DNA of 37,189 nucleotides, from NCBI GenBank assembly GCA_017654125.1, contig JAFNYX010000086.1, positions 1-37,189 on the forward strand, written 5' to 3'. The stretch comes from Alistipes sp. (GTDB taxonomy: Bacteria > Bacteroidota > Bacteroidia > Bacteroidales > Rikenellaceae). Positions 1-37,189 of the stretch are shown here, piece by piece. A program made the translations under genes and the position numbers. Positions within the stretch are counted from its first letter, which is position 1, and each line of letters starts with the position of its first letter. The notes below the pieces were generated by a model. It did not search any database. It saw only the letters and a program-made list of their open reading frames with translations, and was not told where the DNA came from.

Positions 1-1
1 C

Positions 2-196
2 AACCGTGAGGAGTCTTGCGGTGGTCACTTCCGTTCTGAGCACCAGACAGAGGAGGGCGAGGCACTGCGTCACGACGAGGAGTTCGCATATGCTTCTGTA
101 TGGGAGTATAAGGGCGAGAATGAGGCTCCTGAACTCACTAAGGAGATGCTCGAATACGAGTTTACACACCGTGCTCAGCGTAACTACAAAGACTAA
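2..196 (+). CDS. frdA: Fumarate reductase / succinate dehydrogenase flavoprotein subunit, C-terminal end (partial)
   Basis: Only the last 64 codons lie in the window; the reading frame is open from base 2 to the TAA at 194-196. The peptide contains [20 protein letters not shown] and a later WEYKG, which are typical of the C-terminal region of FrdA/SdhA, the FAD subunit that interconverts fumarate and succinate at the inner membrane. The next gene, 35 nt downstream, encodes the iron-sulfur subunit, as expected for the Bacteroidales frdCAB order. In gut Bacteroidales this complex works mainly as fumarate reductase; that direction is known from the family and cannot be read from this fragment. 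Confidence 0.9.
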
Positions 197-231
197 TTTC
201 TTGACGTTAAACTTTTAATAAAAACGAAATT

Positions 232-975
232 ATGAATTTCACATTAAAGATATGGCGTCAGAAAGACGCAAAATCGAAGGGTGCATTCAAAGAGTATCAG
301 GTAAAGGACATTTCGTCTGACACCTCGTTCCTCGAAATGCTCGACATCCTCAATAACGACCTCGTACACAAAGGCGAGGAGCCGGTAGCATTCGACCACG
401 ACTGCCGCGAGGGTATCTGCGGTATGTGTTCGTTGCACATCAACGGTCACGCTCACGGTCCGTCGCAGGCGGTTACCACATGCCAGATCTACATGCGTCA
501 GTTCAAAGATGGCCAGACAATCACCGTTGAGCCATGGCGTTCGGCAGCTTTCCCTGTAATCAAGGACCTCGTTGTTAATCGTGGTGCTTACGACCAGATT
601 TTGCAGGCTGGCGGTTTCGTATCGGTACGTACCAACTCTGTTCCGGATGGTAATGCTATTCCGATTCCACAGGCAGATGCAGAGGAGTCGATGGATGCTG
701 CGGCTTGCGTTGGTTGCGGTGCCTGTGCTGCGACATGTAAGAACGGTTCGGCAATGTTGTTTGTTGCTGCTCGTGTTTCGTCGCTCGCTAAGTTGCCTCA
801 GGGTCGCGTAGAGGGCGCACGTCGTGCAAAGGCAATGGTTGCCAAGATGGACGAACTCGGCTTCGGTAACTGTACCAATACAGGTGCATGCCAGGCAGAG
901 TGTCCGAAGTCTATTTCGATTGCTCACATCGCTCGTCTTAATCGCGAGTTCTTGTGTGCTAAATTGGAGGACTAA
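232..975 (+). CDS. frdB: Fumarate reductase / succinate dehydrogenase iron-sulfur subunit
   Basis: The 247-residue protein carries electrons between the membrane quinone site and the flavin subunit. A ferredoxin-like N-terminal domain has the [2Fe-2S] ligands C58, C63, C66 (CREGICGMC) and C84. The C-terminal domain has [11 protein letters not shown] (C159, C162, C165, C169), then C214, C220 and C224 in [14 protein letters not shown], consistent with one [4Fe-4S] and one [3Fe-4S] cluster. The length is normal for the family. It follows frdA by 35 nt and is closed by hairpins at 981-1051, so it is the last gene of its operon. Whether the complex should be called Sdh or Frd cannot be settled by sequence; the quinone subunit gene lies outside the window. 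Confidence 0.95.
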
Positions 976-980
976 ACCGA

Positions 981-1051
981 TTGCGTCAAGGGTTAGCCCC
1001 TGATGCAACACGATAATCGGGGCTGTCCATAGCGGACAGTCCCGATTTTTT
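981..1051 (+). terminator. Terminator of the frd operon, with a second hairpin just before it
   Basis: The main hairpin pairs ATCGGGGCTGTCC (1016-1028) with GGACAGTCCCGAT (1034-1046), 13 bp with one G-U pair and a 5-nt loop, and runs into TTTTTT (1046-1051). A weaker hairpin lies directly upstream, TTGCGTCAAGGG (981-992) against CCCCTGATGCAA (997-1008), with one wobble and one mismatch. The main hairpin is a clear intrinsic terminator 40 nt after the frdB stop. Confidence 0.85.
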
Positions 1052-1142
1052 CGAAAAAAGAGATTTAACTTTTTATCCGAACGCGACTCTATAATTTAAT
1101 TAAGAGACCGTAATAAAACACACATAACACTATCCGTCAGGG

Positions 1143-4025
1143 ATGAAACCCAAACGCATCATACTCTTTTTGTTGGCAATCGTCTCGCTAATCGCTCCGC
1201 TGTCGGCACAACATAGCGCCACAGTGTCGGGTCGTCTGCTGGACTTCGACACGAACGACGGCGTGATTGCTGCTGTTATCGAGATGGCTCCAAAAGCCAA
1301 TCCCGACAAAAAGAGATACACGACATCGGAATATGGCGGATATTTTAAGTTTTCGGGGGTACCGGAGGGCGAATACAAATGTGTAGCAACCTTCATCGGC
1401 TACGAAAACTACACGTTCGAATTTAAGTGTACGGGTATGCCGAAGGCTTTGGGCAATCTCATTATGCGCCTAAAGGCTATCGGTATTGATGCAGTAGTAA
1501 AGGAGGGTGTTTCAACACGAGCCGTAATGTTAGGTGACACATTGCGCTTCAACGCCGATGCCTTCAAAGTAGCGGTGGATGCCGAAGTGGAGACACTTCT
1601 GCGCAAGATGCCTGGCATCACTATTTCGGACGGAAAAATTGAGGCGCAAGGCGAAGAGGTTAAGCAGATATATGTCGATGGCGTAGAGTTCTTCGGCAGT
1701 AATATTCAGCAGGTTTTGCAGAGTATTCCAGCTCAGGCTGTCGAGCATATCGAGATATACAACCGACTCAGTGAAGCGGCACAAATTACAGGCGTGGACG
1801 ACGGTGAAGGTGGTAAAGTAATCAATATCATTACGCGCCAAAGCATGAAACACAGCGCCTTCGGTAAGGTACACATCGGATACGGATACGAGCCGACTGC
1901 TTCGCCAGAAATTACGGCCAAACACAAATACACGGCAGGTGGTTCGGTAAACATCTTCAAAGACGATACGCGAGTGACGGTGATGGCGCTGGCCAATAAC
2001 CTCAACAAGCAAAATCTGACGGATGACGATGTTGCAGTCAGCAATCATCAAAACAATTCGAACGCATCGCGTCAATTCTCAGTCAACTCGCAGCAAGGTG
2101 TTGCTTCGGCGGAGATTTTTGCACTGAATTACACCGACCGCTGGGGTGCGCGCCGACGCGCAAAGTTTGAGGGTAGCGTATTCTATAACCACATCAACGC
2201 CAAGAACGATTTCTATATAGACCGTTGGTATGACGAGTCGGTGGCAAAAAAGGACACTATTCACTACGACCAATTTGCAAATCCGAACAACCATTCGCTT
2301 AAATTCCGTGGACGATTGGATTGGCGCGTTGCCAAGCGACAAAAGCTCGTCCTCATTCCGACCCTCAACTACTACAACAACTCCTCCATCAATCGCGTAG
2401 ATACCACATCGTTACGTTGGGGCGAATCGGGCTATCGTTGGATGCCGAGCGGCAACGACGGATGGAGCCACACGCTCTCGGGTGGAGTATATGCACAATA
2501 TTCGTACAAATTCCTCAAACAAGGGCGTACGCTGATGGTCGTGGCAAGCGTGAACAGCAATCATAACGATGGCGACCGCGACTACTACTCGAATAACGGT
2601 AAGACAAGTAAAAAGAGCCCCGAGGAGGCAACAATCAAATATTCATACACGCGTAAATTGACCGATTCGCGCACAACAACAATCCGTGTACAGCCAACAT
2701 TTCGCGAACGTTTGGGACGACACACGACACTCAACTTAACCTATCGCTGGCAAGCACAATTCCGCTCGCGTGATCTTCTCTCATACGCAACGGATGCCGA
2801 CTATGTGATAGATACCGCACGCCTGAATCGCCGCTCGTCATCGTCGTTCGACGGCACATTTATATATCACCAAGCAGGCGTAGGATTCCGCTACGGCAAA
2901 CAGCGCAATTGGTTTTCAATCAACCTGATGTATCAGAACTCGCGTCTATCTACACGCAATCTATGGAGCGATGAGGGCGCACGGTTACGCACATACCACT
3001 CGCCTATCTACAACGCCACGCTACAATGGTCGTTCGATGATCGGAATACGTTGCGTGTAAGCGCCAATTCAGAGGTTAAATCGCCTTCTCTTTGGTCGCT
3101 GATTGACGTATATGACGTCAGCAATTCGCAATATCTATCGCGAGGAAATCCCGACTTGCGACCATTTACCGAGCACAACTTCTTTGCTCGCTACACCAAC
3201 ACTTCCGTCGTGCATGGTACGACGTTTATGGTAATGGCCAAAGCACAACATATACAGAACTATATCGGTACGGATATCATCTATTCACCCGAAACAATTA
3301 CGGTGGATGGCAAGAAATACAACCCTATTCAAGTTACGCGACCAATAAATCTCAACGGATATTGGTCGTACGAGGGACGTGCAAGCATAGGTTTTCCGAT
3401 AAAGTGGCTCGGCTCGAATTTGAACATATCGCTCGGCGCAACATATTCGACAGTGCCAATACGTCTCAACGAGGCAAACGACATGATGAACAACCTCACC
3501 GCCTACTCGCAATGGACTCTCGGCAGCAACATCTCCGAAAAGGTCGATTTTACGATAGATTGGCGTGGCTCATACTCGACGAACCGTTCGTCGCTCGATG
3601 TGCTAAACAACGACTACTTCACACATCGCGCATCAGCAAACGTCAAGGTAGTATTACCTCTCGGCTTTACGCTCACCACATCCGCCATCTTCACACAATT
3701 CCTCGGTATAACCAACGGATACAACGACTCGTTTACACTATGGAACGCCTCCATCGGAAAAAAGGTATTACGCAACCTAGGAGAAATTGAGTTGTGCGTG
3801 AACGATATTCTGGGACAAAACACATCATTCTCACGTCACGTATGGGCCGGATATTCGCAAGTGAGATACAACACCACACCGGGGCGCACGTTCCTCGTGC
3901 GATTTACCTACAATCTGCGTTCGTTCGCATCACCGACACGCCGCATGAAGATACAGCGCGCATCGGGTATAGCAATCAATCGTTTCGACGAGATTGAACG
4001 CAAACTTGCAGCTCTTAAATTTTAA
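1143..4025 (+). CDS. Outer-membrane beta-barrel protein with CarboxypepD_reg-like N-terminus (TonB-dependent receptor-like)
   Basis: The protein has 960 residues and a Sec signal peptide (MKPKRIILFLLAIVSLIAPL, cleavage probably after SAQ). Residues of about 25-105 form a carboxypeptidase-regulatory-like beta-sandwich (start TVSGRLLD, glycines in YGGYFKFSGVPEGEY). A plug-like segment follows (LLRKMPGITISDGKIEAQG, then YVDGVEFFGSN, ending KVINIITRQS), and the remaining roughly 700 residues are rich in alternating aromatic beta strands, as in the OMP_b-brl_3 family. No SusD partner is adjacent, so a glycan-uptake role is not supported by context and the substrate is unknown. The gene ends 7 nt before the 3' end of convergent uvrC, with no terminator between them. 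Confidence 0.85.
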   Translation: MKPKRIILFLLAIVSLIAPLSAQHSATVSGRLLDFDTNDGVIAAVIEMAPKANPDKKRYTTSEYGGYFKFSGVPEGEYKCVATFIGYENYTFEFKCTGMPKALGNLIMRLKAIGIDAVVKEGVSTRAVMLGDTLRFNADAFKVAVDAEVETLLRKMPGITISDGKIEAQGEEVKQIYVDGVEFFGSNIQQVLQSIPAQAVEHIEIYNRLSEAAQITGVDDGEGGKVINIITRQSMKHSAFGKVHIGYGYEPTASPEITAKHKYTAGGSVNIFKDDTRVTVMALANNLNKQNLTDDDVAVSNHQNNSNASRQFSVNSQQGVASAEIFALNYTDRWGARRRAKFEGSVFYNHINAKNDFYIDRWYDESVAKKDTIHYDQFANPNNHSLKFRGRLDWRVAKRQKLVLIPTLNYYNNSSINRVDTTSLRWGESGYRWMPSGNDGWSHTLSGGVYAQYSYKFLKQGRTLMVVASVNSNHNDGDRDYYSNNGKTSKKSPEEATIKYSYTRKLTDSRTTTIRVQPTFRERLGRHTTLNLTYRWQAQFRSRDLLSYATDADYVIDTARLNRRSSSSFDGTFIYHQAGVGFRYGKQRNWFSINLMYQNSRLSTRNLWSDEGARLRTYHSPIYNATLQWSFDDRNTLRVSANSEVKSPSLWSLIDVYDVSNSQYLSRGNPDLRPFTEHNFFARYTNTSVVHGTTFMVMAKAQHIQNYIGTDIIYSPETITVDGKKYNPIQVTRPINLNGYWSYEGRASIGFPIKWLGSNLNISLGATYSTVPIRLNEANDMMNNLTAYSQWTLGSNISEKVDFTIDWRGSYSTNRSSLDVLNNDYFTHRASANVKVVLPLGFTLTTSAIFTQFLGITNGYNDSFTLWNASIGKKVLRNLGEIELCVNDILGQNTSFSRHVWAGYSQVRYNTTPGRTFLVRFTYNLRSFASPTRRMKIQRASGIAINRFDEIERKLAALKF

Positions 4026-4032
4026 GACAACA

Positions 4033-5871
4033 TTACGACAGGTTTTCAGCCGATTCGGTCGGTTTGGCAAAGTGACGCACGATACGTTCGGCACGGGCGC
4101 GACCCACTACCTCCGCAAGTTCATCGACTGATGCCGCACGGATTGCCTTCATCGTGCGGAAGTGGCGCAAAAGCTGTTGAATACTCTTTTCGCCAACACC
4201 CTCGATACTCTCCAATTCGCTATGCAAAAACGAGTTGCTGCGTTTTTGACGATGAAACGTGATTCCAAATCGGTGAGCCTCATCGCGCAAGTGGCAGATG
4301 ACTTTCAACGGCTCGCCCGTACGACTCAAATAGTACGGCATCGAGTCGTTGGGATAATAGACCTCCTCCAATCGTTTGGCAAGACCGACAATCGGTATTT
4401 TATATTGCAAACCCAATTCACACAGAACGCCGTAGGCACTCGACAATTGGCCTTTACCGCCATCGACAACTATCAAATCGGGGAGTTCGGACCCCTCGGC
4501 TAACAAGCGCGTATAGCGACGCGTGATAATTTCGCGCATCGAAGCGAAATCGTCCGCACCAACGACAGTCTTGATATTGAAATGGCGATACTCCTTACGC
4601 GCAGGGCGGCCATCACGAAAGACGACGCACGATGCAACCGGGTTGGTGCCTTGCAGATTGGAGTTATCGAAGCACTCGATATAGCGAGGAGGCTTCGATA
4701 GACGCAACTCCTGACGCATCGCCTCCATCAAGCGGTCGGTATGGCGTTGCGGATTATGTATCTCCATGTTTTTCAGTCGCTCGGCGCGGAACGTGCGTGC
4801 ACTACGCTCCGAAAACTCCAACAATTCACGACGTTCACCTCGTTTTGGCACAACAAACCGAACGTTCGGAAACAGCTCCTCGTAAGGCACTTCGGGAACA
4901 ATGACTTCACCTGCAAGCGAGTCACCTACACTCTCGACAAAGTGTTGTATGCCGAGCGTTAGCATCTCGCGCGACGTACTCTCAATACCGGCCGAAATCA
5001 ACACCGTATGAACGGCCACAACCTGACCGCCGCGCAAACGCACCATATTACAATAGGCCTCGTCACCATCGACAACTATCGAGAATGTATCGGCCTCCGT
5101 AATCTTTGCCGAAACAATCACCGAACGCGAACGATACTTTTCGAGAGCATCCAATTGCGACTTGAAGCGTTGAGCCTGCTCGAAACGCAACTCTTCTGCC
5201 GCGCGTCGCATCTGCTCCTCGATATAGCCTTTCACAGGGCGCAAGTCACCCTTCAAGACCGACACCGCCATTGCAATCATTGCAGCGTACTCCTCGGCCG
5301 ACTGCGCACCGATACATGGCGCTTTGCAGTTGCCGATATGGTATTGCAGACAGGTCGTATAGCGACCTTTGTCAATATTCTCCTGCGAGAGATTGAACGC
5401 ACATGTACGTAACGGTATCACCTCGCGAATAAACCCCAAAACCGCCTTCTGCGCTGCCACAGAGCCGTACGGACCAAAATATTGCGAGCCATCGCGCACC
5501 AAACGACGTGTAGAATTTATACGCGGAAACGGTTCGTTTTGCAACACAATCCACGGGTACGACTTATCGTCTTTGAGCAGAATGTTATAACGTGGTTGGA
5601 GCGACTTGATAAGCGAATTTTCGAGCAGCAGAGCATCCGTCTCGCTATCGACAACAATATATCGCAACGAGGCAATCTGACGCACCATGACACGCACTTT
5701 CGGCGAGTGGTCGCGACTCTGCACAAAGTAGGAAGAAACGCGACGACGTAGCGATTTTGCCTTGCCGACATATATCACCTCACCCTTGTCGTTGGAGAAG
5801 AGATAACAGCCAGGCGAGAGGGGTAATTCAGCAACCTGCTCTTTCAGTGATATATTTTTTACCTCGTCCAC
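4033..5871 (-). CDS. uvrC: Excinuclease ABC subunit C
   Basis: The 612-residue protein makes the dual incision in nucleotide excision repair after UvrAB loads damaged DNA. It has an N-terminal GIY-YIG nuclease domain (GCYLFSNDKGEVIYVGKAKS, around residues 21-40), a UVR motif near residues 215-240 (RRAAEELRFEQAQRFKSQL) for UvrB contact, an RNase H-like second nuclease domain (ECFDNSNLQG; LIVVDGGKGQL), and a C-terminal helix-hairpin-helix (IEGVGEKSIQQLLRHF). The start is GTG at 5871-5869, since no ATG precedes the conserved LPLSPGCYLF within a plausible distance. The gene is single and converges on the outer-membrane protein gene. Confidence 0.97.
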   Translation of the reverse strand: MDEVKNISLKEQVAELPLSPGCYLFSNDKGEVIYVGKAKSLRRRVSSYFVQSRDHSPKVRVMVRQIASLRYIVVDSETDALLLENSLIKSLQPRYNILLKDDKSYPWIVLQNEPFPRINSTRRLVRDGSQYFGPYGSVAAQKAVLGFIREVIPLRTCAFNLSQENIDKGRYTTCLQYHIGNCKAPCIGAQSAEEYAAMIAMAVSVLKGDLRPVKGYIEEQMRRAAEELRFEQAQRFKSQLDALEKYRSRSVIVSAKITEADTFSIVVDGDEAYCNMVRLRGGQVVAVHTVLISAGIESTSREMLTLGIQHFVESVGDSLAGEVIVPEVPYEELFPNVRFVVPKRGERRELLEFSERSARTFRAERLKNMEIHNPQRHTDRLMEAMRQELRLSKPPRYIECFDNSNLQGTNPVASCVVFRDGRPARKEYRHFNIKTVVGADDFASMREIITRRYTRLLAEGSELPDLIVVDGGKGQLSSAYGVLCELGLQYKIPIVGLAKRLEEVYYPNDSMPYYLSRTGEPLKVICHLRDEAHRFGITFHRQKRSNSFLHSELESIEGVGEKSIQQLLRHFRTMKAIRAASVDELAEVVGRARAERIVRHFAKPTESAENLS

Positions 5872-5889
5872 TTTTTATTACATAATAAT

Positions 5890-5920
5890 ATTGTTTTTTC
5901 AACTAATATGAGTATCTTTG
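5890..5920 (+). promoter_or_regulatory. Predicted promoter for the lipoprotein/DUF5723 pair
   Basis: A TATCTTTG at 5913-5920 matches the Bacteroidetes -7 consensus TAnnTTTG. ATTG at 5890-5893 sits 19 nt upstream in the -33 position. The gene start is 86 nt downstream of the -7 element. The element lies in the 134-nt gap between divergent uvrC and the lipoprotein gene. No equally good element was found pointing toward uvrC. Confidence 0.7.
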
Positions 5921-6005
5921 CATCAATCACATATATATGTGAAAGCAAAGGTAGTACCCACTCTTACCGCAACGAAATTACAAAAATTAACAATAAAACC
6001 AAACT

Positions 6006-8402
6006 ATGAAGAGAAATTTCCGTTTAATCGGGTGTTTTGTCGCATTCGCTATTGTCGCTTTTGGCACATCTTGCGTGGATGAAGAGTTCCGCATTGATGA
6101 AGTGTCGGGTGAAATCACCATCGCACAAGGCAAGACTTCGCTTCCGCTCGGCTATCTGCCGGAAAAGCGTCTGGGCGACCTCATCACCGCATCGAGTATC
6201 CAGAATTTGGTCGTATATCAAAATGGAGACTACGCTCTCGCATTTGAAGGCGCACCACAAGAGTTCAACATCAGCGGCATGCAGACATCGTTTGCAATTC
6301 CTCAGACAACAACCCAGATTACCATCGACTATCCAAACTTCGCTATTACGGAGCAGTCGGCCGTAATTAATGAGGATTTCAACGTCGGAGCGATTTTCAA
6401 CGGCGCAGCAATTCCGAATATAGCAATTCCGATTCCTGCCGGCCACGAAATTACCGGCTTGAAAGAGGGTTCGCTCGACTACGACCTATCGTTCAACGTA
6501 CCAAAACAGGTAGAGTGCATTCGCAAAATCTTCCTTAAACCCGATAACGAAAATGTGCCGGGTGCATCGATTCGTGTAAAGTTTAACCTCAACTCATTGG
6601 CTTCGATAAATGGAGGCGGTAAGGTAAGCGTGCGCCTCGAAGCGCCACAAGGCTACGAACTCTATGGCGAAGACTTAAAGCCACTCTCGGGCAACATCTA
6701 TGCCATCAACGACCGCACATTTGCAGCAGGCCAACGTTCGGTAGAGTTCTGTGCCTACATTCGCAGTGTGGAGAATAACGCCACAATCGAGAACGGCAAA
6801 CTTCATCTGCCAAGCGCCCTCAAATACCATATTTCGTATTCGATGACCACCCAAGCGGGTACGGTTACGCTCTCGGACGCACCATCACTCACCATTAACT
6901 CACACCTGCGTTACGACGATGCAGAGATTGAGTTGCTGTCGGTGGATTTGAATCAGGTGGGTGCGCCTATCGGCAAGACCATCAACGTAAAGAATATCCC
7001 ATCGGAGGTTAAGAGCGTTAAGGGCGTGAACTTCACTGACCAAACCGTATTATGCGCATATATCGACGGTCTGGATTGGTTCCCAAAGAGCGTCTCGGAT
7101 AAGGTATTTATCGAGATGACTATGCCGGAGTATTTCGAGTTCGAGTCGTTGAAACCGGGCATATATGACCCTACAACACGTCGTCTGCATGCAACGCTCA
7201 CCGACCTGCAACGCTCATCAACAAACAAAGGTATCGAGTTGCGTCTGCGCAGCATATCGTTTAACGACGATGGTCTCATCCCGAACGATGGTGATATCGA
7301 AGTGGACTTTACGATTGATGCCAAGGCGGGTATTGCAAAGGGTACACGCGTAAGAGTTTCGGAGATTCTCTACAACAAAGACATCAAGTTGGAGGCAGGT
7401 ATCGAGAAGGCGGAACTCTACGTCGAGAGTATCTCGGGCCGCATCGACTATACCTACGACGAGAATATGTCGATTAGTTTGGGCGACCTCTCCGACCTCG
7501 CATTGGACGTTACGAAGTTGGACGTATCACCGGTTCTTCGCTTTACGCTCAACAACGAATTTACAATTCCGGTTGTTGCGTCGGCTCGCCTTACGCCGAT
7601 GAAGGGCACCACAGAGCAGACCAATAAAATCATCTCGCTTAACGATATCGCAATCAAGGCTGGCGTTATGGAAAACGGCACACCGAAGAGCGTGGCAACG
7701 AATATTATAATCGCCAAAGCGGATCGCAAAGCCGATTTCGATGGTCAGGACGTAATCTTCATCGAAGAGGATTTGAGCAAGGTATTCGAGGGCGAGATTC
7801 CGGACAAGGTAAACATCAGCTTCACGGTCAAGACCGATCCATCGCAGCTCTACACCTTCTACGCTGCACCGCAGTTCACCGAAAGCTACTCCTACGCGAT
7901 TGATATTCCGCTCGAATTCGGTGCAGGCTTGGATTTGGCTTATTCGGACGAAGCAACCGGATTGCAGGATACAATGAAAGAATTGAGCGATATGAACTTG
8001 CGCGTTGGCGAAGTGAGTATCGACGCCGAAATCGGCAACTCGTCGCCTCTGGAACTTATGCTCGACGCCGAGTTTATCGACATTGAAGGCAATCGCACCA
8101 AAGATATTCAATTGGAAATCGACCCTGCGTCGGCAAAGATTGCCGGCTCGCCGGACGGCAAGAGTGTAAAGACAAGCATCGTAAAGATTGCTATCAAACG
8201 AAGTGGCAACAACACCTCGCTTGAACCATTGAAGAAGGTGGACGGCATCCGTTTCTCGTTGCGTGCAAAGAGTGCTGCAACAAGTGCGGTAGCTCTCAAC
8301 ACGGAGCAGACCATCTCGGCACGTCTGACGCTCAACGTCAATGGCGGCGTCAGTGTAGATATTAACGAACTTATCGCCGACTCGGAACAGGAATATGAAT
8401 AA
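6006..8402 (+). CDS. Large surface lipoprotein of unknown function
   Basis: The 798-residue protein begins with a lipoprotein signal peptide ending FGTSC (lipidated Cys23). The acidic residues right after the cysteine (CVDEE) resemble the lipoprotein export signal that sends Bacteroidetes lipoproteins to the cell surface. The rest looks all-beta, with repeated modules containing short LP/LGDL phrases (SLPLGYLPEKRLGDL near residue 50; SISLGDLSDLALDV near residue 490), suggesting serial beta-sandwich domains. I recognise no catalytic motif. It is followed 21 nt later by the DUF5723 barrel gene under one promoter and one terminator, so the two products probably act together at the outer membrane. 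Function is unknown. Confidence 0.8.
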   Translation: MKRNFRLIGCFVAFAIVAFGTSCVDEEFRIDEVSGEITIAQGKTSLPLGYLPEKRLGDLITASSIQNLVVYQNGDYALAFEGAPQEFNISGMQTSFAIPQTTTQITIDYPNFAITEQSAVINEDFNVGAIFNGAAIPNIAIPIPAGHEITGLKEGSLDYDLSFNVPKQVECIRKIFLKPDNENVPGASIRVKFNLNSLASINGGGKVSVRLEAPQGYELYGEDLKPLSGNIYAINDRTFAAGQRSVEFCAYIRSVENNATIENGKLHLPSALKYHISYSMTTQAGTVTLSDAPSLTINSHLRYDDAEIELLSVDLNQVGAPIGKTINVKNIPSEVKSVKGVNFTDQTVLCAYIDGLDWFPKSVSDKVFIEMTMPEYFEFESLKPGIYDPTTRRLHATLTDLQRSSTNKGIELRLRSISFNDDGLIPNDGDIEVDFTIDAKAGIAKGTRVRVSEILYNKDIKLEAGIEKAELYVESISGRIDYTYDENMSISLGDLSDLALDVTKLDVSPVLRFTLNNEFTIPVVASARLTPMKGTTEQTNKIISLNDIAIKAGVMENGTPKSVATNIIIAKADRKADFDGQDVIFIEEDLSKVFEGEIPDKVNISFTVKTDPSQLYTFYAAPQFTESYSYAIDIPLEFGAGLDLAYSDEATGLQDTMKELSDMNLRVGEVSIDAEIGNSSPLELMLDAEFIDIEGNRTKDIQLEIDPASAKIAGSPDGKSVKTSIVKIAIKRSGNNTSLEPLKKVDGIRFSLRAKSAATSAVALNTEQTISARLTLNVNGGVSVDINELIADSEQEYE

Positions 8403-8423
8403 CCCAAATAAGAGTAAACTGTT

Positions 8424-9845
8424 ATGAAGAGATATTTAATACTTTTGGTCGCAACGCTCACGATATGGGGCGCAGCAACGGCGCAGATGCGCACAGCATA
8501 CTTTATGGAGGGTTCATACTTCCGTACCGACATGAACCCGGCTCTGGCGCCGACTCGTGGCTATATCGCATTGCCTGGTATCGGTGGCGTGGGCTTAAAC
8601 ATCAACAACAACTTCCTCTCGGTGGACAATATGCTCTACAAGCGCGATGGACAGGTTGTTACGTTCCTCAACGAGCAGGTCTCGACCGAGGAGTTTATGA
8701 AAAAGATGCCGAAAATTGGTACACTCGGAGTGAATGCCGATGTGAATTTTATCAGCTTCGGAGCTCACACCAAACGGTTGTTCTGGAACTTCGGTCTTCG
8801 CCTGCGTTCGCAGAGCGATGTATCAATCAACAGCGATATGTTCTCGACATTGAAATCGCTCGGCAACGGTCGTCACGACTTTACGGGCACATCCGTCAAC
8901 TCACTCAACTACATGGAGTTGGGCGTAGGTATTGCTGTTCCGATTAAGCAGATTGCAACCCTCGGTGTCCGCGTAAAGGGTTTGCTCGGCGTAGCGCATG
9001 CACAAGCAACGCTCAATAGCATGTACGCCAATGTCGATTCTCGCTCAGTAACCGGCTCGGTACGCGGCAATCTGCGTGCTGCGGGTGTTCCATTCCATTC
9101 GAATTACGAACCAGGCTCGGAAAATATCGGAGATATACTTCTTCCGGCATTCTCAAACGAATCATTAAGTACCGGAGATGTTATCAAACAGGTGCTCGGC
9201 AACATGAATAGCGGAGGTGTAGCAATCGACCTCGGAGCAGAAGTGCGTCTGTTAGACGACCGTCTTCGCGTATCGTTGGCCGTTACCGACCTCGGTTTTA
9301 TCTATTGGGCAAAGGGTACGACTGCAACCGGCGAAATGACTGCCGATTTCTACTACAACGGCATTAACTTCGATTCGGGTGAGGCTGATGCCGATGGTTC
9401 GTTTGGAATGAAGCTCACCGACCCGGGCAATAAGGGCTACACCACGCGTCTGAACTGCACGCTCAACGCAGGTGTCGAGTACAACATTCTTAACAACCAC
9501 ATTGCATTCGGTCTGTTGTCGCACACCGAATTCCGCCCTTCGACCGTACTGACCGAGCTCACCGCATCGGTAAACTTCCGCATCGGTCGTTGGCTGACAA
9601 CCACCCTTTCGCACACCTTCCTCAACCGTAACCGTCCGGGAATCTTCGGTTTCGCGCTCAACGTACACCCTACGGGCGTAAACCTCTTCCTCGGTGCAGA
9701 CTTTATCGGTACGCAGTTTGCTAAGTACGATAACATACCAGTACCGCAATACATGAAGTCGATAAACGTATATGCGGGTTTGGGCTTCAACCTCGGACGT
9801 GCGAAGTACATGAAGAGCATGCAGAAGAATACCAAGAAGCATTAG
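8424..9845 (+). CDS. DUF5723-family outer-membrane beta-barrel protein
   Basis: The 473-residue protein has a Sec signal peptide (MKRYLILLVATLTIWGAATA, cut probably before QMRTAY). The mature part starts with YFMEGSYFRTDMNPALAPTR, the NPA phrase seen in DUF5723 and PorV/FadL-like barrels, followed by many amphipathic beta strands and glycine-rich turns. It is expected to sit in the outer membrane. Its start lies 21 nt after the lipoprotein stop, and a terminator follows, so it closes a two-gene operon. The family has no assigned function; I infer only that it is an outer-membrane protein that may work with the lipoprotein. Confidence 0.8.
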   Translation: MKRYLILLVATLTIWGAATAQMRTAYFMEGSYFRTDMNPALAPTRGYIALPGIGGVGLNINNNFLSVDNMLYKRDGQVVTFLNEQVSTEEFMKKMPKIGTLGVNADVNFISFGAHTKRLFWNFGLRLRSQSDVSINSDMFSTLKSLGNGRHDFTGTSVNSLNYMELGVGIAVPIKQIATLGVRVKGLLGVAHAQATLNSMYANVDSRSVTGSVRGNLRAAGVPFHSNYEPGSENIGDILLPAFSNESLSTGDVIKQVLGNMNSGGVAIDLGAEVRLLDDRLRVSLAVTDLGFIYWAKGTTATGEMTADFYYNGINFDSGEADADGSFGMKLTDPGNKGYTTRLNCTLNAGVEYNILNNHIAFGLLSHTEFRPSTVLTELTASVNFRIGRWLTTTLSHTFLNRNRPGIFGFALNVHPTGVNLFLGADFIGTQFAKYDNIPVPQYMKSINVYAGLGFNLGRAKYMKSMQKNTKKH

Positions 9846-9877
9846 AGCGACGATTAGCCGCTTTTGTGCAATCGCAT

Positions 9878-9928
9878 AACACCAAACCGGGTGTCGGGAA
9901 ATGACTCGACACCCGGTTTTGGTGTTTT
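9878..9928 (+). terminator. Terminator after the DUF5723 gene
   Basis: The arm at 9878-9896 (AACACCAAACCGGGTGTCG) pairs with 9907-9926 across a 10-nt loop, with a single bulged base in about 19 bp. A short TTTT (9925-9928) follows or overlaps the end. It lies 33 nt after the stop codon. Confidence 0.75.
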
Positions 9929-10180
9929 CGTGCAATCGGTCGTAAAAATCTATCGACATACTCGTTTCGGCACGAAATATGCACGTTTCGTTATGCACGC
10001 GAAAGCGCAGTTACAATAAGTAACTCTTTTCATTATTATTTTTGGGGCAGGGGCGTTGCTTGACGCCCTTGTTTTTATGTTTCATAATGCTTGCAGACAA
10101 CGTTTGCACCCGTAAGAGATGTTGCAAATGGTACATTTTGTGCGATTTTGGGATAGGCGAGCGCAACTCTAACCGAAAAT
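9929..10180. other. Non-coding stretch with small hairpins before lon
   Basis: No convincing gene is seen here. The stretch holds a 6-bp hairpin AGTTAC-aataa-GTAACT (10009-10025) followed by CTTTT, and a 9-bp hairpin CAGGGGCGT (10048-10056) with ACGCCCTTG (10063-10071) followed by TTTTT (10072-10076). The sequence ATGCACG occurs twice (9979-9985, 9993-9999) next to a CGAAA/TTTCG inverted repeat. The second hairpin resembles an intrinsic terminator, which would imply a short transcript between 9930 and 10076 or read-through from upstream. No matching promoter was found for such a transcript. Confidence 0.4.
10048..10076 (+). terminator. Possible second terminator upstream of lon
   Basis: A 9-bp stem with one G-U pair (10048-10056 with 10063-10071) and a 6-nt loop is followed by five T residues. 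It has the form of an intrinsic terminator but lies about 150 nt beyond the strong terminator at 9878-9928, so its purpose is unclear. Confidence 0.45.
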
Positions 10181-10211
10181 TTTCTTTTTCCGTTTATTTG
10201 TATTATCTTTG
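10181..10211 (+). promoter_or_regulatory. Predicted promoter of lon
   Basis: TATCTTTG at 10204-10211 matches TAnnTTTG. TTTC at 10181-10184 lies 19 nt upstream as a near-match -33 element. The lon start is 53 nt downstream of the -7 element. Confidence 0.7.
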
Positions 10212-10264
10212 TATGTTATATATACCCCTAAAATTAGATAAGAGAATATTAAGAGTAATAAGAT

Positions 10265-12691
10265 ATGTCAAAGAAAGTTGAAACAGAAGATATAATGGTA
10301 GATTTCGCTCCGGAGGTTCTCGACCGCAAGTACCAGACTATTCCGATTGTCACCTCGGGCGATGACGACACCATAGAGGAGGTTACGCTACCCGATGTAT
10401 TGCCGATTCTGACACTGCGCAGTTCGGTTCTCTTCCCGGGAGCTATCACCCCGATTACCGTCGGTCGCGAAAAGAGTATCGCTTTGGTGCGCGCCGTAAA
10501 TGCAGAGCAGGGCCTGCTCGGTGCCGTACTACAACGCAATGCAGAGATAGAGACCCCAACACCTGACGATATGTACCGCATCGGTACGGCTGCCCGCATT
10601 CTCAAAATCTTGGAGATGCCTAACGGAAATTTGACGGTCATCCTTTCCGGCTTGGAGAAGATAGAAATCGGTGAATACATATCAACTGAGCCATTCTTCA
10701 AGGCGAAAGTTACACCACTGCTAGATACGGCACCCGACAAGAACAACGTAGAGTTTGACGCACTTGTCGAGTCGATTCGCGACGTTGCACTCAATATCAT
10801 CAATATCTCACCTTCGATTCCGAAGGAGGCTACATTCGCCATCAAGAATATCGATTCGAAGCGCGGCATCGTAAACTTCATCTGCTCGAATCTCGAATTT
10901 ACGGACGACGACCGTCAGGCGTTGCTCGAAGCTCCGGGTCTATTGGCACGTTCGCGCAAGTTGCTCGAAATCCTGATTCGCGACCAACAGTTGCTCGAAC
11001 TCAAACAGAGCATCCAAGAGAAGGTCAAGACCGAAATCGACAAACAGCAGCGTGACTACTATCTGCAACAGCAGATGCGTACCATTCAGCAGGAGTTGGG
11101 CGAGGGCGAAGACGACGACATCGAGCGTCTGCGCGAGGCAGCAAAGAAAAAGAAATGGAGCGAGGCAACAGCCAATCTCTTTGCCAAAGAGGTCGCCAAA
11201 CTCGAACGACTGAATCCGGCTGTTGCCGAATATTCGGTACAGATGACCTATCTGCAACTGATGCTCGACCTACCGTGGGACGAGGTAACGAAGGATAATC
11301 TTGACCTCACGTGCGCACGCGAACAGTTGGATGCCGACCACTTCGGACTCGAAGAGGTAAAGGAGCGCATCTTGGAACATCTGGCCGTAATAAAGTTAAA
11401 GGGAGATTTGAAGTCGCCGATTCTCTGTCTGTATGGCCCTCCGGGAGTGGGAAAAACCTCGCTTGGAAAATCGGTCGCAACGGCTCTCGGTCGCAAGTTC
11501 GGGCGCATATCGCTCGGCGGTCTGCACGACGAGGCAGAGATTCGTGGCCACCGTCGCACGTATATAGGCGCAATGCCGGGTCGCGTCATAGAGACCATCA
11601 AGCGTTGCGGCTCGTCGAATCCGGTAATAATCCTCGATGAGGTGGACAAAATAACGGTCAGCAACCACGGCGATCCATCGTCGGCTCTGTTGGAGGTGCT
11701 CGACCCGGAGCAGAATACCACCTTCCACGACAACTATCTCGATACGGAGTACGATCTCTCGAAGGTGCTATTCATCGCAACAGCCAACGATATCGGCGCT
11801 ATAAACCCAGCGTTGCGCGACCGTATGGAGTTGATAAACATTCCGGGATACATACTCGAAGACAAGGTTCAAATCGGTTTGAAGCACCTGATTGCAAAAC
11901 AGTCGGAAGCACACGGCCTGAAAGAGGACGATATGGTAATTACGGCCGAGACCTTGCAGAAAATCATCTCTGAATATACGCGTGAATCGGGAGTTCGTGC
12001 GCTTGATAAGCACATCGCAAAGATTGCCCGTGCACGAGCAAAAAATATCGCATTCGAAGAGGAGTACTCGCCTGAGATTTCGGCGACAGATATCGAGAAG
12101 ATTCTCGGCAAACCAAAGTATCTCAACGAAGAGTACGAAATCAAAGATATGGTCGGCGTCGTAACAGGATTGGCGTGGACCTCCGTCGGCGGAGATATTC
12201 TATATATCGAGTCGTTGCTCACACCGGGCAAGGGCAAGTTGTCGCTGACGGGTAACCTGGGTGACGTGATGAAGGAGTCGGCGACCATCGCTCACGAGTG
12301 GGTAATGGCTCACCACGAGGAGTTAGGTATCAACAAGGAACTCTTCGAAAAATTCGACCTCAATATTCACGTTCCGGAAGGTGCCATTCCAAAGGATGGA
12401 CCATCGGCAGGTATCACGATGATTACCTCGATTGTCTCGACATATACGGGTCGCAAGGTGCGCGAGCGTATCGCAATGACCGGCGAGACAACACTACGCG
12501 GCAGAGTAACTCCTATCGGCGGAGTGAAGGAGAAGGTGCTCGCAGCAAAACGTGCGGGTATTCACACCATACTGCTTCCTGAGGAGAACCGCAAGGACGT
12601 TGAAGAGATTAAGCAAGAGTATGTCGCAGGGCTTACGTTCCACTACGTTCGCACTAACGACGAGGTACTCTCGCTGGCTCTTGAAAAATAG
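10265..12691 (+). CDS. lon: ATP-dependent protease Lon
   Basis: The 808-residue cytosolic AAA+ serine protease degrades misfolded and regulatory proteins. An N-terminal LON substrate domain (from about residue 40, LPDVLPILTLRSSVLFPG) is followed by a coiled-coil helical region (EIDKQQRDYYLQQQMRTIQQ), the Walker A GPPGVGKT at 391-398, a Walker B (VIILDEVDK), and the C-terminal protease domain. The catalytic pair is Ser714 (PKDGPSAG) and Lys757 (GGVKEKV), 43 residues apart as in other bacterial Lon proteins. It has its own promoter and heads a run of seven same-strand genes; kdsB begins 9 nt after its stop. Confidence 0.98.
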   Translation: MSKKVETEDIMVDFAPEVLDRKYQTIPIVTSGDDDTIEEVTLPDVLPILTLRSSVLFPGAITPITVGREKSIALVRAVNAEQGLLGAVLQRNAEIETPTPDDMYRIGTAARILKILEMPNGNLTVILSGLEKIEIGEYISTEPFFKAKVTPLLDTAPDKNNVEFDALVESIRDVALNIINISPSIPKEATFAIKNIDSKRGIVNFICSNLEFTDDDRQALLEAPGLLARSRKLLEILIRDQQLLELKQSIQEKVKTEIDKQQRDYYLQQQMRTIQQELGEGEDDDIERLREAAKKKKWSEATANLFAKEVAKLERLNPAVAEYSVQMTYLQLMLDLPWDEVTKDNLDLTCAREQLDADHFGLEEVKERILEHLAVIKLKGDLKSPILCLYGPPGVGKTSLGKSVATALGRKFGRISLGGLHDEAEIRGHRRTYIGAMPGRVIETIKRCGSSNPVIILDEVDKITVSNHGDPSSALLEVLDPEQNTTFHDNYLDTEYDLSKVLFIATANDIGAINPALRDRMELINIPGYILEDKVQIGLKHLIAKQSEAHGLKEDDMVITAETLQKIISEYTRESGVRALDKHIAKIARARAKNIAFEEEYSPEISATDIEKILGKPKYLNEEYEIKDMVGVVTGLAWTSVGGDILYIESLLTPGKGKLSLTGNLGDVMKESATIAHEWVMAHHEELGINKELFEKFDLNIHVPEGAIPKDGPSAGITMITSIVSTYTGRKVRERIAMTGETTLRGRVTPIGGVKEKVLAAKRAGIHTILLPEENRKDVEEIKQEYVAGLTFHYVRTNDEVLSLALEK

Positions 12692-12700
12692 CAATCGACG

Positions 12701-13453
12701 ATGAAGTTCATAGCAATCATTCCGGCACGATACGCCAGCACGCGTTTCCCCGCAAAGCCGCTCGCGATGCTCGGCGGAAAGCGTGTCATTGAGCGCGTCT
12801 ATGAGCAAGTGGCAGGAGTCCTGGATGATGCTGTTGTAGCAACCGACGACAAGCGTATATATGACGCAGTTCGTGCTTTCGGCGGCAAGGTAGAGATGAC
12901 ATCGGTGTCGCATCGTAGTGGTACGGACCGTTGTTGGGAGGCGTATTGTAAGCAAGGCGGAGTGTTCGACGTTGTGGTGAATGTGCAGGGTGACGAACCA
13001 TTTATCCAGCCATCGCAGTTGGAGGCACTGAAACACTGTTTCGAGAACCAAAATATTGATATTGCAACGCTCGTTAAGCCATTTACGGAGAGCGATGGTA
13101 TAGATGCACTCGAAAATCCGAACTCACCCAAAGTTGTGCTTGATAATGAAGGTCGCGCAATATACTTTTCGCGTTCGGTCATTCCATACCTACGCGGTGT
13201 GGAGCGAGAGTGTTGGCTCACCGAGCATACCTTCTACAAGCATATCGGTATCTACGGTTTCCGTCGCGAGGTGCTGCGCGCCGTGACACAACTGCCGCAA
13301 TCGCCGCTCGAAATAGCCGAGTCGCTCGAACAGTTGCGTTGGTTGGAGAACGGCTACAAAATCGGCGTAGGAATTTCGGATGTGGAGACCATCGGAATCG
13401 ACACACCGGAAGATTTGGCACGCGCCGAAGAGTGGTTGAAAAGAATAGGATAA
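12701..13453 (+). CDS. kdsB: 3-deoxy-manno-octulosonate cytidylyltransferase (CMP-Kdo synthetase)
   Basis: The 250-residue cytosolic enzyme activates Kdo with CTP to CMP-Kdo for the LPS inner core. The N-terminus IIPARYASTRFPAKPLAMLGG is the nucleotidyltransferase signature loop. VVNVQGDEPFI holds the family QGDEP motif with a metal-binding aspartate, and YFSRSVIPY and HIGIYGFRR are further KdsB markers. Length is normal. It follows lon by 9 nt; the Kdo-8-phosphate synthase gene lies two genes downstream. The phosphatase KdsC and isomerase KdsD are not in this window. Confidence 0.97.
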   Translation: MKFIAIIPARYASTRFPAKPLAMLGGKRVIERVYEQVAGVLDDAVVATDDKRIYDAVRAFGGKVEMTSVSHRSGTDRCWEAYCKQGGVFDVVVNVQGDEPFIQPSQLEALKHCFENQNIDIATLVKPFTESDGIDALENPNSPKVVLDNEGRAIYFSRSVIPYLRGVERECWLTEHTFYKHIGIYGFRREVLRAVTQLPQSPLEIAESLEQLRWLENGYKIGVGISDVETIGIDTPEDLARAEEWLKRIG

Positions 13454-13497
13454 AAGAACAAACTAAAACAAAAAATACTACTAATACCGTCAAACCT

Positions 13498-15327
13498 ATG
13501 AAAAAGAGAATTTTGGCAGTTATGATGTTGCTCATCGGCAGCATAAACGCATCGGCAGAGTGGAAAATCGCAGGCGACCATATTCGTACAGAGTGGGCCG
13601 AGAAGGTGTCGCCAGAGAACGTATTGTCGGAGTATCCGCGTCCGCAGGCAGTACGCGCCGAGTGGCAAAATCTCAACGGTTTGTGGAACTACGCAATTAC
13701 CGAGCTGAACGCCGCAAAACCACAGGCATTCGATGGAGAAATACTCGTACCGTTTGCCATCGAGTCGGCTCTGTCGGGTGTGCAAAAGCCTCTGACCGAG
13801 AAGCAATTGTTGTGGTATGAGCGTGAATTTACCGTACCTACGAAATGGATGTCGCAACGCGTGATGCTCAACTTCGGTGCTGTGGATTGGAGTGCCGATG
13901 TTTATGTAAACGGAGTGCTCGTAGGCAGTCACACGGGCGGTTTCACGCCGTTCGGATGCGATATCACGAATGCGCTCAATAAGAAAGGCCCTCAGCAACT
14001 GACGGTGCGCGTATGGGACCCGACCGAGAAGGGTGAACAGCCGGTAGGCAAGCAGCTCACAAAGCGTGGAAATATTTGGTACACTCCGGTATCGGGTATT
14101 TGGCAAACTGTATGGATGGAGCCGCTTCCGAAGAGCAACCATATCGTAAAAATCGAGCCGAACTACTCGCTTTGCCGTAGCGAACTCCGCGTTCAGACCC
14201 TTTGCGCCAATAGCGAGGGTGTGATTACGGTCGAGGTGTTCGACGGAGCAGAGAAAGTGGCGGAGATATCGACTCCTTGCGGAGTAGAGGCAAAACTGCA
14301 CATCCCGAATGCGAAGTTGTGGAGTCCCGATACGCCGACGCTATATACGATGAAAATATCGCTCACACAGAATGGCAAACTAATCGATAGCGTCGAGTCA
14401 TATGCCGCGATGCGCGAGGTTGGCAAGGTGCGCGACGCAAACGGTCATCTGCGAGCAACTCTCAACGGTGAGCCAATATTCATGTATGGTCCGCTCGACC
14501 AGGGCTGGTGGCCTGACGGCTTATACACCGCACCGACCGACGAAGCACTCGCTTGGGATATCGAACTGACGAAGCGTCTCGGTTTTAACACTATTCGCAA
14601 GCACATCAAGGTTGAGCCGGCTCGCTGGTTCTACCACTGCGACCGTCTGGGCATGCTCGTATGGCAGGATATGCCGTCCGGCGAACAGGCAAGCAAAAAC
14701 GACTACTCGTGGGCACGTCACCAAATCAACGGTGGTTCAGATACGAAACTCACCGAGGAGTTCAAACGCAACTACTACAAGGAGTGGGGCGAGATTATCG
14801 ACTTCTGTCGCTTCTTCTCATCGGTTGTGGTTTGGGTGCCGTTCAACGAAGCATGGTCGCAATTCGACACCGAAAAGGTCGCCGAATGGACCTATACGCA
14901 GGACAATACCCGTCTTATAAATCCGGCCAGTGGTGGTAATCTGCGCGAGTGCGGCGACATCATGGATTGGCACAACTACCCTACACCTTGCATGGGTGTA
15001 CACCATGCAGACTACATCCTGATGCTCGGCGAGTATGGCGGTATTGGTTTCCCGGTGAAAGACCACCTTTGGAATCCGGATATGCACAATTGGGGCTACG
15101 GCGGTAACCGCAAAAGTATGGAGGATGTAACCAAAACGTATGTGAAATACGCGGAGATGTTGCTGCCATTCCTACCACAAGGTATGTCGGGTGCAATCTA
15201 TACTCAGACGACCGACGTGGAAGGTGAGGTGAACGGTTTCGTCACGTACGACCGCAAAGTGGTGAAGGTGGATGTACAGCGTATTCACGACATCAACAAG
15301 AAGGTTATCAACGCATTAGCAAAATAG
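13498..15327 (+). CDS. Secreted glycoside hydrolase family 2 protein
   Basis: The frame is open much further upstream, but the start chosen is the ATG at 13498: it gives a clean signal peptide (MKKRILAVMMLLIGSINASA) and avoids overlap with kdsB. The protein is 609 residues. An N-terminal galactose-binding-like sandwich (LNGLWNYAIT; VYVNGVLVGSHTGGFTPF) is followed by an Ig-like domain and a TIM barrel. The acid/base is probably Glu451 (WVPFNEAW) and the nucleophile Glu512 (LGEYGG). It lacks the long C-terminal domains of LacZ. The substrate is unknown; beta-galactosidase and beta-glucuronidase are both possible. It sits between kdsB and kdsA, with 44-nt and 9-nt gaps. Confidence 0.9.
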   Translation: MKKRILAVMMLLIGSINASAEWKIAGDHIRTEWAEKVSPENVLSEYPRPQAVRAEWQNLNGLWNYAITELNAAKPQAFDGEILVPFAIESALSGVQKPLTEKQLLWYEREFTVPTKWMSQRVMLNFGAVDWSADVYVNGVLVGSHTGGFTPFGCDITNALNKKGPQQLTVRVWDPTEKGEQPVGKQLTKRGNIWYTPVSGIWQTVWMEPLPKSNHIVKIEPNYSLCRSELRVQTLCANSEGVITVEVFDGAEKVAEISTPCGVEAKLHIPNAKLWSPDTPTLYTMKISLTQNGKLIDSVESYAAMREVGKVRDANGHLRATLNGEPIFMYGPLDQGWWPDGLYTAPTDEALAWDIELTKRLGFNTIRKHIKVEPARWFYHCDRLGMLVWQDMPSGEQASKNDYSWARHQINGGSDTKLTEEFKRNYYKEWGEIIDFCRFFSSVVVWVPFNEAWSQFDTEKVAEWTYTQDNTRLINPASGGNLRECGDIMDWHNYPTPCMGVHHADYILMLGEYGGIGFPVKDHLWNPDMHNWGYGGNRKSMEDVTKTYVKYAEMLLPFLPQGMSGAIYTQTTDVEGEVNGFVTYDRKVVKVDVQRIHDINKKVINALAK

Positions 15328-15336
15328 CAAAGAGAG

Positions 15337-16089
15337 ATGAAACCGATATTCATCGCTGGACCGTGCGTTATCGAATCGGCAGAGTTACTCGACACTGTTG
15401 CAGCAAAACTTTGCGAGATAAATGCATCGCTCGGCACCAATATCATCTTCAAGGCATCGTTCGACAAAGCCAATCGTACGTCGCTCTCCTCATATCGCGG
15501 AGTCGGCATCGAGCGCGGTTTACAAATGCTCGCCGATGTGCGTAGCAAGTACGGATTGCGACTGCTCACCGACATCCACGAAGCGTGGCAGGCTGCTCCT
15601 GCAAGCGAGGTCGTGGATGTGTTGCAGATTCCGGCATTCCTCTGCCGCCAGACCGATTTGTTGGTAGCGGCAGCCAAAACGGGACGCACGATAAACATTA
15701 AGAAGGGGCAGTTCCTTTCGGGCGCAGATATGCGCTATCCGTACGAAAAAGCAATCGAGTCGGGCGCATCGGAGGCGTGGCTTACGGAGCGCGGCAACTC
15801 GTTCGGATACAATAATCTGGTGGTCGATTTTCGCAATATACCCGATATGCTCAACATCGCACCACGCGTGATTATGGATTGTACGCATTCTGTTCAAAGA
15901 CCGGGTGCAGCAGATGGCAAGACGGGTGGCAATCGCGAATTTGTGCCGGCTATGGCATTGGCAGCCAAAGCATTCGGAGCAAACGGATACTTTTTCGAGG
16001 TACATCCCGAACCGGATGCAGCACTCAGCGATGGTCCGAATATGTTACAGCTCGACGACTTGGAAAGCGTAATAAAAGTTCTCATATAA
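15337..16089 (+). CDS. kdsA: 3-deoxy-8-phosphooctulonate synthase (Kdo-8-phosphate synthase)
   Basis: The 250-residue TIM-barrel enzyme condenses phosphoenolpyruvate with arabinose 5-phosphate to give Kdo-8-phosphate. The N-terminal IAGPCVIES has a cysteine (Cys10) where metal-independent KdsA enzymes such as E. coli have asparagine. With the His in DCTHSVQ and the Glu and Asp in EVHPEPDAALSD, this predicts the metal-dependent class. KASFDKANRTS and ADGKTGGNREFVP are further family signatures. It starts 9 nt after the GH2 stop, in the same run as kdsB. Confidence 0.97.
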   Translation: MKPIFIAGPCVIESAELLDTVAAKLCEINASLGTNIIFKASFDKANRTSLSSYRGVGIERGLQMLADVRSKYGLRLLTDIHEAWQAAPASEVVDVLQIPAFLCRQTDLLVAAAKTGRTINIKKGQFLSGADMRYPYEKAIESGASEAWLTERGNSFGYNNLVVDFRNIPDMLNIAPRVIMDCTHSVQRPGAADGKTGGNREFVPAMALAAKAFGANGYFFEVHPEPDAALSDGPNMLQLDDLESVIKVLI

Positions 16090-16144
16090 AACCGAGATAT
16101 ACACAAAAAACTATAAATCCAACAACCTTAAAAACCTAACAAAA

Positions 16145-17587
16145 ATGGCATTTTTTGATTTTATGGCTCCACCGGCACACAAACCACTTTTGCCGGAAGA
16201 GAAGATTGACAAGGAGTACAAGTCGATGCGCCTAAAAGTATTCTTGGGCATCTACTTCGGCTATGCTGCCTACTACTTGGTACGCAAAAACCTGTCATTC
16301 GCAACCAGCGGAATGATTGAGGACAATCTCATCGACAAACCCGGTGCAGGTATCGCAATGGCCGGTATTCCGATTGCGTATGCAGTGAGTAAGTTCCTGA
16401 TGGGTAGTCTCTCCGACCGTTCTGATGCACGCAAGTTTATGACCATCGGTTTGGTACTCTCTTCGTTGGTTATGATTCTTGCCGGCGTAGTTCCTTATCC
16501 TACCGGTGTGAATGGCAACTACTCGGTGACCGTCGGTCTGATGTTCGTATTTATGGCTCTGGCAGGTTGGTTGTCGGGTATGGGTTGGCCTCCATGCGGC
16601 CGTGTGATGTCGCAGTGGTTCTCGACCAACGAGCGCTCGTTCAAGATGTCGATTTGGAATACAGCACACAATATCGGCAACGGTACACTGGGACTGATTG
16701 TTATTGCAGGCATCGCTCTCTTCGGCGGAATGGGTATCGAGGAGTCGTGGCGAGCAGCATTCATCGCTCCGGCCGTTGTAGCTCTGTTCTTTGCAGGAAT
16801 GTGTTGGTGGTTCATTCGTGACACTCCCGAATCGTGCGGTCTGCCGCCTATCGAGAAGTATCGCAACGACCATACTGGCGCAAAGGCAAAGAAGGGTGAG
16901 GAGCAAAAGATTCCGTTCAAGCGTCTGTTTATTGACTACATCTTCAAAAATCCGACTCTGTGGCTTATAGGTTTTGCCAACATCTTCGTATATTTCATCC
17001 GTTACGGTGTTGCAGACTGGTCGCCTATCTATTTGAACGAGGTGTGTGGTATGTCTTTGGAGGATAGTTCGTTGGCATACACCATTCGCGAATACTCCGG
17101 CATTGTCGGCACGGTACTTTGCGGTTGGATTTCGTCGAAATTCTTCCAGGGCCGTTGCGCTCCGGTAAACGTAATCTATATGCTGCTCGTTGCCCTCGGC
17201 GTATTGGCCTACTGGCAGGCATTGCCGTTGGCCGAAATGATGGCAATGGATGTAAAATATATCGTATATGGATCGCTTGCGCTTATCGGCGCGGCAATCT
17301 ATGGCCCAGTGGCAATGATTTCCATTCAGGCGATTGCTATCGTTCCGAAGAATGCAGCAGGTACGGCCGCCGGATTTATGGGTCTGCTCGGCTATCTTGT
17401 GGGTGATGCCATCCTCTCGAAGATTGCATTCGGATACATTGCAGACAGTTCGCTCGGTTGGAACTTTACGTTTGTATGTTTCTTCGCGACCAGCATCATA
17501 GCAGCCGTAATTTGTGTGATTGCTTGGGGCAAAGAGAAGCGAATGATGGACGAGCGTTTGGCCGCTGCAAAAAGTGAGCAAAAATAA
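16145..17587 (+). CDS. glpT: Glycerol-3-phosphate / organophosphate:phosphate antiporter (GlpT-like MFS)
   Basis: The 480-residue inner-membrane protein has about 12 predicted helices and belongs to the organophosphate:Pi antiporter family. The substrate-binding arginines of GlpT have counterparts at Arg47 (GYAAYYLVRKN, helix 1) and Arg286 (VYFIRYGVADWSP, helix 7). The RYGVADWSPIYL phrase is closer to GlpT than to UhpT. MGWPPCGRVMSQWFSTNERS in the middle loop is also typical of the family. It sits between kdsA and ubiD, with no glycerol kinase or GlpQ nearby, so glycerol-3-phosphate as substrate is inferred only from similarity. Confidence 0.9.
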   Translation: MAFFDFMAPPAHKPLLPEEKIDKEYKSMRLKVFLGIYFGYAAYYLVRKNLSFATSGMIEDNLIDKPGAGIAMAGIPIAYAVSKFLMGSLSDRSDARKFMTIGLVLSSLVMILAGVVPYPTGVNGNYSVTVGLMFVFMALAGWLSGMGWPPCGRVMSQWFSTNERSFKMSIWNTAHNIGNGTLGLIVIAGIALFGGMGIEESWRAAFIAPAVVALFFAGMCWWFIRDTPESCGLPPIEKYRNDHTGAKAKKGEEQKIPFKRLFIDYIFKNPTLWLIGFANIFVYFIRYGVADWSPIYLNEVCGMSLEDSSLAYTIREYSGIVGTVLCGWISSKFFQGRCAPVNVIYMLLVALGVLAYWQALPLAEMMAMDVKYIVYGSLALIGAAIYGPVAMISIQAIAIVPKNAAGTAAGFMGLLGYLVGDAILSKIAFGYIADSSLGWNFTFVCFFATSIIAAVICVIAWGKEKRMMDERLAAAKSEQK

Positions 17588-17602
17588 GACTAAATAATAC
17601 TT

Positions 17603-19441
17603 ATGTATAAATCTCTCGCAGAGTTTATAGAGCGATTAGAGAGTGCCGGTGAGTTGATTCGCATCGGCACTCCCGTTTCGAGCGATTGTGAGATTGCCGA
17701 AATTACCGACCGTATGGTCAAAAGTGAAGGCGGAGGCAAGGCTCTGCTGTTCGAACATACCGACCGCGAGTTTCCCGTCATTACAAACATGATGGGCTCC
17801 GAGCGAAGGATGGCTATGGCACTTGGAGTGGAGCGATTGGAGGAGATTTCAACGCTAATCGAACAACTCGTACGACAAGCCACATCGCCAAAGGACTCGC
17901 TTGGCGACAAATTGCGAATGTTACCACTGCTCGGTGAGGTTGCAAAGTGGTTTCCGCGCAAGTCGAAACGACGTGGCGCGTGTCAGCAGGTGGTGTTGAC
18001 GGGAGAGGAGGCGTCGCTCGATCGACTGCCTATATTGCGAAGTCGCGCACTCGACGGTGGCCGATTCGTGACTCTGCCAATGGTTAATACTATCGACCCG
18101 GATACCGGCGTGCGTAATGTCGGAATGTATCGCATGCAGGTATTCGACGCACACACTACGGGCATGCATTGGCATCGCCACAAAACCGGTGCACGTCACT
18201 TCGAATCCTACAAACGTCGCGGAGAGCGGATGCCGGTCTCGGTGGCAATTGGTGGCGACCCCGTATACACGTACAGTGCAACGGCGCCGATGCCGGACAA
18301 TCTGGATGAGTATCTGCTCGCAGGAATGTTGCGCCACAAACCGGTAGAGTTGGTAAAATGCATAACCAACGACATATACATTCCGGCGGATTGCGATTTC
18401 GTCATTGAAGGATATGTCGATGTGCATGAGGAGCCCGTAGTAGAGGGCGATTTCGGCGACCATACGGGATTCTTCTCTCTCACGGACCTCTATCCGAGAT
18501 TCCACGTTACAGCCATCACACATCGTCGCGATGCCATATATCCGGCAACCGTTGTCGGCATTCCGCCACAAGAGGATGCCTACATATCGCAGGCAACCGA
18601 GCGTATATTTCTCGCTCCGATACGTCTCGTAATGCAACCCGAAATTATCGATATGACGATGCCCGTAGCCGGCACATCGCACAACATCGCTCTGCTCTCT
18701 ATTGCCACACGCTACACAGGACAAGCGGTCAAAGTGGCGCAAGGTATGTGGAGCGCAGGACAGATGATGTTCAACAAATATCTCGTTCTCACGCCTGCCG
18801 ACACACCTCTGCGCGACGCAAAAGCCATAGCGCGACTGATTCGCGAATGTAGCCCGAAGCGTGCTATCATTCGTGGCGAAGGCATATACGACGTACTCGA
18901 CCACGCAACCGCTACGTGCGGTTATGGCGGTAAGATTGCGCTCGACCTGACAAGCGCAACGGAGCAAGAGTGGCGTACGCCGAAGATTGCAAACGAAGTC
19001 TCTCTGCCGAAGGGTATAGAACATAGTGCGGAGCTGCTCGACGAGTGGAGTGTATGGATGCTCTTCGCCGACAATGAAGCCGAGGTAAGGGTCGAAGAAT
19101 TGGCTCGTACAAATGGTGTCGAGTGCAACTGCATCGCGCTGTTCGATGCTCGCGCAAAGGATTTGAGCGGAGAAGAGTTGTTGTGGCTCGCAGCTGCGAA
19201 TACAGACCCTGCGCGCGATGTCGCACTTTCAAGCGACGAGAGTACGGTAATTGTGGACGCTCGACCAAAACACCCAGGCAAAGCAGGCAATCCTGCACGA
19301 TTCCCGAATGTCGTGGTCTCCGACCCACAAACTATCGCGAAGGTCGACACACGTTGGCCAGAGTACGGATTAGGCGACTTCATCACTTCGCCATCGAAGC
19401 GTTACTGCCGACTGTTGCTCTCCGACAAGGCAGAATGGTAG
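17603..19441 (+). CDS. ubiD: UbiD-family (prenylated-FMN) decarboxylase, probably menaquinone-related
   Basis: The 612-residue protein matches the UbiD fold. It has the prFMN-site arginine in RNVGMYRMQ (Arg171) and the acidic cluster in EEPVVEGDFGDHTGFF (residues 276-291), which holds the conserved glutamates of the catalytic triad. Family members decarboxylate aromatic or unsaturated acids using prenylated FMN made by UbiX. In Bacteroidales this form is usually annotated as a menaquinone-pathway decarboxylase, but the true substrate is not shown by sequence, and no ubiX or men gene is in the window. It starts 15 nt after glpT. The C-terminal half keeps the normal domain order. Confidence 0.9.
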   Translation: MYKSLAEFIERLESAGELIRIGTPVSSDCEIAEITDRMVKSEGGGKALLFEHTDREFPVITNMMGSERRMAMALGVERLEEISTLIEQLVRQATSPKDSLGDKLRMLPLLGEVAKWFPRKSKRRGACQQVVLTGEEASLDRLPILRSRALDGGRFVTLPMVNTIDPDTGVRNVGMYRMQVFDAHTTGMHWHRHKTGARHFESYKRRGERMPVSVAIGGDPVYTYSATAPMPDNLDEYLLAGMLRHKPVELVKCITNDIYIPADCDFVIEGYVDVHEEPVVEGDFGDHTGFFSLTDLYPRFHVTAITHRRDAIYPATVVGIPPQEDAYISQATERIFLAPIRLVMQPEIIDMTMPVAGTSHNIALLSIATRYTGQAVKVAQGMWSAGQMMFNKYLVLTPADTPLRDAKAIARLIRECSPKRAIIRGEGIYDVLDHATATCGYGGKIALDLTSATEQEWRTPKIANEVSLPKGIEHSAELLDEWSVWMLFADNEAEVRVEELARTNGVECNCIALFDARAKDLSGEELLWLAAANTDPARDVALSSDESTVIVDARPKHPGKAGNPARFPNVVVSDPQTIAKVDTRWPEYGLGDFITSPSKRYCRLLLSDKAEW

Positions 19442-19478
19442 AGAACCAGATGCCACACATAAAGCATACGAAATCGAG

Positions 19479-20564
19479 ATGTACACACAACAGCAAATAC
19501 GAGGTTTGGCAGCCATTACCGTAATGGTCATCATTATCGTTGCCCTGCTCTATATCGGCAAACCGCGCCTGCAAGAGTATCTCGCCGAGCGCGACCGAGT
19601 GCAGATGCAACCAACGCATGTTGAGCCGCAGAACGCATGTGACTCGTTGTTTGCATTCGACCCCAACACCGTAACCTACGAGGAGTTGCGAGCAATGGGG
19701 TTTGACAAACGTACGGCAGTCGGCATCATAAAGTATCGCACGATGGGCAAGGTTTTCTCCATAAAGGAGGATTTTGCCTTGTGCTATGGCGTTACGGATT
19801 CGATGTACACCCGTCTCAAACCATATATACGAATCGGCGAAAAGTTTGCGGCTCGACCAAAGCATGATAGTACGGCAATCTTCGCCCGACACACCACCGT
19901 CGAGCGACGTTTCGTGCCACGCCCATTTGAGCGATTTCGCATAGATACGGTCGGTGTGCAGTACCTGCGACGAATCGGTTTTTCGACCAGACAAGCACGC
20001 ACCCTCATCGAGTATCGCAACCGTGCCGCAGAGGGCATCCGAGATATGGCAGAGCTGCGCGACTGCTACACGGTCAGCGAAGAGATGGCCGACTCACTCG
20101 AAGCATACATCATCTTTCCCGAACCAAAGCCATACGGAGGGTTGGTGGAGATAAATTCAGCCGATTCGGCAACCTTGCGTTCGGTGGCAGGCATAGGCGA
20201 AAAGAGTGTCGTTGCGATTATGGAGTATCGTCGTTTACTCGGCGGATTTTACTCAATTGAGCAAATTGCGGAGTTAAAATGCGTTACGAATGAAAATTTT
20301 GCACGAATATCGAAACAAATTTGCTGCGATAGTTGTGTTATTTCAAAAATTGATATTAACTTTGCATCCGCTTTTGAGTTGGAGCGTCATCCGTATATGA
20401 CTCGAAGCGCTATAAAGAGAATTGTTGAATTACGCAAATCGAAAGGAGGCTGGAAGTCGTTCGAAGAGATGAAAGAGGATAAAATATTTGGCGCGGAGCA
20501 GGCAACTGCCATCGCACCCTATCTTCACTTTGGCGACATACCGCAAGGTTTCGAGATGCAGTAA
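19479..20564 (+). CDS. Membrane-anchored protein with four ComEA-like helix-hairpin-helix modules
   Basis: The 361-residue protein has one N-terminal membrane helix (about residues 8-27, GLAAITVMVIIIVALLYIGK) and then four similar modules of about 60-70 residues, each of the form NxxTxxELRxxGF..RTAxxIIxYR..GxFxxxxDL. They start near FDPNTVTYEELRAMGF, FRIDTVGVQYLRRIGF, VEINSADSATLRSVAGIG and IDINFASAFELERHPYM. Such modules occur in ComEA and bind double-stranded DNA, so a DNA- or protein-binding role at the cytoplasmic membrane is possible, but no function is assigned. Its last 200 nt are AT-rich and appear to contain the rpsU promoter. Confidence 0.85.
   Translation: MYTQQQIRGLAAITVMVIIIVALLYIGKPRLQEYLAERDRVQMQPTHVEPQNACDSLFAFDPNTVTYEELRAMGFDKRTAVGIIKYRTMGKVFSIKEDFALCYGVTDSMYTRLKPYIRIGEKFAARPKHDSTAIFARHTTVERRFVPRPFERFRIDTVGVQYLRRIGFSTRQARTLIEYRNRAAEGIRDMAELRDCYTVSEEMADSLEAYIIFPEPKPYGGLVEINSADSATLRSVAGIGEKSVVAIMEYRRLLGGFYSIEQIAELKCVTNENFARISKQICCDSCVISKIDINFASAFELERHPYMTRSAIKRIVELRKSKGGWKSFEEMKEDKIFGAEQATAIAPYLHFGDIPQGFEMQ
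20332..20364 (+). promoter_or_regulatory. Predicted internal promoter for rpsU
   Basis: TAACTTTG at 20357-20364 matches TAnnTTTG, with GTTG at 20332-20335 as a -33 element and a 21-nt spacer. It lies inside the coding region of the helix-hairpin-helix gene, in a stretch that is clearly more AT-rich than the rest of that gene. It would give rpsU a leader of roughly 320 nt. Confidence 0.5.
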
Positions 20565-20587
20565 GATAACACCCCCAAACCCGCCCG

Positions 20588-20644
20588 CGAGGAGTGCGGC
20601 AAGCGTAACGACCGAGTGTTCGAGTTCGCAAGAAAAACTCCTCG
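20588..20644 (+). promoter_or_regulatory. rpsU leader stem with SD-like and anti-SD-like arms
   Basis: CGAGGAGT (20588-20595) is perfectly complementary to ACTCCTCG (20637-20644), enclosing 41 nt. The first arm contains AGGAG and the second CTCCT, the core of the 16S anti-Shine-Dalgarno sequence. The element lies about 50-100 nt upstream of the rpsU start, which itself has no SD-like sequence just before it. Control of bS21 through this element is inference. Confidence 0.35.
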
Positions 20645-20691
20645 ACAAACCAATAAACAGAAAAAACAACAAATTAAAAAAGTAGAATATT

Positions 20692-20886
20692 ATGATTATT
20701 ATGCCAGTTAAGGAGGGCGAAAACATCGAGCGCGCTCTCAAAAAGTTTAAGCGTAAATACGAGCGTACAGGTGTTTTGAAGGAGTTGCGTGCACGCCAGT
20801 ACTTCACAAAACCGTCGATCGCAAAGCGCGAGAAGATGGCACACGCAATCTATGTAGAGAAGATGCACCGCGAGGATGCAGAGTAA
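20692..20886 (+). CDS. rpsU: 30S ribosomal protein bS21
   Basis: The 64-residue basic protein sits near the 3' end of 16S rRNA in the small subunit. The sequence PVKEGENIERALKKFKRKYE matches Bacteroidetes bS21. The start at 20692 (MIIMPVKEG) is preferred over the ATG at 20701 because Bacteroidales homologues begin with a short Met-Ile-Val-Val-like lead before PVKEG. In Bacteroidia, bS21 helps to sequester the anti-SD sequence, which is established for Flavobacterium and relatives. A terminator follows 24 nt after the stop. The preceding 127 nt contain the leader stem described separately. Confidence 0.96.
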   Translation: MIIMPVKEGENIERALKKFKRKYERTGVLKELRARQYFTKPSIAKREKMAHAIYVEKMHREDAE

Positions 20887-20910
20887 ACTCACTCGATAGC
20901 GTATAAAACA

Positions 20911-20944
20911 GAGGTGTCTTCTCATGTGGGAAGACGCCCTTTTT
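20911..20944 (+). terminator. Terminator after rpsU
   Basis: GGTGTCTTC (20913-20921) pairs with GAAGACGCC (20930-20938) with one wobble, across an 8-nt loop, followed by C and TTTTT (20940-20944). The next gene starts only 26 nt later with no visible promoter, so this terminator is probably leaky. Confidence 0.8.
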
Positions 20945-20969
20945 GTATAACCTTAAAACAAGAATAATT

Positions 20970-21362
20970 ATGAGCAACACGAACAATGCAGCGGCAACAG
21001 TATGGGGTTTCGTAGTACTTGCACTCATCGCAATCGCTGTTATTCTCGGCTTGATGTTCGGCCTGCCGATGTATAATGTATGGCAGCAGGAGATGAGCGG
21101 ACGTGCAGAGTTAGCAAAGGCAGAGCAGAATCGCCAAATCAAAATCGAAGAGGCAAAAGCAAACCTCGAAGCAGAGAAGCTAAATGCACAGGCAGAAATC
21201 GAGCGCGCGAAAGGTGCTGCGGAGGCGATTCGCATCGAGAACGGCTCGCTCACCTCGACCTATATTCAGTATCTGTGGGTACGCCAGCAGAACAACATTC
21301 CGGAGAAGGTAATCTACATACCGACCGAGGCAAATCTGCCGATTTTGGAGGCAAAAAAGTAA
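20970..21362 (+). CDS. Small membrane protein resembling the C-terminal part of SPFH/prohibitin-like proteins
   Basis: The start at 20970 gives a 130-residue protein; an in-frame ATG at 20943 overlaps the rpsU terminator and is unlikely. One membrane helix (residues about 11-33, VWGFVVLALIAIAVILGLMF) is followed by an Ala/Glu/Lys-rich coiled coil (AELAKAEQNRQIKIEEAKAN to AQAEIERAKGAAEAIRI) and a short tail ending YIPTEANLPILEAKK. This tail and coiled coil look like the end of SPFH (stomatin/prohibitin) proteins, but the SPFH domain is absent. Function is unknown. The NifX-like gene begins 3 nt after its stop, so they are almost certainly co-transcribed. Confidence 0.75.
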   Translation: MSNTNNAAATVWGFVVLALIAIAVILGLMFGLPMYNVWQQEMSGRAELAKAEQNRQIKIEEAKANLEAEKLNAQAEIERAKGAAEAIRIENGSLTSTYIQYLWVRQQNNIPEKVIYIPTEANLPILEAKK

Positions 21363-21365
21363 TTT

Positions 21366-21797
21366 ATGCGCATGATGAAGATTGCTGTTCCGACCGTGGA
21401 TAACCACGTGGATGACCACTTCGGTCATTGCGACCATTATACTATTTTTACAATCGAGGATTGCTTGATCGTCGAGCGCACTACCCTGCCCTCACCACAA
21501 GGTTGCGGATGCAAATCGGGCGTCGCTACGACATTGGCAGAAATGGGTGTAAAGGTTATGTTAGCCGGCAATATGGGCGATGGTGCGAAACGCAAACTCG
21601 CCGAGAACGGCATTACCGTAATCAGAGGTTGCTCTGGCGATATTGATGCGTTGGTGGAGCGTTACCTCGCAGGTGAAATAGACGATTCGGGCGAAAGTTG
21701 CTCGGCACATGGAGCAGACCACGAATGTGCGCACTCGTCACACTCACACGATGGCGGATTCGGCGGTTCGCAATTTACATACATACCTAAAAAATAA
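21366..21797 (+). CDS. NifX/NifB-like dinitrogenase cofactor-family protein with His/Cys-rich tail
   Basis: The 143-residue protein (or 140 if the ATG at 21375 is used) starts MKIAVPTVDNHVDDHFGHCD, the signature of the dinitrogenase iron-molybdenum cofactor fold (NifX/NafY/NifB C-terminal type). It has CGCKSGVATTLAEMGVKVML and a GNMGDGAKRKL helix. Residues from about 110 form a tail rich in His, Cys, Asp and Gly (SCSAHGADHECAHSSHSHDG), which is probably metal-binding. No nitrogenase genes are nearby, so it is more likely a metal-cluster carrier or chaperone than a nitrogen-fixation protein. It is paired with the SPFH-like gene upstream and ends before a convergent hairpin. Confidence 0.85.
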   Translation: MRMMKIAVPTVDNHVDDHFGHCDHYTIFTIEDCLIVERTTLPSPQGCGCKSGVATTLAEMGVKVMLAGNMGDGAKRKLAENGITVIRGCSGDIDALVERYLAGEIDDSGESCSAHGADHECAHSSHSHDGGFGGSQFTYIPKK

Positions 21798-21822
21798 GCA
21801 ACACTCAAAGTTATTCCAAAAC

Positions 21823-21859
21823 AATAATGGCTGTCGAAGATATTTCGACAGCCATTATT
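21823..21859. terminator. Perfect 16-bp hairpin between convergent operons
   Basis: AATAATGGCTGTCGAA (21823-21838) and its exact reverse complement (21844-21859) enclose a 5-nt loop. The hairpin lies between the NifX-like gene (plus) and the aromatic operon (minus), and probably serves as a bidirectional terminator. The T runs are short on both strands. Confidence 0.8.
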
Positions 21860-21876
21860 CGCTATACGCACAATTG

Positions 21877-22938
21877 CTACTCCTCGCGCATGACACGATT
21901 TTGATGATTGATACTCTCGATATGGATGGCTTCGAGCACAGTTGCAACAAACTCCGCACTCAAACCATGTTTGGTGGCTGTGGCCTGTACACGCGCGACA
22001 ACCTCATTCCAACGGTTCGATTGGAGAATCATCACATTATTCTCGCGTTTGATACGACCGATATTATCAGCCGCTAACATACGACGCGCAAGCAGGTCAA
22101 AAACCTCATTATCCAAACGATCAATCATACCTCGCAATTCGTCAATCGAATTTTGGTAAGCTACCGATTGTGACTCAGTGGCACGCCACTGAATACGGTC
22201 GAGCATTGCCGAGAGGGCATCGGGTGTAATCTGTTGCGAAGCATCGCTCCACGCCGTATCAGGCGAGCAGTGACTCTCCATCATCACACCATTAAAGTCC
22301 AAATCGGCGGCTTGTTGCGCGACATCAAACAGACGCACGCGATTACCGCAAATGTGCGACGGGTCACAGAACATCGGCAACTCCGGCATACGACGTTTGG
22401 CTTCGAGCGGAATGTGCCACATCGGCGAATTGCGATACTCTTTGACTCCGTAACCAGAAAAACCACGATGAATCAGACCGATATTCTTAATATCACACTT
22501 TTGCAGACGCTCGACAGCACCAATCCACAATTCGAGGTCAGCGCTCATCGGATTCTTCACCAACACCGGTTTTTCCGTACCGCGCAACGCCTCGGCAACC
22601 TCCTGCGTACTGAACGGATTGGAAGTCGTACGTGCGCCCAGCCACAATATATCAATATCGAACTTCAATGCGCTCTCGACGTGGCGTGCATTTGCCACTT
22701 CGACCGCTATCGGCAACCCGGTCTGCTCTCTTGCCTCAACCAACCAAGGCAACGCCTCGACTCCCATGCCCTCGAACATTCCCGGTTTGGTACGTGGTTT
22801 CCAAACGCCAGCACGTAGCACATCAACCTTTCCCGTTGCAGCCAAGGCGCACATCGTAGAGAGTGTCTGCTCGCGAGTCTCCGCACTACACGGGCCCGCA
22901 ATGATGAGCGGTTTACGCGATTTTATATCCAATGCCAT
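21877..22938 (-). CDS. aroF: Bifunctional DAHP synthase / chorismate mutase
   Basis: The 353-residue cytosolic protein joins the first step of the shikimate pathway (phosphoenolpyruvate plus erythrose 4-phosphate to DAHP) to the chorismate-to-prephenate step. Residues about 1-250 are a type I-beta DAHP synthase: IAGPCSAE (Cys17), LWLGARTTSNPF, CDPSHICGNR (His195), MMESHCSPDTAWSD (Glu221). These supply the metal ligands. Residues about 262-345 form an AroQ-type mutase helix bundle (SIDELRGMIDRLDNEVFDLL). It is the last gene of the pheA operon, 6 nt after tyrA. The symbol is used loosely; such fusions carry several names. The mutase domain may also confer prephenate inhibition, as in related fusions. 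Confidence 0.95.
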   Translation of the reverse strand: MALDIKSRKPLIIAGPCSAETREQTLSTMCALAATGKVDVLRAGVWKPRTKPGMFEGMGVEALPWLVEAREQTGLPIAVEVANARHVESALKFDIDILWLGARTTSNPFSTQEVAEALRGTEKPVLVKNPMSADLELWIGAVERLQKCDIKNIGLIHRGFSGYGVKEYRNSPMWHIPLEAKRRMPELPMFCDPSHICGNRVRLFDVAQQAADLDFNGVMMESHCSPDTAWSDASQQITPDALSAMLDRIQWRATESQSVAYQNSIDELRGMIDRLDNEVFDLLARRMLAADNIGRIKRENNVMILQSNRWNEVVARVQATATKHGLSAEFVATVLEAIHIESINHQNRVMREE

Positions 22939-22944
22939 AATCTT

Positions 22945-23799
22945 CTAATGTTTATTACCCTGTAAAACCTTTCTGATATCGTTTGCACGCGTAATGATGC
23001 GGCGCAATTCATCGCGATCGTCCCTCTCCAACGCTTTGCGGAAGAGTTGCAACTGATGGATATATTCGCGCAACACATCAAGCACGTTATACTTATTCTG
23101 CATAAAAATCGGAATCCACGTATCGGCCGCACTCTTCGCCAAACGCACCGTACTATCAAAACCGCCACCCGCAAGATTGAAGATTGTATCCACCTCGCGC
23201 TCCTTCTCCAACACGGTGGTCGAAAGCACAAACGACGTGATGTGCGAAATGTGGCTGACGTATGCCGCATGGGTATCATGCTCCTCTGCGGACATCTCCA
23301 TCACAAACATTCCGAGACGTTGATATATTTCCGTTACGCTCTGCACAACCTCCCTATCGGTACGCTCCGTTTCACACAGCACAACATTACGCCCTGCAAA
23401 CGAATCGGCCGTCGCCGCCTCCGGGCCGCTATACTCCGTACCCCACATAGGGTGCGTGGCAATAAAACGACCACGAGCCGGATGCTGGCTGATCACCTCG
23501 CACAACTCCTCTTTCGTCGAACCAACGTCCATCACCCACTGCGTAGGCGAGATGCGGTTGAGCAACTTTATAGCCATCTGAGGAACAGCATCGACCGGAA
23601 TGGCAAGCACAACACAATCGCTATCGATGGTCGCCTCCGAAAAGGGTACAATCTCGTCCACAATACCGAGCGCAATAGCCGTTTCGGCATGTTTCGGATT
23701 ACTATCCACACCGCGCACATACTCAACCATACCGCAACGACGCATAGCAAGCGCCATCGAACCGCCAATCAAGCCCAAACCTATAATCGTAACCTTCAT
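22945..23799 (-). CDS. tyrA: Prephenate dehydrogenase
   Basis: The frame is open upstream to 23868, but the start chosen is the ATG at 23799-23797, which begins the conserved MKVTIIGLGLIGGS. This gives 284 residues. The N-terminal Rossmann fold has GLGLIGGS (residues 7-14) for the dinucleotide; HPMWGTEYSG resembles the HPMAGTE substrate loop of the family, and HDTHAAYVSHISH holds the catalytic histidine region. It oxidatively decarboxylates prephenate to 4-hydroxyphenylpyruvate on the tyrosine branch. It lies 14 nt after the aminotransferase and 6 nt before the DAHP synthase fusion. No ACT domain is present. Confidence 0.95.
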   Translation of the reverse strand: MKVTIIGLGLIGGSMALAMRRCGMVEYVRGVDSNPKHAETAIALGIVDEIVPFSEATIDSDCVVLAIPVDAVPQMAIKLLNRISPTQWVMDVGSTKEELCEVISQHPARGRFIATHPMWGTEYSGPEAATADSFAGRNVVLCETERTDREVVQSVTEIYQRLGMFVMEMSAEEHDTHAAYVSHISHITSFVLSTTVLEKEREVDTIFNLAGGGFDSTVRLAKSAADTWIPIFMQNKYNVLDVLREYIHQLQLFRKALERDDRDELRRIITRANDIRKVLQGNKH

Positions 23800-23813
23800 A
23801 TATACTCGTCGTT

Positions 23814-24977
23814 TTATTGCTGTTTTACTATTTCGAGAACCTCCAAAAGCGTCTGCTGTGAGGCACACAGACTCAATCGCATATATCGCTCGCCGGCACT
23901 GCCAAAGATACCGCCCGGCGTAAGGAAGATGCCCTTCTCATAGAGCAAGCGGTCGCAACACTCGTAACAAGTCTCACCTTGTGGCAATTCGCCCCACAGG
24001 AACAAACCCGCCTGATGCGGCGCATAGCGAAGACCTAACGCATCGAAAATCGCCTCACCGATACGTTCACGAGCGCGATACTCGGCATTCTGCGCCTCGT
24101 ACCACTCGTCGCCCAACGATAGAGCCGTCGCTGCGGCAAGTTGCAACGGAAGGAACATTCCCGAATCCATATTGCTTTTGAATCGCATAATTTCGGCAAT
24201 GCGTTCTGCATCAGCTGCGAGCATACCAACACGCCAACCAGCCATATTATGGCTCTTACTGAGCGAATTGAGTTCCATTGCAACCTCACTAGCACCTTCG
24301 ACCTGCAACACACTAACCGGACAAGCGTTACGAATAAAGCCATACGGATTGTCGTTGAGCAGCAGGATGCGGTGCGTACGACAAAAATCGACCACGTGGC
24401 GCAAATCGTCGAGCGAAGCAACTGCTCCGGTCGGCATGTGCGGATAGTTGATAATCATCATCTTTACCCCTTCGATCGGAAGCATATCCAACTGTGGCAA
24501 CCATCCCCCATCGGCACTCAACTCATAGGCAACCGGCTCACCACCAGATAGGCGTACAGCCGAGGTATAGGTCGGATACCCCGGATTGGGAATCAGCACC
24601 TTATCTCCTGCTCGCAAATAGGTCATACATACGTGCATAATACCCTCTTTCGAGCCGATAAGCGGCAGCACCTCACGATTGGCATCCAGCTTAACACCAA
24701 AACGCTCGCCATACCAACGAACAAATGCCTCTCGCAGCGCAGGTGCACCCTTATAGGATTGGTAGCCGTGCGTAGTTGTACGTGCCGACTCCTCGGCAAG
24801 TCGCTGCACAACACTCGGATGCGGCGGCATATCCGGGCTACCGATACCAAGCGAGATGATGCGTCGGCCTTGCGCACGCAACTCGTCTATCTCGCGCAAC
24901 TTACGCGAAAAATAGTACTCACCCACCCCCTCCAAACGCTCCGAAAGCGAGGGCTGAAATTTATGCGGTTCGTTCAT
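23814..24977 (-). CDS. PLP-dependent class I/II aminotransferase, probably aromatic amino acid
   Basis: The 387-residue enzyme has the fold-type I features: IGSKEGIMH, NPGYPTY, NDNPYGFIR (PLP-binding Asp/Tyr region), and the Schiff-base Lys241 in SLSKSHNMAGWRVG. Arg near the C-terminus (RYMRLSL) should bind the substrate carboxylate. In this operon the natural role is the final transamination to phenylalanine and tyrosine (or of prephenate to arogenate); this is inferred from position between pheA (12 nt) and tyrA (14 nt). Sequence alone would also fit an aspartate, alanine or diaminopimelate aminotransferase of the same subfamily. Confidence 0.88.
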   Translation of the reverse strand: MNEPHKFQPSLSERLEGVGEYYFSRKLREIDELRAQGRRIISLGIGSPDMPPHPSVVQRLAEESARTTTHGYQSYKGAPALREAFVRWYGERFGVKLDANREVLPLIGSKEGIMHVCMTYLRAGDKVLIPNPGYPTYTSAVRLSGGEPVAYELSADGGWLPQLDMLPIEGVKMMIINYPHMPTGAVASLDDLRHVVDFCRTHRILLLNDNPYGFIRNACPVSVLQVEGASEVAMELNSLSKSHNMAGWRVGMLAADAERIAEIMRFKSNMDSGMFLPLQLAAATALSLGDEWYEAQNAEYRARERIGEAIFDALGLRYAPHQAGLFLWGELPQGETCYECCDRLLYEKGIFLTPGGIFGSAGERYMRLSLCASQQTLLEVLEIVKQQ

Positions 24978-24989
24978 CGTTCTTTTGCC

Positions 24990-25835
24990 TTAAAAAATGT
25001 TATCCATCGCATCATTATAGATACCGTAAACGTGTACCTCAACACCATTTGCACGCATCTGTTCGACCGCTAATCGAAACTGCTCGACACATTCGAAGCG
25101 CATATCAACGTGGAACATATAGTGCCACGGCTCGGTCGGAATCGGATACGACTGCAATTTTGTCATATTGATACCACACCCCTCAATTGCGCCCAACGTA
25201 CGATATAAAGAGCCACTGCGGTGGTGAATGTTAAAATAGAGCGACGCCTTATTTCCGGTCGTCACCGACATCTCCGGCACATAACTACTGCGGTCGCACG
25301 CCTCCAACACGAGGAAACGAGTATAGTTATTGCGTATGGTATGAATGTCGTGAGCGACGATATCCAAATCGAATAGTTCCGCGGCGAGCGAACTTGCAAT
25401 GGCGGCCGTATGGCGCGAGCCACTCTTTTGCAACTGCGCTGCACTGAGAGCCGTATCGGCACTCTCAACCAAACGCCAACTATGAGTATCCAAAAACTCG
25501 GCACACTGCAACAGAGCCATTTGGTGCGACTCAACCTCACGAATATCCTCCAACGTCACACCGCGATTGACCATCAGATTTTGGCGGATTTGCAAGCATA
25601 TTTCGCCAGAAACGCAGACGTTACCACTTTGCAAAATATTATAATTGGGCAGAATCGAGCCGGCTATCGAATTTTCGATTGCCATCACACCGTAATCCAC
25701 CTCTCCGCACTCGACTACGCGTGCTACGTCACGAAACGTATCACAAGCCCTAACCTCGACATCGGCACCCTCGTATCGACGTGCGGCAATATGGTGAAAA
25801 CTACCCTCGTAACCCTGTATTGCTACTCTCTTCAT
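24990..25835 (-). CDS. pheA: Prephenate dehydratase
   Basis: The 281-residue protein converts prephenate to phenylpyruvate. The periplasmic-binding-like catalytic domain (residues 1-180) has the TRF motif at 172-174 (NNYTRFLVLE) and AIENSIAGSI. An ACT domain follows (about 197-275, LYFNIHHRSGSLYRTLGAIEG). The usual Phe-binding motifs GALV and ESRP appear here as GSLY and QSYP, so feedback control may differ from E. coli PheA. No chorismate mutase is fused to it; that activity sits on the DAHP synthase three genes down. It is the first structural gene after the leader peptide and hairpin at 25878-26010. Confidence 0.96.
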   Translation of the reverse strand: MKRVAIQGYEGSFHHIAARRYEGADVEVRACDTFRDVARVVECGEVDYGVMAIENSIAGSILPNYNILQSGNVCVSGEICLQIRQNLMVNRGVTLEDIREVESHQMALLQCAEFLDTHSWRLVESADTALSAAQLQKSGSRHTAAIASSLAAELFDLDIVAHDIHTIRNNYTRFLVLEACDRSSYVPEMSVTTGNKASLYFNIHHRSGSLYRTLGAIEGCGINMTKLQSYPIPTEPWHYMFHVDMRFECVEQFRLAVEQMRANGVEVHVYGIYNDAMDNIF

Positions 25836-25877
25836 TATTACTACCTCACTATGCGATCTCCCAAGTCATTAAATACA

Positions 25878-25909
25878 GACAGCCGCCTCCAAAAATTGAA
25901 GCGGCTGCC
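25878..25909 (-). terminator. Attenuator hairpin of the pheA operon
   Basis: On the minus strand GGCAGCCGCTTC (25909-25898) pairs with GAGGCGGCTGTC (25889-25878), 12 bp including two G-U pairs, across an 8-nt loop. The bases after the stem are TGTATTTAAT, a weak U-tract, so termination efficiency is uncertain. The CCGCTTC part of the first arm is complementary to GAAGCGG at the end of the leader ORF (25951-25945), giving a competing structure. Confidence 0.65.
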
Positions 25910-25941
25910 GAAAACTCGATTTTTTGATTACTGCAAACGTA

Positions 25942-26010
25942 TTACCGCTTCTCTAAATTTTCGTTAAAGAAGTAAAAATAATAGCAACCAAAAAATCGTC
26001 TCTTGTTCAT
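25942..26010 (-). CDS. Aromatic leader peptide of the pheA operon (putative pheL-like)
   Basis: The ORF has 22 codons and a TAA stop, and is too short for ordinary gene calling. Its product starts MNKRR, then FFGCYYFYFF at residues 6-15, then NENLEKR. Eight of those ten residues are Phe or Tyr, five Phe and three Tyr, which is the expected sign of a ribosome-stalling leader for an operon that makes Phe and Tyr. Its last three sense codons (GAG AAG CGG) contain the antiterminator sequence GAAGCGG. The start ATG lies 32 nt after a TATATTTG promoter element. It is unlike E. coli PheL in sequence but equivalent in layout. Not confirmed by conservation. Confidence 0.8.
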   Translation of the reverse strand: MNKRRFFGCYYFYFFNENLEKR

Positions 26011-26041
26011 CGCTGAATCAATAAAATGGTATATCTGACTA

Positions 26042-26049
26042 CAAATATA
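26042..26049 (-). promoter_or_regulatory. Predicted -7 element of the pheA leader promoter
   Basis: TATATTTG matches TAnnTTTG on the minus strand and would start transcription about 25 nt before the leader ATG. No TTTG is found at the expected -33 distance, so the promoter is weaker than others in this window or needs an activator. Confidence 0.6.
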
Positions 26050-26128
26050 GCAAATCTTTTGTTATAAATGCATCGTAACCTACATTTTTATCGATAATTT
26101 CCCATAAAAGCTCCTTGGACAACCGCTC

Positions 26129-28102
26129 TTATCGCAGAAAATCCTCGAAATAATCGGTCACCTTATGCATAAGATGCACGCGATGCTTGCCTCGCACGTT
26201 ATGTTGCGCGCGCGGATAAGGGAAGTAGTCCACTGGCACGTTTGCCTTGATGCACTCCTGCACAAAATTGAGCGAGTGTTGCCACAACACTACATCATCT
26301 ACCGCGCCCTGACAAATCAGCAATCGACCACGCAAGTCCTTCGCTCGTGGCAACAATGAAGTTGCTGCAAAGCCATTGGCGTTAGTCGCCTCGGTTTCCA
26401 TATATCGTTCGCCATACATCACCTCGTACCACTTCCAATCAATCACCGGACCACCGGCAACACCAACCTTAAAGACATCGGGATAGTTCACCATAAGCGA
26501 GATAGTCATAAAACCACCATACGACCAACCGTGTACGCCGATACGCTCCGTATCGACCCACTCGTGCGACATCAGCCAGCGCATACCCGCCATCTGATCC
26601 TCCATCTCACACACTCCGCATCGACCGTGAATTGCACGCTCGAACTCCGCGCCACGATTCTGCGTTCCTCGGTTATCCATCACAAAAACAACCCAACCAC
26701 GCTGCGCCATATACATCTCCCAACGACGCAGTTGCGCCTGGAACGAATTGCGCACCATTTGCGAATGAGGGCCACCATAGACGTACAGAATTACGGGATA
26801 CTTCTTCGCCGGATCGAAATCGAGCGGTTTGATAAGGCGGTAGTAGTTATCGTATTTACCGTCGGCACTACGCACCGTACCCAACTCAATAGGCGCAAAG
26901 TTGAACTCCGCAGCCGGATTTTCGGCACGAAACACCTCGCGATACACCTTTCCGTCGGTCGTGCCGACAGCCACAACTCGTGGTACATCAAGCGACGAGT
27001 AGTTATCCGAGAACAAACGAGCATCGGTAGAAAGCGAACAGGTGTGCCAACCCTCATCACGCGTGAGTTGCTGTACGCGGCCCGTACGCAAATCCTTACG
27101 CATCAGATGGCGCTCGACGGGTGACTGCTCGGCCGAATAGTAATATACGGCGCGCTCGCACTGACCCACATACTCCACATCGGCATCAACCTTCGTAAGG
27201 CGAGTCAGCGTATCATCCGCAAGCGAATAGAGATATAGGTTGCGATAACCATCGCGGTTGTTGGTCGTATAGATAAACTTCGACGCATCACCACGCAGAA
27301 AGTAGAGCGGATATTGTGGTTCAACAAAGCGATCGTCGTGCTCGGTTAGCAACGTCTTAATAAACGCTCCGCTCGTCGCATCATATAGATTCAGATGCAT
27401 ATTCTTCTGCGCGCGATCGAGCACCTGTGCATAGATACGCTCCGAGTCGGGCGACCAAGTGAGATTGGTAATGTATCGTTCCTCGTCGAAATCCGTAACA
27501 TTCAGATATACACTCTCGCCCGTCTCGACATTATATACACCCACCTCAATACGCTCCGAAGGCATACCGTTCATCGGGTACTTTATTTCGAAAAGTGAAC
27601 CCGTTCGTGTGGTGATATCGAGCAGCGGGAAGGTCGTAACACGCGACTCGTCTTTCTTATAAAACGCCAAACGACGGCCATCGGGCGAAGGGAAAAGACC
27701 GCCCGAAATACCAAACTCGTTACGCGAAACAGTTGCTCCGCAGACAATGTTTTTATCCTCAAAGTCTGTCACACGACGCTCCGAGCCATCCGCCTCAACC
27801 CAAACGATATTGTTCTCTCGCAGTTCGGCATGTGCCACTTTCGATACTGGTTGCGGTGGCTCCACTTTGCGCACTTTACCCGTTCGCACATCAATGGCCT
27901 GCCACTCGCCCTCCGGCGTGCAATGCAGATATTCGCCCTTTGCACATGCGTCGTTCCATTCGATATGATAGTTCTTAGGTACGAGATCGTGGTTAAGAAT
28001 CGCATCCTCCATCGTAAGCAGACGCCTACCCTCTGCCGCATCTACGCCAAACGCCGTCGCGAAGCACAACAACGTAGCAAACACCATTCGCAAGAAATTC
28101 AT
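26129..28102 (-). CDS. Secreted dipeptidyl-peptidase IV-like serine peptidase (S9 family)
   Basis: The 657-residue protein has a Sec signal peptide (MNFLRMVFATLLCFATAFGV), an N-terminal beta-propeller of the DPP-IV type (from about residue 80), and a C-terminal alpha/beta hydrolase. The nucleophile is Ser527 in GWSYGGF; the Asp is probably in GAVDDVV and the His in GKHRVHLMH. It should cleave N-terminal dipeptides, often Xaa-Pro, in the periplasm or outside. At 657 residues it is shorter than classical bacterial DPP-IV of about 720-740. Its start codon lies directly next to the stop of the PfkB kinase gene, so the two are translationally coupled, although their roles look unrelated. Confidence 0.92.
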   Translation of the reverse strand: MNFLRMVFATLLCFATAFGVDAAEGRRLLTMEDAILNHDLVPKNYHIEWNDACAKGEYLHCTPEGEWQAIDVRTGKVRKVEPPQPVSKVAHAELRENNIVWVEADGSERRVTDFEDKNIVCGATVSRNEFGISGGLFPSPDGRRLAFYKKDESRVTTFPLLDITTRTGSLFEIKYPMNGMPSERIEVGVYNVETGESVYLNVTDFDEERYITNLTWSPDSERIYAQVLDRAQKNMHLNLYDATSGAFIKTLLTEHDDRFVEPQYPLYFLRGDASKFIYTTNNRDGYRNLYLYSLADDTLTRLTKVDADVEYVGQCERAVYYYSAEQSPVERHLMRKDLRTGRVQQLTRDEGWHTCSLSTDARLFSDNYSSLDVPRVVAVGTTDGKVYREVFRAENPAAEFNFAPIELGTVRSADGKYDNYYRLIKPLDFDPAKKYPVILYVYGGPHSQMVRNSFQAQLRRWEMYMAQRGWVVFVMDNRGTQNRGAEFERAIHGRCGVCEMEDQMAGMRWLMSHEWVDTERIGVHGWSYGGFMTISLMVNYPDVFKVGVAGGPVIDWKWYEVMYGERYMETEATNANGFAATSLLPRAKDLRGRLLICQGAVDDVVLWQHSLNFVQECIKANVPVDYFPYPRAQHNVRGKHRVHLMHKVTDYFEDFLR

Positions 28103-29104
28103 TTAGAAGAGATATTTTTCGGTTTTCACTCGCTTAATAAGTCGTTCCACATCGCACCATGCCTCTTCGCCGAGCGTCGTACCGACTACCTCGATAACCT
28201 TACCCGCCGTAATGGCTCCGATTGTTCCGCATTGGCGCAATGTGAGTCCCTCGCAGAGACCGTGCATAAATCCGGCAGCATAAAAGTCGCCCGCACCAGT
28301 CGTATCGACACGTTTGGCGGCCGCCATAATACCTACGTGGATTACCTCCGCTCCATGTTTGATGAGCGCACCCTTCATGCCGATTTTCACCACTGCCAAC
28401 TCACACATCTCCGAGATGTGTTGCAGTGCGTTGATCGGTTCCGATTCGCCAGAAAAGACCTTTGCCTCATCCTCATTGGCAAAGACGATATCGACATATT
28501 CACGCGTAATACGACGCAGGAAGTCGCGATTCTCCTCCACAACATTAAAGCTTGCAAGGTCGATGGCAACCTTCAATCCTCGCCCCTTTGCCGTACGCAT
28601 AGCCGACTCGATGAGCGAATGGTCCTGTACCAGATAGCCCTCGATATAGAGACAGTCGTAACCGTCGAAAATCTCTGCCGAAATCTCCTCCGCACGCAAC
28701 TCCATAGCAGCACCGAGATGTGTCAACATCGTACGCTCGCCATCGGGCGAAACAAGCGACACGCACTTTCCGGAACGATGATCACCACGGAAGATGGTCG
28801 GAGCAATGCCGAGATTCTGCAATGCCTGCTCGAAAAAGTCACCCGTCGTATCGCGACCGACCTTACCTATAAAGCCGACCTGCGTACCAAGGCGAGCCAT
28901 TGCTCTAATCGTATTATCGGCCGAACCACCCAGCGAGAGCGAGTACGGAAAACCTGCTACGGATTTTGAGATTTTGGATTGCAATGCGCTATCGACAAGC
29001 GACATTGAGCCCCTTGCGATGCCGAACTCTTCGAGAACGGCATCCGATTTCAAATTTACAAGCATATCGGTCAGGGCATTGCCGATACCTATAACTTTCT
29101 TCAT
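28103..29104 (-). CDS. PfkB-family carbohydrate/nucleoside kinase (adenosine kinase-like)
   Basis: The 333-residue cytosolic kinase carries both PfkB signatures: SLGGSADNTIRAMARLG (residues about 57-73) and VDTTGAGDFYAAGFMHGL (266-283), with Asp273 as catalytic base. It most resembles the adenosine kinase branch common in Bacteroidetes, where the substrate is usually listed as adenosine or a sugar; sequence does not decide. It follows pfkA by 40 nt and abuts the peptidase gene. Length is normal. Confidence 0.9.
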   Translation of the reverse strand: MKKVIGIGNALTDMLVNLKSDAVLEEFGIARGSMSLVDSALQSKISKSVAGFPYSLSLGGSADNTIRAMARLGTQVGFIGKVGRDTTGDFFEQALQNLGIAPTIFRGDHRSGKCVSLVSPDGERTMLTHLGAAMELRAEEISAEIFDGYDCLYIEGYLVQDHSLIESAMRTAKGRGLKVAIDLASFNVVEENRDFLRRITREYVDIVFANEDEAKVFSGESEPINALQHISEMCELAVVKIGMKGALIKHGAEVIHVGIMAAAKRVDTTGAGDFYAAGFMHGLCEGLTLRQCGTIGAITAGKVIEVVGTTLGEEAWCDVERLIKRVKTEKYLF

Positions 29105-29144
29105 ATGGTTGGGTTTTATATTCTTCGTTTCACTGTGTACTCTC

Positions 29145-30125
29145 TTATATTGAGAGAATTTTCACAAGTTCGATATTGCTGCTGCGTACAGACTTCGTAT
29201 GACTCAACGCTTGTGTAAATGGAACATAGACTGTATCTCCATTACGCACGCCGACCATCACGTTACGCTGACCCTCTTTCAGAGCCTCGATAGCTGCCGC
29301 GCCCAGACGCGATGCGAGGATACGGTCGGCGGCCGTCGGAGAACCACCTCGTTGCAGATGGCCAAGAATCGTAACACGTGCATCGTACTGCGGAAACTCC
29401 TCCTCGACACGCTTTGCCAGACCCATTGCACCACCCGTAGCAGGATTTTCCGCCACGAGAACAATAGCTGAATTCTTGCTCTTGCGAAAGCCGTTGTCAA
29501 TAAGTGTTTTCAGTTGGTCGGCACCTGTCTCCGCCTCCGGAATAATCGCGGCCTCAGCACCCGTAGCTATTGCACCATTGAGTGCAAGATAGCCCGCCGT
29601 ATGGCCCATTACCTCGACAAAGAAGAGTCGCTCGTGCGAAGTTGCCGTATCGCGCAACTTATCCACCGCGTCGGTTATTGTATTGAGGGCCGTATCGTAG
29701 CCAATGGTCGCATCCGTACCCGAAAGGTCGTTGTCGATGGTACCCGGCAGACCGACAATCGGCACATCGAACTCCTCGGCAAACGTACGCGCTCCGGTAA
29801 TCGTGCCGTCACCGCCAATTACCACCAACGCATCAATTTCTTCGCGCTGCATAGTCTCGTACGCCGTACGACGACCTTCTTTCGTTTTAAACTCCGAACA
29901 ACGTGCCGTTTTGAGGATTGTTCCTCCTCGCTGAATAATATTGCTCACGCTCTCCGAACGAAATTCGACAATCTCGCCCGTAATAAGCCCTTTATAGCCA
30001 CGCATCACGCCCTTCACACGCCATCCATTATAGAATGCCGTACGCGTCACGGCTCGAATTGCCGCATTCATACCCGGAGCATCACCGCCCGAGGTAAGTA
30101 TTGCTATACATTTAATTGTTCCCAT
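29145..30125 (-). CDS. pfkA: ATP-dependent 6-phosphofructokinase
   Basis: The 326-residue cytosolic glycolytic enzyme phosphorylates fructose 6-phosphate. The N-terminus [18 protein letters not shown], the ATP site [12 protein letters not shown], the catalytic [21 protein letters not shown] and the sugar-phosphate site [12 protein letters not shown] are all intact. The GGDGT glycine pattern and TIDND are those of the ATP-dependent form; PPi-dependent enzymes usually carry other residues here. It has a near-perfect promoter just upstream and probably leads an operon with the PfkB kinase and peptidase genes. Confidence 0.98.
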
Positions 30126-30153
30126 ACAATTACACTTATATGCAAATATCGTT

Positions 30154-30184
30154 CAAAGGTACGAATAATCGTGCGATATTCAAA
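30154..30184 (-). promoter_or_regulatory. Promoter of pfkA
   Basis: On the minus strand TTTG (30184-30181), exactly 19 nt, then TACCTTTG (30161-30154). This is a full match to the Bacteroidetes sigma-ABfr consensus. The pfkA start is 28 nt downstream. Confidence 0.85.
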
Positions 30185-30261
30185 GACACAACACACAAAA
30201 AAGGAGCGCTCCCTCATTTGCCTACGCTACAAGCAACCACACACCCCAACCAACCATAAAC

Positions 30262-30297
30262 AAAAAATTGCCCCGTACGAAGCGACTTCGCACGGGG
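30262..30297 (-). terminator. Terminator of the PspC/DUF2807 operon
   Basis: Minus-strand CCCCGTGCGAAG (30297-30286) pairs with CTTCGTACGGGG (30282-30271), 12 bp with one wobble and a 3-nt loop, followed by CAA and TTTTTT (30267-30262). Confidence 0.88.
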
Positions 30298-30328
30298 ACT
30301 TTCGATTGCTTATGATGTGTGTGGTACT

Positions 30329-31501
30329 CTATTTGTCGATATTCACAGCATCGGACGCATTGAGCAATCGGTTGTACTCCAACGAATCAATCGGCTCGTC
30401 GAAACCCGCCGCACTGCGTTCCAAATTCTCTCGCAAATCATCCCAATCAGCATCAGTTTTCAAGATGCGTGTAATCTCGCTATCCTGCATACTGCTTATA
30501 GACTCTACTCCTGCAAGCATCGTGCCGAAAACAAGAATTAGCCACACGACGAACGACGAGATAAGCACCCACCATCGCGGACGACGACCACGCAACAGCA
30601 CGACGAATAGATAGATGAGTATCAGTGTAGGAATCAACACGATAGCCATGCCGAGCAATGGAAAGGCATACCCAAACTCGGAGAGAAGCGTTGTCAGTGA
30701 ACCAAGATTGCCAAACTGCACATGGTCGGTAAACACCCCGAACGGAATGCACACCATACAGAGCAACAACGAGACGCACACCATAACCAACGGAAATATC
30801 AGCAGTGCCACAAAGACTTTTATTAACACCACCGCAATACGACCCAACGTTGCAACGAACGATGCAATGCTCGATTGTGCGCGCTGCTCGGGTGTTGCAG
30901 TCTGACGGTCGGCAATAGTCTTGGCAGTTACAGGGTTGCCCTCCGCTTCGAGTTTCTGACGCGCCGACTGCGCCGCCGGCACAACAAACCACATGATGAT
31001 ATACAAAAGGGAGAAAAGTCCGAAGAGGTTTTGCGCCGTCATCGACAACCAACTATAATTATGTACGAATAGCGCCACAAGCAGCGGCACTAAGAAGAGT
31101 AGGCGGATAATCGAAGGGTCGATATTGAAATAGCGGCCCAGACCCGCACATACACCTCCGAGTTTAGCCCCCTCCGTATCGCGATACAGGCGGCGCGGAA
31201 TACGCTGCTCGGGCGAGATGCGCTCCTCGGTCTGCGCCTCACCGGAGATATCCTCCGCCGAACCGAGCTGTGCAATAATGTTTTCGACAAGAGGCAGTGC
31301 GACCGTTTGTTGCGGATAGCTCTGTGCCGAAAGAATCAGTTCGGCGATACGTGCCTCAATGTCAGCGATAATCTCCGCGCAATCCGGATTGTCGGCATAA
31401 GCCTTTTTCAGCGACGAAAGGTAGGCTTCGAGGCGGGTATATGCGCCGAGTTCTAACGTGAAGGCGATACCCGATATGCTGCATTTTTTGATTTCGTTCA
31501 T
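30329..31501 (-). CDS. HAAS-like/PspC-domain membrane protein, long form
   Basis: The 390-residue protein has an N-terminal helical region (residues 1-90; GAYTRLEAYLSSLKKAYADN, ADIEARIAELI, VENIIAQLGSAEDI) that resembles the HAAS signalling domain often found with PadR regulators. A PspC domain follows (about 103-180, RRLYRDTEGAKLGGVCAGLG and a membrane pair). Three or four further membrane helices fill residues 215-345, and a polar tail contains DADWDDLRENLERSAAGFDE. It shares the N-terminal and PspC parts with the short protein at 32752-33234. It is the last gene of the cluster, 6 nt after DUF2807. PspC proteins respond to membrane stress; a role here is inferred. Confidence 0.82.
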   Translation of the reverse strand: MNEIKKCSISGIAFTLELGAYTRLEAYLSSLKKAYADNPDCAEIIADIEARIAELILSAQSYPQQTVALPLVENIIAQLGSAEDISGEAQTEERISPEQRIPRRLYRDTEGAKLGGVCAGLGRYFNIDPSIIRLLFLVPLLVALFVHNYSWLSMTAQNLFGLFSLLYIIMWFVVPAAQSARQKLEAEGNPVTAKTIADRQTATPEQRAQSSIASFVATLGRIAVVLIKVFVALLIFPLVMVCVSLLLCMVCIPFGVFTDHVQFGNLGSLTTLLSEFGYAFPLLGMAIVLIPTLILIYLFVVLLRGRRPRWWVLISSFVVWLILVFGTMLAGVESISSMQDSEITRILKTDADWDDLRENLERSAAGFDEPIDSLEYNRLLNASDAVNIDK

Positions 31502-31507
31502 ATTGCT

Positions 31508-32371
31508 CTACATTTTTTTGATTGAACTTGCACCTGTCATACTCTTTACATCTACGGCACAATCACCCTTATAGCGAACGGTCGAAGCCGACGAAGCGGA
31601 GACTGCGAGCGTGTGTGCACACTCGACCGTCACAGACGAAGCTCCGCTCACATCCAGCAGGCCGGCGTCGCAACGTGCCGTTGCGCTCGATGCGCTTGTC
31701 ACTTCCAAGTCAAGCATCGCCACCGACATCTCTTCAATGCGAATGGTCGAAGCCCCACTCACCTCAATTTCCGCACGTGCCGCAATCACACCCTCGCACT
31801 TCAAAGTCGAAGCACCGCTCACTTCGGCATCCAACTCGCGACTCTGTGCCTCCAAACGAAGAGTCGAAGCACCCGACAGTTCGGCTGAAACTTTATCGGC
31901 GATGGTCGAGAGCGAAACTCTCGATGCACCACTTGCCTCAACATCCAGCTCCGCACCGGCAAGCGTCGGCTTGACGTTTACGGTCGATGCTCCGCGAGCC
32001 GTAATTTCGCTAATTCGGCCATTATTCGGCACATAAATCTCGACAACGCAGCCAGGGATATTTCGTCTGCCAAAACTATTCGGAAAGCGGAACGAGGCAT
32101 GCAGCGTATGGTCGCTAACGAAAAGTGTAACGTATTCGAGCAACTGTCGAGGTGCGCGAATGATAATATTGCCCGATGTTCGCTCCTCGACAATGAGTCG
32201 AATTGCGCCCGAGACCTCAATCTCATCGAAAACCATACGGCTACTGCGCGGCTCCATCACGATATCGCCAAAACCGCGGTCGGCAATAAAAAATCGATTG
32301 TCCTCGCGACACGATGCATCAACCGTTACGACGGAGAGCATCGCCACTAATAATAGATATATACGTTTCAT
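31508..32371 (-). CDS. DUF2807 (toast-rack/GIN-like) secreted protein
   Basis: The 287-residue protein has a signal peptide (MKRIYLLLVAMLSVVTVDAS). From residue about 120 it carries nine copies of a (G/S)AS phrase at 127, 148, 167, 186, 206, 226, 243, 261 and 280, spaced 17-21 residues. This is the rung-like pattern of a right-handed beta solenoid in DUF2807 (putative auto-transporter adhesin, head GIN). It should sit in the periplasm or outer membrane. Related toast-rack domains (DUF4097, DUF2154) occur next to PspC and PadR genes in other phyla, consistent with its neighbours here. Confidence 0.88.
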   Translation of the reverse strand: MKRIYLLLVAMLSVVTVDASCREDNRFFIADRGFGDIVMEPRSSRMVFDEIEVSGAIRLIVEERTSGNIIIRAPRQLLEYVTLFVSDHTLHASFRFPNSFGRRNIPGCVVEIYVPNNGRISEITARGASTVNVKPTLAGAELDVEASGASRVSLSTIADKVSAELSGASTLRLEAQSRELDAEVSGASTLKCEGVIAARAEIEVSGASTIRIEEMSVAMLDLEVTSASSATARCDAGLLDVSGASSVTVECAHTLAVSASSASTVRYKGDCAVDVKSMTGASSIKKM

Positions 32372-32391
32372 GATTGGTCTATTCGTGTGTG

Positions 32392-32718
32392 TTATTTGTG
32401 ACGTATTGCGCTAATCTGTTCGACGAGCGTCTCCCACGCCTCGTCGAGCGAGGCAAGATAGTCGCGACCGGCATCGGTCAGCGTGTAGTATTTACGAGGC
32501 GGGCCTTGTGGCGACTCTTCCCAACGATATGTGAGGTATCCCGCATTCTTCATTCGCGTAAGAATCGGATAGAGCGTACCCTCGACCACTATCATTTCGG
32601 CACGTTTCATTTCGGCGATAATAGCCGGAGCGTACGAATCGCCCGATGCGAGAATTGCCAACACGCAATAGTCCATAACCCCCTTACGCATCTGCACTTT
32701 TACATTTTCGTCTTTCAT
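32392..32718 (-). CDS. PadR-family transcriptional regulator
   Basis: The 108-residue protein is a short winged-helix regulator: MRKGVMDYCVLAILASGDSY (helices 1-2), then MIVVEGTLYPILTRMKNAGYLTYRWEE (recognition helix and wing), and TLTDAGRDYLASL with a C-terminal dimerisation helix. PadR proteins usually repress nearby genes and often their own. It lies between the short PspC gene (33 nt) and DUF2807 (20 nt). A pair of AGTACTA repeats around the operon promoter is the obvious candidate operator. Confidence 0.95.
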   Translation of the reverse strand: MKDENVKVQMRKGVMDYCVLAILASGDSYAPAIIAEMKRAEMIVVEGTLYPILTRMKNAGYLTYRWEESPQGPPRKYYTLTDAGRDYLASLDEAWETLVEQISAIRHK

Positions 32719-32751
32719 ACCTTTTATATATTATCCGTTTCCATTATCAGA

Positions 32752-33234
32752 CTACTCCTCCGGAATCACAATCCACAAGATGATATAAATCCAAAGCGAC
32801 ATACCGCCAAAGAGGATTAATAACAGCGTTACAAGGCGCAAAATCGTGGCATCTATACCGAGAAACTCCGCCAAACCGCCACACACACCTGCAACCGAGC
32901 GATTGATGCGCGAACGACGAATGGCACGCCACTCACGACGAGACCGGCGAGCCGACGTCTCGTAAGCATTGCCACAAGCAGGACCGAAATCCTCCGGTGC
33001 ACCCATACGCGCAATCGCAGCCTCTACCATAGCAATCGAGACAACCATACGCTGCGACGAAAGCCCCTCGTGAAATATATCAGCAAAGCGCATTTCGATA
33101 TCCGCCATCACCTCGTCTGCGTTTTCGGCAATGCGTGAACGAACATCTGCCAAGTAGCCGGAGAGGCGGCGATATGCATCCATATCAAGCGCAAATGACT
33201 GATTACCAATAGATACATTAATTACCTCTTTCAT
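32752..33234 (-). CDS. HAAS-like/PspC-domain membrane protein, short form
   Basis: The 160-residue protein has an N-terminal helical region (residues 1-85; MDAYRRLSGYLADVRSRIAE, ADIEMRFADIF, VEAAIARMGAPEDF) similar in layout to that of the long PspC protein at 30329-31501. A PspC domain follows (from about 105, RRSRINRSVAGVCGGLAEFL) with a final membrane helix (LVTLLLILFGGMSLWIYIIL). It is the first gene of the cluster. The repeated N-terminal module next to a PadR gene supports a link between PspC and the regulator, but the direct mechanism is unknown. Confidence 0.85.
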   Translation of the reverse strand: MKEVINVSIGNQSFALDMDAYRRLSGYLADVRSRIAENADEVMADIEMRFADIFHEGLSSQRMVVSIAMVEAAIARMGAPEDFGPACGNAYETSARRSRREWRAIRRSRINRSVAGVCGGLAEFLGIDATILRLVTLLLILFGGMSLWIYIILWIVIPEE

Positions 33235-33276
33235 AATTCCTATACTTTTATTTGGGTTTTAACTATTTTACTGATG

Positions 33277-33318
33277 CAAATATAAGACAAAATACAGTAC
33301 TATGCAATAAAAAGTACT
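33277..33318 (-). promoter_or_regulatory. Promoter and probable PadR operator of the PspC operon
   Basis: On the minus strand ATTG (33308-33305), 20 nt, TATATTTG (33284-33277) forms a promoter 43 nt before the first start codon. On the plus strand AGTACTA occurs at 33296-33302 and 33313-33319, 17 bp apart, on either side of the -33 element; each AGTACT is itself a palindrome. A repressor bound to these sites would block the promoter. Binding by the PadR product is inference. Confidence 0.6.
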
Positions 33319-33346
33319 AAAATTTTTACAAAAAAGTTAGAGCAGT

Positions 33347-33392
33347 AAAAAAAAACAACATCCCGACCTGCCATATATAAGCAAGTCGGGAT
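33347..33392 (-). terminator. Terminator of the caxA-cdsB-phosphatase operon
   Basis: Minus-strand ATCCCGACTTGC (33392-33381) pairs with GCAGGTCGGGAT (33371-33360), 12 bp with one wobble and a 9-nt loop. The following sequence is GTTG and nine T residues (33355-33347). Confidence 0.88.
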
Positions 33393-33429
33393 ATTTATTA
33401 TATATGTTTATGCGCGTGGGCGCGAGCGG

Positions 33430-34707
33430 CTACAACTTACCGAGAAGATACGCGCGCAGGTCGCTCCAACGATAATAGACACCGCACGTCGGTTTGCCTA
33501 CTGCCGCATCGAGCACCTGTTCGCGCTCGTTGTGGAGCACCTTGACAAGCACATCACCCTGCTTATTACGATAGAATACGAGCTGTATGTTGGCAGCCAT
33601 CGGCGTAACGCAGTTGCACTGCCAATAGCGGCTCACATTCTCGAAATCGTCCGTTACGATACGGCCACACTCAATACCGAGCATTGCCACCAACGGGATA
33701 ACATTCACATCGTGAGCAAAACGAAGCGTTGCCTGTTCGCCACCCGTAGCGATAACACGGTCGGCCGTCTCGATAATGTTGCGCACGAGCGGTTTGCTAC
33801 CCGACAAAACAGCCTCGGCAAACGGTTTCGACGGACCCGTAAGCGCGTAACGACGGATATTCGATGCACGCCATGCGGCTGCAAGCTCCTCCTCGGTAAA
33901 GAGGTACGAGTGCGGATTGACGCCGACGTGAGGGGTCGAGCCGAAGATGGCATTCGACAGATAGGCTTCGAACATAAAATCGTTGGTACTTTTGATGGAG
34001 GCGGCAACCTTCGAGCCCTCGCGGAACAGACGTTTCATAAATGCACGCTGGTCGGGCATATAGGCGCGACGCAGGGAATCGCTATACGGTTGCGAGGTAT
34101 GCTTTACGCTGTTCAGACCGGCATACGCCTTCAAATAGCTGTTCGACTCGCTCGACTCGACACGAATATCGAGTTTCGGGTCAAGACGCACAAACTCCGT
34201 AACGGCTGCCGACATCGAGAGAATACAGCGCGGAACGATGGTCGAACGGCAATCGATAAAGCACTTGCGGCCGGACTTGGTCGAGAACACCTCCGGGAAG
34301 TTGTGATACATTCGACGCGCAATACCGCGATGCTGCTCGGCACCGAGTGGAGACAACTCTCCGGCACGACCCTTTGCATCCTCTGCTGCCTTGCTCCAAT
34401 CGGCATAGTAACGCTCGCCGAGTTCCGTCAATTCGCCCGCCTCGTGAGCGCGACGCAGTACATCGAGCTGCCCCTCGTACGACGCAGCCGATGCGTGCCA
34501 ACGAGAGCCATGACGGCTCAAATGGCTGATATAAAACGGCTTATAACCCTTTGGAGCGGGTGTAAGCTCGCCGATATTCTCAACCGGATACGGGCGATAG
34601 AGTTCAAAACCATACTGCGGGTCCAAGTTTTTAATTTCCGCTGCATTTTGCGCTTTTGCACAGAGCGCAGTCGCAAGCACCAAAGAGAAAAAGAGAATGC
34701 GTTTCAT
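33430..34707 (-). CDS. Secreted histidine-type acid phosphatase (MINPP/phytase-like)
   Basis: The 425-residue protein has a signal peptide (MKRILFFSLVLATALCAKAQ) and belongs to the histidine phosphatase clade 2. The RHG motif SRHGSRW supplies the phosphorylated His66; the proton donor pair is His332-Asp333 in RFAHDVNV. The HD pair is that of classical acid phosphatases and differs from the HAE of many MINPP enzymes. Substrates could be inositol phosphates or other organic phosphates in the periplasm or outside. The ATG overlaps the preceding stop (TAATG), so translation is coupled to the cysteine desulfidase-like gene. Confidence 0.9.
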   Translation of the reverse strand: MKRILFFSLVLATALCAKAQNAAEIKNLDPQYGFELYRPYPVENIGELTPAPKGYKPFYISHLSRHGSRWHASAASYEGQLDVLRRAHEAGELTELGERYYADWSKAAEDAKGRAGELSPLGAEQHRGIARRMYHNFPEVFSTKSGRKCFIDCRSTIVPRCILSMSAAVTEFVRLDPKLDIRVESSESNSYLKAYAGLNSVKHTSQPYSDSLRRAYMPDQRAFMKRLFREGSKVAASIKSTNDFMFEAYLSNAIFGSTPHVGVNPHSYLFTEEELAAAWRASNIRRYALTGPSKPFAEAVLSGSKPLVRNIIETADRVIATGGEQATLRFAHDVNVIPLVAMLGIECGRIVTDDFENVSRYWQCNCVTPMAANIQLVFYRNKQGDVLVKVLHNEREQVLDAAVGKPTCGVYYRWSDLRAYLLGKL

Positions 34708-35996
34708 TATTTTTCAGTCATTATTTTAAGTATCAATTTATCTGTTTCACGCATACCAGTACGGCCGATGGTCGTCAGGTTGCGGATGCAACAATCCACA
34801 TCGTCATCGATGATACCTTCGAGCGAGGTCGTATGACGGTGGTCCATAGCCAATGCTGCCGACAGTACAGCCGTAGCCACGCCACTCGTCACTTTGAGCG
34901 AACAACTCGGCTTCGCACCGTCGCAAATCATACCCGTAAGGTTGGCAACCATATTTTTCACCGCGTAGGTCACCTCCTCGTAGCCGCCACCCATCAGTCG
35001 CGTGATACCGCAACTCGAACCAGTAGCCGCCACCACACATCCACACAAAGCCGACAAACGACCCAGGCTGAGTTTGATATAGATAACGGTCAGATGGCTG
35101 AGCGTCAGCGCACGCAACAACTCCTCGCGCGAAGCTCCATGCGCCCGTCCGAATACCACCACCGGAACTGTTGCCGAAATACCCTGATTGCCACTACCCG
35201 AGTTGCTCATTACCGGCACCATTGCGCCACTCATACGCGCATCGCACGCGCCACTCGTATAGGAGAGAATCTTCGTAAAGAGCGTATCGCCAAATACGCT
35301 GCTCTTCGTCTCGTCGCGCAACATACGACCCAAACCATGACCATACGACCCTCCGAATGAAACCTCTGCTGCCGCAATATTCATATCGGCCGCCTGCCAC
35401 AAGAACTCAATCTCCTCCAAAGGTACATTCATTGCATAGTCATACACATCGTGCATCGTGAGCGAAAGGTCATCCCCCTGCTCCTGCTCACCAGTGGAGG
35501 CATTATCCACCGAGCAGAGCAACTCGCCGTTACGAGTCACCTCAACAAAACACGTATGCGAACCGGCAATCACCGCACGCGCCTGCTCCGCACCACAACC
35601 GACAGTAGTCTTGATGTAGAGCATCTCCTCGGTCTCGCGGTCGATATCGATTCGCACTTCGGCCTCCGCAAGAAACGCTTTTGCCTGCTCGACCGCCTCC
35701 GGCGTAGTATCGCGCAACACCTCCAACGCATACTCCGAACGGCCTACCGTCGCACCCAATGCCACGGCAATCGGCAAACCCGTCATACCCGTATTCGGAA
35801 TACCTACGCCCATCGCATTCTTGTAGATATTGGGCGATAGCAACACCTCTACCCTATCCGGTCTGCGACCGAGGGTCTCACACGCCTTTGCCACACACAG
35901 AGCGACAGCAATCGGCTCCGTACACCCGATGGCGGGCACCACCTCACGTTTGAGAAGTGCGGTAAGTTCAGCAAATCGATTTGTTGTCATATACAA
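34707..35996 (-). CDS. cdsB: L-cysteine desulfidase / UPF0597 family iron-sulfur protein
   Basis: The 429-residue protein belongs to the L-cysteine desulfidase / serine dehydratase alpha-chain-like family (YhaM, CdsB, UPF0597). It has VVPAIGCTEPIAVAL with Cys25, a GSGNQGISATVPVV loop, and CDGAKPSC with two cysteines seven residues apart; with another cysteine these probably bind a [4Fe-4S] cluster, as described for methanogen CdsA. The likely reaction breaks L-cysteine into pyruvate, ammonia and sulfide in the cytosol. A second in-frame ATG two codons in is an alternative start. It lies 3 nt after caxA and overlaps the phosphatase gene by 1 nt. Confidence 0.88.
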   Translation of the reverse strand: MYMTTNRFAELTALLKREVVPAIGCTEPIAVALCVAKACETLGRRPDRVEVLLSPNIYKNAMGVGIPNTGMTGLPIAVALGATVGRSEYALEVLRDTTPEAVEQAKAFLAEAEVRIDIDRETEEMLYIKTTVGCGAEQARAVIAGSHTCFVEVTRNGELLCSVDNASTGEQEQGDDLSLTMHDVYDYAMNVPLEEIEFLWQAADMNIAAAEVSFGGSYGHGLGRMLRDETKSSVFGDTLFTKILSYTSGACDARMSGAMVPVMSNSGSGNQGISATVPVVVFGRAHGASREELLRALTLSHLTVIYIKLSLGRLSALCGCVVAATGSSCGITRLMGGGYEEVTYAVKNMVANLTGMICDGAKPSCSLKVTSGVATAVLSAALAMDHRHTTSLEGIIDDDVDCCIRNLTTIGRTGMRETDKLILKIMTEK

Positions 35997-35999
35997 ACA

Positions 36000-36941
36000 C
36001 TATTTTACAAGATACCAAATATACACAGCATACGCCACCAAATATACCAGACCTTCGCCTCGCGTAATGCGACGATGACCCACAACTAATGCAGACAGAA
36101 GTACAGCAATAGCCGATGCCACCATCACAGCAATATCGACCATCGTAACATCATTCATCTGCAACGGCATGATGGACGAGCAGACACCAAGGATAAGCAA
36201 AATATTTGCGATACACGAGCCCAACACATTACCCAATGCCAACGCCGTATGGCCTTTCAGCATAGCAGCAACTCCGGCAGCCAACTCCGGCAGCGACGTA
36301 CCACCCGCCAAAATCGTGATTGCAATAACCGACTCGCTTACGCCCAGCGAACGCGCAATCTCGGTCGCCGAGTCGAGTGTCAGCGTCGCGCCATATATCA
36401 AACCACCCAAACCAAACACAATCATTCCGAGCGAACGCCACCATACGAACGGTGCTTCATCAGATAATTCGGACTCTTCGGCAGCATCGGCAACAAACTC
36501 CTTTCGGCTGAGACGATACGAGAAAATCAGTACCGCAACATAAAGTGCAAGCATCACAACTCCCTCAACACGCGATAGCGAACCGTTCCAAAGCATTGCA
36601 GCCATCATAAGCGACACAGCAATACATATCGGAGCATCATATCGTACATTGTTGCGCGTAAATAACACCGGAGCAAATAGCGAGCAAACGCCCAAAATCA
36701 GAAAAACGTTAAAAATATTTGAGCCAACAACATTACCAATTGCCACATCGGCATTACCTGCGATAGTCGAAGCCGTACTAACTGTCAATTCTGGCAACGA
36801 AGTCCCGACCGCAACGATTGTCATGCCAATCAAATACTCCGATATACGCAATCGCTTTGCGACCGCCACCGAACCATTCGTAAGCCACGTTGCACCTACG
36901 GTGAGCAACGCAAGGCCAATAACTAAAAATAACCAAGCCAT
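36000..36941 (-). CDS. caxA: Calcium/sodium antiporter (CaxA/YrbG family)
   Basis: The 313-residue inner-membrane protein has about ten helices in two inverted halves. Each half has the alpha-repeat ion-binding motif: GTSLPELTVSTAS with AIGNVVGSNIFN (first half, Glu51), and GTSLPELAAGVAA with ALGNVLGSCIAN (second half). These supply the acidic residues for Ca2+/Na+ in NCX-type exchangers. A loop of about 25 acidic residues joins the halves (ADAAEESELSDEA). It is the first gene of a three-gene operon. The ion specificity follows from the family, not from this sequence. Confidence 0.94.
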   Translation of the reverse strand: MAWLFLVIGLALLTVGATWLTNGSVAVAKRLRISEYLIGMTIVAVGTSLPELTVSTASTIAGNADVAIGNVVGSNIFNVFLILGVCSLFAPVLFTRNNVRYDAPICIAVSLMMAAMLWNGSLSRVEGVVMLALYVAVLIFSYRLSRKEFVADAAEESELSDEAPFVWWRSLGMIVFGLGGLIYGATLTLDSATEIARSLGVSESVIAITILAGGTSLPELAAGVAAMLKGHTALALGNVLGSCIANILLILGVCSSIMPLQMNDVTMVDIAVMVASAIAVLLSALVVGHRRITRGEGLVYLVAYAVYIWYLVK

Positions 36942-36996
36942 ACTCTATTGTTATATATTTTACATTTACGCATTATGCAATCATCCGCACAATTTA

Positions 36997-37004
36997 CAAA
37001 GGTA
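36997..37004 (-). promoter_or_regulatory. Predicted -7 element for the caxA operon
   Basis: TACCTTTG on the minus strand fits TAnnTTTG and lies 55 nt before the caxA start. A TTTG at 37032-37029 is 24 nt upstream, longer than the usual 19-21, so the -33 match is weak. Confidence 0.5.
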
Positions 37005-37072
37005 CGTTTTTTTATGGAAATACGCGCACAAAGCACCGAGAAAAAAGAAATTTTACATTTTTTACAAAAAAC

Positions 37073-37103
37073 TTTGCAGATTTCGAAAATATACCTATCT
37101 TTG
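37073..37103 (+). promoter_or_regulatory. Strong promoter ahead of the tRNA-like sequence
   Basis: TTTG (37073-37076), exactly 19 nt, then TATCTTTG (37096-37103): a full consensus match. The tRNA-like 5' end begins 35 nt later. Confidence 0.8.
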
Positions 37104-37138
37104 CACCCGCAAACGGATACAAACCGTCGGCAAACGAT

Positions 37139-37189
37139 GGTGCCATAGCTCAGTTGGTAGGGTCGGCATCATCACGGTTGACGACATCG
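37139..37189 (+). tRNA. 5' part of a tRNA gene, then unrelated-looking sequence (partial)
   Basis: Bases 37139-37160 read GGTGCCATAGCTCAGTTGGTAG: a 7-nt acceptor strand, TA at positions 8-9, the D stem GCTC and a normal D loop, as in Bacteroidales tRNA genes (tRNA-Phe-like). After 37160 the expected AGC of the D stem and an anticodon stem are missing. The remaining 29 nt do not fold into an anticodon arm. The window ends here. Identity cannot be given. The change may mark a contig-end error or a broken gene. Confidence 0.5.

Follow-up and report, generated by a model that had tools for sequence, protein, structure and literature searches.

The aromatic amino acid operon of an Alistipes sp. 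genome is very probably controlled by a pheL-type, ribosome-mediated transcription attenuator, in which a short Phe- and Tyr-rich leader ORF would govern the transcription of pheA, an aminotransferase gene, tyrA, and a gene for DAHP synthase fused to chorismate mutase. Comparison of related loci and RNA folding revealed the leader ORF, its conservation, competing predicted pairings, and the placement of these pairings relative to the regulatory codons. The window (the whole stretch of DNA analysed, 37,189 nucleotides) belongs to a genome of 1.7 Mb with an estimated completeness of 82%, and the closest relatives of its PheA are found in Alistipes and Rikenellaceae MAGs, chiefly from the ruminant gut. 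The leader and the operon comprise the following features:

25942..26010, minus strand: leader peptide ORF of 22 codons, MNKRRFFGCYYFYFFNENLEKR (sequence, conservation, and shuffles)
25966..25995, minus strand: regulatory codons 6-15, FFGCYYFYFF (sequence; codons conserved across the window plus ten near loci)
24990..25835, minus strand: pheA, prephenate dehydratase (Pfam PF00800)
23814..24977, minus strand: class I/II aminotransferase (Pfam)
22945..23799, minus strand: tyrA, prephenate dehydrogenase (Pfam; scanned from 23808, start at 23799 set by eye)
21877..22938, minus strand: DAHP synthase fused to chorismate mutase (Pfam)

The leader ORF starts with the ATG at 26010-26008 and ends with the TAA at 25944-25942, and 106 nt separate this stop codon from the pheA start codon at 25835. 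Residues 6-15 are aromatic at eight of the ten positions. Upstream of the leader, a DPP IV/S9 peptidase gene ends at 26129 according to Pfam. The 22-codon ORF, its FFGCYYFYFF stretch, and its distance to pheA had already been described in an initial sequence-only reading of this DNA and proved exact upon re-reading, and the operon content named there was recovered by Pfam in the order pheA, aminotransferase, tyrA, and DAHP synthase/chorismate mutase.

As the DNA at this locus is T-rich, it was in principle possible that the ORF had arisen by chance, all the more as a run of six TWY codons occurs six times in the genome and equally often with a reversed-pattern control, so that the bare run is not rare. 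However, when the 293-nt intergenic stretch or the 450 nt upstream were shuffled with preservation of dinucleotides, eight Phe/Tyr codons in ten were reached in only 1 of 5000 shuffles in either case, and T-richness therefore does not explain the leader ORF. To call leaders in other loci, we accepted ATG ORFs of 8-50 codons upstream of pheA with at least 6 Phe/Tyr in 10 codons, a cut-off chosen after initial inspection of the loci. Of the 214 pheA loci with 450 nt of upstream sequence, which comprise the window and also 11 loci from outside the class, 181 contained such an ORF. The antisense strand yielded one in 4 of 214 cases and shuffling in 27 of 2140, and the stricter requirement of at least 8 in 10 was satisfied by 117 of the 214 loci but by no antisense stretch and no shuffle. 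Chance origin is thus refuted by conservation, in line with the sequence-only reading, which had regarded a chance ORF as unlikely despite the T-rich DNA, and we assign it a negligible probability. The rare features are the short ORF, its location, and its conservation, rather than the TWY run.

Around the five other TWY runs of the genome (L261-L265, about 3 kb each, one strand), a single short ORF starting with ATG had 6 or more Phe/Tyr in 10 codons. This ORF, MPHHRQVFNIFYYFFEKIK (L264:2501-2560), lies away from the TWY run and overlaps the end of a long ORF, and the gene after it resembles a repressor by eye. It was rejected as a second Phe/Tyr leader and is probably a product of chance. 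Runs of four His codons were found 18 times in the genome and 3 times in the reversed control.

The leader is widespread in the class Bacteroidia. It was present in 62 of 76 named loci, in 65 of 74 unnamed same-order loci, and in 49 of 52 loci from other orders of the class, which together with the window amounts to 177 of 203 within-class loci, and in only 4 of the 51 loci examined from outside the class. The alignment of related upstream regions that the sequence-only reading had proposed as a check thus found the ORF and its Phe/Tyr run kept in most loci. Alistipes sp. dk3624 (L059), a relative that is in culture, is among the carriers of the leader. These loci were not randomly drawn but are in part best matches and in part hand-picked. 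The named loci are the best 80 of 101 found, minus four (L025, L063, L064, and L075) with less than 150 nt upstream, and their class was taken from the record labels (L034 is labelled Verrucomicrobiota). PheA matches were obtained in 258 of the 296 genomes of the phylum set and in 81 of the 197 genomes of the order set. The same-order sample consists of 74 loci, with L167 dropped at a contig end and five more matching genomes left out, the other-order sample covers 52 of 66 matching same-class genomes, and the outside-class sample comprises 51 loci, which were taken from 50 of the 189 genomes with a match and chosen to span several families.

An ATG leader at the threshold was absent in 26 of the 203 within-class loci (window included in the total). 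A wider scan of these 26, which covered the whole upstream locus for 15 of them and 600 nt for 11, detected leaders that start with GTG or TTG in L091, L141, and L168, as well as a distant upstream ATG ORF in L151, and the remaining 22 had no ORF reaching 6 Phe/Tyr in 10 within the scanned range. Sub-threshold leader-like ORFs with 5 in 10 were seen in L003, L046, and L065. In the near relative L003 (L003:2364-2441), the leader frame is broken by a one-base difference with the hairpin and segment A (see below) kept, which is due to either natural decay or a MAG error. Five loci labelled Tidjanibacter (L019, L021, L022, L029, and L031) have operon genes after pheA and no Phe/Tyr leader in the available upstream DNA, and two others (L027 and L028) have the Phe/Tyr ORF and no hairpin within our cut-offs.

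The four outside-class leaders belong to L086, L102, L103, and L199, whose PheA proteins score 186-283 bits against the PheA of the window; the other outside-class PheA matches listed score below 165 bits, except four. This unusual closeness suggests that operon and leader may have been transferred together into these genomes, although L186, L206, and L238, three of these four exceptions, have no leader, which counts against a transfer. On balance, we favor the view that an attenuator with a Phe and Tyr leader is the standard means by which Bacteroidia control the synthesis of aromatic amino acids, and probably an ancestral one, with its sequence kept only for stalling and pairing, and that it moved with the operon to a few other classes of the phylum.

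Codon drift within the leader points to the same function. Codons 5, 6, 8, 13, 14, and 15 are identical across the window and ten near loci, codons 2-4 are variable, and codons 7 and 9-12 are exclusively TTT, TTC, TAT, or TAC, with the exception of a Met in L032, a Cys in the window, and a Ser each in L004 and L062. This comparison used 11 of the 17 rows of our alignment and omitted L003 as well as L009 and L011-L014, which are more distant. Over all 181 leaders, Phe (22%) and Tyr (15%) are the commonest residues, and 176 leaders contain at least two Phe plus at least two Tyr. A conserved short leader ORF would also be expected if the peptide itself acted, either by nascent-chain arrest or as a small protein, rather than by stalling at limiting tRNA. 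However, an arrest peptide or a small protein should keep specific residues, whereas Phe and Tyr interchange here, and outside the Phe/Tyr codons both sequence and length of the peptide vary widely among loci, which makes an action of the peptide itself quite improbable.

A candidate -7 box of a promoter is present ahead of the ORF:

26042..26049, minus strand: -7 box candidate TATATTTG, which fits TAnnTTTG (sequence; consensus from PMC9723704)

TAnnTTTG is the -7 consensus reported for Flavobacterium in the parts of PMC9723704 considered here. In the window, TATATTTG (26049-26042) sits 31 nt ahead of the leader ATG, and inspection by eye found no clear -33 box near it. Within 90 nt upstream, TANNTTTG occurs in 125 of the 181 leaders as compared to a shuffle mean of 16.4.

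Between the leader stop codon and pheA, the RNA is predicted to form a terminator-like hairpin from two segments that we term B and C:

25898..25909, minus strand: segment B, 5' hairpin arm and also the 3' half of the putative antiterminator (folding and A:B tests)
25878..25889, minus strand: segment C, 3' arm of the hairpin (folding)
25871..25877, minus strand: weak U-tract TGTATTT (sequence)

The stem GGCAGCCGCTTC / GAGGCGGCTGTC (25909-25898 / 25889-25878) lies in a scored segment of -23.1 kcal/mol. With cut-offs of at most -9 kcal/mol, at least 5 T in 8, and a distance of at most 70 nt from the stop codon, such a hairpin was found in 163 of the 181 leaders but in only 7 of 905 shuffles of the stretch from the stop codon to pheA.

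The 5' arm of this hairpin can alternatively pair with a segment at the end of the leader ORF, and part of the ORF can pair with the spacer:

25944..25951, minus strand: segment A, GAAGCGGT, 5' half of the putative antiterminator, reaching into the first base of the leader stop codon (A:B test and alignment)
25983..25998, minus strand: segment 1, spanning leader codons 5-10 (partner at 25932-25917)
25917..25932, minus strand: partner of segment 1, between leader stop codon and hairpin (duplex test and fold)

The A:B pairing in the window was better than expected from 200 shuffles of the sequence preceding B (z -3.18, p 0.005). Among the 163 loci with leader and hairpin, it beat the shuffles at p<=0.05 in 138 (about 8 expected) and at p<=0.01 in 107 (about 1.6 expected), and segment A was close to the leader stop codon in 160 of the 163, which is a bare count with no shuffle control. 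In the 17-sequence alignment, 98.5% of the cells of the eight A:B pairs are paired, and a pair that is G-C in 15 loci is A-U in the other two, namely the window and L012. Covariation in this near clade is thin, as the count of double-change pairs was matched by 113 of 500 shuffles, whereas paired cells and covariation score were reached by only 3 of 500.

Segment 1, CGATTTTTTGGTTGCT (25998-25983), can form 16 bp with AGTAATCAAAAAATCG (25932-25917), two of them G-U (p 0.015), and this stem occurs in the minimum-energy fold of the leader RNA. The best leader:spacer duplex reached p<=0.05 in 75 of the 163 loci, a weaker signal than that of A:B. Directly after segment A, GTAACCCGTGTGC is well conserved in L002, L005, L007, L008, L010, L015, L032, and L062, and pairing with leader codons accounts for this conservation only in part.

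The strong minimum-energy fold of the window leader RNA (z -6.25, equaled by 0 of 200 shuffles), together with this partly accounted-for conservation of GTAACCCGTGTGC, would also suit a structured RNA that senses directly, like a riboswitch or T-box, with the ORF being incidental. However, no Rfam family, riboswitches and T-boxes included, matched the window at gathering score, and helix sequences differ widely across loci while the Phe/Tyr run persists, so that we consider direct sensing even less probable than an action of the peptide. The NCBIfam models of four leader peptides also gave no match.

A more serious alternative to a working attenuator in the window, albeit clearly the less likely one, is that the system has decayed in this Alistipes sp. 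genome or uses another end step, such as Rho or pausing, and that the relatives keep the working form. The U-tract TGTATTT is degenerate in comparison to the longer T runs of near relatives, and the stop codon is displaced relative to theirs by a length change, as expected from a decay. On the other hand, the leader frame, the A:B and B:C pairings, and the 16-bp pairing of segment 1 have all been retained in the window.

For a functional attenuator, we infer the following course of promoter use, translation, stalling, and termination. RNA polymerase would start near 26035 and transcribe the leader ORF, with the ribosome trailing behind. A shortage of charged tRNA-Phe or tRNA-Tyr would make the ribosome stall on codons 6-15 and cover segment 1, A would stay free, and A:B could form, which would block the B:C hairpin and let transcription enter the operon. 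When both tRNAs are plentiful, the ribosome at the stop codon would cover A, and the resulting B:C hairpin would end transcription. If no ribosome is present, segment 1 and the spacer downstream of A would enclose A, and B:C would again be favored. A pheL-like leader that senses Phe and Tyr had been proposed in the sequence-only reading, and conservation, codon drift, the hairpin, and the A:B and leader:spacer pairings all speak for it.

We modeled the influence of the ribosome position by regarding the RNA as free from 13 nt beyond the first base of the codon in the A site, a distance known from toeprints. At full equilibrium, there was almost no switch in the window (terminator 0.78 with the ribosome mid-run and 0.81 at the stop codon), nor in eight near relatives (L002, L004-L008, L010, and L015). 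Over 161 loci, equilibrium folding gave a full flip in 55, a shift in the right direction by more than 0.1 in 77, and a shift in the wrong direction by more than 0.1 in none. Before C is made, B was held by upstream RNA by more than 0.2 more mid-run than at the stop codon in 156 of the 161 loci. In the window, pairing of B at this stage was 0.76 mid-run, 0.45 at the last Phe codon, and 0.34 at the stop codon, and the difference of 0.41 between mid-run and stop codon was reached by 0 of 20 shuffles (mean 0.02). This measure is partly built in, as a ribosome further back frees more RNA, and shuffles of the exposed segment also exceeded 0.2 in 2153 of 3220 trials, with a median of 0.29 in comparison to 0.48 observed, a control that slightly lowers our confidence in the attenuator. 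Nevertheless, the observed difference was reached by at most 1 of 20 shuffles in 79 of the 161 loci, where about 15 were expected. As the difference appears in the window before C is made and hardly at equilibrium, the proposed mechanism would rest on co-transcriptional timing. Classical attenuation likewise rests on such timing. If our model is true, transcription and translation in Bacteroidia would be coupled tightly enough for the ribosome to time the polymerase.

The Bacteroid-trp RNA motif is a Trp-codon leader attenuator of the trp operon, and a comparative attenuation study published in 2004 by Vitreschak and colleagues is said to include perhaps some Bacteroidetes. Like Bacteroid-trp, which is listed as a candidate cis-regulatory RNA of Bacteroidetes in the parts of the source considered here (RF01692; PMC2864571, Weinberg 2010), the element described here is a candidate cis-regulatory RNA of this phylum, but it precedes pheA, and the RF01692 covariance model had no match in the window or in the 82% complete genome. 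In the parts considered here, long 5' UTRs of Bacteroides are described as containing short ORFs reminiscent of attenuation leaders (PMC7366714), and leader genes near structural genes, those of Bacteroidetes included, are seen as reinitiation aids (PMC4833913). According to the portion considered of a survey from 2010, leader-peptide systems had, to its authors' knowledge, until then been demonstrated in Proteobacteria and Actinobacteria alone, to which it added Firmicutes (PMC2965389).

The sequence-only reading had called attenuation little described in Bacteroidetes, which is only partly right. The parts of PMC9723704 considered here report strong clues for attenuation by leader peptides before amino-acid operons of F. 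psychrophilum, as well as a structured 5' element before pheA that was found in other Flavobacteriaceae genera, and they describe translation starts and promoters of Bacteroidia as unlike those of most bacteria. This element resembles ours in that it belongs to the same phylum and the same gene, with leader-peptide attenuation inferred before amino-acid operons, but those parts of PMC9723704 give no peptide, pairing scheme, or wider spread for it. In our analysis, the pheA loci of F. davisii and F. columnare (L078 and L080) carry a Phe/Tyr leader. A literature search at the level of titles and abstract openings yielded no Phe/Tyr leader in Bacteroidia, and the parts of papers considered here likewise describe none before pheA in this class. 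As far as this literature goes, the class-wide spread, the anatomy, and the combination of two amino acids in one leader are new; the novelty lies in reach and detail, since the mechanism, at which the 2021 Flavobacterium paper had hinted in the parts considered (PMC9723704), is of an already known kind.

A close comparison is provided by the pheL-pheA system of E. coli K-12, in which a short ORF with aromatic codons and alternative hairpins likewise precede pheA. E. coli pheL passes the ORF, terminator, and A:B tests used here, with 7 Phe/Tyr in 10 codons, 7 T in 8 at the terminator, and an A:B pairing with a z of -6.1 that none of 200 shuffles equaled. In contrast to pheL, which has Phe codons and no Tyr codons, the leader described here has both, and whereas tyrA-aroF lies on the opposite strand in E. 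coli, one leader here precedes an operon that contains pheA together with tyrA.
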